NCBI GenBank assembly: GCA_013215385.1
Contig: JABSOY010000029.1
Location: 1 to 34,612, forward strand
DNA from: Colwellia sp.
Lineage (GTDB): Bacteria > Pseudomonadota > Gammaproteobacteria > Enterobacterales > Alteromonadaceae
Reading direction: 5' to 3'
Length of the DNA: 34,612 nucleotides
Part shown: piece by piece, positions 1 through 34,612 of the stretch
Layout: each line of letters begins with the position of its first letter
How positions within the stretch are numbered: position 1 is the stretch's first letter
Position numbers and translations under genes: made by a program
The notes under the pieces: generated by a model
The model's input: only the letters and a program-made list of their open reading frames with translations
The model's database searches: none
Told to the model about the DNA's origin: nothing

Positions 1-77
1 AGCGATATTTTAGACATAGATAAAAAAGGTGGTAGTGCCTCAATGTTTAAATTGCCGTTTGACGTTACCGACCCAGA
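1..77. repeat. Terminal overlap, left copy
   Basis: These 77 bases are identical to 34536-34612. Both copies lie in the same reading frame of one gene, so joining them restores an intact coding sequence. This is what an assembler leaves when a circular molecule is written as a linear contig. It is not a biological repeat and not the cos end. Confidence 0.95.
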
Positions 78-141
78 CTTTGTCAATATTAACGGTGTGC
101 CTTATTTACGTCCTGAAGAAATTGAAAATATTCAGCAGTAA
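1..141 (+). CDS. Tail tube protein (DUF2597), C-terminal part; gene crosses the junction
   Basis: This is the last 46 residues of the protein that starts at 34227. Frame 1 reads straight from the overlap to TAA at 139-141. The joined protein is 149 residues, the usual size of DUF2597 proteins of HP1/K139-like phages, which occupy the tail-tube position directly after the DUF2586 sheath. The C-terminal part carries the family pattern LDIDKKGG, then FDVTDPDFVNINGVPYL. Many copies should stack inside the contractile sheath to form the inner tube. The tube role rests on family knowledge and gene order. The lysis genes follow directly in the same direction. Confidence 0.85.
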   Translation, partial: SDILDIDKKGGSASMFKLPFDVTDPDFVNINGVPYLRPEEIENIQQ

Positions 142-182
142 CTAAGTTAAAAGTAAACAAAACTAAACGCTAAGTGGTAAAT

Positions 183-731
183 ATGAACAATTTAAAAAAA
201 GCATTAATTTATGAATTGATCACTCGTGAAGGTGGCTACGTAAATGACCCAACCGACCGAGGCGGCGAAACCATGTACGGCATTACTGAACAAGTAGCGC
301 GCAAAAATGGCTATACCGGCTTAATGAAAAGCTTGCCTTACGACTTAGCGTTTAGCATTTACGAAAAACGGTATTGGCACGCTTTAAAGCTAAACAATAT
401 CTATACAAGAAATAGCGAACTTGCCAAACAGCTTTTTGATTTTGGCGTTAACTCAGGTGTTATGAGTGCAGGTAGATGTTTGCAAAAAGTGCTTAACGTA
501 CTGAACAAACAACAAGCCCTTTACACCGACTTGGTTACCGATGGAATTTTAGGTACCCGAACAATAACAGCTTTAATTAAATTTGATCAACATAGAAAGC
601 AAGAAGGCCTTGCACTGTTAAGTGAAATTATTCGTGGTCAACGAATTAGCTTTTGTATTGATATAGCCATAAACGACGAAAGCCAAGAAAAATACCAATA
701 CGGTTGGTTAAAACGCATTGTAAACCTATAA
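183..731 (+). CDS. Endolysin, GH108 N-acetylmuramidase
   Basis: A peptidoglycan hydrolase that cuts the cell wall at the end of the lytic cycle. The N-terminus has the glycoside hydrolase 108 signature: EGGYVNDPTDRGGETMYGIT at residues 16-35, with Glu16 the expected catalytic acid. The rest matches the predicted peptidoglycan-binding half of GH108 lysins, and the length of 182 residues is normal. There is no signal peptide, so export should depend on the holin. I chose ATG 183; a GTG at 174 would add three residues, and neither has a strong ribosome site. It sits directly upstream of the holin gene, forming a lysis cassette inserted between tail tube and tail chaperone. Confidence 0.9.
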   Translation: MNNLKKALIYELITREGGYVNDPTDRGGETMYGITEQVARKNGYTGLMKSLPYDLAFSIYEKRYWHALKLNNIYTRNSELAKQLFDFGVNSGVMSAGRCLQKVLNVLNKQQALYTDLVTDGILGTRTITALIKFDQHRKQEGLALLSEIIRGQRISFCIDIAINDESQEKYQYGWLKRIVNL

Positions 732-744
732 AAGGGACTGAATT

Positions 745-1290
745 ATGAACTGGAAAGATATTGTTAGTAATGTCGGTGGTATTGCCGCCTCTGTTGCCCC
801 TTTATTAGGTGGTCCTGTTGGTTTAGCTATGAGTATCGGTAGTCAAATTGCCGGGGCTTTGGGCACTGCAAATACACCACAAGCCGTAGTCGAAGAACTT
901 AAAAATAACCCTGAAGCTGCACTTAAATTACAACAATGGGCACATGATGAAAAACAGCAAATTCGTCAGTCACATATCGAATTACAAAAAATAGATCTTG
1001 CCCAATATCAAGCTGATTTAGCCGACAGGCAGCATGCCCGTACTACCAATAAAGACCATTGGATGCCTGCAACGTTAACCATCATGTTATTTGTATTGTT
1101 TTCAGCGGTGCTTTGGGCGTTGTTTTATGGCCCTGAAATAACCGACAACCGCGATTTAATCGTTTATTTAGTAGGTAACTTATTTGCGTTACTCGCTAGT
1201 TCGGTCGCTTATTGGGTGAGCTCAACCAAAGGGTCAAGAGACAAAGACAAGTTAGTGAACCTAATTCAGCAAAATTCAAAAGGAGCCTAG
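745..1290 (+). CDS. Holin, 3-TM (gene transfer agent type) family
   Basis: A 181-residue membrane protein of the 3-TM holin family (PF11351 type). It has a glycine/alanine-rich hydrophobic N-terminal segment (about residues 10-40), a charged Gln-rich middle (50-105), two clear membrane helices (about 107-128 and 138-158) and a short charged tail. It should accumulate in the inner membrane and open it at a set time, freeing the endolysin encoded 13 bases upstream. A good ribosome site (AAAGGGAC) precedes the ATG. The next gene starts 3 bases after its stop, so the two are translated together. Family assignment is from pattern and context. Confidence 0.8.
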   Translation: MNWKDIVSNVGGIAASVAPLLGGPVGLAMSIGSQIAGALGTANTPQAVVEELKNNPEAALKLQQWAHDEKQQIRQSHIELQKIDLAQYQADLADRQHARTTNKDHWMPATLTIMLFVLFSAVLWALFYGPEITDNRDLIVYLVGNLFALLASSVAYWVSSTKGSRDKDKLVNLIQQNSKGA

Positions 1291-1293
1291 GCA

Positions 1294-1557
1294 ATGGAAG
1301 CAGGAACAACCAATTGGCTATTAGTGGTTATCGGCTTTGTTGGTTTGGTATTAACCATTGTTGTGCCACTAGTTGTTTACCTAAACAGCGCAGTAAATAG
1401 AAACCGTAATGAATTAAGTGATCACAAAACCCATGTCGCCGAAACCTATGCCACCAAACACGACGTTAAAGAAGTCGGGGATCGTATGGAACGCCAAATG
1501 ACCGCAGGGTTCGACAATTTAAAAGCATTATTAAATAACCAAAAACCTATTACCTAA
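1294..1557 (+). CDS. Small membrane protein of the lysis cassette, function unknown
   Basis: 87 residues: one N-terminal membrane helix (about residues 8-31, very rich in Val, Ile and Leu), then a charged, probably coiled-coil tail with regularly spaced hydrophobics (YATKHDVKEVGDRMERQM). The plan resembles XhlA-type or antiholin-like proteins and some inner-membrane spanin subunits. No family motif is decisive. Its start lies 3 bases after the holin stop, with AAAGGAG overlapping the end of the holin gene, so it is coupled to the holin. Possible roles are antiholin, second holin or i-spanin. No partner o-spanin with a lipobox was found beside it. Confidence 0.6.
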   Translation: MEAGTTNWLLVVIGFVGLVLTIVVPLVVYLNSAVNRNRNELSDHKTHVAETYATKHDVKEVGDRMERQMTAGFDNLKALLNNQKPIT

Positions 1558-1573
1558 CAAAAAGAGATATAGC

Positions 1574-1840
1574 ATGAAAAAAACCATTATTTTAACTATC
1601 GGCGCTGTTGATTTTCCTTTCCAAGTAACCGTGCAAGACCACAGCGATTTTATTGATGCTGCCGCGCGCGGTGCTTCAATGACAGCTTCAGCACATAATT
1701 TTGTAATGCGCACTATTGACGATAAAAGCAAAGAAGACTTTAAAAAATTATTAGCAAGTTCACCTGGTGCAGAAATTCAAATAGCCAGTAATTTAAAAGC
1801 TGAATTTTCGCCAGTACTGGAAATTTCTATAAAAAAATAG
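1574..1840 (+). CDS. Tail assembly chaperone, short (unshifted) product
   Basis: An 88-residue protein beginning MKKTIILTIGAVDFPF. It sits immediately before the tape measure gene region, where P2 has gene E and most long-tailed phages have the first tail assembly chaperone. These coat the tape measure while the tube assembles and are not in the mature virion. The gene ends ...ATA AAA AAA TAG: a run of seven A just before the stop, a typical -1 slippery sequence. A longer product (1574-2025) is therefore predicted. The ribosome site AAAGAGAT lies ahead of the ATG. Confidence 0.8.
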   Translation: MKKTIILTIGAVDFPFQVTVQDHSDFIDAAARGASMTASAHNFVMRTIDDKSKEDFKKLLASSPGAEIQIASNLKAEFSPVLEISIKK

Positions 1841-2025
1841 AGTCGCTGATCGAGTCAATTGAAAACAACGACTTTGCGCAATTATTAATTATTCGTCGCC
1901 ATTTACTACCCAATGAAAATGACGACGAAATAAGTATCGCCAGAGCCGCTTGGTTGATGAAACGACAGCGAGAAGATTTAGAAGCCATTGTTACCAATGC
2001 CGTAAGTAAGGCGTTTAGTGGTTAG
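1574..2025 (+). CDS. Tail assembly chaperone, -1 frameshifted long product
   Basis: If ribosomes slip one base back on A AAA AAA (1831-1837), translation passes the TAG at 1838 and continues for 62 codons from 1837 to TAG at 2023-2025. This gives a 150-residue G-GT-type fusion. The added part begins IESLIESIENNDFAQLLI and is hydrophilic and helical. This second frame opens after TGA at 1801 and has no ATG, GTG or TTG until close to its end, so it is hard to express otherwise. P2 E/E+E' and lambda G/GT use the same arrangement at this position, upstream of the tape measure. The slip is inferred; the open frame and heptamer are seen. Confidence 0.8.
1831..1837 (+). other. -1 ribosomal frameshift site A AAA AAA
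   Basis: Seven A residues read in the zero frame as ATA AAA AAA and followed at once by TAG. The phase fits X XXY YYZ exactly. No strong stem-loop is obvious in the next 30 bases, so slipping may rely on the heptamer and the adjacent stop. Confidence 0.8.
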
Positions 2026-2040
2026 TAAAAGGGGTTGATT

Positions 2041-2142
2041 ATGTCAGGCAATGAACAAAACGAAGTAAGAAACGATGGACGCAAAACAGGTTTTTGGTTT
2101 GGCGTTTTTTTAACAAGTTTAATTTGGTACGTATTCATTTAA
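2041..2142 (+). CDS. 33-residue membrane microprotein
   Basis: A short open frame coding 33 residues: a polar N-terminus (MSGNEQNEVRNDGRKTG) then one hydrophobic helix ending in WYVFI. The ribosome site AAGGGG lies 7 bases ahead of the ATG. It fills the gap between the chaperone extension (ends 2025) and the tape measure (starts 2173) on the coding strand of the late operon. Small single-span proteins are often found here in HP1-like phages, but I do not recognise a named family. Location in the inner membrane is inferred from the helix. Confidence 0.6.
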   Translation: MSGNEQNEVRNDGRKTGFWFGVFLTSLIWYVFI

Positions 2143-2172
2143 TACCGTTTTCAGAGTTTTAAAGGGAAAGCC

Positions 2173-4206
2173 ATGTTACCGCAACAACTAATGTTTACCG
2201 TTGGCCTGATAGACCAAATAACTAAGCCTATTGCTAAAATAAGCCAACAGTTTAATGGCTTATCAAGTAACTACCAAGCAGGCACCATGAGAATGGCGTC
2301 GGGGGTGGCGGGTATGGTCGCCAGTGGTTATGCGTTAACAAATGCCTTAAGACCCGCCATTGAAATGGACCGCGCATTAGGTGAAGTTAAATCGCTAGGG
2401 GTGCGCGATTCTGCTTTAAAAAAATTAAGTGATACCTCTTTTGCCTTTGCCCTTAAATATGGCAAGTCGGCCACCGAATTTATCCGCTCAAGTTACGATA
2501 TTCAATCAGCTATTAGTGGTTTAAATGCCACTGATTTAGCCGCGTTTACCAAGTCGTCAAATATATTGGCAACCGCCACCAAAGCTGATGCCGCCACTAT
2601 TACCAATTACATGGGCACCATGTACGGTATTTTTAAAACCCAAGCCAATGGCATGGGTAAAAGTAACTGGGTAGAACAAGTAACAGGCATGACCGCCACC
2701 GCCGTAAAAATGTTTAAAACCACAGGTTCAGAAATGTCGGGCGCATTTACTGCCATAGGGGCAGAGGCCACCAGTGCAGGTATTGGCATGAATGAACAAA
2801 TGGCGATTTTGGGCACCTTGCAAGCCACTATGTCGGGCAGTGAGTCAGGTACAAAATATAAAGCCTTTTTAGCAGGGGTGGGTAAAGCACAAAAAGCATT
2901 AGGTTTAGAATTTACGAACGCGCAAGGCCGATTACTGCCGATGGTTGATATTCTAACCAAAATTAAAGGCAAGTACGGCGAAACCTTAGAAGTCGCGGAG
3001 AGTGACGCTTTAGCCAAAGCCTTTGGCTCAAAAGAAGCCGTTTCAACCGTTAAATTGTTAATGAATGACATTAATAGTTTAGGTGGTTCAATTAACAACC
3101 TTGGTAAAGTTAAAGGCATGGAGCAAGCCGAAATTATGGCCGCAGCCATGACCGACCAAAGCCAACGGTTAGCACAAAGTTGGTTTGTTATTCGTGCCGC
3201 TTTTGGCTCTGCTATTTTACCTGTATTTAATCAATTCGCGGGTTGGCTTGCCGATGTTAGTCGTGATGTTGTTTGGTTTACCGAAACATTTCCTAATTTA
3301 AGTAAATACATGGGCTATGCCGCCATAGCTTTGCTTGGCCTTGTTGCCGCTGGTGGTTTGTTCACCGTTATGGTCGGGGCTAGCAAAATGGCGATGGTTG
3401 CATGGAGTGTCTCTGCAATGGCATGGGGCGGTATTACCACCGCACTAACTTTTGGTTTGTCTTCATTACGATCAATTATGCTTGCGGTAAATATTGCCAT
3501 GTATGCCAATCCAATCGGGTTAATTGTCGCAGGCATTGCCGCCGCAGTAGTCGCAGTGGGTGCCTTAATTTATTACTGGGATGATTTAAAAACCACCATG
3601 GGCGAATGGGGTTGGATAAAAATGCTAGTAGGCGTATTTAGCTCAGTATGGGCAGGCATTAAAAGCCTTTTTAGTAATGTTCTTGAATGGATTATTGAAA
3701 AAATAAATTTAATACCAGGTGTTGATATTGACATAACACCTGTTGTTTCGGCAGTTGATAACGATAAGCTAATCCCCGATGTATTGCCAAAAAATGTCAT
3801 GCCTTTTTCGCCTTTAGCTCAAACGGTGCCCGATGTATTACCAAAAAATGTTGTGCCTTTATCTCCTTTAGTTCAGATAGTGCCAGATGTATCACCAAAG
3901 AACGTTTTGCCATTGGTGCCCTTATCGCCTTTAGCTCAAACGGTACCAGATGTATTACCAAAGAACGTTGTGTCTTTATCGCCTTTACCTCATGCGATGC
4001 CAGAACAATTACCAGTACAAAAGCAAAATACCCCAGTGGCAAGTATACAAGCAATAGCACCTATAAAAAGTCGTGTTGAAAATGGCGGTATAACACAACA
4101 AATTTCAAACGCTAATCAGAAAAAATCGACCTCTATTGGTAACGTGACTATTTACCCTGCCAAAGGTGAAACAAACTTTATGAATCTTCTGGAAATGCAC
4201 GGCTAA
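2173..4206 (+). CDS. Tail tape measure protein (TP901 type)
   Basis: 677 residues. The N-terminal half has the TP901 tape-measure core: helical, rich in Ala, Gly, Met and Ser, with the run TAVKMFKTTGSEMSGAFTAI near residues 178-197. Two long hydrophobic stretches follow (about 378-420 and 432-468). Residues 535-609 hold four tandem Pro-rich repeats. The protein sets the tail length by spanning the tube and probably leaves it on DNA ejection. At roughly 1.5 angstrom per residue the tail would be about 100 nm. A strong ribosome site (AAAGGGA) lies 6 bases ahead of the ATG. It follows the frameshifted chaperone, and its stop overlaps the next start by one base. Confidence 0.9.
   Translation: MLPQQLMFTVGLIDQITKPIAKISQQFNGLSSNYQAGTMRMASGVAGMVASGYALTNALRPAIEMDRALGEVKSLGVRDSALKKLSDTSFAFALKYGKSATEFIRSSYDIQSAISGLNATDLAAFTKSSNILATATKADAATITNYMGTMYGIFKTQANGMGKSNWVEQVTGMTATAVKMFKTTGSEMSGAFTAIGAEATSAGIGMNEQMAILGTLQATMSGSESGTKYKAFLAGVGKAQKALGLEFTNAQGRLLPMVDILTKIKGKYGETLEVAESDALAKAFGSKEAVSTVKLLMNDINSLGGSINNLGKVKGMEQAEIMAAAMTDQSQRLAQSWFVIRAAFGSAILPVFNQFAGWLADVSRDVVWFTETFPNLSKYMGYAAIALLGLVAAGGLFTVMVGASKMAMVAWSVSAMAWGGITTALTFGLSSLRSIMLAVNIAMYANPIGLIVAGIAAAVVAVGALIYYWDDLKTTMGEWGWIKMLVGVFSSVWAGIKSLFSNVLEWIIEKINLIPGVDIDITPVVSAVDNDKLIPDVLPKNVMPFSPLAQTVPDVLPKNVVPLSPLVQIVPDVSPKNVLPLVPLSPLAQTVPDVLPKNVVSLSPLPHAMPEQLPVQKQNTPVASIQAIAPIKSRVENGGITQQISNANQKKSTSIGNVTIYPAKGETNFMNLLEMHG
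3775..3999 (+). repeat. Four in-frame tandem repeats in the tape measure gene (54/54/63/54 bp)
   Basis: Units begin at 3775, 3829, 3883 and 3946 and encode variants of PDVLPKNVVPLSPLAQTV. Unit 3 has three extra codons. A degenerate fifth start (PEQLP) follows at 4000. The copies differ mainly at third codon positions and a few residues, so they are old enough to have diverged. All changes keep the frame. Confidence 0.9.
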
Positions 4207-4547
4207 TGAACAATGAAAAATACAGCGATTTACACATTAAAAATGGCGATGTGGTACTTGATGCAGGTAACAATCCCATGTATTTAATCGACCGTGATGT
4301 TATTGCTCAAGATGTTGTGCACGCCATTATTGAAGCGGGTTTAGCCAACTTATTAATTAGTGATCGCGGTACGGGGGTAAATGCTGACACCCAAACCCGC
4401 ATTAAATTATTAGTAGAAGACGATGTTCGAATTATGCCAGGTACGGTAATCGTGCAAGAAAATGAAAATAAAAAGGGTGAATGGTGGGTAAGCGCCCAGA
4501 CAATTGAATTTGGTGACTTTAGTTCAAATATTAATGCTGCAGTATAG
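4206..4547 (+). CDS. DUF2590 family baseplate protein (gpW-like position)
   Basis: 113 residues starting MNNEKYSDLHIKNGDVVLDA, the typical opening of DUF2590 proteins of HP1-like phages. Its size and place before the J-like gene match P2 W and T4 gp25, small lysozyme-fold proteins that join the baseplate wedge to the first sheath ring. The conserved AIIEAGLANLLI segment and a C-terminal strand-rich half are visible. The ATG overlaps the tape measure stop by one base, so the two are translationally coupled. DUF2590 is recognised; the wedge role is from family and order. Confidence 0.75.
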   Translation: MNNEKYSDLHIKNGDVVLDAGNNPMYLIDRDVIAQDVVHAIIEAGLANLLISDRGTGVNADTQTRIKLLVEDDVRIMPGTVIVQENENKKGEWWVSAQTIEFGDFSSNINAAV

Positions 4548-4559
4548 ACAGGAATAACC

Positions 4560-5753
4560 ATGGAAAATGAAGCACCTAAAATAGATTTTAAAAGCATTGT
4601 TGAAAAAGCAGGTATTCCAACGACCGAAGACGGCTGGAAAATATTGTTCAAGCAAGACGTTGACGGGCAAGAATGCAAAATAACCAACGATTCACCATTC
4701 TCACCGTTTTGGCGTTTAATATCGGCCATTGTTGCAAAACCTGCTACATGGATAGTAAACAGCTTACTGATAGACACCATTTTACCCAACATGTTTTTAC
4801 AAACGGCCACCGACAGCGCTTTTATTGAGGCCAAAGCGTGGGAGCATGACTTAACACGCAAACAGCAACAATACGCCAAAGGTAACGTTACTTTTTATCG
4901 GGCGGCAAACCTTGGTCCCAGTTTATTAATAAACGCAGGCACCATTATACAAACTGACGAAATTAACGGTACAGCATACCGAATAAAGACCACTACCGAC
5001 ATTATTTTACTTGAAAACCAAAAAAGTGTTTTAGCACCTGTAATAGCAGAAAACGCGGGTGAACATTACAACCTTGGCGCGGGTTATTACCATGTTTTAC
5101 CCGAAGCCGTAACAGGTATTGGCAGTGTCAGCAATAATGCCGAATGGTTAACAGAACTAGGGGCTGATGCTGAATCAAACGATGATTTAAAACTACGTAC
5201 ACGTAATGCCTTTACCGCCGCGGCTCCTTGGCATATCGACGCAGTTTACACGGCAATATTAACCGAAAAGTCGGGTTTGAATACCGACAATATATTCTTT
5301 GAACATAATGCACCGCGTGGACCAGGTACAGCCAACGCTTATATTTTATTAGATGTGGGTGAACCCTCACTTCAATTAATTACCGACTTAAACGAGCACG
5401 TAACTGAAAAGGGTTTTCATGGGCACGGTGACGACTTGCAAATTTTTGCAATAGCCAATACTGATCATGATATTAGCGTAACGATTTACCCGCACATTTA
5501 CTTACTTGCAAATGAAATAACAGTTTTACTTAATGATGTTGAAAACTTTATTCGTTGTGCCTTTCGTGAAAATAACGACTACATAACAACAAAAACCGCA
5601 CCGGCTAGCCGTCTTAGTTTTAGCCGTTTAGGGCAAGAATTACATAAACAATTTAGCGGACTTGACTCGTTAAATTGGGGGCAAGGCGACATTACTAGTG
5701 TTAACAATGTGCCACGCTTAAGCAATTTAACCGTTACCAATGGTAATGCGTAA
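4560..5753 (+). CDS. Baseplate J-like wedge protein
   Basis: 397 residues, with the order expected of the Baseplate_J family: an N-terminal helical part, a central region with the motif YAKGNVTFYRA (about residues 102-112) and a VLAPVIAENAGEHYNLGAGY stretch near 156-175, then the GADAESNDDLKLRTRNAF segment around 199-216 typical of gpJ. It forms the periphery of the contractile baseplate with the W- and I-like proteins. The start has AGGAATA just upstream of the ATG. The stop overlaps the start of the next gene by one base, keeping W-J-I in one coupled block as in P2. Confidence 0.85.
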   Translation: MENEAPKIDFKSIVEKAGIPTTEDGWKILFKQDVDGQECKITNDSPFSPFWRLISAIVAKPATWIVNSLLIDTILPNMFLQTATDSAFIEAKAWEHDLTRKQQQYAKGNVTFYRAANLGPSLLINAGTIIQTDEINGTAYRIKTTTDIILLENQKSVLAPVIAENAGEHYNLGAGYYHVLPEAVTGIGSVSNNAEWLTELGADAESNDDLKLRTRNAFTAAAPWHIDAVYTAILTEKSGLNTDNIFFEHNAPRGPGTANAYILLDVGEPSLQLITDLNEHVTEKGFHGHGDDLQIFAIANTDHDISVTIYPHIYLLANEITVLLNDVENFIRCAFRENNDYITTKTAPASRLSFSRLGQELHKQFSGLDSLNWGQGDITSVNNVPRLSNLTVTNGNA

Positions 5754-6310
5754 TGCCTGGCATAAATAATAGCAATTGGGCTGCACTGACCAAATTACCC
5801 TATTGGTTAGCCAAGCCCAGTAGTGAGTTAGACAAATTACGCCAAGCAAGTGTGGTTTTTTGGCTACGTTTTAGCAATATGCTTGCATGGCCTGCCGCTC
5901 AACTTGATCCCATGACCGCAGAAATTGAACTGGTGCATTTATTAGCATGGGAGCGCGACATTGAACAAATACCACAAGAAACTGAACAGCTATACCGAAC
6001 CCGCGTTAAATACGCCCTTAAATTTGCCAAAGGTGCGGGCAGTAAAGACGGTTGGTATTACATGTTTAAAAAACTGGGCATACCAAAAATACGCATTGAA
6101 GAACGCATGGCCCACGCAGATTGGGACGTTGTCAGGCTTCAGTTGTTAGATTCTGATTTAGCACAGTCCCCCAAGCTAATAGAAAACATTATTAAGCAAT
6201 ACGGTAGAACATGCCGTCGTTATGAATTTGCTAATAGCAATACCGTAAAAGTAAATGTTGCTGTCGGGTTTTGTAATGTTATTTGGCAAAGTCATCACAT
6301 TAAAAGTTAA
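5753..6310 (+). CDS. Phage tail protein I-like baseplate protein
   Basis: 185 residues of the tail protein I family. The middle matches it well: ELVHLLAWERDIEQIPQETE (about residues 64-83) and then the YALKFAKGAGSKDGWYYMFKKLG segment. gpI joins the J-like wedge to the fibre network. The gene follows J with a one-base overlap and precedes a collar-type fibre gene, exactly the J-I-H order of P2. Length is close to P2 gpI (176). No anomaly seen. Confidence 0.8.
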   Translation: MPGINNSNWAALTKLPYWLAKPSSELDKLRQASVVFWLRFSNMLAWPAAQLDPMTAEIELVHLLAWERDIEQIPQETEQLYRTRVKYALKFAKGAGSKDGWYYMFKKLGIPKIRIEERMAHADWDVVRLQLLDSDLAQSPKLIENIIKQYGRTCRRYEFANSNTVKVNVAVGFCNVIWQSHHIKS

Positions 6311-6325
6311 GTAGGAGTTAAGGGA

Positions 6326-6913
6326 ATGCCAGAAAATAGTGCAATTTTAACCAAAGCAGGTCGCGCATATTTAGCCGATAAAACGTTAAGTGGTGACCCC
6401 ATTAACGTAGCGAGAATAGTTATCGCTAATGTGCCCAATATTGATGAACTGTCAGCACGAGATGAAAATTCAACAATACCTTTAAACGAGTATATTGTTT
6501 TTGACTCGTCTCAGCATTTAAGCGGTTTAATTAAAGGCACTGTCGATGAAAATACAGTCGCGTTTGGTTGTGTATTAGACCAAAACGAAGGTGATTATTA
6601 TTACAATTGGATAGGGGTTATTGCCTCAGACAATACTTTGTTAGCGCTTGATTACATGCCCAGCATTAGAAAACAGCAGGGCGTTAATAACGTACATAAC
6701 CGTAGCATGGTATTAACATGGCCGAATGCACAAGCCCTTAGCGAAATAGTCATTGATGCAAGCAGTTGGATGTTTGACAACAGCTTACAGCTAAACGGTA
6801 TTCAACGTGCTATTACCGCCAATGCTAGCGCCCAAATAACCAACATGTATCGCACGCTACGAAATATGTTTGCAATTACTAATTTCAAAAATATAACGAA
6901 GGAATTCAAATAA
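6326..6913 (+). CDS. Tail fibre protein, collar domain (gpH N-terminal type)
   Basis: 195 residues beginning MPENSAILTKAGRAYLADK, the opening of the tail-collar fibre domain (gpH N-terminus, PF12571 type) that anchors a fibre to the baseplate. The anchor domain covers about residues 1-160. The rest is a short helical tail, far shorter than P2 gpH (669 residues). The distal, receptor-binding part therefore seems to be carried by a separate polypeptide, most likely the next gene, whose ATG overlaps this stop by one base. A split fibre is inferred from this arrangement. RBS AGGAGTTAAGGG precedes the start. Confidence 0.75.
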   Translation: MPENSAILTKAGRAYLADKTLSGDPINVARIVIANVPNIDELSARDENSTIPLNEYIVFDSSQHLSGLIKGTVDENTVAFGCVLDQNEGDYYYNWIGVIASDNTLLALDYMPSIRKQQGVNNVHNRSMVLTWPNAQALSEIVIDASSWMFDNSLQLNGIQRAITANASAQITNMYRTLRNMFAITNFKNITKEFK

Positions 6914-7656
6914 TGACACAAACTTATGAAGAGCAAGTCGCTGAATTAACCACGGCCAGTAACCTCTTAACGAGTGCTGTTGAGAATAAAATAGGTGAAA
7001 TTGACTTAAAGATTTCAGTCAAAGAAGGTGAAGTAGATAACTTTTTACAAAATGGAAATCCTGAAACGCGTTATATACAAGACATATTCATCGGTGGTAG
7101 CAAAGATTATTTATACCCAGTTTGGTGGGGGTTCCCTGATTTAAATTACGCAGTTTCTAAAATTTCTGTATCACGGCATTTTTCAACAAACGGTAATGAG
7201 CATCCATTAAATCCAGACTCAGTACACCAAGCAGCACTGTTGTTAGAAATGGAAGGTAATGCATATTCTTGGAGTGGCGATGCAAACTTCTTGGAAATAA
7301 AGCGATTTCATGAACGTTACAATAGTACGGCTAGCCACCCAAATTTTAATATGTATTGTAAATCTGAAAAGATAGATTTTAATTTACCTATTTACGGTGG
7401 ACAATTAGAAAATAACCTAGCCGCATCGTGCATGAGAAAAACAGGGCTGTATTTACGGGGCGGTGGATTGTCATATAAAATTATAAAAAATTGGAAGGGT
7501 GATGTGGCCTACCATGACGGTAGTGATATGTTACGCAGAAATATTGAGCAATCATCTCAGGCATCATTTACAGTACGTTGGTATGTTGAACCTATACCTT
7601 TGACTGATTTGTTACAACCCTCCTTAAGCACCACCGCATATTCAGACCCACAATAA
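6913..7656 (+). CDS. Probable distal tail fibre / receptor-binding protein
   Basis: 247 residues with no motif I can name. The first 45 residues form a probable coiled coil (EEQVAELTTASNLLTSAVEN), suiting trimerisation onto the upstream collar protein. The rest is strand-rich with many aromatic residues and Gly (YPVWWGFPDLNYAV; LYLRGGGLSYKIIKNW), as in fibre tips. Start and stop of neighbours overlap or are tightly spaced, and a fibre-assembly chaperone gene follows. The fibre call rests on position and architecture. Such genes vary quickly with host range, which fits the lack of recognisable similarity. Confidence 0.6.
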   Translation: MTQTYEEQVAELTTASNLLTSAVENKIGEIDLKISVKEGEVDNFLQNGNPETRYIQDIFIGGSKDYLYPVWWGFPDLNYAVSKISVSRHFSTNGNEHPLNPDSVHQAALLLEMEGNAYSWSGDANFLEIKRFHERYNSTASHPNFNMYCKSEKIDFNLPIYGGQLENNLAASCMRKTGLYLRGGGLSYKIIKNWKGDVAYHDGSDMLRRNIEQSSQASFTVRWYVEPIPLTDLLQPSLSTTAYSDPQ

Positions 7657-7667
7657 AGGTAATAATA

Positions 7668-8003
7668 ATGAATACTTTAACACCAATAATAGCAAAGTTA
7701 ACATTAAATAGTGGCACCGAATTAACAAACGTACCCGCGATTGAATCCGATTTAATTGAAATGGGCTTTACAGATATTCAAGTAAATGAACTCTGTACAG
7801 CAGCTAACAAAGTGCAACAGTTTGATGAAATACGCACTATTCGTAAACCGCTTTTAATCGAATCTGATTACCTGGTTAATGATGCCGCTGACAAAGATAT
7901 TGACGAAGCACCGTTTAGACAATATAGGCAGGATTTGAAGAATATTACCGAAGGGTTAGATAATCCTGACGATGTTGTTTGGCCTGTACTACCGAAGATT
8001 TAA
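7668..8003 (+). CDS. Tail fibre assembly chaperone-like protein
   Basis: 111 residues. The C-terminal half, RKPLLIESDYLVNDAADKDI then FRQYRQDLKNI, follows the pattern common to phage tail fibre assembly chaperones: an R..LL..SD stretch, then YRQ.LR.I and a final P-W-P-x-x-P (PDDVVWPVLPKI). These help fold fibre tips and can be replaced along with the fibre. It lies directly after the putative fibre gene with a good ribosome site (AAAGGTAATAAT). The N-terminal 50 residues may bind the cognate fibre; nothing specific is recognised there. Confidence 0.7.
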   Translation: MNTLTPIIAKLTLNSGTELTNVPAIESDLIEMGFTDIQVNELCTAANKVQQFDEIRTIRKPLLIESDYLVNDAADKDIDEAPFRQYRQDLKNITEGLDNPDDVVWPVLPKI

Positions 8004-8007
8004 TAAT

Positions 8008-8499
8008 ATGCTTAACCTAAACACAAAACGAATTAACCTAAAGTCACTTCGCATTACAGTAAGCCAAGCACTTGCCAGTGAAGATGCTAGTGGGCAAAGT
8101 TCAAGCACCGATGTAGCTGAAACGGGCACAAAAGCTAAAGTGCTGAGTGTTAGCGGTTTAATTTCTTTTGATAACGATGAGCATTTATCACAATTATTTG
8201 CTTTAGCCGAAGCCACGGAAGAGGGCGCGCGCACTATTTACCGTATTAATAACCATACGGCCAGTGCGTTAGGTCTTAAGCAAGTGCGATTTAGCAGTAA
8301 AATTGAAGCGGCAGAGCAAGAAACTACCCGCCAATGGCGTGTTAGTTTTTCATTAACTGAATATCGTTCAGTACCGCAAAAAATAGAAGAACGCCAACCA
8401 GAAGAAATCGCTAATGTTCAAGGCGGTGACCCAGACTTTTCTTATGCAAATATCCAACAAAATTTAGAAAACAATTTTAACAAATTGAGAACGGCATAA
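8008..8499 (+). CDS. Tail/baseplate protein, gpU-like by position
   Basis: 163 residues. Visible features are a Ser-rich N-terminal segment (EDASGQSSSTDVAETG), a central VLSVSGLISFDNDEHLSQLF and QVRFSSKIEAAEQETTRQWR near residues 92-111. This layout resembles gpU-type tail proteins and the first domain of baseplate DNA-circulation proteins, which attach the baseplate hub to the tube. I chose ATG 8008 because it lies just after the previous stop; an upstream in-frame ATG at 7972 sits inside the previous gene. The stop overlaps the next start by one base. The family match is moderate; order (U, D, V) supports it. Confidence 0.55.
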   Translation: MLNLNTKRINLKSLRITVSQALASEDASGQSSSTDVAETGTKAKVLSVSGLISFDNDEHLSQLFALAEATEEGARTIYRINNHTASALGLKQVRFSSKIEAAEQETTRQWRVSFSLTEYRSVPQKIEERQPEEIANVQGGDPDFSYANIQQNLENNFNKLRTA

Positions 8500-9212
8500 T
8501 GCCGACTGCAACAAACAGGGCTAATGCCTGTTTTATTACTCGGGCTTATATAAACAGTAAAAAAGTTGAGATGAAAGACCACTGGGTAGTGCTTAAAGCA
8601 GAAACACCAGGTACTTGCCAAATAACAGTAAAAAATAATGATAAGCAAGCGGTAAAAAAGTTCTCACAAGTCGCGGTTGATTTGGGGTGGGGCAACATGA
8701 TTGACCGTGTATTTGTCGGTTATGTTGAACGTGTTATGCCTGCCGTTAATGGTTGGGTTACCTTATTTTGCCGAGAATTAGCGGCATCATTAAGTGTTAA
8801 TTTTAGCGTGATGTTAAGGCACCCCACGTTAAAGCAGGTGCTTGCAGAATTAACCAAGCAAAGTGGTATTGAATTTATCATTCCACAACAAGCTTATGCA
8901 GAAACGGCAATACCGTGCTTTTATTGCGACAGCTCAGGTTATGCGATATTAGACAATATTGGCCGTGCCTTTAAAATTAACGACTTTATTTGGCAACAAC
9001 AGGGCAACGGTAAGGTATTTGTCGGCAGTTACCAAGACTCGTTTTGGCATGATAAACCGATTTCAATACCGAGTAATTTAATGACCGATCATCAATCAGG
9101 TCGAACAGCAACTATGGTAGCGGCTCCTATGATAAGGCCTAACGTTACCGCCAACAATGAAAGAATAACCACCGTTGAATTTAAAGACACAAACATAACA
9201 ATAAGCTGGTAA
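8499..9212 (+). CDS. Baseplate hub protein, gpD-like
   Basis: 237 residues. It sits between the U-like and spike genes, where P2-type phages encode gpD, the hub that seats the spike (T4 gp27-like). The sequence is strand-rich: VVLKAETPGTCQITVKNNDK, then RVFVGYVERVMPAVNGWVTL, followed by a LKQVLAELTKQSGIEF helix typical of hub proteins. It is much shorter than P2 gpD (387 residues), so a peripheral domain is missing or split, possibly into the previous gene. The one-base overlap with the previous gene supports coupled translation. Assigned mainly from order and fold-like pattern. Confidence 0.6.
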   Translation: MPTATNRANACFITRAYINSKKVEMKDHWVVLKAETPGTCQITVKNNDKQAVKKFSQVAVDLGWGNMIDRVFVGYVERVMPAVNGWVTLFCRELAASLSVNFSVMLRHPTLKQVLAELTKQSGIEFIIPQQAYAETAIPCFYCDSSGYAILDNIGRAFKINDFIWQQQGNGKVFVGSYQDSFWHDKPISIPSNLMTDHQSGRTATMVAAPMIRPNVTANNERITTVEFKDTNITISW

Positions 9213-9225
9213 TTAAGGAATAAGC

Positions 9226-9993
9226 ATGGAGAAAGTGATCAAAAGAATTGTGCATCGTTTATTCCCTGAATTAACCGGACAATTACATTTACCCCGTTGG
9301 GGCAAAGTCGTTGCTTTACCTGAATTACCACAAGAAGAAGGAGAACGGGCAAGCGATGCCTTTTATCCTCGTTATGCGGTAAATGTTCAGTTATTGGATG
9401 AAAACGGCACGGCAACAACATCGAAAGTGCTTCAGGCCGTACCGCTTCCTTTACCAGGTGCAGGAAATAAAGCGGGCAGGTTAGAGCCACCGGCTATTAA
9501 TTCAATTGTAGAAATTGGTTTCGCCTATGGCAGACCAGACAAGCCCTTTATCAGAACCGTTTTACCTTTTGGCTGGGACTTACCCGCAATTAAAGAAGGT
9601 GAAAGCAGAGTGCAAACCCGTGAAGGTGTTTATCAACACATTGACGAAAATGGCAACTTTGAAAATAAAACCGATGAGTCAATGACCAACATCATTGGCA
9701 AGTTAGCCAAACTGCAATGCGAAACTAAAAAAGTAACCGCCAGTGTTAAGCAAGAATATAAAAGCCCTAAAACATGGCTAGGCTCAGACAGTGAAAACGT
9801 ATTGAAATTGTTATCAGAACTCATGGCCACAGTAACAGCGCTTGCTAATCATTGTGCTGATCATAAACATTTAGGGGTTTTATCAGGTGGTGCAATATCA
9901 GGTAAACCCGATATTGAAAGTGATTTTAAAAGCAAAGGCAATGATGCCAAAACACAGAAAGAAAGACTAGACCCAATTACGTTGGAATCATAA
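9226..9993 (+). CDS. Baseplate assembly/spike protein, gpV-like
   Basis: 255 residues. The N-terminal half looks like the OB-fold of gpV/gp45 spikes: LPRWGKVVALPE, then FYPRYAVNVQLLDENG and RLEPPAINSIVEIGFAYGRP DK-type strands (about residues 22-110). A gap-spanning region follows, with a C-terminal NHCADHKHLG segment (about residues 206-215) that resembles the His-x-His iron site at the tip of P2-type spikes. This protein is the central needle that first pierces the outer membrane. Ribosome site AAGGAATAAGC precedes the ATG. It closes the core baseplate block. Confidence 0.75.
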   Translation: MEKVIKRIVHRLFPELTGQLHLPRWGKVVALPELPQEEGERASDAFYPRYAVNVQLLDENGTATTSKVLQAVPLPLPGAGNKAGRLEPPAINSIVEIGFAYGRPDKPFIRTVLPFGWDLPAIKEGESRVQTREGVYQHIDENGNFENKTDESMTNIIGKLAKLQCETKKVTASVKQEYKSPKTWLGSDSENVLKLLSELMATVTALANHCADHKHLGVLSGGAISGKPDIESDFKSKGNDAKTQKERLDPITLES

Positions 9994-10017
9994 AGGTTAA
10001 TTTAGAGAGAAAGTAAA

Positions 10018-10314
10018 ATGACTCACAATTTTATCGCTATTCCAGTTGCTTGGATACCCACGTCAACCAAAACCAAAGTCCCATCATACCGAGATGGTTT
10101 TTTTTCTAATGATAAATGTCACTTATTACTTGATGATGCACACCCAAGAAAAACCTTTCAAGAGTGGTTCCAATGGGAGTGCTTTGGTTCATCACTCTCA
10201 ATTAATGATACGGAATTACTAATTGATCATATCATTCAATATTCACCTCGCTTTACTAAACCAGAGATTAAAGTTGAGTTTTTAGATGTTAATTCCATTT
10301 GGTATCGAGGCTGA
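10018..10314 (+). CDS. Conserved-context hypothetical protein of the adhesin module
   Basis: 98 residues starting MTHNFIAIPVAWIPTSTK. I do not recognise a family. It is rich in Phe, Trp and His, has no signal peptide or membrane helix, and shows no obvious metal site. It begins 24 bases after the spike gene with the ribosome site GAGAGAAAGT, and the next gene starts 2 bases after its stop. With the next three genes it forms the last block before the late terminator, so it is probably a virion or virion-assembly protein. Confidence 0.5.
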   Translation: MTHNFIAIPVAWIPTSTKTKVPSYRDGFFSNDKCHLLLDDAHPRKTFQEWFQWECFGSSLSINDTELLIDHIIQYSPRFTKPEIKVEFLDVNSIWYRG

Positions 10315-10316
10315 TT

Positions 10317-11546
10317 ATGGCTAATTTTGGAATTATGCTTGATGGTATTAATGATAAAATAAAATTTCATAATACCGAGGGGTTTAAAGAAATATTTAAC
10401 GCCTTTATAACATCGGCTGAATTTGCATTAGAAGTAAGAGCCAATTTTAGTAGTCCCATATACGTGTTTGGCGAAGAATGGGCACATAAAAGATCTTATT
10501 TAACTTTAGATTTAGTAAACAATGTTGCTACTTTTGCTATCCAGCCTGAAAACAGCCCAAAGGGTTTTCTAAACTTTACGCTTAACGGTAAAGAAGATAC
10601 TAGCGATAAAATATCTTCAATAATTATCTCGAGAGATAATTTAGGAAATGTGGATATTATCCAAGAAGGGGTGAAAATAGCAGAAACACTAACAGATAAA
10701 ACTTTCGTGGGTGTTCAATATAAACTTAAATATATTGGTCGCCACGGGACTGAATACACCGATAGTGTTATTGATGAAATTAATCTTTACGATGATGTAA
10801 ATGCTACTAATAAAGTCTGGTCAGTTAATTTTAATGAAGGAACAGGTAATACCACTACTGATTCATTAGGCAATGTTTACACGTTTATCAGTATGCCTAC
10901 AGATGATAGTCAGTGGCTAGAATTGATTAACGATGATAATACTGAAATTTATAATTTTTCTGCAATTCAAAATGTTAGCCAAGCTCTAAATAGCTCATTT
11001 AATAAAGACACAAATCATTTAGCGTTGATCAACACAACAGCTCAGTTAACAGATTCGTTTGTAAAAAAATACGATATTAATGGGGTAGTTGAACAAAACT
11101 ATCAATTTCAGGCTACACAGCTTAAAAAATCTGACATAAATGCGGAGTTAGAACAAGGTTATGCAATGAAGGGATATTTTTCAACTGCATTGACTGAAAT
11201 TCACCAATTCAAGGCAACAATCAACTTAGCGCCACTAAATACTGCTAATTTCACAAAAAAAACAGATTGTCAGCCCGAAATCAATCAAGTCATTACACTA
11301 AGCGGTCAGGGCTTAAAGTGCGCAGCTCTGCAAACAAATTATAAACAAGCACAAAGTCTAGTTAGCAATCTATTCAAAAGTAACAAAGTGGCGGGAGAGA
11401 TTGAACAAGCTGTTGCGATTAGTGCCGTTTTCCTTAACTCAGTGCAACCAATCTATTTGCACCAATTCAGAATTAACGGTGATATAGCATTTCAACGCTT
11501 TAATGGCGCCACTGTCAAACAACGATTTAATGGAGTTATTTTCTAA
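10317..11546 (+). CDS. Putative virion adhesin with LamG-like N-terminus and C-terminal repeats
   Basis: 409 residues from ATG 10317 (an earlier in-frame GTG at 10299 lies inside the upstream gene). Residues 1-200 look like a concanavalin/LamG-type beta sandwich: DGINDKIKFHN, then EFALEVRANFSSPIYVFGEE, FTLNGKED and a DEINLYDDVNATNKVWSVNF end. After about 205 the sequence changes to degenerate strand repeats with recurring INxxxEQ and HQFxxxI motifs (GVVEQNYQF, AELEQGYAM, TEIHQFKATI, GEIEQAVAI). This suggests a trimeric or beta-solenoid shaft. A carbohydrate-binding surface protein is the best guess. The stop overlaps the next start. Confidence 0.5.
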   Translation: MANFGIMLDGINDKIKFHNTEGFKEIFNAFITSAEFALEVRANFSSPIYVFGEEWAHKRSYLTLDLVNNVATFAIQPENSPKGFLNFTLNGKEDTSDKISSIIISRDNLGNVDIIQEGVKIAETLTDKTFVGVQYKLKYIGRHGTEYTDSVIDEINLYDDVNATNKVWSVNFNEGTGNTTTDSLGNVYTFISMPTDDSQWLELINDDNTEIYNFSAIQNVSQALNSSFNKDTNHLALINTTAQLTDSFVKKYDINGVVEQNYQFQATQLKKSDINAELEQGYAMKGYFSTALTEIHQFKATINLAPLNTANFTKKTDCQPEINQVITLSGQGLKCAALQTNYKQAQSLVSNLFKSNKVAGEIEQAVAISAVFLNSVQPIYLHQFRINGDIAFQRFNGATVKQRFNGVIF

Positions 11547-11860
11547 TGACTAAACAATGCGAACATTTATACCAGGAACGTGATCAAGAATTTTTAACCG
11601 CACTAACAACAGGCGAGTCAGCCGCCGACTTTAGTGCCGCAAAATATGAATTGTTTGAAGAATATGCCGCAGTCCCATTCCTAACCAAAGCACTAGGCAA
11701 TGGCATAGAACGGGTCGGTGAAGAGTTCAAAACAACAATCAACAAAGACGAATTGAAAAAAGCAGGAATGTTTTTCCATCAATTCACCGTAAGCAATCAA
11801 CTAAACCAAGAGCTACCACCAATTTTTAGTGGCTCTGTCAAAATCAAGGAAGTCAGATAA
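11546..11860 (+). CDS. Hypothetical protein of the adhesin module
   Basis: 104 residues, soluble, mostly helical in the first half (LTTGESAADFSAAKYELFEEYAAVPFL is hydrophilic and Ala/Glu-rich) and strand-like at the end (PPIFSGSVKIKEV). No family recognised. Both ends overlap neighbouring genes by one base (start at 11546, stop at 11860), so it is coupled to the adhesin-like gene before it. Possible roles are a fibre chaperone or a connector. Only the coding call is firm. Confidence 0.5.
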   Translation: MTKQCEHLYQERDQEFLTALTTGESAADFSAAKYELFEEYAAVPFLTKALGNGIERVGEEFKTTINKDELKKAGMFFHQFTVSNQLNQELPPIFSGSVKIKEVR

Positions 11861-12192
11861 TGCCTTTAACAACATCAACAAAAAACGTAATGCTTAATGC
11901 AATAGCCCCAGATTTAATAAAGTTACATTCTGGTGACCCAACAATAACAGGTGCAGTTAACCTTATCGCAGGTGCAAGTAAAGCATGTAACTATGCAGCC
12001 GCTGCAAACGGAGAGCGAGACTTAGATGCAGCCGTTGAGCTATCAATACCCGAAGGTGAAACAGTAAGTCATTACTCAGTATGGCAAGGTGCAACGCTAA
12101 GAAGTTACCATGCGTTCGACAGCAACCCAGAAACATACGCCAACGCAGGTAAAGCAAAGGTAACCAGTGCAAAAATATCATTACCTAACTAA
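11860..12192 (+). CDS. Tail-fibre-type small virion protein
   Basis: 110 residues. The opening LNAIAPDLIKLHSGDPTITG, with AVNLIAGASKACNYAAAA after it, matches a small phage protein pattern: 'LHTGDPG..G.NE..GG.YAR', followed by an SVWQGAT strand, seen in tail fibre or decoration proteins of many siphoviruses and podoviruses. It is the last gene of the late operon and is followed after 20 bases by an intrinsic terminator. Role inferred as virion surface protein. It is unusual in a P2-like phage. Confidence 0.55.
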   Translation: MPLTTSTKNVMLNAIAPDLIKLHSGDPTITGAVNLIAGASKACNYAAAANGERDLDAAVELSIPEGETVSHYSVWQGATLRSYHAFDSNPETYANAGKAKVTSAKISLPN

Positions 12193-12212
12193 GCTCAACC
12201 TCAGCACCAAAT

Positions 12213-12243
12213 AAAAAGCCCTGCAAAATAGCAGGGCTTTTTT
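12213..12243 (+). terminator. Intrinsic terminator ending the late operon
   Basis: Inverted repeat AGCCCTGC / GCAGGGCT with loop AAAATA, preceded by five A and followed by six T. The perfect 8-bp GC-rich stem extends through A-T pairs. The flanking A and T runs would let it work on both strands. It lies 20 bases after the final late gene. Confidence 0.93.
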
Positions 12244-12885
12244 CTGCCTGTAATTCATACCCACAGAAACAAACACCCACCACACAACGTAACGTTAAAG
12301 CCATAGCCAACACCTAAGTAAAAACACGTTAGGATTCAAGCAAAATAATTAAACAACACCAACGCACGCACAAGCCATTCAACCACGTAAACGAAGCCCA
12401 CACAGAAACTATCACACGAAATCCGCACTCTTCCTCACCCTCCTGCGCGCTTTATACCTTGTTTTTTTTACAGTTTTTGAGTACTACAGTTATATAGCCC
12501 GTACAGCGCCCTTAATGGGGTTTGTAGAGGATCAAATAAATGAAAGGATCGAAGTTAATTACACTTATTTTCAGTTAAAGGATCGTTCGATACAGGCACA
12601 TACATCTAATAGGCATTGATTTCAAAGAAGTTTTCTAGTTTTTGTGGTGTTTTGATTGAGATGGTCAAACACAGGAGGTAAATAAATTACCTTAATAAAC
12701 AAATAGATAGACAAAAATAAAAATGAAATTTACAAACTACTACATTAAGAGATATAAAATTTAAGCTTGTAGCAGAGAAAGTAATATTACGAAGTGGCAT
12801 AACTAGTCCAAGATTCCAATTACATAGTGATTTAAGCCCTATTACAGAGTAAAATAAGAAAAGCGAAAACAAATAGATATTAGTT

Positions 12886-12907
12886 AACTGACTCTAAAAC
12901 TGACACT
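12886..12907 (+). repeat. Left pair of AACTGAC direct repeats (candidate integrase arm sites)
   Basis: AACTGACTCT at 12886 and AACTGACACT at 12898, exactly 12 bp apart. The same 12-bp spacing recurs at 13090/13102. Paired direct repeats on both sides of a core are how arm-type sites of tyrosine integrases are usually laid out. Confidence 0.5.
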
Positions 12908-13089
12908 GCTACGTTCTTTATTTGGTTAGGTAATTGTTTTTAAATGTTTTTATTTCTTATGCTGCATGCTTTGTTATTATATATTATTGCGTAAATACCG
13001 TAACATGCTGTTCAAAGTAAGGAAAATAGCGTTGTAGTAAGTAATAAAACTGTTTATATTGTTCTTTCAGTCTATCAAGTATCGGTACT

Positions 13090-13111
13090 AACTGACACTG
13101 TAACTGACACC
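13090..13111 (+). repeat. Right pair of AACTGACAC direct repeats (candidate integrase arm sites)
   Basis: AACTGACACT at 13090 and AACTGACACC at 13102, 12 bp apart and 23 bp ahead of the integrase start. With the left pair they bracket about 180 bp that should hold the attP core. The sites also lie where they could block the integrase promoter. Confidence 0.5.
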
Positions 13112-13133
13112 ACTATAAACAGGTTAGGCACTT

Positions 13134-14372
13134 ATGAAATTTACAGACAGAGCTATTAAGGCCTTAAAGCCAAAAGAAAAAGCGTACGTGGTTACTGCCG
13201 ACTCAGAATCAAGAGGGGTCGGCAGACTTCAATTAAAAATATATCCCAGTGGCACTAAAAAGTTTCAATACCAGTTTTTCTTCGAAGGTAAAAAACGAAT
13301 GGAAATTGGAACCTATGATTCAATGTCATTATCAAATGCCCGCAAAAAAATGTCAGCATTATCTGAGTTACTACAAGACGGACTAAACCCAAAAGAAGAA
13401 AGACAGCAAAAGGCTGTTGAGGTTGAAACTTTCAACCAAAAGCGAACACTAAAGCAATTAGTAAAAGACTTTTTACTTTCTATTGAAGGGCAATGGGCTG
13501 AATCGTCAGTAAGAAACGCAACAAGCGGGTTTAAAACCGACTTATTACCTTTTATTAATGATGACCTTTATCCAGACCAGTTCACACCCTGTTTAGCCAG
13601 AGACATTATTTACAATGTTTATAATCGCGGGGCAAAAGTAAAAGCAGGCACCTTTAAAAGTTTTCTTCGTTCGTTGTTTAAGTTCGCTATAGATTTCGAC
13701 AATTCACCCGAGCAATTCAAAAAGCCCAACTTATATTCGGTTGTTACCAATCCTATTAATGATATTAATTTAGAAATTCCATTTAAAGCTGGGCAACGGT
13801 GGTTAAGTGAATCTGAATTGAAATCTTTATGGCATTCAGAGCAATTACCTAAAATGATCCATTTATACTTTAAACTTTGCATATTGTTTGCAGGTCAGAG
13901 AGTTTTGGAGCTATACCATTCAAAAGTTAATGAATATGATTTTAATGAAAATATTTTTACAATACCTATTGAAAGAATAAAAATTACAAAAAAAGGGGAA
14001 CATCTTTTACCTATTTCAAAATATGCCAAACCACTAATAGAAGAACTGATGTTAATACGAGGTAAAAGTGATCATATTTGGCCTCATAGGTCTGATAATA
14101 ATAAACCAGCAGAAATCACCAGCATTCAGAGAGCTTTTCGTCGTTATTGCAAAGACAACAAAATACCTCCATTCACCCCCCGAGACTTAAGGCGAACCTG
14201 TAAAACTTTGATGGCAAAGAGTGGAATGAGCAAACAATATAGAGATTTATTGCAACAGCATACTAAAAGTGACGTGGCGAGTATTCATTATGATCGTTAC
14301 GATTACTTAAAAGAAAAGCGTGAAGCTATAGACCACTGGACATCATACCTGAATAGAATATTGAAGCTGTGA
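13134..14372 (+). CDS. int: Tyrosine recombinase (phage integrase)
   Basis: 412 residues. The N-terminus (MKFTDRAIKALKPKEKAYVV) is the DUF4102-type arm-DNA-binding domain of P4-like integrases, followed by a core-binding helical region and a C-terminal catalytic domain. Visible catalytic elements are Arg256 in AGQRVLEL, the Lys region ERIKITKKGEHLLP, Arg353 in RDLRRT, His376 in LLQQH and Tyr386 in HYDRYDY. The first His of the usual HxxR box is Arg350. This is seen in some relatives and need not inactivate the enzyme. It integrates the phage at attP, probably just upstream. It is transcribed in the same direction as the three-gene cassette after it. Confidence 0.92.
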   Translation: MKFTDRAIKALKPKEKAYVVTADSESRGVGRLQLKIYPSGTKKFQYQFFFEGKKRMEIGTYDSMSLSNARKKMSALSELLQDGLNPKEERQQKAVEVETFNQKRTLKQLVKDFLLSIEGQWAESSVRNATSGFKTDLLPFINDDLYPDQFTPCLARDIIYNVYNRGAKVKAGTFKSFLRSLFKFAIDFDNSPEQFKKPNLYSVVTNPINDINLEIPFKAGQRWLSESELKSLWHSEQLPKMIHLYFKLCILFAGQRVLELYHSKVNEYDFNENIFTIPIERIKITKKGEHLLPISKYAKPLIEELMLIRGKSDHIWPHRSDNNKPAEITSIQRAFRRYCKDNKIPPFTPRDLRRTCKTLMAKSGMSKQYRDLLQQHTKSDVASIHYDRYDYLKEKREAIDHWTSYLNRILKL

Positions 14373-14410
14373 CAGCACTGACAAACAGTATAACAAACCT
14401 GCCAATTTAA

Positions 14411-14441
14411 CTGGTTTTACGTACAGTTTTACATTGTAAAA
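14411..14441. promoter_or_regulatory. Weak LexA-like box and adjacent palindrome ahead of the membrane cassette
   Basis: CTGGTTTTACGTACAG (14411-14426) has CTG-N10-CAG spacing but matches the LexA consensus at only 11 of 16 positions, and the left half is CTGG, not CTGT. It runs directly into the palindrome TTTTACATTGTAAAA (14427-14441). Together they look like a regulatory region for the cassette starting at 14530. No clear -35/-10 pair stands out. Confidence 0.3.
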
Positions 14442-14529
14442 AAAAGACAATAAATGTACATTCAATACCACTTTATTTTTTATAAAGTTATGTTATTTTA
14501 CATTAAATAGAAAAAAGGAATTCTGCTTC

Positions 14530-14772
14530 ATGGAAGTATCTACATCAATAAACACTAACTTGAATCAAGCTAAAGTTAGTACTGAAAAAAAACAAGAAAC
14601 CGAATTGCTTAAAAATGTGCAATCGGAAAGTACATCTTTATCGGAAAGTGACACGGTAAATATTAGCCAAGAGGCTTTAGACGCTAACAAGAATGAGCAG
14701 TCGATATTGCGTCATGCTGGGGGAGGTGTTTATGTACCACCAACATCACCGCCACCACCGAAAGAAACTTAA
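14530..14772 (+). CDS. Small polar protein with Gly/Pro-rich tail (accessory cassette, gene 1)
   Basis: 80 residues, very polar and probably disordered. It is Ser/Thr/Asn/Glu-rich, with SDTVNISQEALDAN at about residues 40-53, then the tail HAGGGVYVPPTSPPPPKET. The D-T-V-x-I-S-x-E-A string recurs in many small gammaproteobacterial proteins of unknown role. There is no signal peptide or Cys. Ribosome site AAAAAGGA precedes the ATG by about 10 bases. The 10-base gap to the next gene points to one operon with two membrane proteins. The tail could be an interaction or export handle, or a modified-peptide core; nothing shows which. Function unknown. Confidence 0.6.
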   Translation: MEVSTSINTNLNQAKVSTEKKQETELLKNVQSESTSLSESDTVNISQEALDANKNEQSILRHAGGGVYVPPTSPPPPKET

Positions 14773-14782
14773 GGTTCATTAA

Positions 14783-15295
14783 ATGTTTTTTGATTTGCTT
14801 TCACAGCCAGAGGTAGCCACAACGATTAGCATTATAATTATGCTTTGCTTTGTGGGAGCATTTTTTTGCGCTTATAAAAACTGGCGAAATAACCCCTCAG
14901 TTTTTATTACAAGTTTAGCTTTAGCGGCTAACTTTGTTATTGCTAATAATGCTTTATATGAAATATTAGGTAACCCAGAAGTACCTACATTAGATTTTTA
15001 TCTTAAATGGGTAGAGTACAACTCATTAACCATAATATTCATTATTCTCAGCCATTTAATTTTAAGAGTTAAGCACCATAAATTATCAGTTTCTATAATG
15101 TATTTATTACTTGTTAATATTATTGCGTATTTGTCGATGCATATTGACATAATTCTAAATGGTAACCGAGAGGCATGGTGGTTGTGGCATGCTTATACTC
15201 CAGTTGTAAACTTTACAGAGCTGTTAATCGCGGGAAGTGTGATTATTTATTCAGTGAAACAATTAGCTAAAAACAATAAAACTATCATGGAGTAA
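14783..15295 (+). CDS. Five-helix integral membrane protein (accessory cassette, gene 2)
   Basis: 170 residues. Hydrophobic segments lie at about 13-31, 37-60, 80-98, 103-121 and 140-160, separated by short charged loops (YKNWRNNP; RVKHHKLS). An acidic/aromatic outer loop (NGNREAWWLWHAYTP) lies before the last helix. No catalytic motif is visible. AAGG lies 8 bases ahead of the ATG. It is flanked by the polar small protein and a single-span protein with gaps of 10 and 7 bases. Placement between integrase and repressor suggests a lysogenic-conversion or exclusion role, possibly with the small proteins as regulator and partner. No family recognised. Confidence 0.65.
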   Translation: MFFDLLSQPEVATTISIIIMLCFVGAFFCAYKNWRNNPSVFITSLALAANFVIANNALYEILGNPEVPTLDFYLKWVEYNSLTIIFIILSHLILRVKHHKLSVSIMYLLLVNIIAYLSMHIDIILNGNREAWWLWHAYTPVVNFTELLIAGSVIIYSVKQLAKNNKTIME

Positions 15296-15302
15296 ATGAT
15301 AA

Positions 15303-15617
15303 ATGGATTTTGTATATTACCTTATAATATTTTCAGTGGCTTTATTAGCAAGTTATAAAAAGCTTGAAAATTTAATAGGACAGTATGATTCAATAAAAAG
15401 ATCAGACGACCTTAGCTACAAACATTCACATAACCTTGTTATGGATTTAGGTAATGTACTCATGAACAAAGAAGGCATTGAACAATACAATGAATTGAAG
15501 CCCAAGCTCGAACAAGCTAAACGATATTATTTAAACGCGAGTAATCAAAATGTAGAACGCATTGTTCGTAACAACGAAAGTCAGCTTGAACCCGTAAAGT
15601 TGAAAGTGGTTTCGTAA
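15303..15617 (+). CDS. Single-span membrane protein (accessory cassette, gene 3)
   Basis: 104 residues: an N-terminal membrane anchor (DFVYYLIIFSVALLASY, residues 2-18) with Lys just after it, then a helical soluble part with Asn/Glu/Lys-rich heptads (NELKPKLEQAKRYYLNASNQ). By the positive-inside pattern the soluble part should be cytoplasmic. GGAG lies 10 bases ahead of the ATG at the end of the previous gene. It is the last gene of the cassette and is followed by a strong bidirectional terminator. No family recognised; probably works with the five-helix protein. Confidence 0.6.
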   Translation: MDFVYYLIIFSVALLASYKKLENLIGQYDSIKRSDDLSYKHSHNLVMDLGNVLMNKEGIEQYNELKPKLEQAKRYYLNASNQNVERIVRNNESQLEPVKLKVVS

Positions 15618-15630
15618 AACAACATTCATA

Positions 15631-15658
15631 AAAAAAGCCGCTTACTAAGCGGCTTTTT
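15631..15658. terminator. Bidirectional intrinsic terminator between cassette and PH-SHOCT gene
   Basis: A GCCGCTTA / TAAGCGGC inverted repeat around a very short loop, with six A on the left and six T on the right. It can stop the + strand cassette and the - strand repressor/PH-SHOCT transcript, which converge here. Confidence 0.93.
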
Positions 15659-15693
15659 TGCAGGGGGTATTACATATAATCACGTAGATAAAA

Positions 15694-16197
15694 TTATATT
15701 TTAGCCAGAAGTTCAGATTTTTTACTTTGAAATTCATCTTCGGTTAAAACACCCGCAACTTTTAACTCGCCTAGTTTTTTTAATATTTCCAAGGGATCAT
15801 CATTTACTGCGCTAGCCGTTGGGGCAATAGGGTTAGTTGTTTCTCTACCTGCTTCAATGGCATCTATTAATGCCTGCTCTTTATCTTTATCAACCAAAGT
15901 TTTGAATGTAAGGTCATCATTAGAGGTATGTATACTTATAGTGCGAAAGCCAAGTGTTGATTTTCTTTCAACACTTGTTATTTTTTTGAGGGGGGTAGTT
16001 TCTATTACTTCACCAAGAAAGCCTTTTCGGTGAAAGGCCACTTGAGTATTGGTTATTAATAATGATCCATTATGTTGGGTGTCTTTCCCTTTTCCCATCG
16101 TTTTACCAATATAGCCATCAGCCCAAGCAACAATTTTTTCATTCGCTTTTAGGTGATTATTTCTAAAGTTAATAACGTGTTTTGACTCTTTAGCCAT
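15694..16197 (-). CDS. PH-domain plus SHOCT protein, co-directional with the repressor
   Basis: 167 residues in two parts. Residues 15-115 look like the bacterial PH domain of the YokE/PF14470 kind: a NGSLLITNTQVAFHRKG strand pair, then TPLKKITSVERKSTLGFRTI. The C-terminus (DPLEILKKLGELKVAGVLTE..F..KK.ELL) is a SHOCT domain, a short motif often at the end of membrane or stress proteins. A linker of about 25 Ala/Pro/Asn residues joins them. No membrane helix is present. It starts 59 bases after the repressor stop on the same strand, so it should be expressed from the prophage. It is a candidate superinfection-exclusion or conversion factor. The domain call is good; role inferred. Confidence 0.75.
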   Translation of the reverse strand: MAKESKHVINFRNNHLKANEKIVAWADGYIGKTMGKGKDTQHNGSLLITNTQVAFHRKGFLGEVIETTPLKKITSVERKSTLGFRTISIHTSNDDLTFKTLVDKDKEQALIDAIEAGRETTNPIAPTASAVNDDPLEILKKLGELKVAGVLTEDEFQSKKSELLAKI

Positions 16198-16256
16198 GAT
16201 TATTTCCTTATATGTTTTTTTGATCCATCAAAAATCATTTATAGATTGATTTTAAT

Positions 16257-16733
16257 TTATGCGCTTTTAATTGCTTTACTACTGGTTTGATAACGGCTCT
16301 CAATAAGTGACCGAACATCTTTCAGTATCAGTGTACCTGAATCGTCAAATACTTTTTTATTGTCTTTATCTGGGGTAAACCAACCTAAGTGACAAAACAT
16401 TAATAATGAATCGCCAACCGTTTTTATAAATTCTTTGTCAAATTCATCTTGAGATAAAGCTTCATTCTTAAGCGCTTGCTCTGAATCAATATCACCTGGT
16501 GCTATTTGACCAGACTCGGGATTTGTTGTGTCTGATATAAGCCAAAGTGCATATTTGTTACAAGCAGGGTGGGTCGCTACTTTCTGTAATGTTATTGAGC
16601 CGACCTCAGTAAAACCACCTTCATTCTTTTTGTATGAGCTAATGCCTAGCCCAATTAAATCAGAAAATTTTTGTTGGCTTAGTCCTGTAGTAGACCTAAT
16701 TAACTTTAACTTTTCACCAAAACTTATTGACAT
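16257..16733 (-). CDS. Phage repressor (CI-like, XRE-type HTH, no peptidase domain)
   Basis: 158 residues. Residues 4-60 form a helix-turn-helix of the XRE/CI kind: FGEKLKLIRSTTGLSQQKFS, then DLIGLGISSYKKNE. The C-terminal part is helical and probably dimerises. There is no S24 serine/lysine peptidase, unlike lambda CI, so it cannot self-cleave with RecA. SOS control would need another factor. It is transcribed away from the AlpA-type gene across a 201-bp region with repeated GGTTCAC motifs, one of which abuts its start codon. This is the lysogeny switch. A TATATAT -10-like element lies at 16748-16755 on its upstream side. Confidence 0.85.
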   Translation of the reverse strand: MSISFGEKLKLIRSTTGLSQQKFSDLIGLGISSYKKNEGGFTEVGSITLQKVATHPACNKYALWLISDTTNPESGQIAPGDIDSEQALKNEALSQDEFDKEFIKTVGDSLLMFCHLGWFTPDKDNKKVFDDSGTLILKDVRSLIESRYQTSSKAIKSA

Positions 16734-16934
16734 GGTTCACCAAGAGGATATATATTGTCCATAGAGTCCTTGCGGTGAACTAAGATAATGCATTCGGTTC
16801 ACTTTAAGGTGTCATTAGTGGCTAAAAGTAGACACTAAGAAAATATTAGCATATACAGTGTCACTTTTGGAACCATCAATAATTAACTTTAGTTAATTAA
16901 ATAGATTTACTTAAGAAATTAAAAGGAAATTCAA
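16734..16934. promoter_or_regulatory. Divergent lysis-lysogeny switch region with repeated operator-like motifs
   Basis: GGTTCAC occurs at 16734-16740 and 16796-16802, and inverted (GTGAACC-type) at 16774-16780. A second motif, GTGTC, occurs at 16809-16813 and 16858-16862, and inverted as GACAC at 16831-16835. The first set lies on the repressor side, the second on the AlpA side. A possible early promoter is TTGGAA (16867-16872) with TAGTTA (16890-16895) at 17-bp spacing. Two motif classes suggest separate sites for repressor and AlpA-type protein. Confidence 0.6.
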
Positions 16935-17216
16935 ATGAAATCTCAAGCAAGAACAAACATTAAAGGTGAAGAGCTAACCCTTAAAGACCGTTTTATGAAA
17001 GCCAATGAAGTTGTAAAAATATGCAGTTTGTCTCGTCCGGGCATATATAAGCTTATGGATAACTTCAAATTCCCACCGTCGTTCCATATTTCAGAAGCTC
17101 GTGTTGGTTGGCTTGAAAGTGACGTACTTGAATGGATGCGCCTAGGTTGCCAAGGTTTCTATGAAACATACGGTAAAGAGCTAAAGCAATCACACGATGA
17201 AAAACTTGCCGCATAA
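16935..17216 (+). CDS. AlpA-family regulator (Cox/excisionase-like)
   Basis: 93 residues with a MerR/AlpA-type helix-turn-helix: MKANEVVKICSLSRPGIYKL (about residues 21-40), the wing RVGWLESDVLEWM (about 55-67) and a short charged tail. Proteins of this type act as Cox-like switch regulators and often as excisionases that steer integrase to excision. It is the first gene of the rightward early operon, facing the repressor. AAAAGGAAAT gives a strong ribosome site. It probably represses the repressor promoter and binds attP arms. Confidence 0.85.
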   Translation: MKSQARTNIKGEELTLKDRFMKANEVVKICSLSRPGIYKLMDNFKFPPSFHISEARVGWLESDVLEWMRLGCQGFYETYGKELKQSHDEKLAA

Positions 17217-17253
17217 TTCTATTTATTACATAGGCGTTTTATTGGATTAAAAA

Positions 17254-17670
17254 ATGAAATATAGAGCAGGGTATTTATTTAAAATAAGCCATACGGAAAT
17301 TCACTATCTAAAAAACAAGAAAATTGACCGTCGAAAAAAATACGGCAATAATTTTTCAAGAGATAAAAGTGAGGCTTACATCTTCAATGACAAAGCAGAT
17401 TTTGAGGCACAGATTACAAGGTTTCTTGATGCTGCTAATAGTGAAGATGGTAATCATGATTACCATTTTGTACTGGCTTTTGAAGAAATCAAAGAAAATA
17501 AGTTTGAATTAAAAGAACAAGGTGAACACCCTTGTAAATATTGCGGCTCTTACAAATACACGCAGACTCTTGGAGATGTTGGTGTTATTTGTAAAGAATG
17601 TTTATGTAAATCAATTGATAGCGCTTTGAATCACACACTAGAAAGATTAGGTGTTGATCATAGAGTTTAA
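17254..17670 (+). CDS. Small zinc-ribbon-like early protein, unknown function
   Basis: 138 residues. The first 90 residues are charged (KYRAGYLFKISHTEIHYLKN; RRKKYGNNFSRDKSEAYIFN). The C-terminal third has HPCKYCGSYKYTQTLGDVGV followed by CKECLC, so two CxxC pairs likely bind zinc. The size and place in an early operon fit a small host-interfering or regulatory protein. The A-rich codon use is stronger than in neighbours, hinting at separate acquisition. No family recognised. The start is the first ATG; its ribosome site is poor. Confidence 0.55.
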   Translation: MKYRAGYLFKISHTEIHYLKNKKIDRRKKYGNNFSRDKSEAYIFNDKADFEAQITRFLDAANSEDGNHDYHFVLAFEEIKENKFELKEQGEHPCKYCGSYKYTQTLGDVGVICKECLCKSIDSALNHTLERLGVDHRV

Positions 17671-17709
17671 ATTTTGGATTTAAAAAATAATAAGCACGGA
17701 GTAATGAAC

Positions 17710-18066
17710 ATGTTAGCGAATGCGAAAATTTTACCCGTAACAAAAGACGTAAAAATAAAGTCACCGGCTAATTTAACCGTAGTTGAAAAGCCAAGAAGAT
17801 TAAGCCAAGAACAAGCACTTGTTGAAATGCGTGGCAGGTTAAAAGATAAAAATAATCCTAGTTATGTATACAACCAAGTTCTAACGACAAGCCAACGTAA
17901 GGTTTTATGTTTTTCCGCCCAGTTAAGTCGCACTGATTTGGAATTAAGCTTTGAACAATTAAGTGCTGATGCACGAATGAAAATTCAGAAAGCATTAGTG
18001 TTGTTAAGGTCTTTATATGGTGCATTTGATGATGCACGGTCGCTTGATTTAAAGCTGTTTGTTTAA
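17710..18066 (+). CDS. Early operon hypothetical protein
   Basis: 118 residues from ATG 17710, chosen because CGGAG lies 8 bases upstream; ATG 17704 is too close to it. The protein is basic near the N-terminus (EKPRRLSQEQALVEMRGRLK) and then helical (LTTSQRKVLCFSAQLSRTDL, then a RMKIQKALVLLRSLYGA helix). It occupies the place of small replication-control genes in P2-like phages, such as P2 B, but I see no convincing match. No membrane segment. Function unknown. Confidence 0.5.
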   Translation: MLANAKILPVTKDVKIKSPANLTVVEKPRRLSQEQALVEMRGRLKDKNNPSYVYNQVLTTSQRKVLCFSAQLSRTDLELSFEQLSADARMKIQKALVLLRSLYGAFDDARSLDLKLFV

Positions 18067-18115
18067 CGAATAACCCCCTCTTTTAAATAATAAAAAATAC
18101 TAAGGAATATTAGTT

Positions 18116-18394
18116 ATGGATAAGTGCACCCAAAATTTAGTAAGCGGCGTAATTACAACCGTATTAAATAATGTAAATAACGCCATATGTTTTTACACAA
18201 AAAGGCCATCGTTAGCTATGCGTTTAAGCCTTGAAGAAACGGTAACCGACAATTTGTCATTTGCTGAACTTGTTAAAAGTAATTCAGCAGAAGGGAAAAG
18301 GTTACTAGAAAAACTGAATAAGTTAAACGACTGCCTGATTAATCGTCTACCGATATTTCCAATAGATATTAACCTTTCAGGTGAACAATCATGA
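18116..18394 (+). CDS. Early operon hypothetical protein
   Basis: 92 residues with the start ATGGATAAGTGC after TAAGGAATATTAGTT, a clear ribosome site. It is mostly helical (SLEETVTDNLSFAELVKSNS, then a RLLEKLNKLNDCLI helix) and soluble, with three Cys and no known motif. The stop overlaps the next gene by four bases (ATGA), so the two are translated together. Place just before the replication protein suggests an early accessory role. No family recognised. Confidence 0.5.
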   Translation: MDKCTQNLVSGVITTVLNNVNNAICFYTKRPSLAMRLSLEETVTDNLSFAELVKSNSAEGKRLLEKLNKLNDCLINRLPIFPIDINLSGEQS

Positions 18395-18624
18395 GCCGCT
18401 TAACAAGTACAACATTACCAAGCCATATTATTAGTTTATCTATAAACATGGACCGTATTAACTTACTTAAAAAATACGGCTTTACTGAGCAAAATAACAT
18501 TGTCAGTTACCGCGACAAAGTCAGTAAAAACAAACCTGCACAAACCCTACATAAAGTAAAAGCACTTGCTGAACATGCTAGAAAACTAAACTTGTACGTT
18601 GACCGTTGTGTTGGTTTGGCTTAA
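18391..18624 (+). CDS. Early operon hypothetical protein directly upstream of replication gene
   Basis: 77 residues, basic and soluble (LLKKYGFTEQNNIVSYRDKV; AEHARKLNLYVDR). It overlaps the previous gene by four bases, and its stop overlaps the replication gene start by one base. Such tight coupling suggests a fixed ratio with the replication protein. No family recognised. Confidence 0.5.
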   Translation: MSRLTSTTLPSHIISLSINMDRINLLKKYGFTEQNNIVSYRDKVSKNKPAQTLHKVKALAEHARKLNLYVDRCVGLA

Positions 18625-20936
18625 TGCACGACAAAAAAACCAAACTCGATACCTTAAATTTATCAGGCATAGCCAGAGGTATTATTAGTTCAATTGACGA
18701 TATACGTGATCATAATTTTATTGCCAAAGGTTTGGGCAGTGTGCCCATTCCTTTGCAGTCGCGTTTAGCCAAGCAATATGTTGACCGTTACAACAAAAAT
18801 AGTAAGAAAGCAGAATACGATGCAAACCGATGGTTTGATCTTACTATGCAAAAATTAAAGCCGCGCTTTAGTGTGTTATTCCGTATTACTCAGAATATGC
18901 CATTACCATGGCATATTCTAAGTAATAAAGATAAAACAAAACATTACGCAACGACTACAGCAAAGGAATGCGTCTCTCTTTTACTTGATGTTTCAGACGG
19001 CCTAGCCGATGAAGACTACGAAGTAATATTAAAAGAAAGTTATGAGAAGGTCGGTGAATATACGCAAAAAATTGGTGTTTTTCTTCCCTTTTGGGACGTT
19101 CGTCAAGACGTAACGTTAGAAGCACTAGAAGTTGCGTTATTAAAAGCACAGTGCGAAAACTGGTGGGCAACTAAACTTAAGTCTGTTCGTAAACGTTATT
19201 TAGAATTACTCGAAATTGCCACCGGGCAGGTGGGTAAAGATGTTTTTCGCACTAAAAATAATAAATCAATAAAGCGTAAAGGCATAAGCCCTTACTCGTC
19301 AAAACAAGCACAGGCCGAATTTAGAGAACAACAAAAGTCAGGTCGTGATTTTCTCAGTAAACTTGAATTAGAAAACGACCAAGGCGAAGTAATTGATTTA
19401 CTAAAAGCCGTTGATAAAGGCATGGCCAACCCAGTAAATCGCAGAAATGAGCTAATGCTTAGAATGCGAGAAACTGAAGAACTGGCCGACGAAATGGGCT
19501 ATGTCGGTGTGTTTTATACGCTTACATGCCCTTCAAAATATCACCCTAAATCGCACAAGTGGAACGGCTCAACCCCGAAAGACTCACAAGCCTATTTAGT
19601 TAAAACATGGTCACAAACACGTTCAAAGTTGAACCGTTTAGGTATTAATTACTTTGGTATTCGTGTCGCTGAACCGCATGCAGATGCTTGCCCACATTGG
19701 CACATGATGTTGTTTATGCCAAAAAATAAAGTGCAATGGGTTAATGCCATTATACGAAAATACTTTATTAGTGAAGACCGCCAAGAATTAATTAACCGTT
19801 ATGAAGACAGAGCCACTTTATTCAAAGCATATAAACAAAAGCGTCGTTTATGGGGCCATAAAAAAAGCCAAGGCATAAAGACCAAAGCACCAAATAAATT
19901 TTATAGAACCTTTTCACCACGCTTCACCGCCGTACTTATGGATAAAACCAAGGGTAGTGCTGCCGGATATATCGCTAAATACATTTCAAAAAATATTGAT
20001 GGTTATCAAGTCACTGATCACGAAGACGATGAAACAGGAGAAAACATTGTTGTTAACCCTGTTTTGGCTTGGGCCAGTACATGGGGTATTCGTCAATTTC
20101 AATTTCAAGGTAGCCCAAGCGTAACCGTTTACCGTGAATTACGCCGAGTGCGTAAGCCTGTTGAACAGTTCGATTTAGAACGAGTTAGGCAAGCGGCCGA
20201 CGTAGGCAGCTGGTTAAATTTCTCTAAGTTAATGGGCGGTATGTGCATTGGCCGAAATGCCAATTTTAAAACAGCATATGAAATTACCCCTATGGGCAAT
20301 AAATATGCTGAAGCCGTTAAGCGCGTAAAAGGCGTGGTTACTGGCACAAGTGCTATTGCGCAAGCAGTTAGAGAATTAAGAGGTGAAGTAAGCGTAACAG
20401 AAGATGCAACGCTATTAACTCGCGTTACCACATGGGTAAAACAGTTAAAGGGAACAGCGGAAAGATTAGCGGCTCAAGACGCAGGTTTTGTCGGCGCAGC
20501 CGACCAGTCTTGGACTAGTGGGAATAACTGTACGCCAATGGCTACAACCACTAGAGCAGAGTTAAAGCTCGGCATGTTGGGTTTATCGAAAAATGAAATT
20601 TTCGAGATAAAAAAAGGTAAGAAGGTCCGCAAAAAAGACCGTATTTACCAACTAATAGATAAACAAGTGGTTAGTTTTGATATTGAAAGCCTAAGTAAAC
20701 AGCAACAAAAAGACGAAATTAAACATTTTGCGGCTGTTAATGCCCGTAAATCAATGCGAGGCGAGCCAAATAAGGTTGATTGGCAATTAGCTAAAGACCT
20801 TGTTGCTTGTGCCTTCAGTCATGCATTCAACGATGGCCGAGCGATACCAAACGATGACGATTGGCAATATGCCCGTGATGTTGAGTCGGGCGACGCTGAA
20901 TTAGATTGGTGGGACGCGGGGCTAATGTCAGCCTAA
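18624..20936 (+). CDS. Replication endonuclease, P2 gpA-like (rolling circle, HUH type)
   Basis: 770 residues from ATG 18624, which overlaps the preceding stop. The long N-terminal half has helices and basic stretches, the catalytic domain lies at about 300-470. It holds EPHADACPHWHMMLF with the metal-binding pair His358 and His360, and the two-tyrosine motif GYIAKYISKNID with Tyr449 and Tyr453. The enzyme nicks one strand at the origin, stays bound through tyrosine and starts rolling-circle replication. In P2 the origin lies inside gene A, so it may lie here too. It is close to P2 gpA in length (761). Confidence 0.93.
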   Translation: MHDKKTKLDTLNLSGIARGIISSIDDIRDHNFIAKGLGSVPIPLQSRLAKQYVDRYNKNSKKAEYDANRWFDLTMQKLKPRFSVLFRITQNMPLPWHILSNKDKTKHYATTTAKECVSLLLDVSDGLADEDYEVILKESYEKVGEYTQKIGVFLPFWDVRQDVTLEALEVALLKAQCENWWATKLKSVRKRYLELLEIATGQVGKDVFRTKNNKSIKRKGISPYSSKQAQAEFREQQKSGRDFLSKLELENDQGEVIDLLKAVDKGMANPVNRRNELMLRMRETEELADEMGYVGVFYTLTCPSKYHPKSHKWNGSTPKDSQAYLVKTWSQTRSKLNRLGINYFGIRVAEPHADACPHWHMMLFMPKNKVQWVNAIIRKYFISEDRQELINRYEDRATLFKAYKQKRRLWGHKKSQGIKTKAPNKFYRTFSPRFTAVLMDKTKGSAAGYIAKYISKNIDGYQVTDHEDDETGENIVVNPVLAWASTWGIRQFQFQGSPSVTVYRELRRVRKPVEQFDLERVRQAADVGSWLNFSKLMGGMCIGRNANFKTAYEITPMGNKYAEAVKRVKGVVTGTSAIAQAVRELRGEVSVTEDATLLTRVTTWVKQLKGTAERLAAQDAGFVGAADQSWTSGNNCTPMATTTRAELKLGMLGLSKNEIFEIKKGKKVRKKDRIYQLIDKQVVSFDIESLSKQQQKDEIKHFAAVNARKSMRGEPNKVDWQLAKDLVACAFSHAFNDGRAIPNDDDWQYARDVESGDAELDWWDAGLMSA

Positions 20937-20961
20937 TTTTTAGTAAGTACCAGGAGGAAAA

Positions 20962-21174
20962 ATGAAAAAAGCTAAATTAACAAAATTTGAGCGAGCAACT
21001 GTTGAACAATTGGTTTCTTGCAAAATGACTAAACGTGAAAAAGAAACCGATGAACAGCTTAATTTAAGAATTGAAGAAAAAATGCAGTGCCCAAACTTTA
21101 TTGATGAAGCAAAGGCATTGGCCGCGAACTGGAACAAACAACGAGCAGAAAAGGGGTTAGTGCTATGGGTGTAA
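20962..21174 (+). CDS. Early operon hypothetical protein
   Basis: 70 residues, charged and helical (KAKLTKFERATVEQLVSCKM, then a ETDEQLNLRIEEKMQ helix), with no motif. It has the strongest ribosome site in the early region (CAGGAGGAAAAATG). It overlaps the next gene by 10 bases and lies between the replication protein and methyltransferase. Function unknown. Confidence 0.55.
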   Translation: MKKAKLTKFERATVEQLVSCKMTKREKETDEQLNLRIEEKMQCPNFIDEAKALAANWNKQRAEKGLVLWV

Positions 21175-21395
21175 GTAAGTCTGATTGTATAGAAAATGCA
21201 TTTGTCTTAAAGATTGGCGATCGATACTTTTGTGGGTTTTCTAAAACAGGTAGGGCAATGACCGCTTGGTCGTTGGCAGGTGCAAAAACGTATATGCCTT
21301 TTCAAACCGTTAGCAATGAATGGTTGCATGATGATTTAGCAAAACTTGATGCTAAAAAGAAAAAGTATGTAAGAAAAACAATTTCTATAACTTAA
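21165..21395 (+). CDS. Early operon hypothetical protein
   Basis: 76 residues. A strand-rich N-terminal half (FVLKIGDRYFCGFSKTGRAM) and a basic, helical C-terminal part ending DAKKKKYVRKTISI. No named family. It overlaps the previous gene by 10 bases and ends 14 bases before the methyltransferase start, within the same transcript. It may be a small partner of phage replication or modification; nothing in the sequence proves it. Confidence 0.5.
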   Translation: MGVSKSDCIENAFVLKIGDRYFCGFSKTGRAMTAWSLAGAKTYMPFQTVSNEWLHDDLAKLDAKKKKYVRKTISIT

Positions 21396-21409
21396 TAAAG
21401 GAAATGCTC

Positions 21410-22858
21410 ATGAATACTAATGAAAATATGCTTTTACCAGGTGAATTAGTTGTCGATAATTATTGTGGCGGTGGTGGTGCAAGTACTGGCCTTGAAATGT
21501 TTTTAAAATGCAAAGTGGATATTGCAATAAACCACAATAAAGAAGCCATTGATATGCACAAAGTTAATCATCCTGATACTAAACATTATTGCGAATCTGT
21601 TTGGGATGTTGACCCCGTTAAAGCGTGCGGTGGTCGTCCCGTTGGTGTTGCGTGGTTTTCACCAGATTGTACGCACTTTTCAAAAGCAAAAGGGAGCACA
21701 CCCGTAAGTAAAAATATTCGTGCGCTTGCTTGGGTTGCTGTTAAATGGGCGGCTTTAGTGCCTGTTCGTGTTATCCCATTAGAGAACGTAGAAGAATTTC
21801 TAACATGGGGGCCAGTTGTTGACGGTAAACCTTGTAAAGAACGTAAAGGTGAAATATTCAAGGGCTTTATTAAGGCACTAACTACAGGGCTAGAAAAAGA
21901 AAGTCCTGTTTATAGCGACATTTATCATGCCCTATTTAAATTTAATTACGACATTGAATATAAACTGTCATTGTACAAAAAAATAAAGGCCGGCTTAGGT
22001 TACGATGTTGAATGGAAAATATTAAAAGCGTGTGATTATGGTGTGCCAACGATTAGAAAACGTTTCTTTTTAATTGCCAGGAATGATGGTCAACCCATTG
22101 TTTGGCCTGAAGTCACCCACGGTGATGTAAATAGCGGTTTATTACCTTATAAAACGGTGGCTGATCATGTTATTGATTGGTCATTACCTGCAAAATCTAT
22201 TTTTAATCGTAAGCGCCCTTTAGCTGAAAAAACAATGCAGAGAATTGCTAAGGGAATTCAACGTTTTGTTATTGATAATCCCGAACCTTATATCGTAAAA
22301 GGTGAAATAGTGCCGTTTATTACTGAATGCGCGAACGGAAGTAGTCAACGAAATATGTCTGCTAATGAGCCATTAAGAACTATTTGTGCACAAGTAAAGG
22401 GCGGTCATTTTGCTTTAGTTACAAGCTATATCGTTAAAATGCGTGGTACTAATTTGGGTCACAAAATTGACGAACCATTACATACAATTTCAGCAGGTGG
22501 AAATCATCATGGTGAAGTAAGAGCGTTTCTAATTAAATATTACGGAAAAGTAGGCGGTCAATCAGTAACATCGCCATTACATACGGTTAGAGCTAATGAC
22601 TGTTTTGGTTTGGTACTCATTAAAGGCGAAAAATATCAAATTGTAGATATTGCTTTGCGAATGTTGGCTCCACATGAATTATATGCGGCTCACGACTTCC
22701 CTAGAGATTATAAGATAAGCCATAACAGCGAAGGGAAAAAGAACACCATAAAAAATCAAGTGGCTAGGGTTGGTAATTCAGTCCCCCCAACCATGGCCGG
22801 ATTAATAGCTTACGCTAATTTAGGTCCAATGAAGCAGCAAAGTAATATTGCGGCTTAA
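21410..22858 (+). CDS. C5 cytosine DNA methyltransferase (orphan, phage-encoded)
   Basis: 482 residues from ATG 21410, preferred to 21404 because AAAGGA is 8 bases upstream of it. Motif I is VDNYCGGGGASTGLE (residues 15-29), motif IV is WFSPDCTHFS with catalytic Cys87, motif VI is PLENVEEF, motif VIII is TIRKRFFLIAR and the C-terminal motif X is QVARVGNSVPPTMAG. Motif IV carries Asp between Pro and Cys (PDC) instead of the usual PC. It methylates cytosine in an unknown target. No restriction enzyme lies nearby, so it probably guards phage DNA from host restriction or marks it. Last gene of the early operon. Confidence 0.92.
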   Translation: MNTNENMLLPGELVVDNYCGGGGASTGLEMFLKCKVDIAINHNKEAIDMHKVNHPDTKHYCESVWDVDPVKACGGRPVGVAWFSPDCTHFSKAKGSTPVSKNIRALAWVAVKWAALVPVRVIPLENVEEFLTWGPVVDGKPCKERKGEIFKGFIKALTTGLEKESPVYSDIYHALFKFNYDIEYKLSLYKKIKAGLGYDVEWKILKACDYGVPTIRKRFFLIARNDGQPIVWPEVTHGDVNSGLLPYKTVADHVIDWSLPAKSIFNRKRPLAEKTMQRIAKGIQRFVIDNPEPYIVKGEIVPFITECANGSSQRNMSANEPLRTICAQVKGGHFALVTSYIVKMRGTNLGHKIDEPLHTISAGGNHHGEVRAFLIKYYGKVGGQSVTSPLHTVRANDCFGLVLIKGEKYQIVDIALRMLAPHELYAAHDFPRDYKISHNSEGKKNTIKNQVARVGNSVPPTMAGLIAYANLGPMKQQSNIAA

Positions 22859-23159
22859 TAGTAAAAATAGGAAATAGCGTTTTACTATCGTCCATTGACT
22901 TTAACTGGCAAGCTGAAAATAAATTATGTAGTGTTTATATAGGGGTAATTAACACAATAAGCCCTGATGCATAACAAAAAAGGTAAGTCATTGTTTTTTA
23001 TGTTTATTGGCTTTTTTCAAGCAAAAAGTAGTAAAAGTGTAAAAAAATATTTTAAAAAATTTAAATTACAAAAGTTAATTAAAAGAAAGTGTTGCATTTA
23101 TTCAAAATCAAAAGCAATACCATTAGCAAGTTAGTAGTTACTAACTGTGGTTTTACTCT
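22859..23159. other. AT-rich non-coding stretch with a perfect palindrome
   Basis: No gene seen. AT-rich with A and T tracts. GTTAGTAGTTACTAAC (23130-23145) is a 7-bp inverted repeat around GT. TTGCAT at 23092 could be a -35 element, but no well-spaced -10 is clear. P2-type phages carry cos close to the portal-side end, so cos could be in or near this block. It cannot be located from sequence alone. Confidence 0.4.
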
Positions 23160-23536
23160 AAAGAATCTTCATTGAAACCTTGGCTTTTCCCACTTGCAAT
23201 AACGAGCAAACCTCATTATCTTGTGAGGTATAAAGGATTTACGCTGATGTTCAGGCATGAAAAAACCCTTGAAGTTGTCGAGACATTCAAGGGTTCTATA
23301 GTCAGCACAAGCCGAAGTAATTCGGAAGATGACATATGTTTGCAAAGCCACTATATATTTTTAGGGTTACAGGTTCAATATATTTTTGTTGAATCGTCTT
23401 CTTTCGAATCTTCATGTTTTTTCATTTTGAAGCAAAGGAAATAAAGATGCTCTCCATCAACATTAAAATAAAATTTAAGATACCAAGTTTTATTTATATT
23501 ATTACATTTTGGATAATGTAATGTAATTTAACTTAA
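23160..23536 (+). other. Dyad-rich non-coding region, possible structured RNA or element remnant
   Basis: Several stem-loops follow one another on the + strand: CCTCA/TGAGG (near 23213), AACCCTTGAA/TTCAAGGGTT with a 12-base loop (about 23264-23296), CCGAA/TTCGG near 23315, and TTCAA/TTGAA near 23380. A weak open frame from 23247 (65 residues, AAGGA ahead) and one on the - strand cover the same bases, but neither looks like a protein family. A + strand terminator follows at 23537. It could be a small RNA gene, a long structured 3' leader, or part of an old insertion element. Confidence 0.4.
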
Positions 23537-23557
23537 GTCTCCTTCGGGTGGCTTTTT
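23537..23557 (+). terminator. UUCG-loop intrinsic terminator
   Basis: GTCTCC-TTCG-GGTGGC forms a short stem with one mismatch and a stable UUCG loop, followed by five T. It ends + strand transcripts coming from the early operon or the dyad-rich region. It abuts the stop codon of the UmuD-like gene, which runs the other way. Confidence 0.65.
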
Positions 23558-23960
23558 AAGCAATTAATTCAGGTGAAGGTTTGTGCATTCGTATACTACG
23601 AGTAACCACTCCTTCAACCTGAATATGGTCTTCTTCACTAATTTTTATCGGAAGATGGTTTTTATTTGCCGACAATAGCATTCGATTAGTTTTATCAAAT
23701 AACTTACAAATAAACTCACCATTGAAATTAGCAATAATCACATCACCACTACAAACCGTCTCCGCTCTATCGACTATAAGTAAATCACCGTCAAAAATAC
23801 CAACGTCTTGCATTGAGTCACCAGAAGCTTGTCCGATAAAAGTTGCGTTCGGGTGAGATATTAACAACTGGTCTAACGACAAACCGAGTTCTTTATATTC
23901 CGTGGCGGGTGATTCAAAACCTGTAATGCCACAACTAGCAAAGAGGGGGATAATTTTCAT
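23556..23960 (-). CDS. UmuD-like S24-family self-cleaving protein
   Basis: About 134 residues from ATG at 23960; an upstream in-frame ATG at 24047 would lie across the LexA box. Residues 46-50 are SGDSM with catalytic Ser49, and Lys86 in FICKLF completes the dyad; the 37-residue spacing matches E. coli UmuD (Ser60/Lys97). Cys10-Gly11 in FASCGITGF is the expected RecA-stimulated cleavage site. No UmuC polymerase gene is present. It may process with host UmuC, or act on the phage switch. It is the only gene in the window with a near-consensus LexA box, 10 bases ahead of the start. Confidence 0.88.
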   Translation of the reverse strand: MKIIPLFASCGITGFESPATEYKELGLSLDQLLISHPNATFIGQASGDSMQDVGIFDGDLLIVDRAETVCSGDVIIANFNGEFICKLFDKTNRMLLSANKNHLPIKISEEDHIQVEGVVTRSIRMHKPSPELIA

Positions 23961-23970
23961 AATTATAAGC

Positions 23971-23986
23971 CTGTATAAATGTACAG
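23971..23986. promoter_or_regulatory. LexA (SOS) box upstream of the UmuD-like gene
   Basis: CTGTATAAATGTACAG matches the gammaproteobacterial LexA consensus CTGTATATATATACAG at 14 of 16 positions, with both CTGT and ACAG ends intact. It ends 10 bases upstream of the UmuD-like ATG. Confidence 0.88.
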
Positions 23987-24087
23987 TTATTATAGTTTCA
24001 ATTCGTGGGGAATGTAAGGTTATATTTTTTGACCTAAGTGAATTCATTGCCTAAGCTTTAATTTCTACATAATCATGGATGATAACA

Positions 24088-24249
24088 ATGGATTCTCTGG
24101 AATTTGACCGCTTAAACTTACTCTCAGAAAAAGCCCTTCGCGATACCGCCACATCAACAGAGTTAGCCGAATTTAATCAACTGTTAACTATTTGGGATAC
24201 TGCATCAGAAGTCAATTTGTTTAACGGTAAATATAGCCCTGAAGACTAA
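24088..24249 (+). CDS. 53-residue hypothetical protein
   Basis: An open frame of 53 codons: a polar helical protein (LEFDRLNLLSEKALRDTATS, then a TELAEFNQLLTIWD helix). It has a weak ribosome site (GGATGATAACA). It runs away from the UmuD-like gene and ends 26 bases before the Ogr gene's stop, which faces it. Similar short helical proteins are common in phages and hosts of this kind, but I cannot name a family. It may share the LexA-controlled region at 23971. Confidence 0.55.
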   Translation: MDSLEFDRLNLLSEKALRDTATSTELAEFNQLLTIWDTASEVNLFNGKYSPED

Positions 24250-24275
24250 TTGTATTTATTTAGGTTTTAGATAAC

Positions 24276-24524
24276 CTAACAATTATTCAACAAATCCAAC
24301 TGTTCCTGCCTAGGTAAATTTCTAAGCAATTGTGCCGCCATTTGTGCGGTACTTTTGGCAGGGGGATTTATGTAACCGTCAAACGATTGAATGGTTCTAA
24401 ACGTGGCACCACATTCTTTGGTGTTATTGCATGAACAATACAAGCGAACCACATCTACCGACAATGTTTCTCTTGAAGTAATCGTTGCTTTAGATAAACA
24501 GTTTCTGCAAATAACCCGTGCCAT
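24276..24524 (-). CDS. ogr: Ogr/Delta-like late gene activator (zinc finger)
   Basis: 82 residues. The four zinc Cys are Cys6, Cys9, Cys32 and Cys38, giving C-x2-C-x22-C-x5-C; P2 Ogr has x4 in the last step. The GATFRTIQSFDGYI segment after them matches the Ogr/Delta family (PF04606). Ogr binds upstream of late promoters and recruits RNA polymerase through its alpha subunit, so it should switch on the capsid, tail and terminase genes. A LexA-like box (24551-24566) ends 27 bases upstream of its ATG, at the place of a promoter. SOS control of an Ogr would be unusual. Confidence 0.88.
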   Translation of the reverse strand: MARVICRNCLSKATITSRETLSVDVVRLYCSCNNTKECGATFRTIQSFDGYINPPAKSTAQMAAQLLRNLPRQEQLDLLNNC

Positions 24525-24550
24525 ATCTCACCAAAAAACAATAATGTAGA

Positions 24551-24566
24551 CTGTTATTTTATACAG
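24551..24566. promoter_or_regulatory. LexA-like box upstream of the Ogr gene
   Basis: CTGTTATTTTATACAG keeps CTGT and ACAG ends and 12 of 16 consensus positions. It lies 27 bases upstream of the Ogr ATG (- strand) and 55 bases ahead of the divergent PapB-like gene. Sequence match is moderate, so this is a candidate site. Confidence 0.6.
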
Positions 24567-24602
24567 TAATTGTAAAATGTTCAATGATAAAGCATAATCT
24601 AT

Positions 24603-24620
24603 TTATCACTTAAGCGATAA
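24603..24620. promoter_or_regulatory. Near-palindrome TTATC-(N8)-GATAA, shared with the late promoter region
   Basis: TTATCACTTAAGCGATAA ends right at the PapB-like ATG. Fifteen bases of it (CACTTAAGCGATAAA, 24607-24621) recur at 27873-27887 in the terminase/capsid divergent region. A shared regulator binding site is likely. Confidence 0.5.
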
Positions 24621-24881
24621 ATGAATTTTAACCTTATGCACTGTTTATATGTAAAATCACAAAGCCAAGCACGGTTAAATTTACTGTTGCAGTTGTGCAA
24701 AATTAAAAGTGAAAATATAAAAAATGCACTAAGTGATCACCTAGTGCGGGGTATAAGTAAAACGTCAGCCGCCGTTTTTAATAATGTGCAGCCCCCAAAC
24801 TTAACCAGGGCGCTAATTCGTTTAGAAGAACAGGCAAAAATTGTTGAACAACTCAAAGAATATGATTGGTACAATAAATAA
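24621..24881 (+). CDS. PapB/FocB-like small DNA-binding regulator
   Basis: 86 residues. The HTH-like segment DHLVRGISKTSAAVFNNVQP followed by NLTRALIRLEEQAKIVEQLK (about residues 39-79) matches the PapB adhesin-regulator family (PF03333 type), found in many phages of Alteromonadales and Vibrionales. It is divergent from ogr and lies right before the portal gene on the other strand. There is no ribosome site ahead of ATG 24621, and the palindrome runs up to the start codon, so the mRNA may be leaderless or start at ATG 24636. It may bind the TTATC palindrome and tune Ogr. Role inferred. Confidence 0.65.
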   Translation: MNFNLMHCLYVKSQSQARLNLLLQLCKIKSENIKNALSDHLVRGISKTSAAVFNNVQPPNLTRALIRLEEQAKIVEQLKEYDWYNK

Positions 24882-24884
24882 AAT

Positions 24885-25922
24885 CTAATCAACGTCTAAA
24901 TCAAAGTTAAGTTTTAACGTACCTCTAATTTCGGGATCACGTGCAACGGCATCAATAAACTTTTTGATCATCGGCTTGGTTTCATTCTTAAAATAAACCT
25001 TATCGGTTTTTTCAGGATCGCCAAGGCCTGACGTATTCACTGGAATAATACCCGATAAACCAGGGGGGAAACGGTGGGCATTTAATACGTCTTGTGCAGA
25101 GACATTTTTAACATTCATAAACTCGTCTTTACTTTCAAAGTTACCCACCGGAATAATTTGTAAGCCTTTTTCTTTACCGTTGGGGATATTAACAAACAAG
25201 CTTTTAAAATTACCCACTCCTTTAGAGTCTTGTATTTTTGCTTTTATATCGTCTTCAACGTCGGGGTCTAAATTAGGGTCAGTGGCGTACATAATAAAAC
25301 CCATGTGGGCACCATTTAAAAAATACTTACGTCTAAATAATGTCGCATCTTCATTGAGTAATGCCGCTTGCATAGCGCCTAAATAATCAGGGCATCCATA
25401 AATTTGTTGCACAACGTCGTATTGTTTTACCCAAATAATGTCTTTCGCTTTATAGCGTTTCACTTGGTTTTCTCTTTCTAATACTACGGCACCACCGTCT
25501 GCTGCAACCCGCGTTCTATAACTAGGTAACGGAAATAAACGCACAGGCACTTTAAAACCATTACGAATTTTTAATAAAGCAACATCACCAAACTGCACAT
25601 GGTTTAATATAGCCGCTTCCATTTGTTCGCTTGTCATACCGCCACTTATATAACGTGCCGCTGCCATTTTTGCCCGGGCATAAACAATGCCGCCATGTTG
25701 AGCATTTCGCCTGGTTAAACCTGCTAATAAATCGCGGTCAATAGGTGGCTCCCAATAACCGTCGTTATCATTAAAATAAAGTGAGTCGTAATCAGTCAGC
25801 CACATATTAGGCATAACGGCTTCGGGCATACTAAACACCACTGGCGAATTGGGCTTTTTTTCTTCCAACTGATCATTAGCTTGTTGCTCGTTTGTTGGCA
25901 TGTTTAGTTCTGCATTATCCAT
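24885..25922 (-). CDS. Portal protein (gpQ-like, PBSX family)
   Basis: 345 residues of the phage portal family. The recognisable parts are [14 protein letters not shown], then [15 protein letters not shown] near residues 73-87, the Q-F-G-D-V-A-L-L-K segment (about 130), [20 protein letters not shown] and [20 protein letters not shown] near the C-terminal end. It forms the 12-mer ring at one capsid vertex through which DNA enters and to which the tail joins. It follows the large terminase on the same strand, overlapping by 19 bases, which is the P2 Q-P order. Confidence 0.92.
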
Positions 25923-27709
25923 TGGGATTTCCTTTTATGGGCATAGTTTAAAGGTTCATTAATAACAGCATGCGAAATAGCAAAAAACACATCGGCATGG
26001 CCTGTTACTTGGTCGCGGCTTGCCTTAAAAGTTATGGCTCCGCCTGTATCTGTAATGGTTCGTCGTATCGCTAAACAACTCATGGCAATATCTTTGTGGC
26101 TTGCGTCCCATTCAATGCGGCCGCCTTCAATAACATCAATCATTTTCAATACTAAACGGGTTTTACTGCTTACGCTGTAATGTATAGAAACGGCTTCACG
26201 CGGGTATAAAGTACTTATCGAATCAAATACCCCCGCGCCAATGCCCGTGGTATCAACTCCTATATAAGTAACCCGATATTTAGCGTATATTTTTTGAATT
26301 TCGCTAACGTGGTGTGAAAAGTTCAAGCCTCGCCAATAATGCTTTTCAAGTATTCTAAATTTTTCACCTTCTTTTTCACCAGGTGCAACCACAACTAAGG
26401 TGGCATTGTCGCGGGTGCGAGATGGGTCATAACCTAACCAAACTTCACGGTTGCCAAAAGGTTGCAGAGCATTGGGTTTATAGTCTTGCCACCTTGTTGC
26501 ATCGACCATACATTTTTCAAGGTCGCTGAATTTAAAAACACTGTCAGCGTCATCAATAAAAATGCACATAAACAGATTGTTAAATTCATCTGTGTTGTAT
26601 TCGTCGCGTAGCTCTTCAATGTCGAATAAATCACAACCGCCCCGTTGTGCATCTAGTAGGGTTACAACATACCGCCATTGTTTATCTGGGCATAACCTGC
26701 CGTTGTCTCGCATTTCGTCAAAGGTTGGGAATTCAATTTCTTCACGGGTAGAATTGCCATTTTTCCAGTGATCACCTGTCCAAAAGGTATAGGCGGGGTG
26801 CGCCTTGGTAGAAGGGGTTGAAAAATAAGTTTTACGCCAGTGCTTATGAGCAGCCATGGCCGAGGCCACTTTGTTTAATTGGTCGAATTTACCTATCCAA
26901 AAGTATTCATCAACATAAACATGGCCGTGATAACTTTGTGCTGTTTTACCATTAGTACTTAAAAATCGACATTCAGCCGCACCATGTGCCGTATTTAAAA
27001 CAATAGGGTTACCAGTTAGTTCTATTTCAAAAAACTCATGCGCAATAGCAACAATGTAAGTTCTAAATACCTCGGCTTGCGATCTCGAAGCAGACAAAAA
27101 TATTTGTGGGTCGCCAGTTAATACCGCATTTTCAAATGCTTCACCTGAAAAATAATAGGTAGCACCCACTTGCCGACTTTTAAGAATATTGCGTATGCGC
27201 TGATGCAAGTTTTCGTGCATCGTTTTTTGGTATTCAAATAATGAGTCATACCAAGCGCCAAAGTCTTCTTTTGTTAAATGGCTTACATCGTTTTTCTTTT
27301 TACGGCCACTGGGTTTATTGCCGCTGTTGTCTGACTTATTACCGCCATTGTTTTTGTTAGCGCCTTTACCTTTATTAGTAGCTGATGTAGTGCCGTTCTC
27401 AATATCTGCCGCTTTTCTGGCTAAATCGACCCGTTGTTTTTTAAGTTTGACATGCTTTTCAATCAGCATATCTAGCTCTTTTATTTGGTTGCCTGACTTA
27501 TCGCTGATTTCGGTCAGCATAACAATACGTCGGGCAATGGCTTCGTCTACGTCTTCTTCGCGCAGTAGGTCACGCCAATTATGCTTGTCAGCCCAATAGT
27601 AAATAATACGATTATTCGGCAAGGTTAATTCATTGCGTATTTCGTCGGGTGTCCAGTGCCGTAAATAAAGCCGTTTTGCCGCTTCTCTAATTTCGGGTGA
27701 ATATGCCAT
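25904..27709 (-). CDS. Terminase large subunit (gpP-like ATPase/nuclease)
   Basis: 601 residues. An N-terminal HTH-like part ([18 protein letters not shown], about 20-40) is followed by a Gly/Asn/Lys-rich linker (105-140). The ATPase domain has Walker A-like KSRQVGATY (177-185) and Walker B HVYVDE (263-268). The nuclease domain begins with [18 protein letters not shown] and includes [15 protein letters not shown]. It cuts the concatemer at cos and pumps DNA through the portal. Expected length for P2 gpP is 590. It is divergent from the capsid protease across 232 bases. Confidence 0.93.
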
Positions 27710-27941
27710 TGCGCTAAAAAGTGCTCACTTTATTTGAAAACTGGCAACAGTGTATTCATTTATAAGGTGCTTATAACCGACTAAAAAACCTAGTTATTCC
27801 TATATTTCTAATCTAGGAGTTCATAGAAATATAACCAGATGAAACCCCGTCATTTAATGGCTATTCTGCATGCACTTAAGCGATAAAAAGCTATCGACAA
27901 CTAGTCATTAACGACCAAAACCAAACGAGCGAAAAAATGTA
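27710..27941. promoter_or_regulatory. Divergent late promoter region between terminase and capsid genes
   Basis: This 232-bp spacer must hold both late promoters. TATATTTCTA (27801-27810) and TAGAAATATA (27824-27833) are perfect 10-bp inverted repeats around 13 bases, nested with CCTAG/CTAGG. CACTTAAGCGATAAA (27873-27887) repeats the palindrome ahead of the PapB-like gene and is followed by TATCG (CGATA-N6-TATCG). An Ogr site is expected; the first dyad is the better candidate. No firm -35/-10 call. Confidence 0.55.
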
Positions 27942-28919
27942 ATGCCAAAAAGCAAAACACAAACAGGTTGGGTTATTGCCGCTACAGAAGGGGCAACCGT
28001 TGACGGTCGTACCATCACCAAAGCGTGGATTAATGAAATGGCAGAAACGTATTCAACCGATGAATACACCGCTGTAATTTGGCCTGAGCATTTTCGTTCT
28101 TCATGGGGACCCTTTGAAGGTAACAATTGGGGCACTGTTGACGAAGTTAAAGCCAGTAAAAAGGGCGGTAAATTACGCCTCTTTATTAAGTTAACCGCTA
28201 ACGACTATTTACTTGCAGCGAACAAAGACGGCCAAAAGCTGTTTATGTCTATTGAGCCAAACCCAGATTTTCAAAGCTCAGGTAAGTGTTACCTACAAGG
28301 TTTAGCGGTTACCGACTCACCTGCATCAACAGGCACAACACGATTAAAGTTTTCTATCGGTGAAAATGAAATAGAACACGACTACAGCCAACTAGAAACG
28401 CTGCAATACAGTGATTTTATTTTCACCGCCCCCAATAAAAGCGCACCTAACGACGCTAATAACGACAAACAAGCCGAGGCAAAAAGCCTGCTTACTAAGT
28501 TAGTTAATTTATTTTCAATCACTTCACCTTTAACAAATCAGGCAACGGAAGCATCCGACAACGCCGAGGACGAACCTATGACAGAAGCACAATATAACGC
28601 CTTAATGGGCAAATTCGACGGTGTAACAAGCCAATTTAATAAGTTTGAAGAAAAGTTTGGTGCATTAGAAAGCAAAGTTGAAAAGTTTAGCGTACCAGGT
28701 GATGAAAACGACCAAGAAGCTGATAAAGATAAAGGCGCAAATCAAGGCAAAGATAAATCTGGCATTACCGCTGAACAGTTCAGCCAGTTAAACACCAACA
28801 TTACGGGTTTAACTGAAAAATTCGGCTCGCTTGAAACTAAGTTCAATCAATTAAGCCAAGAAAGCGGTGATCAAGAACCCGACGCCGCAGGTCGTGGCGA
28901 AACCGTGTCTCTTGTCTAA
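27942..28919 (+). CDS. Capsid scaffolding protease (gpO-like)
   Basis: 325 residues. The N-terminal protease half is typical: TEGATVDGRTITKAWINEM, WPEHFRSSWGPFEG, a LFMSIEPNPDF strand and the VTDSPASTGTTRL end (residues 123-135). By alignment with P2 gpO (Asp19, His48, Ser107) the triad should be Asp21, His50 and Ser103. The C-terminal half is charged, with two heptad-rich stretches (FDGVTSQFNKFEEKFGALES and a repeat near 293-310) that serve as scaffold. It assembles and matures the procapsid, then cleaves itself and the capsid protein. First gene of the late operon. Confidence 0.92.
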   Translation: MPKSKTQTGWVIAATEGATVDGRTITKAWINEMAETYSTDEYTAVIWPEHFRSSWGPFEGNNWGTVDEVKASKKGGKLRLFIKLTANDYLLAANKDGQKLFMSIEPNPDFQSSGKCYLQGLAVTDSPASTGTTRLKFSIGENEIEHDYSQLETLQYSDFIFTAPNKSAPNDANNDKQAEAKSLLTKLVNLFSITSPLTNQATEASDNAEDEPMTEAQYNALMGKFDGVTSQFNKFEEKFGALESKVEKFSVPGDENDQEADKDKGANQGKDKSGITAEQFSQLNTNITGLTEKFGSLETKFNQLSQESGDQEPDAAGRGETVSLV

Positions 28920-28993
28920 TTAGCCATATTAATTAATTGAACCTTAACCCTAATTATTAAACGTTTCTAACCAAAAAATTAAGCGAGCAAACC

Positions 28994-30007
28994 ATGAATT
29001 TAAACCCACAAGCAACAACATTCTTGCAAGAATTTGCTTTGCAGTTATCAAAGTCTTACGGCGTTGAAGTCGTCAATAAACAGTTCAACATTACCGGACC
29101 ACAAGAAACCAAATTAAAAGCCGCGTTATTAGAGTCGGTGCAATTTTTAAGTATGATCACCGTAATGGAAGTAGACCAAATTAAAGGCCAAGTGGTTAAA
29201 GTGGGTAACTACAGCATTGCCACAGGTCGTAAAAATGGTGCACGTTTTGTTACCGGGCAAGGCGTTGACGGCCATACCTATGAATTAACTGAAACCGACT
29301 CATGTGCGGCATTAACATGGGCATTATTGTCGGTTTGGGCAAATGCTGGCAATAAAAACGAATTCATGAAAAAGATGAATGCTAATGCTACTCAACGCTT
29401 TGCACTCGACATGTTACGTGTTGGTTTTAATGGTACTTCGCAAGCAGTCGATACCGACCCAGTAGCAAACCCATTGGGCGAAGATGTTAACAAAGGCTGG
29501 CATAAAATTGTTTCAGAAAAAGCCGCTGATCAAATTATGACAGACGCTGTCTATTTTGATGTTGACGGAGCAGGTGACTACAAAACCCTTGATGCCATTG
29601 CCACTGAACTTAAAAACACCCTTATTCACCCAGCATTACGAAACGATCCCCGTTTAGTGGTGTTAGTCGGTAGCGACCTTATTGCTGTTTCACAAACGCA
29701 CATGATGAATGCAGCCGACAAGCCGAGTGAAAAAGTAGCTGCGCAACAAATGAATAAATCAGTTGGCGGTATGCTCGCTTACACACCACCGTTTTTCCCT
29801 GGTAAACGTCTGGTCGTCACTATGTTGTCGAATCTGCACATTTATACACAACGCGGCACTAAGCAACGTAAGTCTGAAAACGTTGAAGACCGCAAACAGT
29901 ACGAAGACAAATATTGGCGCAACGAAGGTTATGCCATTGAAGAATTTGAAGCCTATGCATCAATAGATGAATCAGCCATGAATATCGGGCCTAAACCCGT
30001 AGTTTAA
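28994..30007 (+). CDS. Major capsid protein (gpN-like)
   Basis: 337 residues of the P2 gpN family. Landmarks include AALLESVQFLSMITVMEVDQ, then KNGARFVTGQGVDGHTYELT, the LRVGFNGTSQAVDTDP stretch, a NKGWHKIVSEKA turn, NDPRLVVLVGSDL and GGMLAYTPPFFPGKRLVVTM. The C-terminal SIDESAMNIGP is near the end. HK97 fold; forms the shell. P2 gpN is 357 residues and is trimmed by gpO, here presumably within the first 30 residues. RBS GCGAGCAAAC is weak. Confidence 0.93.
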   Translation: MNLNPQATTFLQEFALQLSKSYGVEVVNKQFNITGPQETKLKAALLESVQFLSMITVMEVDQIKGQVVKVGNYSIATGRKNGARFVTGQGVDGHTYELTETDSCAALTWALLSVWANAGNKNEFMKKMNANATQRFALDMLRVGFNGTSQAVDTDPVANPLGEDVNKGWHKIVSEKAADQIMTDAVYFDVDGAGDYKTLDAIATELKNTLIHPALRNDPRLVVLVGSDLIAVSQTHMMNAADKPSEKVAAQQMNKSVGGMLAYTPPFFPGKRLVVTMLSNLHIYTQRGTKQRKSENVEDRKQYEDKYWRNEGYAIEEFEAYASIDESAMNIGPKPVV

Positions 30008-30084
30008 ATAAGTGATTGGGTCATAGATACGTTCAAACAAAGGCGTATTTATTAGGTTTTTTTTACATTATTCAGAGATAAACA

Positions 30085-30672
30085 ATGAGCGTAATTCAAA
30101 ATTTTAAAAAGCGTCAACAGCAAAAATCACAGCAAGAACAAGCCAGTGTTGCAGAAAAATTAGCAGATAAAACCGCTAACGAAAAAGCAGAAAGTACCGC
30201 ATTAAGCTTGCTTGCGAGTTTATTAAATGTTCCTCAAGAGCATGCCATTAGCGAAGCAACCAAATATGTTGAACAAAACATTCAGTTTTATCAAGTTGCC
30301 TTTGACCCTGCTGAAGGTAAAGACCGAAGCGTAAAAGCTGAAATTGAAATAAATGAGAAGGGTGACATTACCCAAATCACTGAAGTTGACGAGTTCCAAG
30401 CAGTAAAAGACGAACTGGCCGCAGACTTAGATAACAGTGCTGATAATGTGCAAAGTGCCGCAAGTGATCTCGAATCAAGTGCGACAAGCGTTGAAAACAG
30501 TGCTGAAAAAGTAAGTGATGCTGCCAGTGATTTAGCTTATACCGCTGACGATATTAGCAATGTTACTGACGCGTTAAATGAAGCGACAGCAGAAATAAAA
30601 AAGCCGTCGGGGGTGCAAAAATCCTCCGGTGGAAAGAAAACAACCGAGCAGAACAACAACTCGAAAAAGTAA
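30085..30672 (+). CDS. Coiled-coil head-region protein, and possible N-terminal half of a terminase fusion
   Basis: 195 residues if read unshifted. The N-terminus is Lys/Gln-rich (MSVIQNFKKRQQQKSQQEQA). Residues 60-110 may fold as a small alpha/beta unit. Residues 113-165 are an Ala/Ser/Asp-rich heptad repeat (NSADNVQSAASDLESSATSV, NSAEKVSDAASDLAYTADDI). The tail is Lys/Asn/Ser-rich. Not recognised; P2 has no gene here. At codon 173 it carries A AAA AAG followed by a strong stem-loop, and a -1 slip would fuse it to the small terminase subunit, giving about 422 residues. It may anchor or oligomerise that subunit. Confidence 0.7.
   Translation: MSVIQNFKKRQQQKSQQEQASVAEKLADKTANEKAESTALSLLASLLNVPQEHAISEATKYVEQNIQFYQVAFDPAEGKDRSVKAEIEINEKGDITQITEVDEFQAVKDELAADLDNSADNVQSAASDLESSATSVENSAEKVSDAASDLAYTADDISNVTDALNEATAEIKKPSGVQKSSGGKKTTEQNNNSKK
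30597..30632 (+). other. Candidate -1 frameshift signal A AAA AAG plus stem-loop
   Basis: A AAA AAG (30597-30603) is read in the upstream frame as ATA AAA AAG, the heptamer used by E. coli dnaX. CCGTCGGGGG (30604-30613) and CCTCCGGTGG (30623-30632) form an unbroken 10-bp stem (three G-U pairs) with a 9-base loop. The spacer is zero; 5-9 bases is usual, so the bottom of the stem would have to melt. Confidence 0.6.
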
Positions 30673-31352
30673 AAACAACGGGCGATTCACAATATGCCCC
30701 AAGTTTACATTTACAGCTTATCGAGCTTGAAAGCGACGTAAAACGCTTAAAAGCATTTGCCAGAAGGGCCGATAAAATAGCGTATAAACGCGACGTTTTA
30801 CTGCCGAAATGGTTACCCATAGTTAGCGAATACTTGTTAACACTTGAAAATGGAAATGAAAATGAAATTAACAAAACGCATGACAATCCTCTTTTCAGTT
30901 ATTGCACTATCTGGCTGTTTGACGTCGCCAATCTTAGCCAAGCCATTGACTACGCCTTCCTTGCAATTAAGCACGGTCAGCCCATTGCAAGCAACATTAA
31001 GCGCAAGTGGCCGGGCTTTATTGCCGACACCATTTTTGACTGGGCAGAAACTCAAGCTGAACACGGCAGAAGTATTGAACCCTATTTCGGGCAAGTGTTT
31101 CAACGTGTCGTTAACGAATGGGAACTACCCGAACAAGTTACCGCTAAATTCTACAAGTTTGCTGGTTTGGCGTTACTCAGAACAAAAACAGGCGATGTTA
31201 CCCCATCGCACGTTGGCAACCTCAAGCGGTTACGTGAAGCAGATAAGCTTTTAGAAACAGCCGCGTCACTGCATAAACATGCGCAAGTGAAAACAATAAG
31301 AAACAAAATTGCCATGCGAATTAGGGCGATTACTGAACTTAACGAACAGTAG
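30603..31352 (+). CDS. Terminase small subunit (gpM-like), with no standard start codon
   Basis: The frame is open from 30582 to 31352 and codes gpM-family sequence: SLHLQLIELESDVKRLKAFA, then KRDVLLPKWLPIVSEYL, NPLFSYCTIWLFDVANL, YFGQVFQRVVNEWELPEQVT and the C-terminal RNKIAMRIRAI. The subunit recognises cos and hands DNA to the large subunit. The first ATG, GTG or TTG in frame is TTG 30834, which lies after the conserved LLPKWLP motif and would cut a third of the protein. Two options remain: a -1 fusion with the gene before it (from 30603), or start at ATC 30621 with GGGGG seven bases ahead. I list the fusion frame. Confidence 0.75.
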   Translation, partial: AVGGAKILRWKENNRAEQQLEKVKTTGDSQYAPSLHLQLIELESDVKRLKAFARRADKIAYKRDVLLPKWLPIVSEYLLTLENGNENEINKTHDNPLFSYCTIWLFDVANLSQAIDYAFLAIKHGQPIASNIKRKWPGFIADTIFDWAETQAEHGRSIEPYFGQVFQRVVNEWELPEQVTAKFYKFAGLALLRTKTGDVTPSHVGNLKRLREADKLLETAASLHKHAQVKTIRNKIAMRIRAITELNEQ

Positions 31353-31388
31353 ATTAAATCAGTAACCGCAAACAAGCTCCAACCCCTC

Positions 31389-31460
31389 CAGTGCACTAGC
31401 CGAGTGTTTAACAAGCGATTGTTAATAACCACGTCGACGCTAACTGCACTGAACCTTTTT
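31389..31460 (+). other. Two-tier hairpin followed by six T, between small terminase and gpL
   Basis: An outer arm CAGTGCACTAGC (31389-31400) pairs imperfectly with GCTAACTGCACTG (31439-31451). An inner stem TTAACAA/TTGTTAA (31408-31414, 31419-31425) closes on GCGA. AACCTTTTTT follows. This looks like an attenuator or processing site in the 138-bp gap, the largest inside the late operon. Confidence 0.5.
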
Positions 31461-31490
31461 TATTATTAAAAAGTAAGCGAGTAAAACGGT

Positions 31491-31931
31491 ATGACCTTTG
31501 GTTTTGAAGCAGAAAAACAAGCAAACATTACTATCGATAAAGATAGTGGTTGGCCTGTCTTGGCAACAGCCCAGTTTCGCCAACATAACCGCATACCCGA
31601 AGTATATGAAGAAAAGGCCTTAGCCGACTCGCTTAATTACAGTGTTGCCGAAATACAGCAACAAATTTTAAAGTTTTCTATGAAAGGTTACACGGAAGTT
31701 CCTTTCACCCTTTTAAATGGTGTACCTAAGTTTTCAGAAGCTCAAATCAGTGTTTACCGTGGCGCTGTATATGCCCGTTCTCATGCTGGCTTTAGTAAAG
31801 CCATTGACCAAAAAGAAGCAGGCAACGACAAAGCTCAAGACGAAGACCAAAAAAACGTATTGTTAGCGCAGTCAAACCGTGCCGTTCGTTTATTGCTGGG
31901 TCTTGGCCGTGCCGGAGTGCACGCCTTATGA
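31491..31931 (+). CDS. Head completion protein (gpL-like)
   Basis: 146 residues. The pattern FRQHNRIPEVYEEKALADSL, then VAEIQQQILKF, a SVYRGAVYARSHAGFSKAID stretch and the final QSNRAVRLLLGLGR matches the gpL head-completion family (PF05926 type). gpL caps the portal after packaging so that the tail can bind. It is at its P2 place after the terminase small subunit, though the usual overlap is replaced by a 138-bp hairpin gap. The stop overlaps the next start by four bases. P2 gpL has 169 residues, so it is slightly short. Confidence 0.75.
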   Translation: MTFGFEAEKQANITIDKDSGWPVLATAQFRQHNRIPEVYEEKALADSLNYSVAEIQQQILKFSMKGYTEVPFTLLNGVPKFSEAQISVYRGAVYARSHAGFSKAIDQKEAGNDKAQDEDQKNVLLAQSNRAVRLLLGLGRAGVHAL

Positions 31932-32419
31932 GCGCTCAAGCAGGAAAAAAGAAAACTAAGTTACAAGAATTATGTGAATTTTTACTAAGCAGTTTAACCC
32001 CTGTGATCCAAAGAAATAATATTGATGCCTGGCAAGAACGCGGCACCTTAATGCTCAATGGTGAAGACAAAGGTCAAGACGGTTACCAAGTGGCAAAGTG
32101 GAAACATAGCGCAGTAATTTCTATTGAAAATTTTCCACACCGCAGAGTAAACCCGTACAACATCTTAGCGATGGTATCGGCTTTTTTACTTGATAGTAAT
32201 TGGCCGCGTGACCAATACGGTTTAGCCGACCCTGAAATAGATGTTGACGTAGTAAGCCCAGATAACGCCATGGTGTTAATAGATATTGAGCTAATAGACG
32301 ACATTGAATTAATACCCGACCCCAAAGGGCCTATAAAGTTTAATGGCGAACGTTATTACGTATCTATTGCCCCCATTGAATTTGCACAAGACGTCGACGT
32401 AAATGTGAAGAGTGGCTAA
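31928..32419 (+). CDS. Tail completion protein (gpR-like)
   Basis: 163 residues resembling P2 gpR: LQELCEFLLSSLTPVIQRNN, then the AWQERGTLMLNGEDKGQDGY stretch, NILAMVSAFLLDSNWPRDQ and the strand MVLIDIELIDDIELIPD. gpR helps finish the tail end that joins the head. Start overlaps gpL by four bases and the stop overlaps the S-like gene by one base, so L-R-S are coupled. Confidence 0.75.
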   Translation: MSAQAGKKKTKLQELCEFLLSSLTPVIQRNNIDAWQERGTLMLNGEDKGQDGYQVAKWKHSAVISIENFPHRRVNPYNILAMVSAFLLDSNWPRDQYGLADPEIDVDVVSPDNAMVLIDIELIDDIELIPDPKGPIKFNGERYYVSIAPIEFAQDVDVNVKSG

Positions 32420-33081
32420 TGAATCTGGTCATTAAGCCAAACAAAGCCCAAGCATTAAACCTTAAACAACAAATGCAATTGTTGGCATTACCGGCTAATA
32501 AACGCGTAAGAATATTAAAAACCCTTGGTCGTTACGAGCGTGCCAAAACTAGAAAAAGAATAAGAGAACAGCGCACGCTAGACGGAAAAAAATTCAGCCC
32601 AAGAGCCGATGGTAAAAAAACCAGAATGCTTAAAAAAATGGGTCGCACGTTAGAGCCCTATGTAAAAAATAGTAACCGTTTAGAGCTAAAGCATAAAAAT
32701 GTACACACTGGCCGAATTGCCGCATTACAGCAAAATGGCGGCACCGAACGAATGAGCGCTGCACGTATGGCGCGTATTCATGGCAAACCAGACTACAAAG
32801 CACCATGTACGCGTAGCCAAGCCAAAGCCTTAAGAAACGAAGGTTACAAAGTTAAACGCGGCAAAGGTAAAGGTTACCGTAAGGCCAGTATTCGCGAAAT
32901 CATGGCGGATTTAAGCCAAGGAAAAGCAAGTTTAATTTTAGGTCAGTTACGTAATAAAACAAAAAATAGTAGCTGGCAAATATCGGTAAAAGCGCGACCA
33001 CATTTGGGTGATACGTCTATAGCCGTACAACAGCAATTAATTAAAATTTTAGCGCAAGTCAACCAACGAACAAGAGGATAA
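32419..33081 (+). CDS. Tail completion / virion morphogenesis protein (gpS-like)
   Basis: 220 residues, very basic. Key stretches are RYERAKTRKRIREQRTLDGK near 43-62, a VHTGRIAALQQNGGTERM segment, then TRSQAKALRNEGYKVKRGKG and the SIREIMADLSQGKASLILGQ helix. These match the phage virion morphogenesis family (PF05069, gpS). gpS joins tail to head with gpR. A long Lys/Arg-rich loop (KVKRGKGKGYRK) may touch DNA. It overlaps gpR by one base and the sheath gene follows after 4 bases. Confidence 0.85.
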   Translation: MNLVIKPNKAQALNLKQQMQLLALPANKRVRILKTLGRYERAKTRKRIREQRTLDGKKFSPRADGKKTRMLKKMGRTLEPYVKNSNRLELKHKNVHTGRIAALQQNGGTERMSAARMARIHGKPDYKAPCTRSQAKALRNEGYKVKRGKGKGYRKASIREIMADLSQGKASLILGQLRNKTKNSSWQISVKARPHLGDTSIAVQQQLIKILAQVNQRTRG

Positions 33082-33085
33082 CGCC

Positions 33086-34192
33086 ATGCCACTAGGTAAA
33101 GTGCAAGTTAACAATTTGAATTTAGGGCAAGGCGATATTAAAGCCATTGAACGCCATTTTTTATTTATTGGCCTTGCAGGTCATGCAGATGAAGAAAGCC
33201 AATTATTTAGTGTCGGTGCACAAACCGATTTAACCGATGTATTTGCCGACAGTAATTTACGCGAGCAACTTATTGCCGCACAGCTTAACGCTGGGCAAAA
33301 CTGGACAGCAGCCGTTTACCCATTAGCCGCTGCAGAAGATGTTTTTCATGCAATTGATCTCGCTAACGAAGTGCAAAGTTTTGAAACTATTGTGCTGTGC
33401 GATAGCCAAAACACAGCCCAAAAATTAACCGATACACACGACTACTTATTTTCTTTACAAGCCAGTTTAGGTCGATTTGTTTCTGGCTTAGTGGCTTTGC
33501 CGGGTATCGATAAAGCAACTCAAACTTGGCAACAGTATGAAGCCGCAACCATTGCTTTACAGGCAGGGCTTGCCGCACATTTAGTTGTAGCCGTGCCGCA
33601 GTTACACACGAATAACGTCGGGGTATTAGCGGGGCGTTTATGTAACCGAAGCGTTAGTATTGCCGACAGCCCCATGCGCGTAGCAACGGGCAGTGTAATG
33701 GGTTTGGGTGTTGCACCTATCGACAGTGCCGCCGCTCCTTTATCACTGGCAACCTTAAATACTTTATCGCAAGCGCGATTAAGTGTGCCGCATTGGTATT
33801 CAGACTTTGAAGGTGTTTATTGGGGCGATGCTTCAACATTAGACGCCAACGGGGGCGATTATCAATACCTTGAACACTTACGGCCTGTGCACAAAGCGAG
33901 TCGCGAAGTACGTGTTTTAGCTATTCGCCGCGTCGGTAATCGTACGTTAAATTCAACACCTAACAGTATTGAGCTCAATAAAAGTTATTTTATGAAGCCG
34001 TTACGTGCCATGAGCAAAAGTACCACTATTTTAGGCACGCCGTTCCCAGGTGAAATACAAGCACCCATTGAAGGTGATATTCAAATTGTCTGGACCACCA
34101 ATAAAAGCGTGGTTATTTATTTAGTGGTACGCCCGTACAACAGCCCGAAAGAAATTACCGTCAATATTTTATTAGACCTTTCTAATGATTAG
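33086..34192 (+). CDS. Tail sheath protein (DUF2586)
   Basis: 368 residues, opening MPLGKVQVNNLNLGQGDIKA, the DUF2586 signature for HP1/K139-like sheaths. The middle has an alpha/beta domain (LVALPGIDKATQTWQQYEAA; VVAVPQLHTNNVGVLAGRLC) and SVPHWYSDFEGVYWGDASTL. The C-terminal part, with strands such as DIQIVWTTNKSVVIYLVVRP, matches the sheath handshake domain that links subunits. The sheath shortens on infection and pushes the tube through the envelope. It precedes the tube gene by 34 bases, as in relatives. Confidence 0.88.
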   Translation: MPLGKVQVNNLNLGQGDIKAIERHFLFIGLAGHADEESQLFSVGAQTDLTDVFADSNLREQLIAAQLNAGQNWTAAVYPLAAAEDVFHAIDLANEVQSFETIVLCDSQNTAQKLTDTHDYLFSLQASLGRFVSGLVALPGIDKATQTWQQYEAATIALQAGLAAHLVVAVPQLHTNNVGVLAGRLCNRSVSIADSPMRVATGSVMGLGVAPIDSAAAPLSLATLNTLSQARLSVPHWYSDFEGVYWGDASTLDANGGDYQYLEHLRPVHKASREVRVLAIRRVGNRTLNSTPNSIELNKSYFMKPLRAMSKSTTILGTPFPGEIQAPIEGDIQIVWTTNKSVVIYLVVRPYNSPKEITVNILLDLSND

Positions 34193-34226
34193 CACTTATT
34201 ACAAACAAGCACTAGGAGCATAAACC

Positions 34227-34612
34227 ATGCGTTTATCTGGAATGAATTTTAACGTTAACTTGGGCGATATTATGGTCCACGTTGATACCGCGTCACTTAA
34301 TATTACTGACAATAGTGCAGTAAGCCAAACCAGTGGTGTACCCGATGGTTATGTTGACGGTGACGTATCGGCCAGTGGCGAATTGTCGGTCAATGCCAGT
34401 AATTTCAACCTTATTTCAGAAGCAGCAAAAGCGGCTGGTTCATGGCGTGGCATGCAAACATTCGACATTATGTTTTATGCAAAAACAGCTAAAGACGAAA
34501 TGAAAGTAGAAGCCTTTGGTTGCCGTATTAAACTCAGCGATATTTTAGACATAGATAAAAAAGGTGGTAGTGCCTCAATGTTTAAATTGCCGTTTGACGT
34601 TACCGACCCAGA
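34227..34612 (+). CDS. Tail tube protein (DUF2597), N-terminal part; continues at position 1
   Basis: Opens MRLSGMNFNVNLGDIMVHVD, then DGYVDGDVSASGELSVNASN and the AAKAAGSWRGMQTFDIMFYA stretch, characteristic of DUF2597. AGGAGCATAAACC precedes the ATG. The coding frame passes through the 77-base overlap and ends at 139-141. The full protein is 149 residues. See the entry at 1-141. Confidence 0.9.
   Translation, partial: MRLSGMNFNVNLGDIMVHVDTASLNITDNSAVSQTSGVPDGYVDGDVSASGELSVNASNFNLISEAAKAAGSWRGMQTFDIMFYAKTAKDEMKVEAFGCRIKLSDILDIDKKGGSASMFKLPFDVTDP
34536..34612. repeat. Terminal overlap, right copy
   Basis: Identical to 1-77. Removing one copy gives a closed circle of 34,535 bp. Confidence 0.95.

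Follow-up and report, generated by a model that had tools for sequence, protein, structure and literature searches.

The window, that is, the whole 34,612-nt stretch of DNA analyzed (Colwellia sp. contig JABSOY010000029.1, which is contig C23 of the genome in its entirety), represents the genome of a P2-like phage. The large terminase gene is on the minus strand, and the plus strand carries the scaffold gene, the capsid gene, upX, and the small terminase frame. The first and last 77 bp (positions 1–77 and 34536–34612) are an exact repeat, so the contig was assembled as a circle and represents a phage copy that is excised or plasmid-like. An integrase gene is nevertheless present at 13134–14372. 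All features of the locus described here are on the plus strand. The gpN-type major capsid gene (phrog_70) occupies positions 28994–30007, and the next gene, upX (30085–30672), encodes a protein of 195 aa comprising the conserved N-terminus MSxIxxFKKRR, a body of the coiled-coil type predicted to be helical, and a Ser/Lys-rich tail of 22 residues. This tail is encoded past a slippery heptamer, A AAA AAG (30597–30603), which is adjoined by a 10-bp stem-loop (30604–30632). The -1 frame entered at this point (30603–31352; 249 codons and a stop) encodes gpM, the small terminase subunit TerS (PF05944).

The gpM frame is open from 30582 to 31352, and no ATG, GTG, or TTG is found ahead of the TTG at 30834–30836, which lies within the conserved domain and is hence an unlikely start. 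Since upX reads A30597–A30602 and G30603 as ATA AAA AAG, the heptamer stands in phase for a -1 slip. The locus contains a slippery heptamer of the X XXY YYZ type in the phase of upX and overlapping an open -1 frame, as expected for -1 programmed ribosomal frameshifting. The slipped product would consist of 173 residues of upX and 249 residues of gpM, 422 residues altogether. The start-less frame, the phase of the heptamer, and the length of the fusion had all been proposed in an earlier sequence-only reading of this DNA, and inspection of the coordinates confirmed them. In the 0 frame, translation stops at the TAA codon at 30670–30672, 22 codons past AAG. The 37 ORFs of the window (8246 codons) harbor 13 in-phase A AAA AAR sites, only two of which open a long -1 frame, namely the upX/gpM site (249 codons) and a site at 1831 (62 codons); at the remaining 11, the -1 frame runs into a stop within 1–27 codons.

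The gpM frame matched PF05944 with a score of 101.2 bits (curated cut-off 29.4), the match covering residues 46–185 of P0001, and phrog_74 with an E-value of 2e-55. Its structural model was all helical (pLDDT 88, pTM 0.82), with the first helix at residues 2–28 counted from the slip. Searches with this model yielded a single match at E ≤0.001 in BFVD, a terminase endonuclease subunit, and none at this threshold in PDB. The part encoded in the -1 frame is clearly a member of the P2-type small terminases, and its gene is located between the capsid gene and the head-tail adaptor gene.

The upX protein was modeled poorly (pLDDT 61, pTM 0.19) as mostly helical, its last helix (residues 103–171) ending at the slip site. 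Assignment of upX to a known family was rejected: no Pfam match above the cut-off was found, and matches to PHROGs were sparse and weak (19 families, each matched by 1–3 of 22 members with E-values of 0.0002 or weaker). The 15 matches among PDB sequences at E-values up to 1 were mainly designed coiled coils, chemoreceptors, and syntaxin-17. Past the two lysines of the slip site, the 0 frame encodes Pro-Ser, while the -1 frame encodes Ala-Val or Ala-Ile, so that a helix continuous through the fusion junction is plausible.

A tblastn search found the gene pair in two isolated phages, Pseudoalteromonas phages C5a and vB_Psp_PY3. More loci were obtained by scanning IMG/VR and one genome per GTDB species; named genome matches in these scans came from Shewanella (n = 4) and from Pseudoalteromonas, Colwellia, and Rheinheimera (one each). 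After exclusion of L001 and L002, which are repeats of the window, 273 of 275 records remained. In 52 of them, mostly distant gpM and some truncated sequences, the KR-LLPK motif was not recognized by pattern, and these were left uncounted. Removal of records identical over 320 nt reduced the other 221 to 107 distinct loci, including 75 slip-type loci, 31 ordinary gpM loci, and L019, which is cut by the contig edge ahead of the slip position. A locus was classed as ordinary if no in-phase heptamer was found, and therefore the absence of the heptamer in this class follows from the sorting, while the position of its ATG is a finding. The 75 slip-type loci are mutually related and hence do not represent 75 independent events; for some analyses, 26 representatives with less than 85% nucleotide identity in gpM were used.

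All 75 distinct loci with the gene pair contained the heptamer in phase, 62–64 codons upstream of the LLPKW motif, which answers in the affirmative one part of the check proposed in the sequence-only reading, the alignment of homologous gene pairs. The sequence was A AAA AAG in 72 loci and A AAA AAA in three (L178 type), the latter being a synonymous Lys change that leaves the site slippery. The codon ahead of AAA AAR ended in A in every locus (CTA in 37, TTA in 26, ATA in 7, GTA in 4, and GCA in 1), while the share of A-ending codons elsewhere in upX was 42% for Leu, 8% for Ile, 23% for Val, and 27% for Ala. Together with a codon choice downstream described below, this indicates a constraint at the nucleotide level around the slip site. 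The slip was kept even in L182, the most diverged member, whose protein is 55% identical to that of the window and whose upX has only 75 residues. The 0-frame tail past AAG had the same length as in the window, 22 residues, in 62 of the 75 loci.

The start codons distinguished the two classes. Ordinary gpM genes had an ATG 56–61 codons upstream of the motif in 31 of 31 loci, located only 2–10 nt past a capsid-size ORF, which leaves no upX between them. An ATG of this kind, just after the capsid gene, was present in none of the 75 slip-type loci. In 42 of these, no canonical start (ATG, GTG, or TTG) was found ahead of the motif, and in the other 33 such codons were scattered, the most upstream one being 10–37 codons ahead of the motif. 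Since all canonical starts ahead of the motif in the 75 loci are within 37 codons of it, the slip site occupies the position of the start codon of the ordinary genes. Another sample of 295 genomes from the order, drawn separately, included 28 with a gpM match; the motif was readable in 11 of 29 loci, of which 8 were ordinary, with ATG at 57 or 61 codons, and 3, including that of the host genome itself, had the slip and no start. This genome contained one gpM match only, and a second gpM was not found in it. L004 was considered as a natural in-frame fusion and ruled out, since it is an ordinary ATG-initiated gpM located 2 nt past a capsid-size ORF. In another genome of the order, the ordinary gpM match L330 (G216:C1:1681675-1682358) contained one internal TAA and is possibly part of a decayed prophage. 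Comparison of N-termini placed 4 of 21 distinct ordinary gpM N-termini at ranks 1–4 of the 348 matches to that of upX (436 N-termini compared), with E-values of at least 2, and the remaining ones reached down to rank 348. This is at most suggestive that MSxIxxFKKRR could be the displaced ancestral N-terminus of gpM.

The substitution pattern of the stretch between the slip and the motif makes it evident that this stretch is read as protein in the gpM frame and subject to purifying selection. Codons 25–62 past the slip, most of which lie between the 0-frame stop and the motif, had a pS of 0.79 and a pN of 0.18 in the gpM frame (pN/pS 0.22; 26 representatives), and the other two frames contained 112 and 59 stops over the same codons. 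In the overlap of the two frames (codons 3–22 past the slip), dN/dS of the gpM frame was 0.54, and pS was reduced to 0.43. An unusual codon choice was observed there: Ile past the slip was encoded by ATC in 72 of 72 cases, vs 167 of 954 Ile codons further along gpM, and Leu by CTC in 72 of 73 cases, vs 153 of 1763. These bases are required by the 0-frame Ser-Ser (TCC TCN), although AUCCUC may also have a role at the RNA level. SSKK or a similar sequence is found at the end of many 0-frame tails. Both products thus seem to be kept, with selection apparently acting on the unshifted one as well.

Comparison of the loci established the layout of the gene pair, the heptamer, the missing start, and the coding of the -1 frame. 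In the most probable reading, to which we assign a probability of about 0.9, upX and gpM are expressed jointly by a conserved -1 programmed ribosomal frameshift. This had been the central proposal of the sequence-only reading, namely that the small terminase is made as a -1 fusion with a coiled-coil-type protein, and the heptamer in 75 of 75 loci, the lack of a start at the ordinary position, and the purifying selection in the gpM frame all support it. Translation would begin at ATG 30085 with the helical upX, and at A AAA AAG, encoding Lys-Lys, some of the ribosomes would slip back by one base into the gpM frame, producing a TerS of 422 residues with an N-terminal helical arm. Unslipped ribosomes would read 22 further codons and stop, releasing the protein of 195 residues with the Ser/Lys-rich tail. 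Since the slip site stands at the position of the ordinary P2-type gpM ATG, TerS would be supplied by slippage in place of independent initiation. Slippage itself, and its frequency, are matters of inference. The arm-only product may work together with the fusion, and the slip ratio may set the amount of TerS, as suggested in the sequence-only reading, or its assembly.

Three other ways to obtain the gpM product were considered, each of them very improbable. The frame could be changed by RNA polymerase rather than by ribosomes, since A runs can slip in transcription and the resulting frame and product would be identical. However, the run consists of six A in 72 loci and of seven in three, while transcriptional realignment is associated with runs of more than seven A in the part of PMC3711429 dealing with it, and slippage of this kind would need no fixed phase relative to the Lys codons. 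Equally improbable is initiation at the GTG or TTG codons chosen by annotation programs, yielding a shorter TerS. Some ATG, GTG, or TTG does occur between the slip and the motif in the 33 loci mentioned above, and in the database entries for phages PY3 and C5a (L009, 3205–3741, and L010, 3211–3741), where upX is annotated as a separate hypothetical protein, the annotated TerS is 176–178 aa long and starts at GTG (PY3) or TTG (C5a), within the conserved motif or next to it. But these codons differ in position between loci and are missing ahead of the motif in the other 42, starts at the motif would cut into the PF05944 domain and drop the modeled helices 2–28 and 37–53, and the residues upstream of such starts are conserved. 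With the start placed in or beside the motif, the annotated proteins of both phages lack the N-terminal part.

Still less credible is independent initiation at a non-canonical codon by coupling to the upstream gene. The sequence-only reading had named ATC 30621–30623 as an alternative start, and this codon is preceded in the window by GGGGG seven bases ahead and is unchanged in 72 of 75 loci. It is replaced by CTC (Leu) in the other three (L027, L031, and L154), the third bases of GGN GGN ahead of it vary, and its conservation is accounted for by the 0-frame Ser codons; moreover, a start there would leave the heptamer and its phase in 75 of 75 loci without explanation. A-runs are error-prone, but a one-base assembly or replication error splitting a single-frame gene, also raised in the sequence-only reading as a deletion in the A-run, is practically ruled out, because the same frame relation and heptamer recur in 75 distinct loci, including two isolated phages.

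Sequences that could stimulate the frameshift were searched for on both sides of the heptamer. The window stem-loop has a minimum free energy of -14 kcal/mol and a z-score of -1.88, and 10 of 200 shuffled sequences folded as well; it begins directly past the heptamer, and only its inner part is at the usual spacing of 4–5 nt. To the relatives we applied hairpin rules given in part of PMC4066793, restricted here to simple hairpins of 17–70 nt. A hairpin starting 4–10 nt past the heptamer was found in 14 of 26 representatives, vs 6–15 of 26 at five control offsets, and folding z-scores past the heptamer were no lower than at other offsets. Over 50 junctions, the mean z-score was -0.70, with 7 below -2. 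Therefore, the stem-loop noticed earlier does exist in the window, but the relatives do not keep it, and no conserved downstream simple hairpin that could be a family-wide stimulator was found among the 26 representatives compared with control offsets. Some loci, among them L039, L047, and L066, do form a neat hairpin of GGAGGA and UCCUCC at a spacing of 5 nt. Somewhat stronger folding was observed about 60–130 nt past the slip (30657–30727 or so in the window), where a 70-nt segment at +60 had a mean z-score of -1.31, with 12 of 26 below -1.5, and the hairpin rule was satisfied in 15 of 26; the junction and the +60 to +130 stretch were aligned for 19 loci.

Upstream of the site, an SD-like tetramer was present within the 15 nt ending 6 nt ahead of the heptamer in 12 of 26 representatives, vs 0–5 of 26 at 12 control offsets. 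Across all slip-type loci it was found in 32 of 75, and the window is without it. The dinucleotide CC directly followed the heptamer in 70 of 75 loci; according to a section of the review PMC5009743, A_AAA_AAG is most prone to shifting in E. coli when the next dinucleotide is CC. One tRNA-Lys, with the anticodon TTT, was found in the host draft genome, and no CTT anticodon was present among 49 tRNA matches (150 of 339 candidates scored). Decoding by a single tRNA-Lys is linked to the slipperiness of A AAA AAG in the same review.

The search of the literature found no account of frameshifting in a P2-type small terminase, although an unnamed entry in frameshift catalogues, such as GeneTack cluster tables, is possible. 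In tailed phages, most known cases of frameshifting concern tail chaperones, along with some capsid or tail proteins. In the case described here, an established decoding mechanism appears to serve the expression of a known packaging protein in a manner that we did not find described. The heptamer and the single tRNA-Lys logic are the same as in E. coli dnaX, which encodes tau and gamma (parts of PMC3711429 and PMC5009743). In dnaX, however, the slip leads to the shorter product and is accompanied by an SD-like element and a hairpin, whereas here the slipped protein would be the longer of the two, and a conserved hairpin was not found. A possible recoding event has also been reported for the terminase gene of Streptomyces phage Hau3, but in the passage of PMC5009743 concerned it is translational bypassing linked to a UUA codon, rather than a -1 slip into a second ORF. 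Relative to the ordinary P2-type gpM (PF05944, phrog_74), which has its own ATG right past the capsid gene, the slip group is without this start and has its N-terminal arm encoded in another frame.

In this family of phages infecting marine bacteria, frameshifting appears to be the source of a DNA-packaging subunit, and it is kept among relatives down to 55% protein identity. The phages and prophages concerned are those of Pseudoalteromonas, Shewanella, Colwellia, and Rheinheimera. Experiments on the annotated TerS gene of PY3 or C5a would likely use a truncated protein. A broader scenario, which we consider possible at somewhat less than even odds, is that an entire clade of P2-like phages lost independent initiation of TerS, an essential packaging subunit, and uses slippage only. 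Two products of one start would be kept, namely the arm-bearing TerS and a free arm whose tail is itself under selection. The latter would then co-assemble with the fusion via the shared helix, and the slip ratio would fix the oligomer make-up of TerS or the amount of active terminase. Translational setting of the amount or oligomer make-up of TerS thereby becomes testable, as does the driver of slippage where no hairpin is conserved.

A parallel in layout is provided by the tail assembly chaperones of tailed phages such as lambda (gpG/gpGT) and P2 (gpE/E') (PMC3556154), where a morphogenesis gene with a single start likewise gives a short 0-frame product and a long -1 product. What is extended there is a tail chaperone, and here a DNA-packaging subunit. 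The window contains a second slippery site, A AAA AAA at 1831, in phase and just ahead of a TAG (plus-strand ORFs 1574–1840 and 1837–2022). The 62-codon -1 extension that it opens matches phrog_7050 and lies upstream of the tape-measure gene at 2173, and the site looks like a classical tail-chaperone frameshift of the gpE/E' type.
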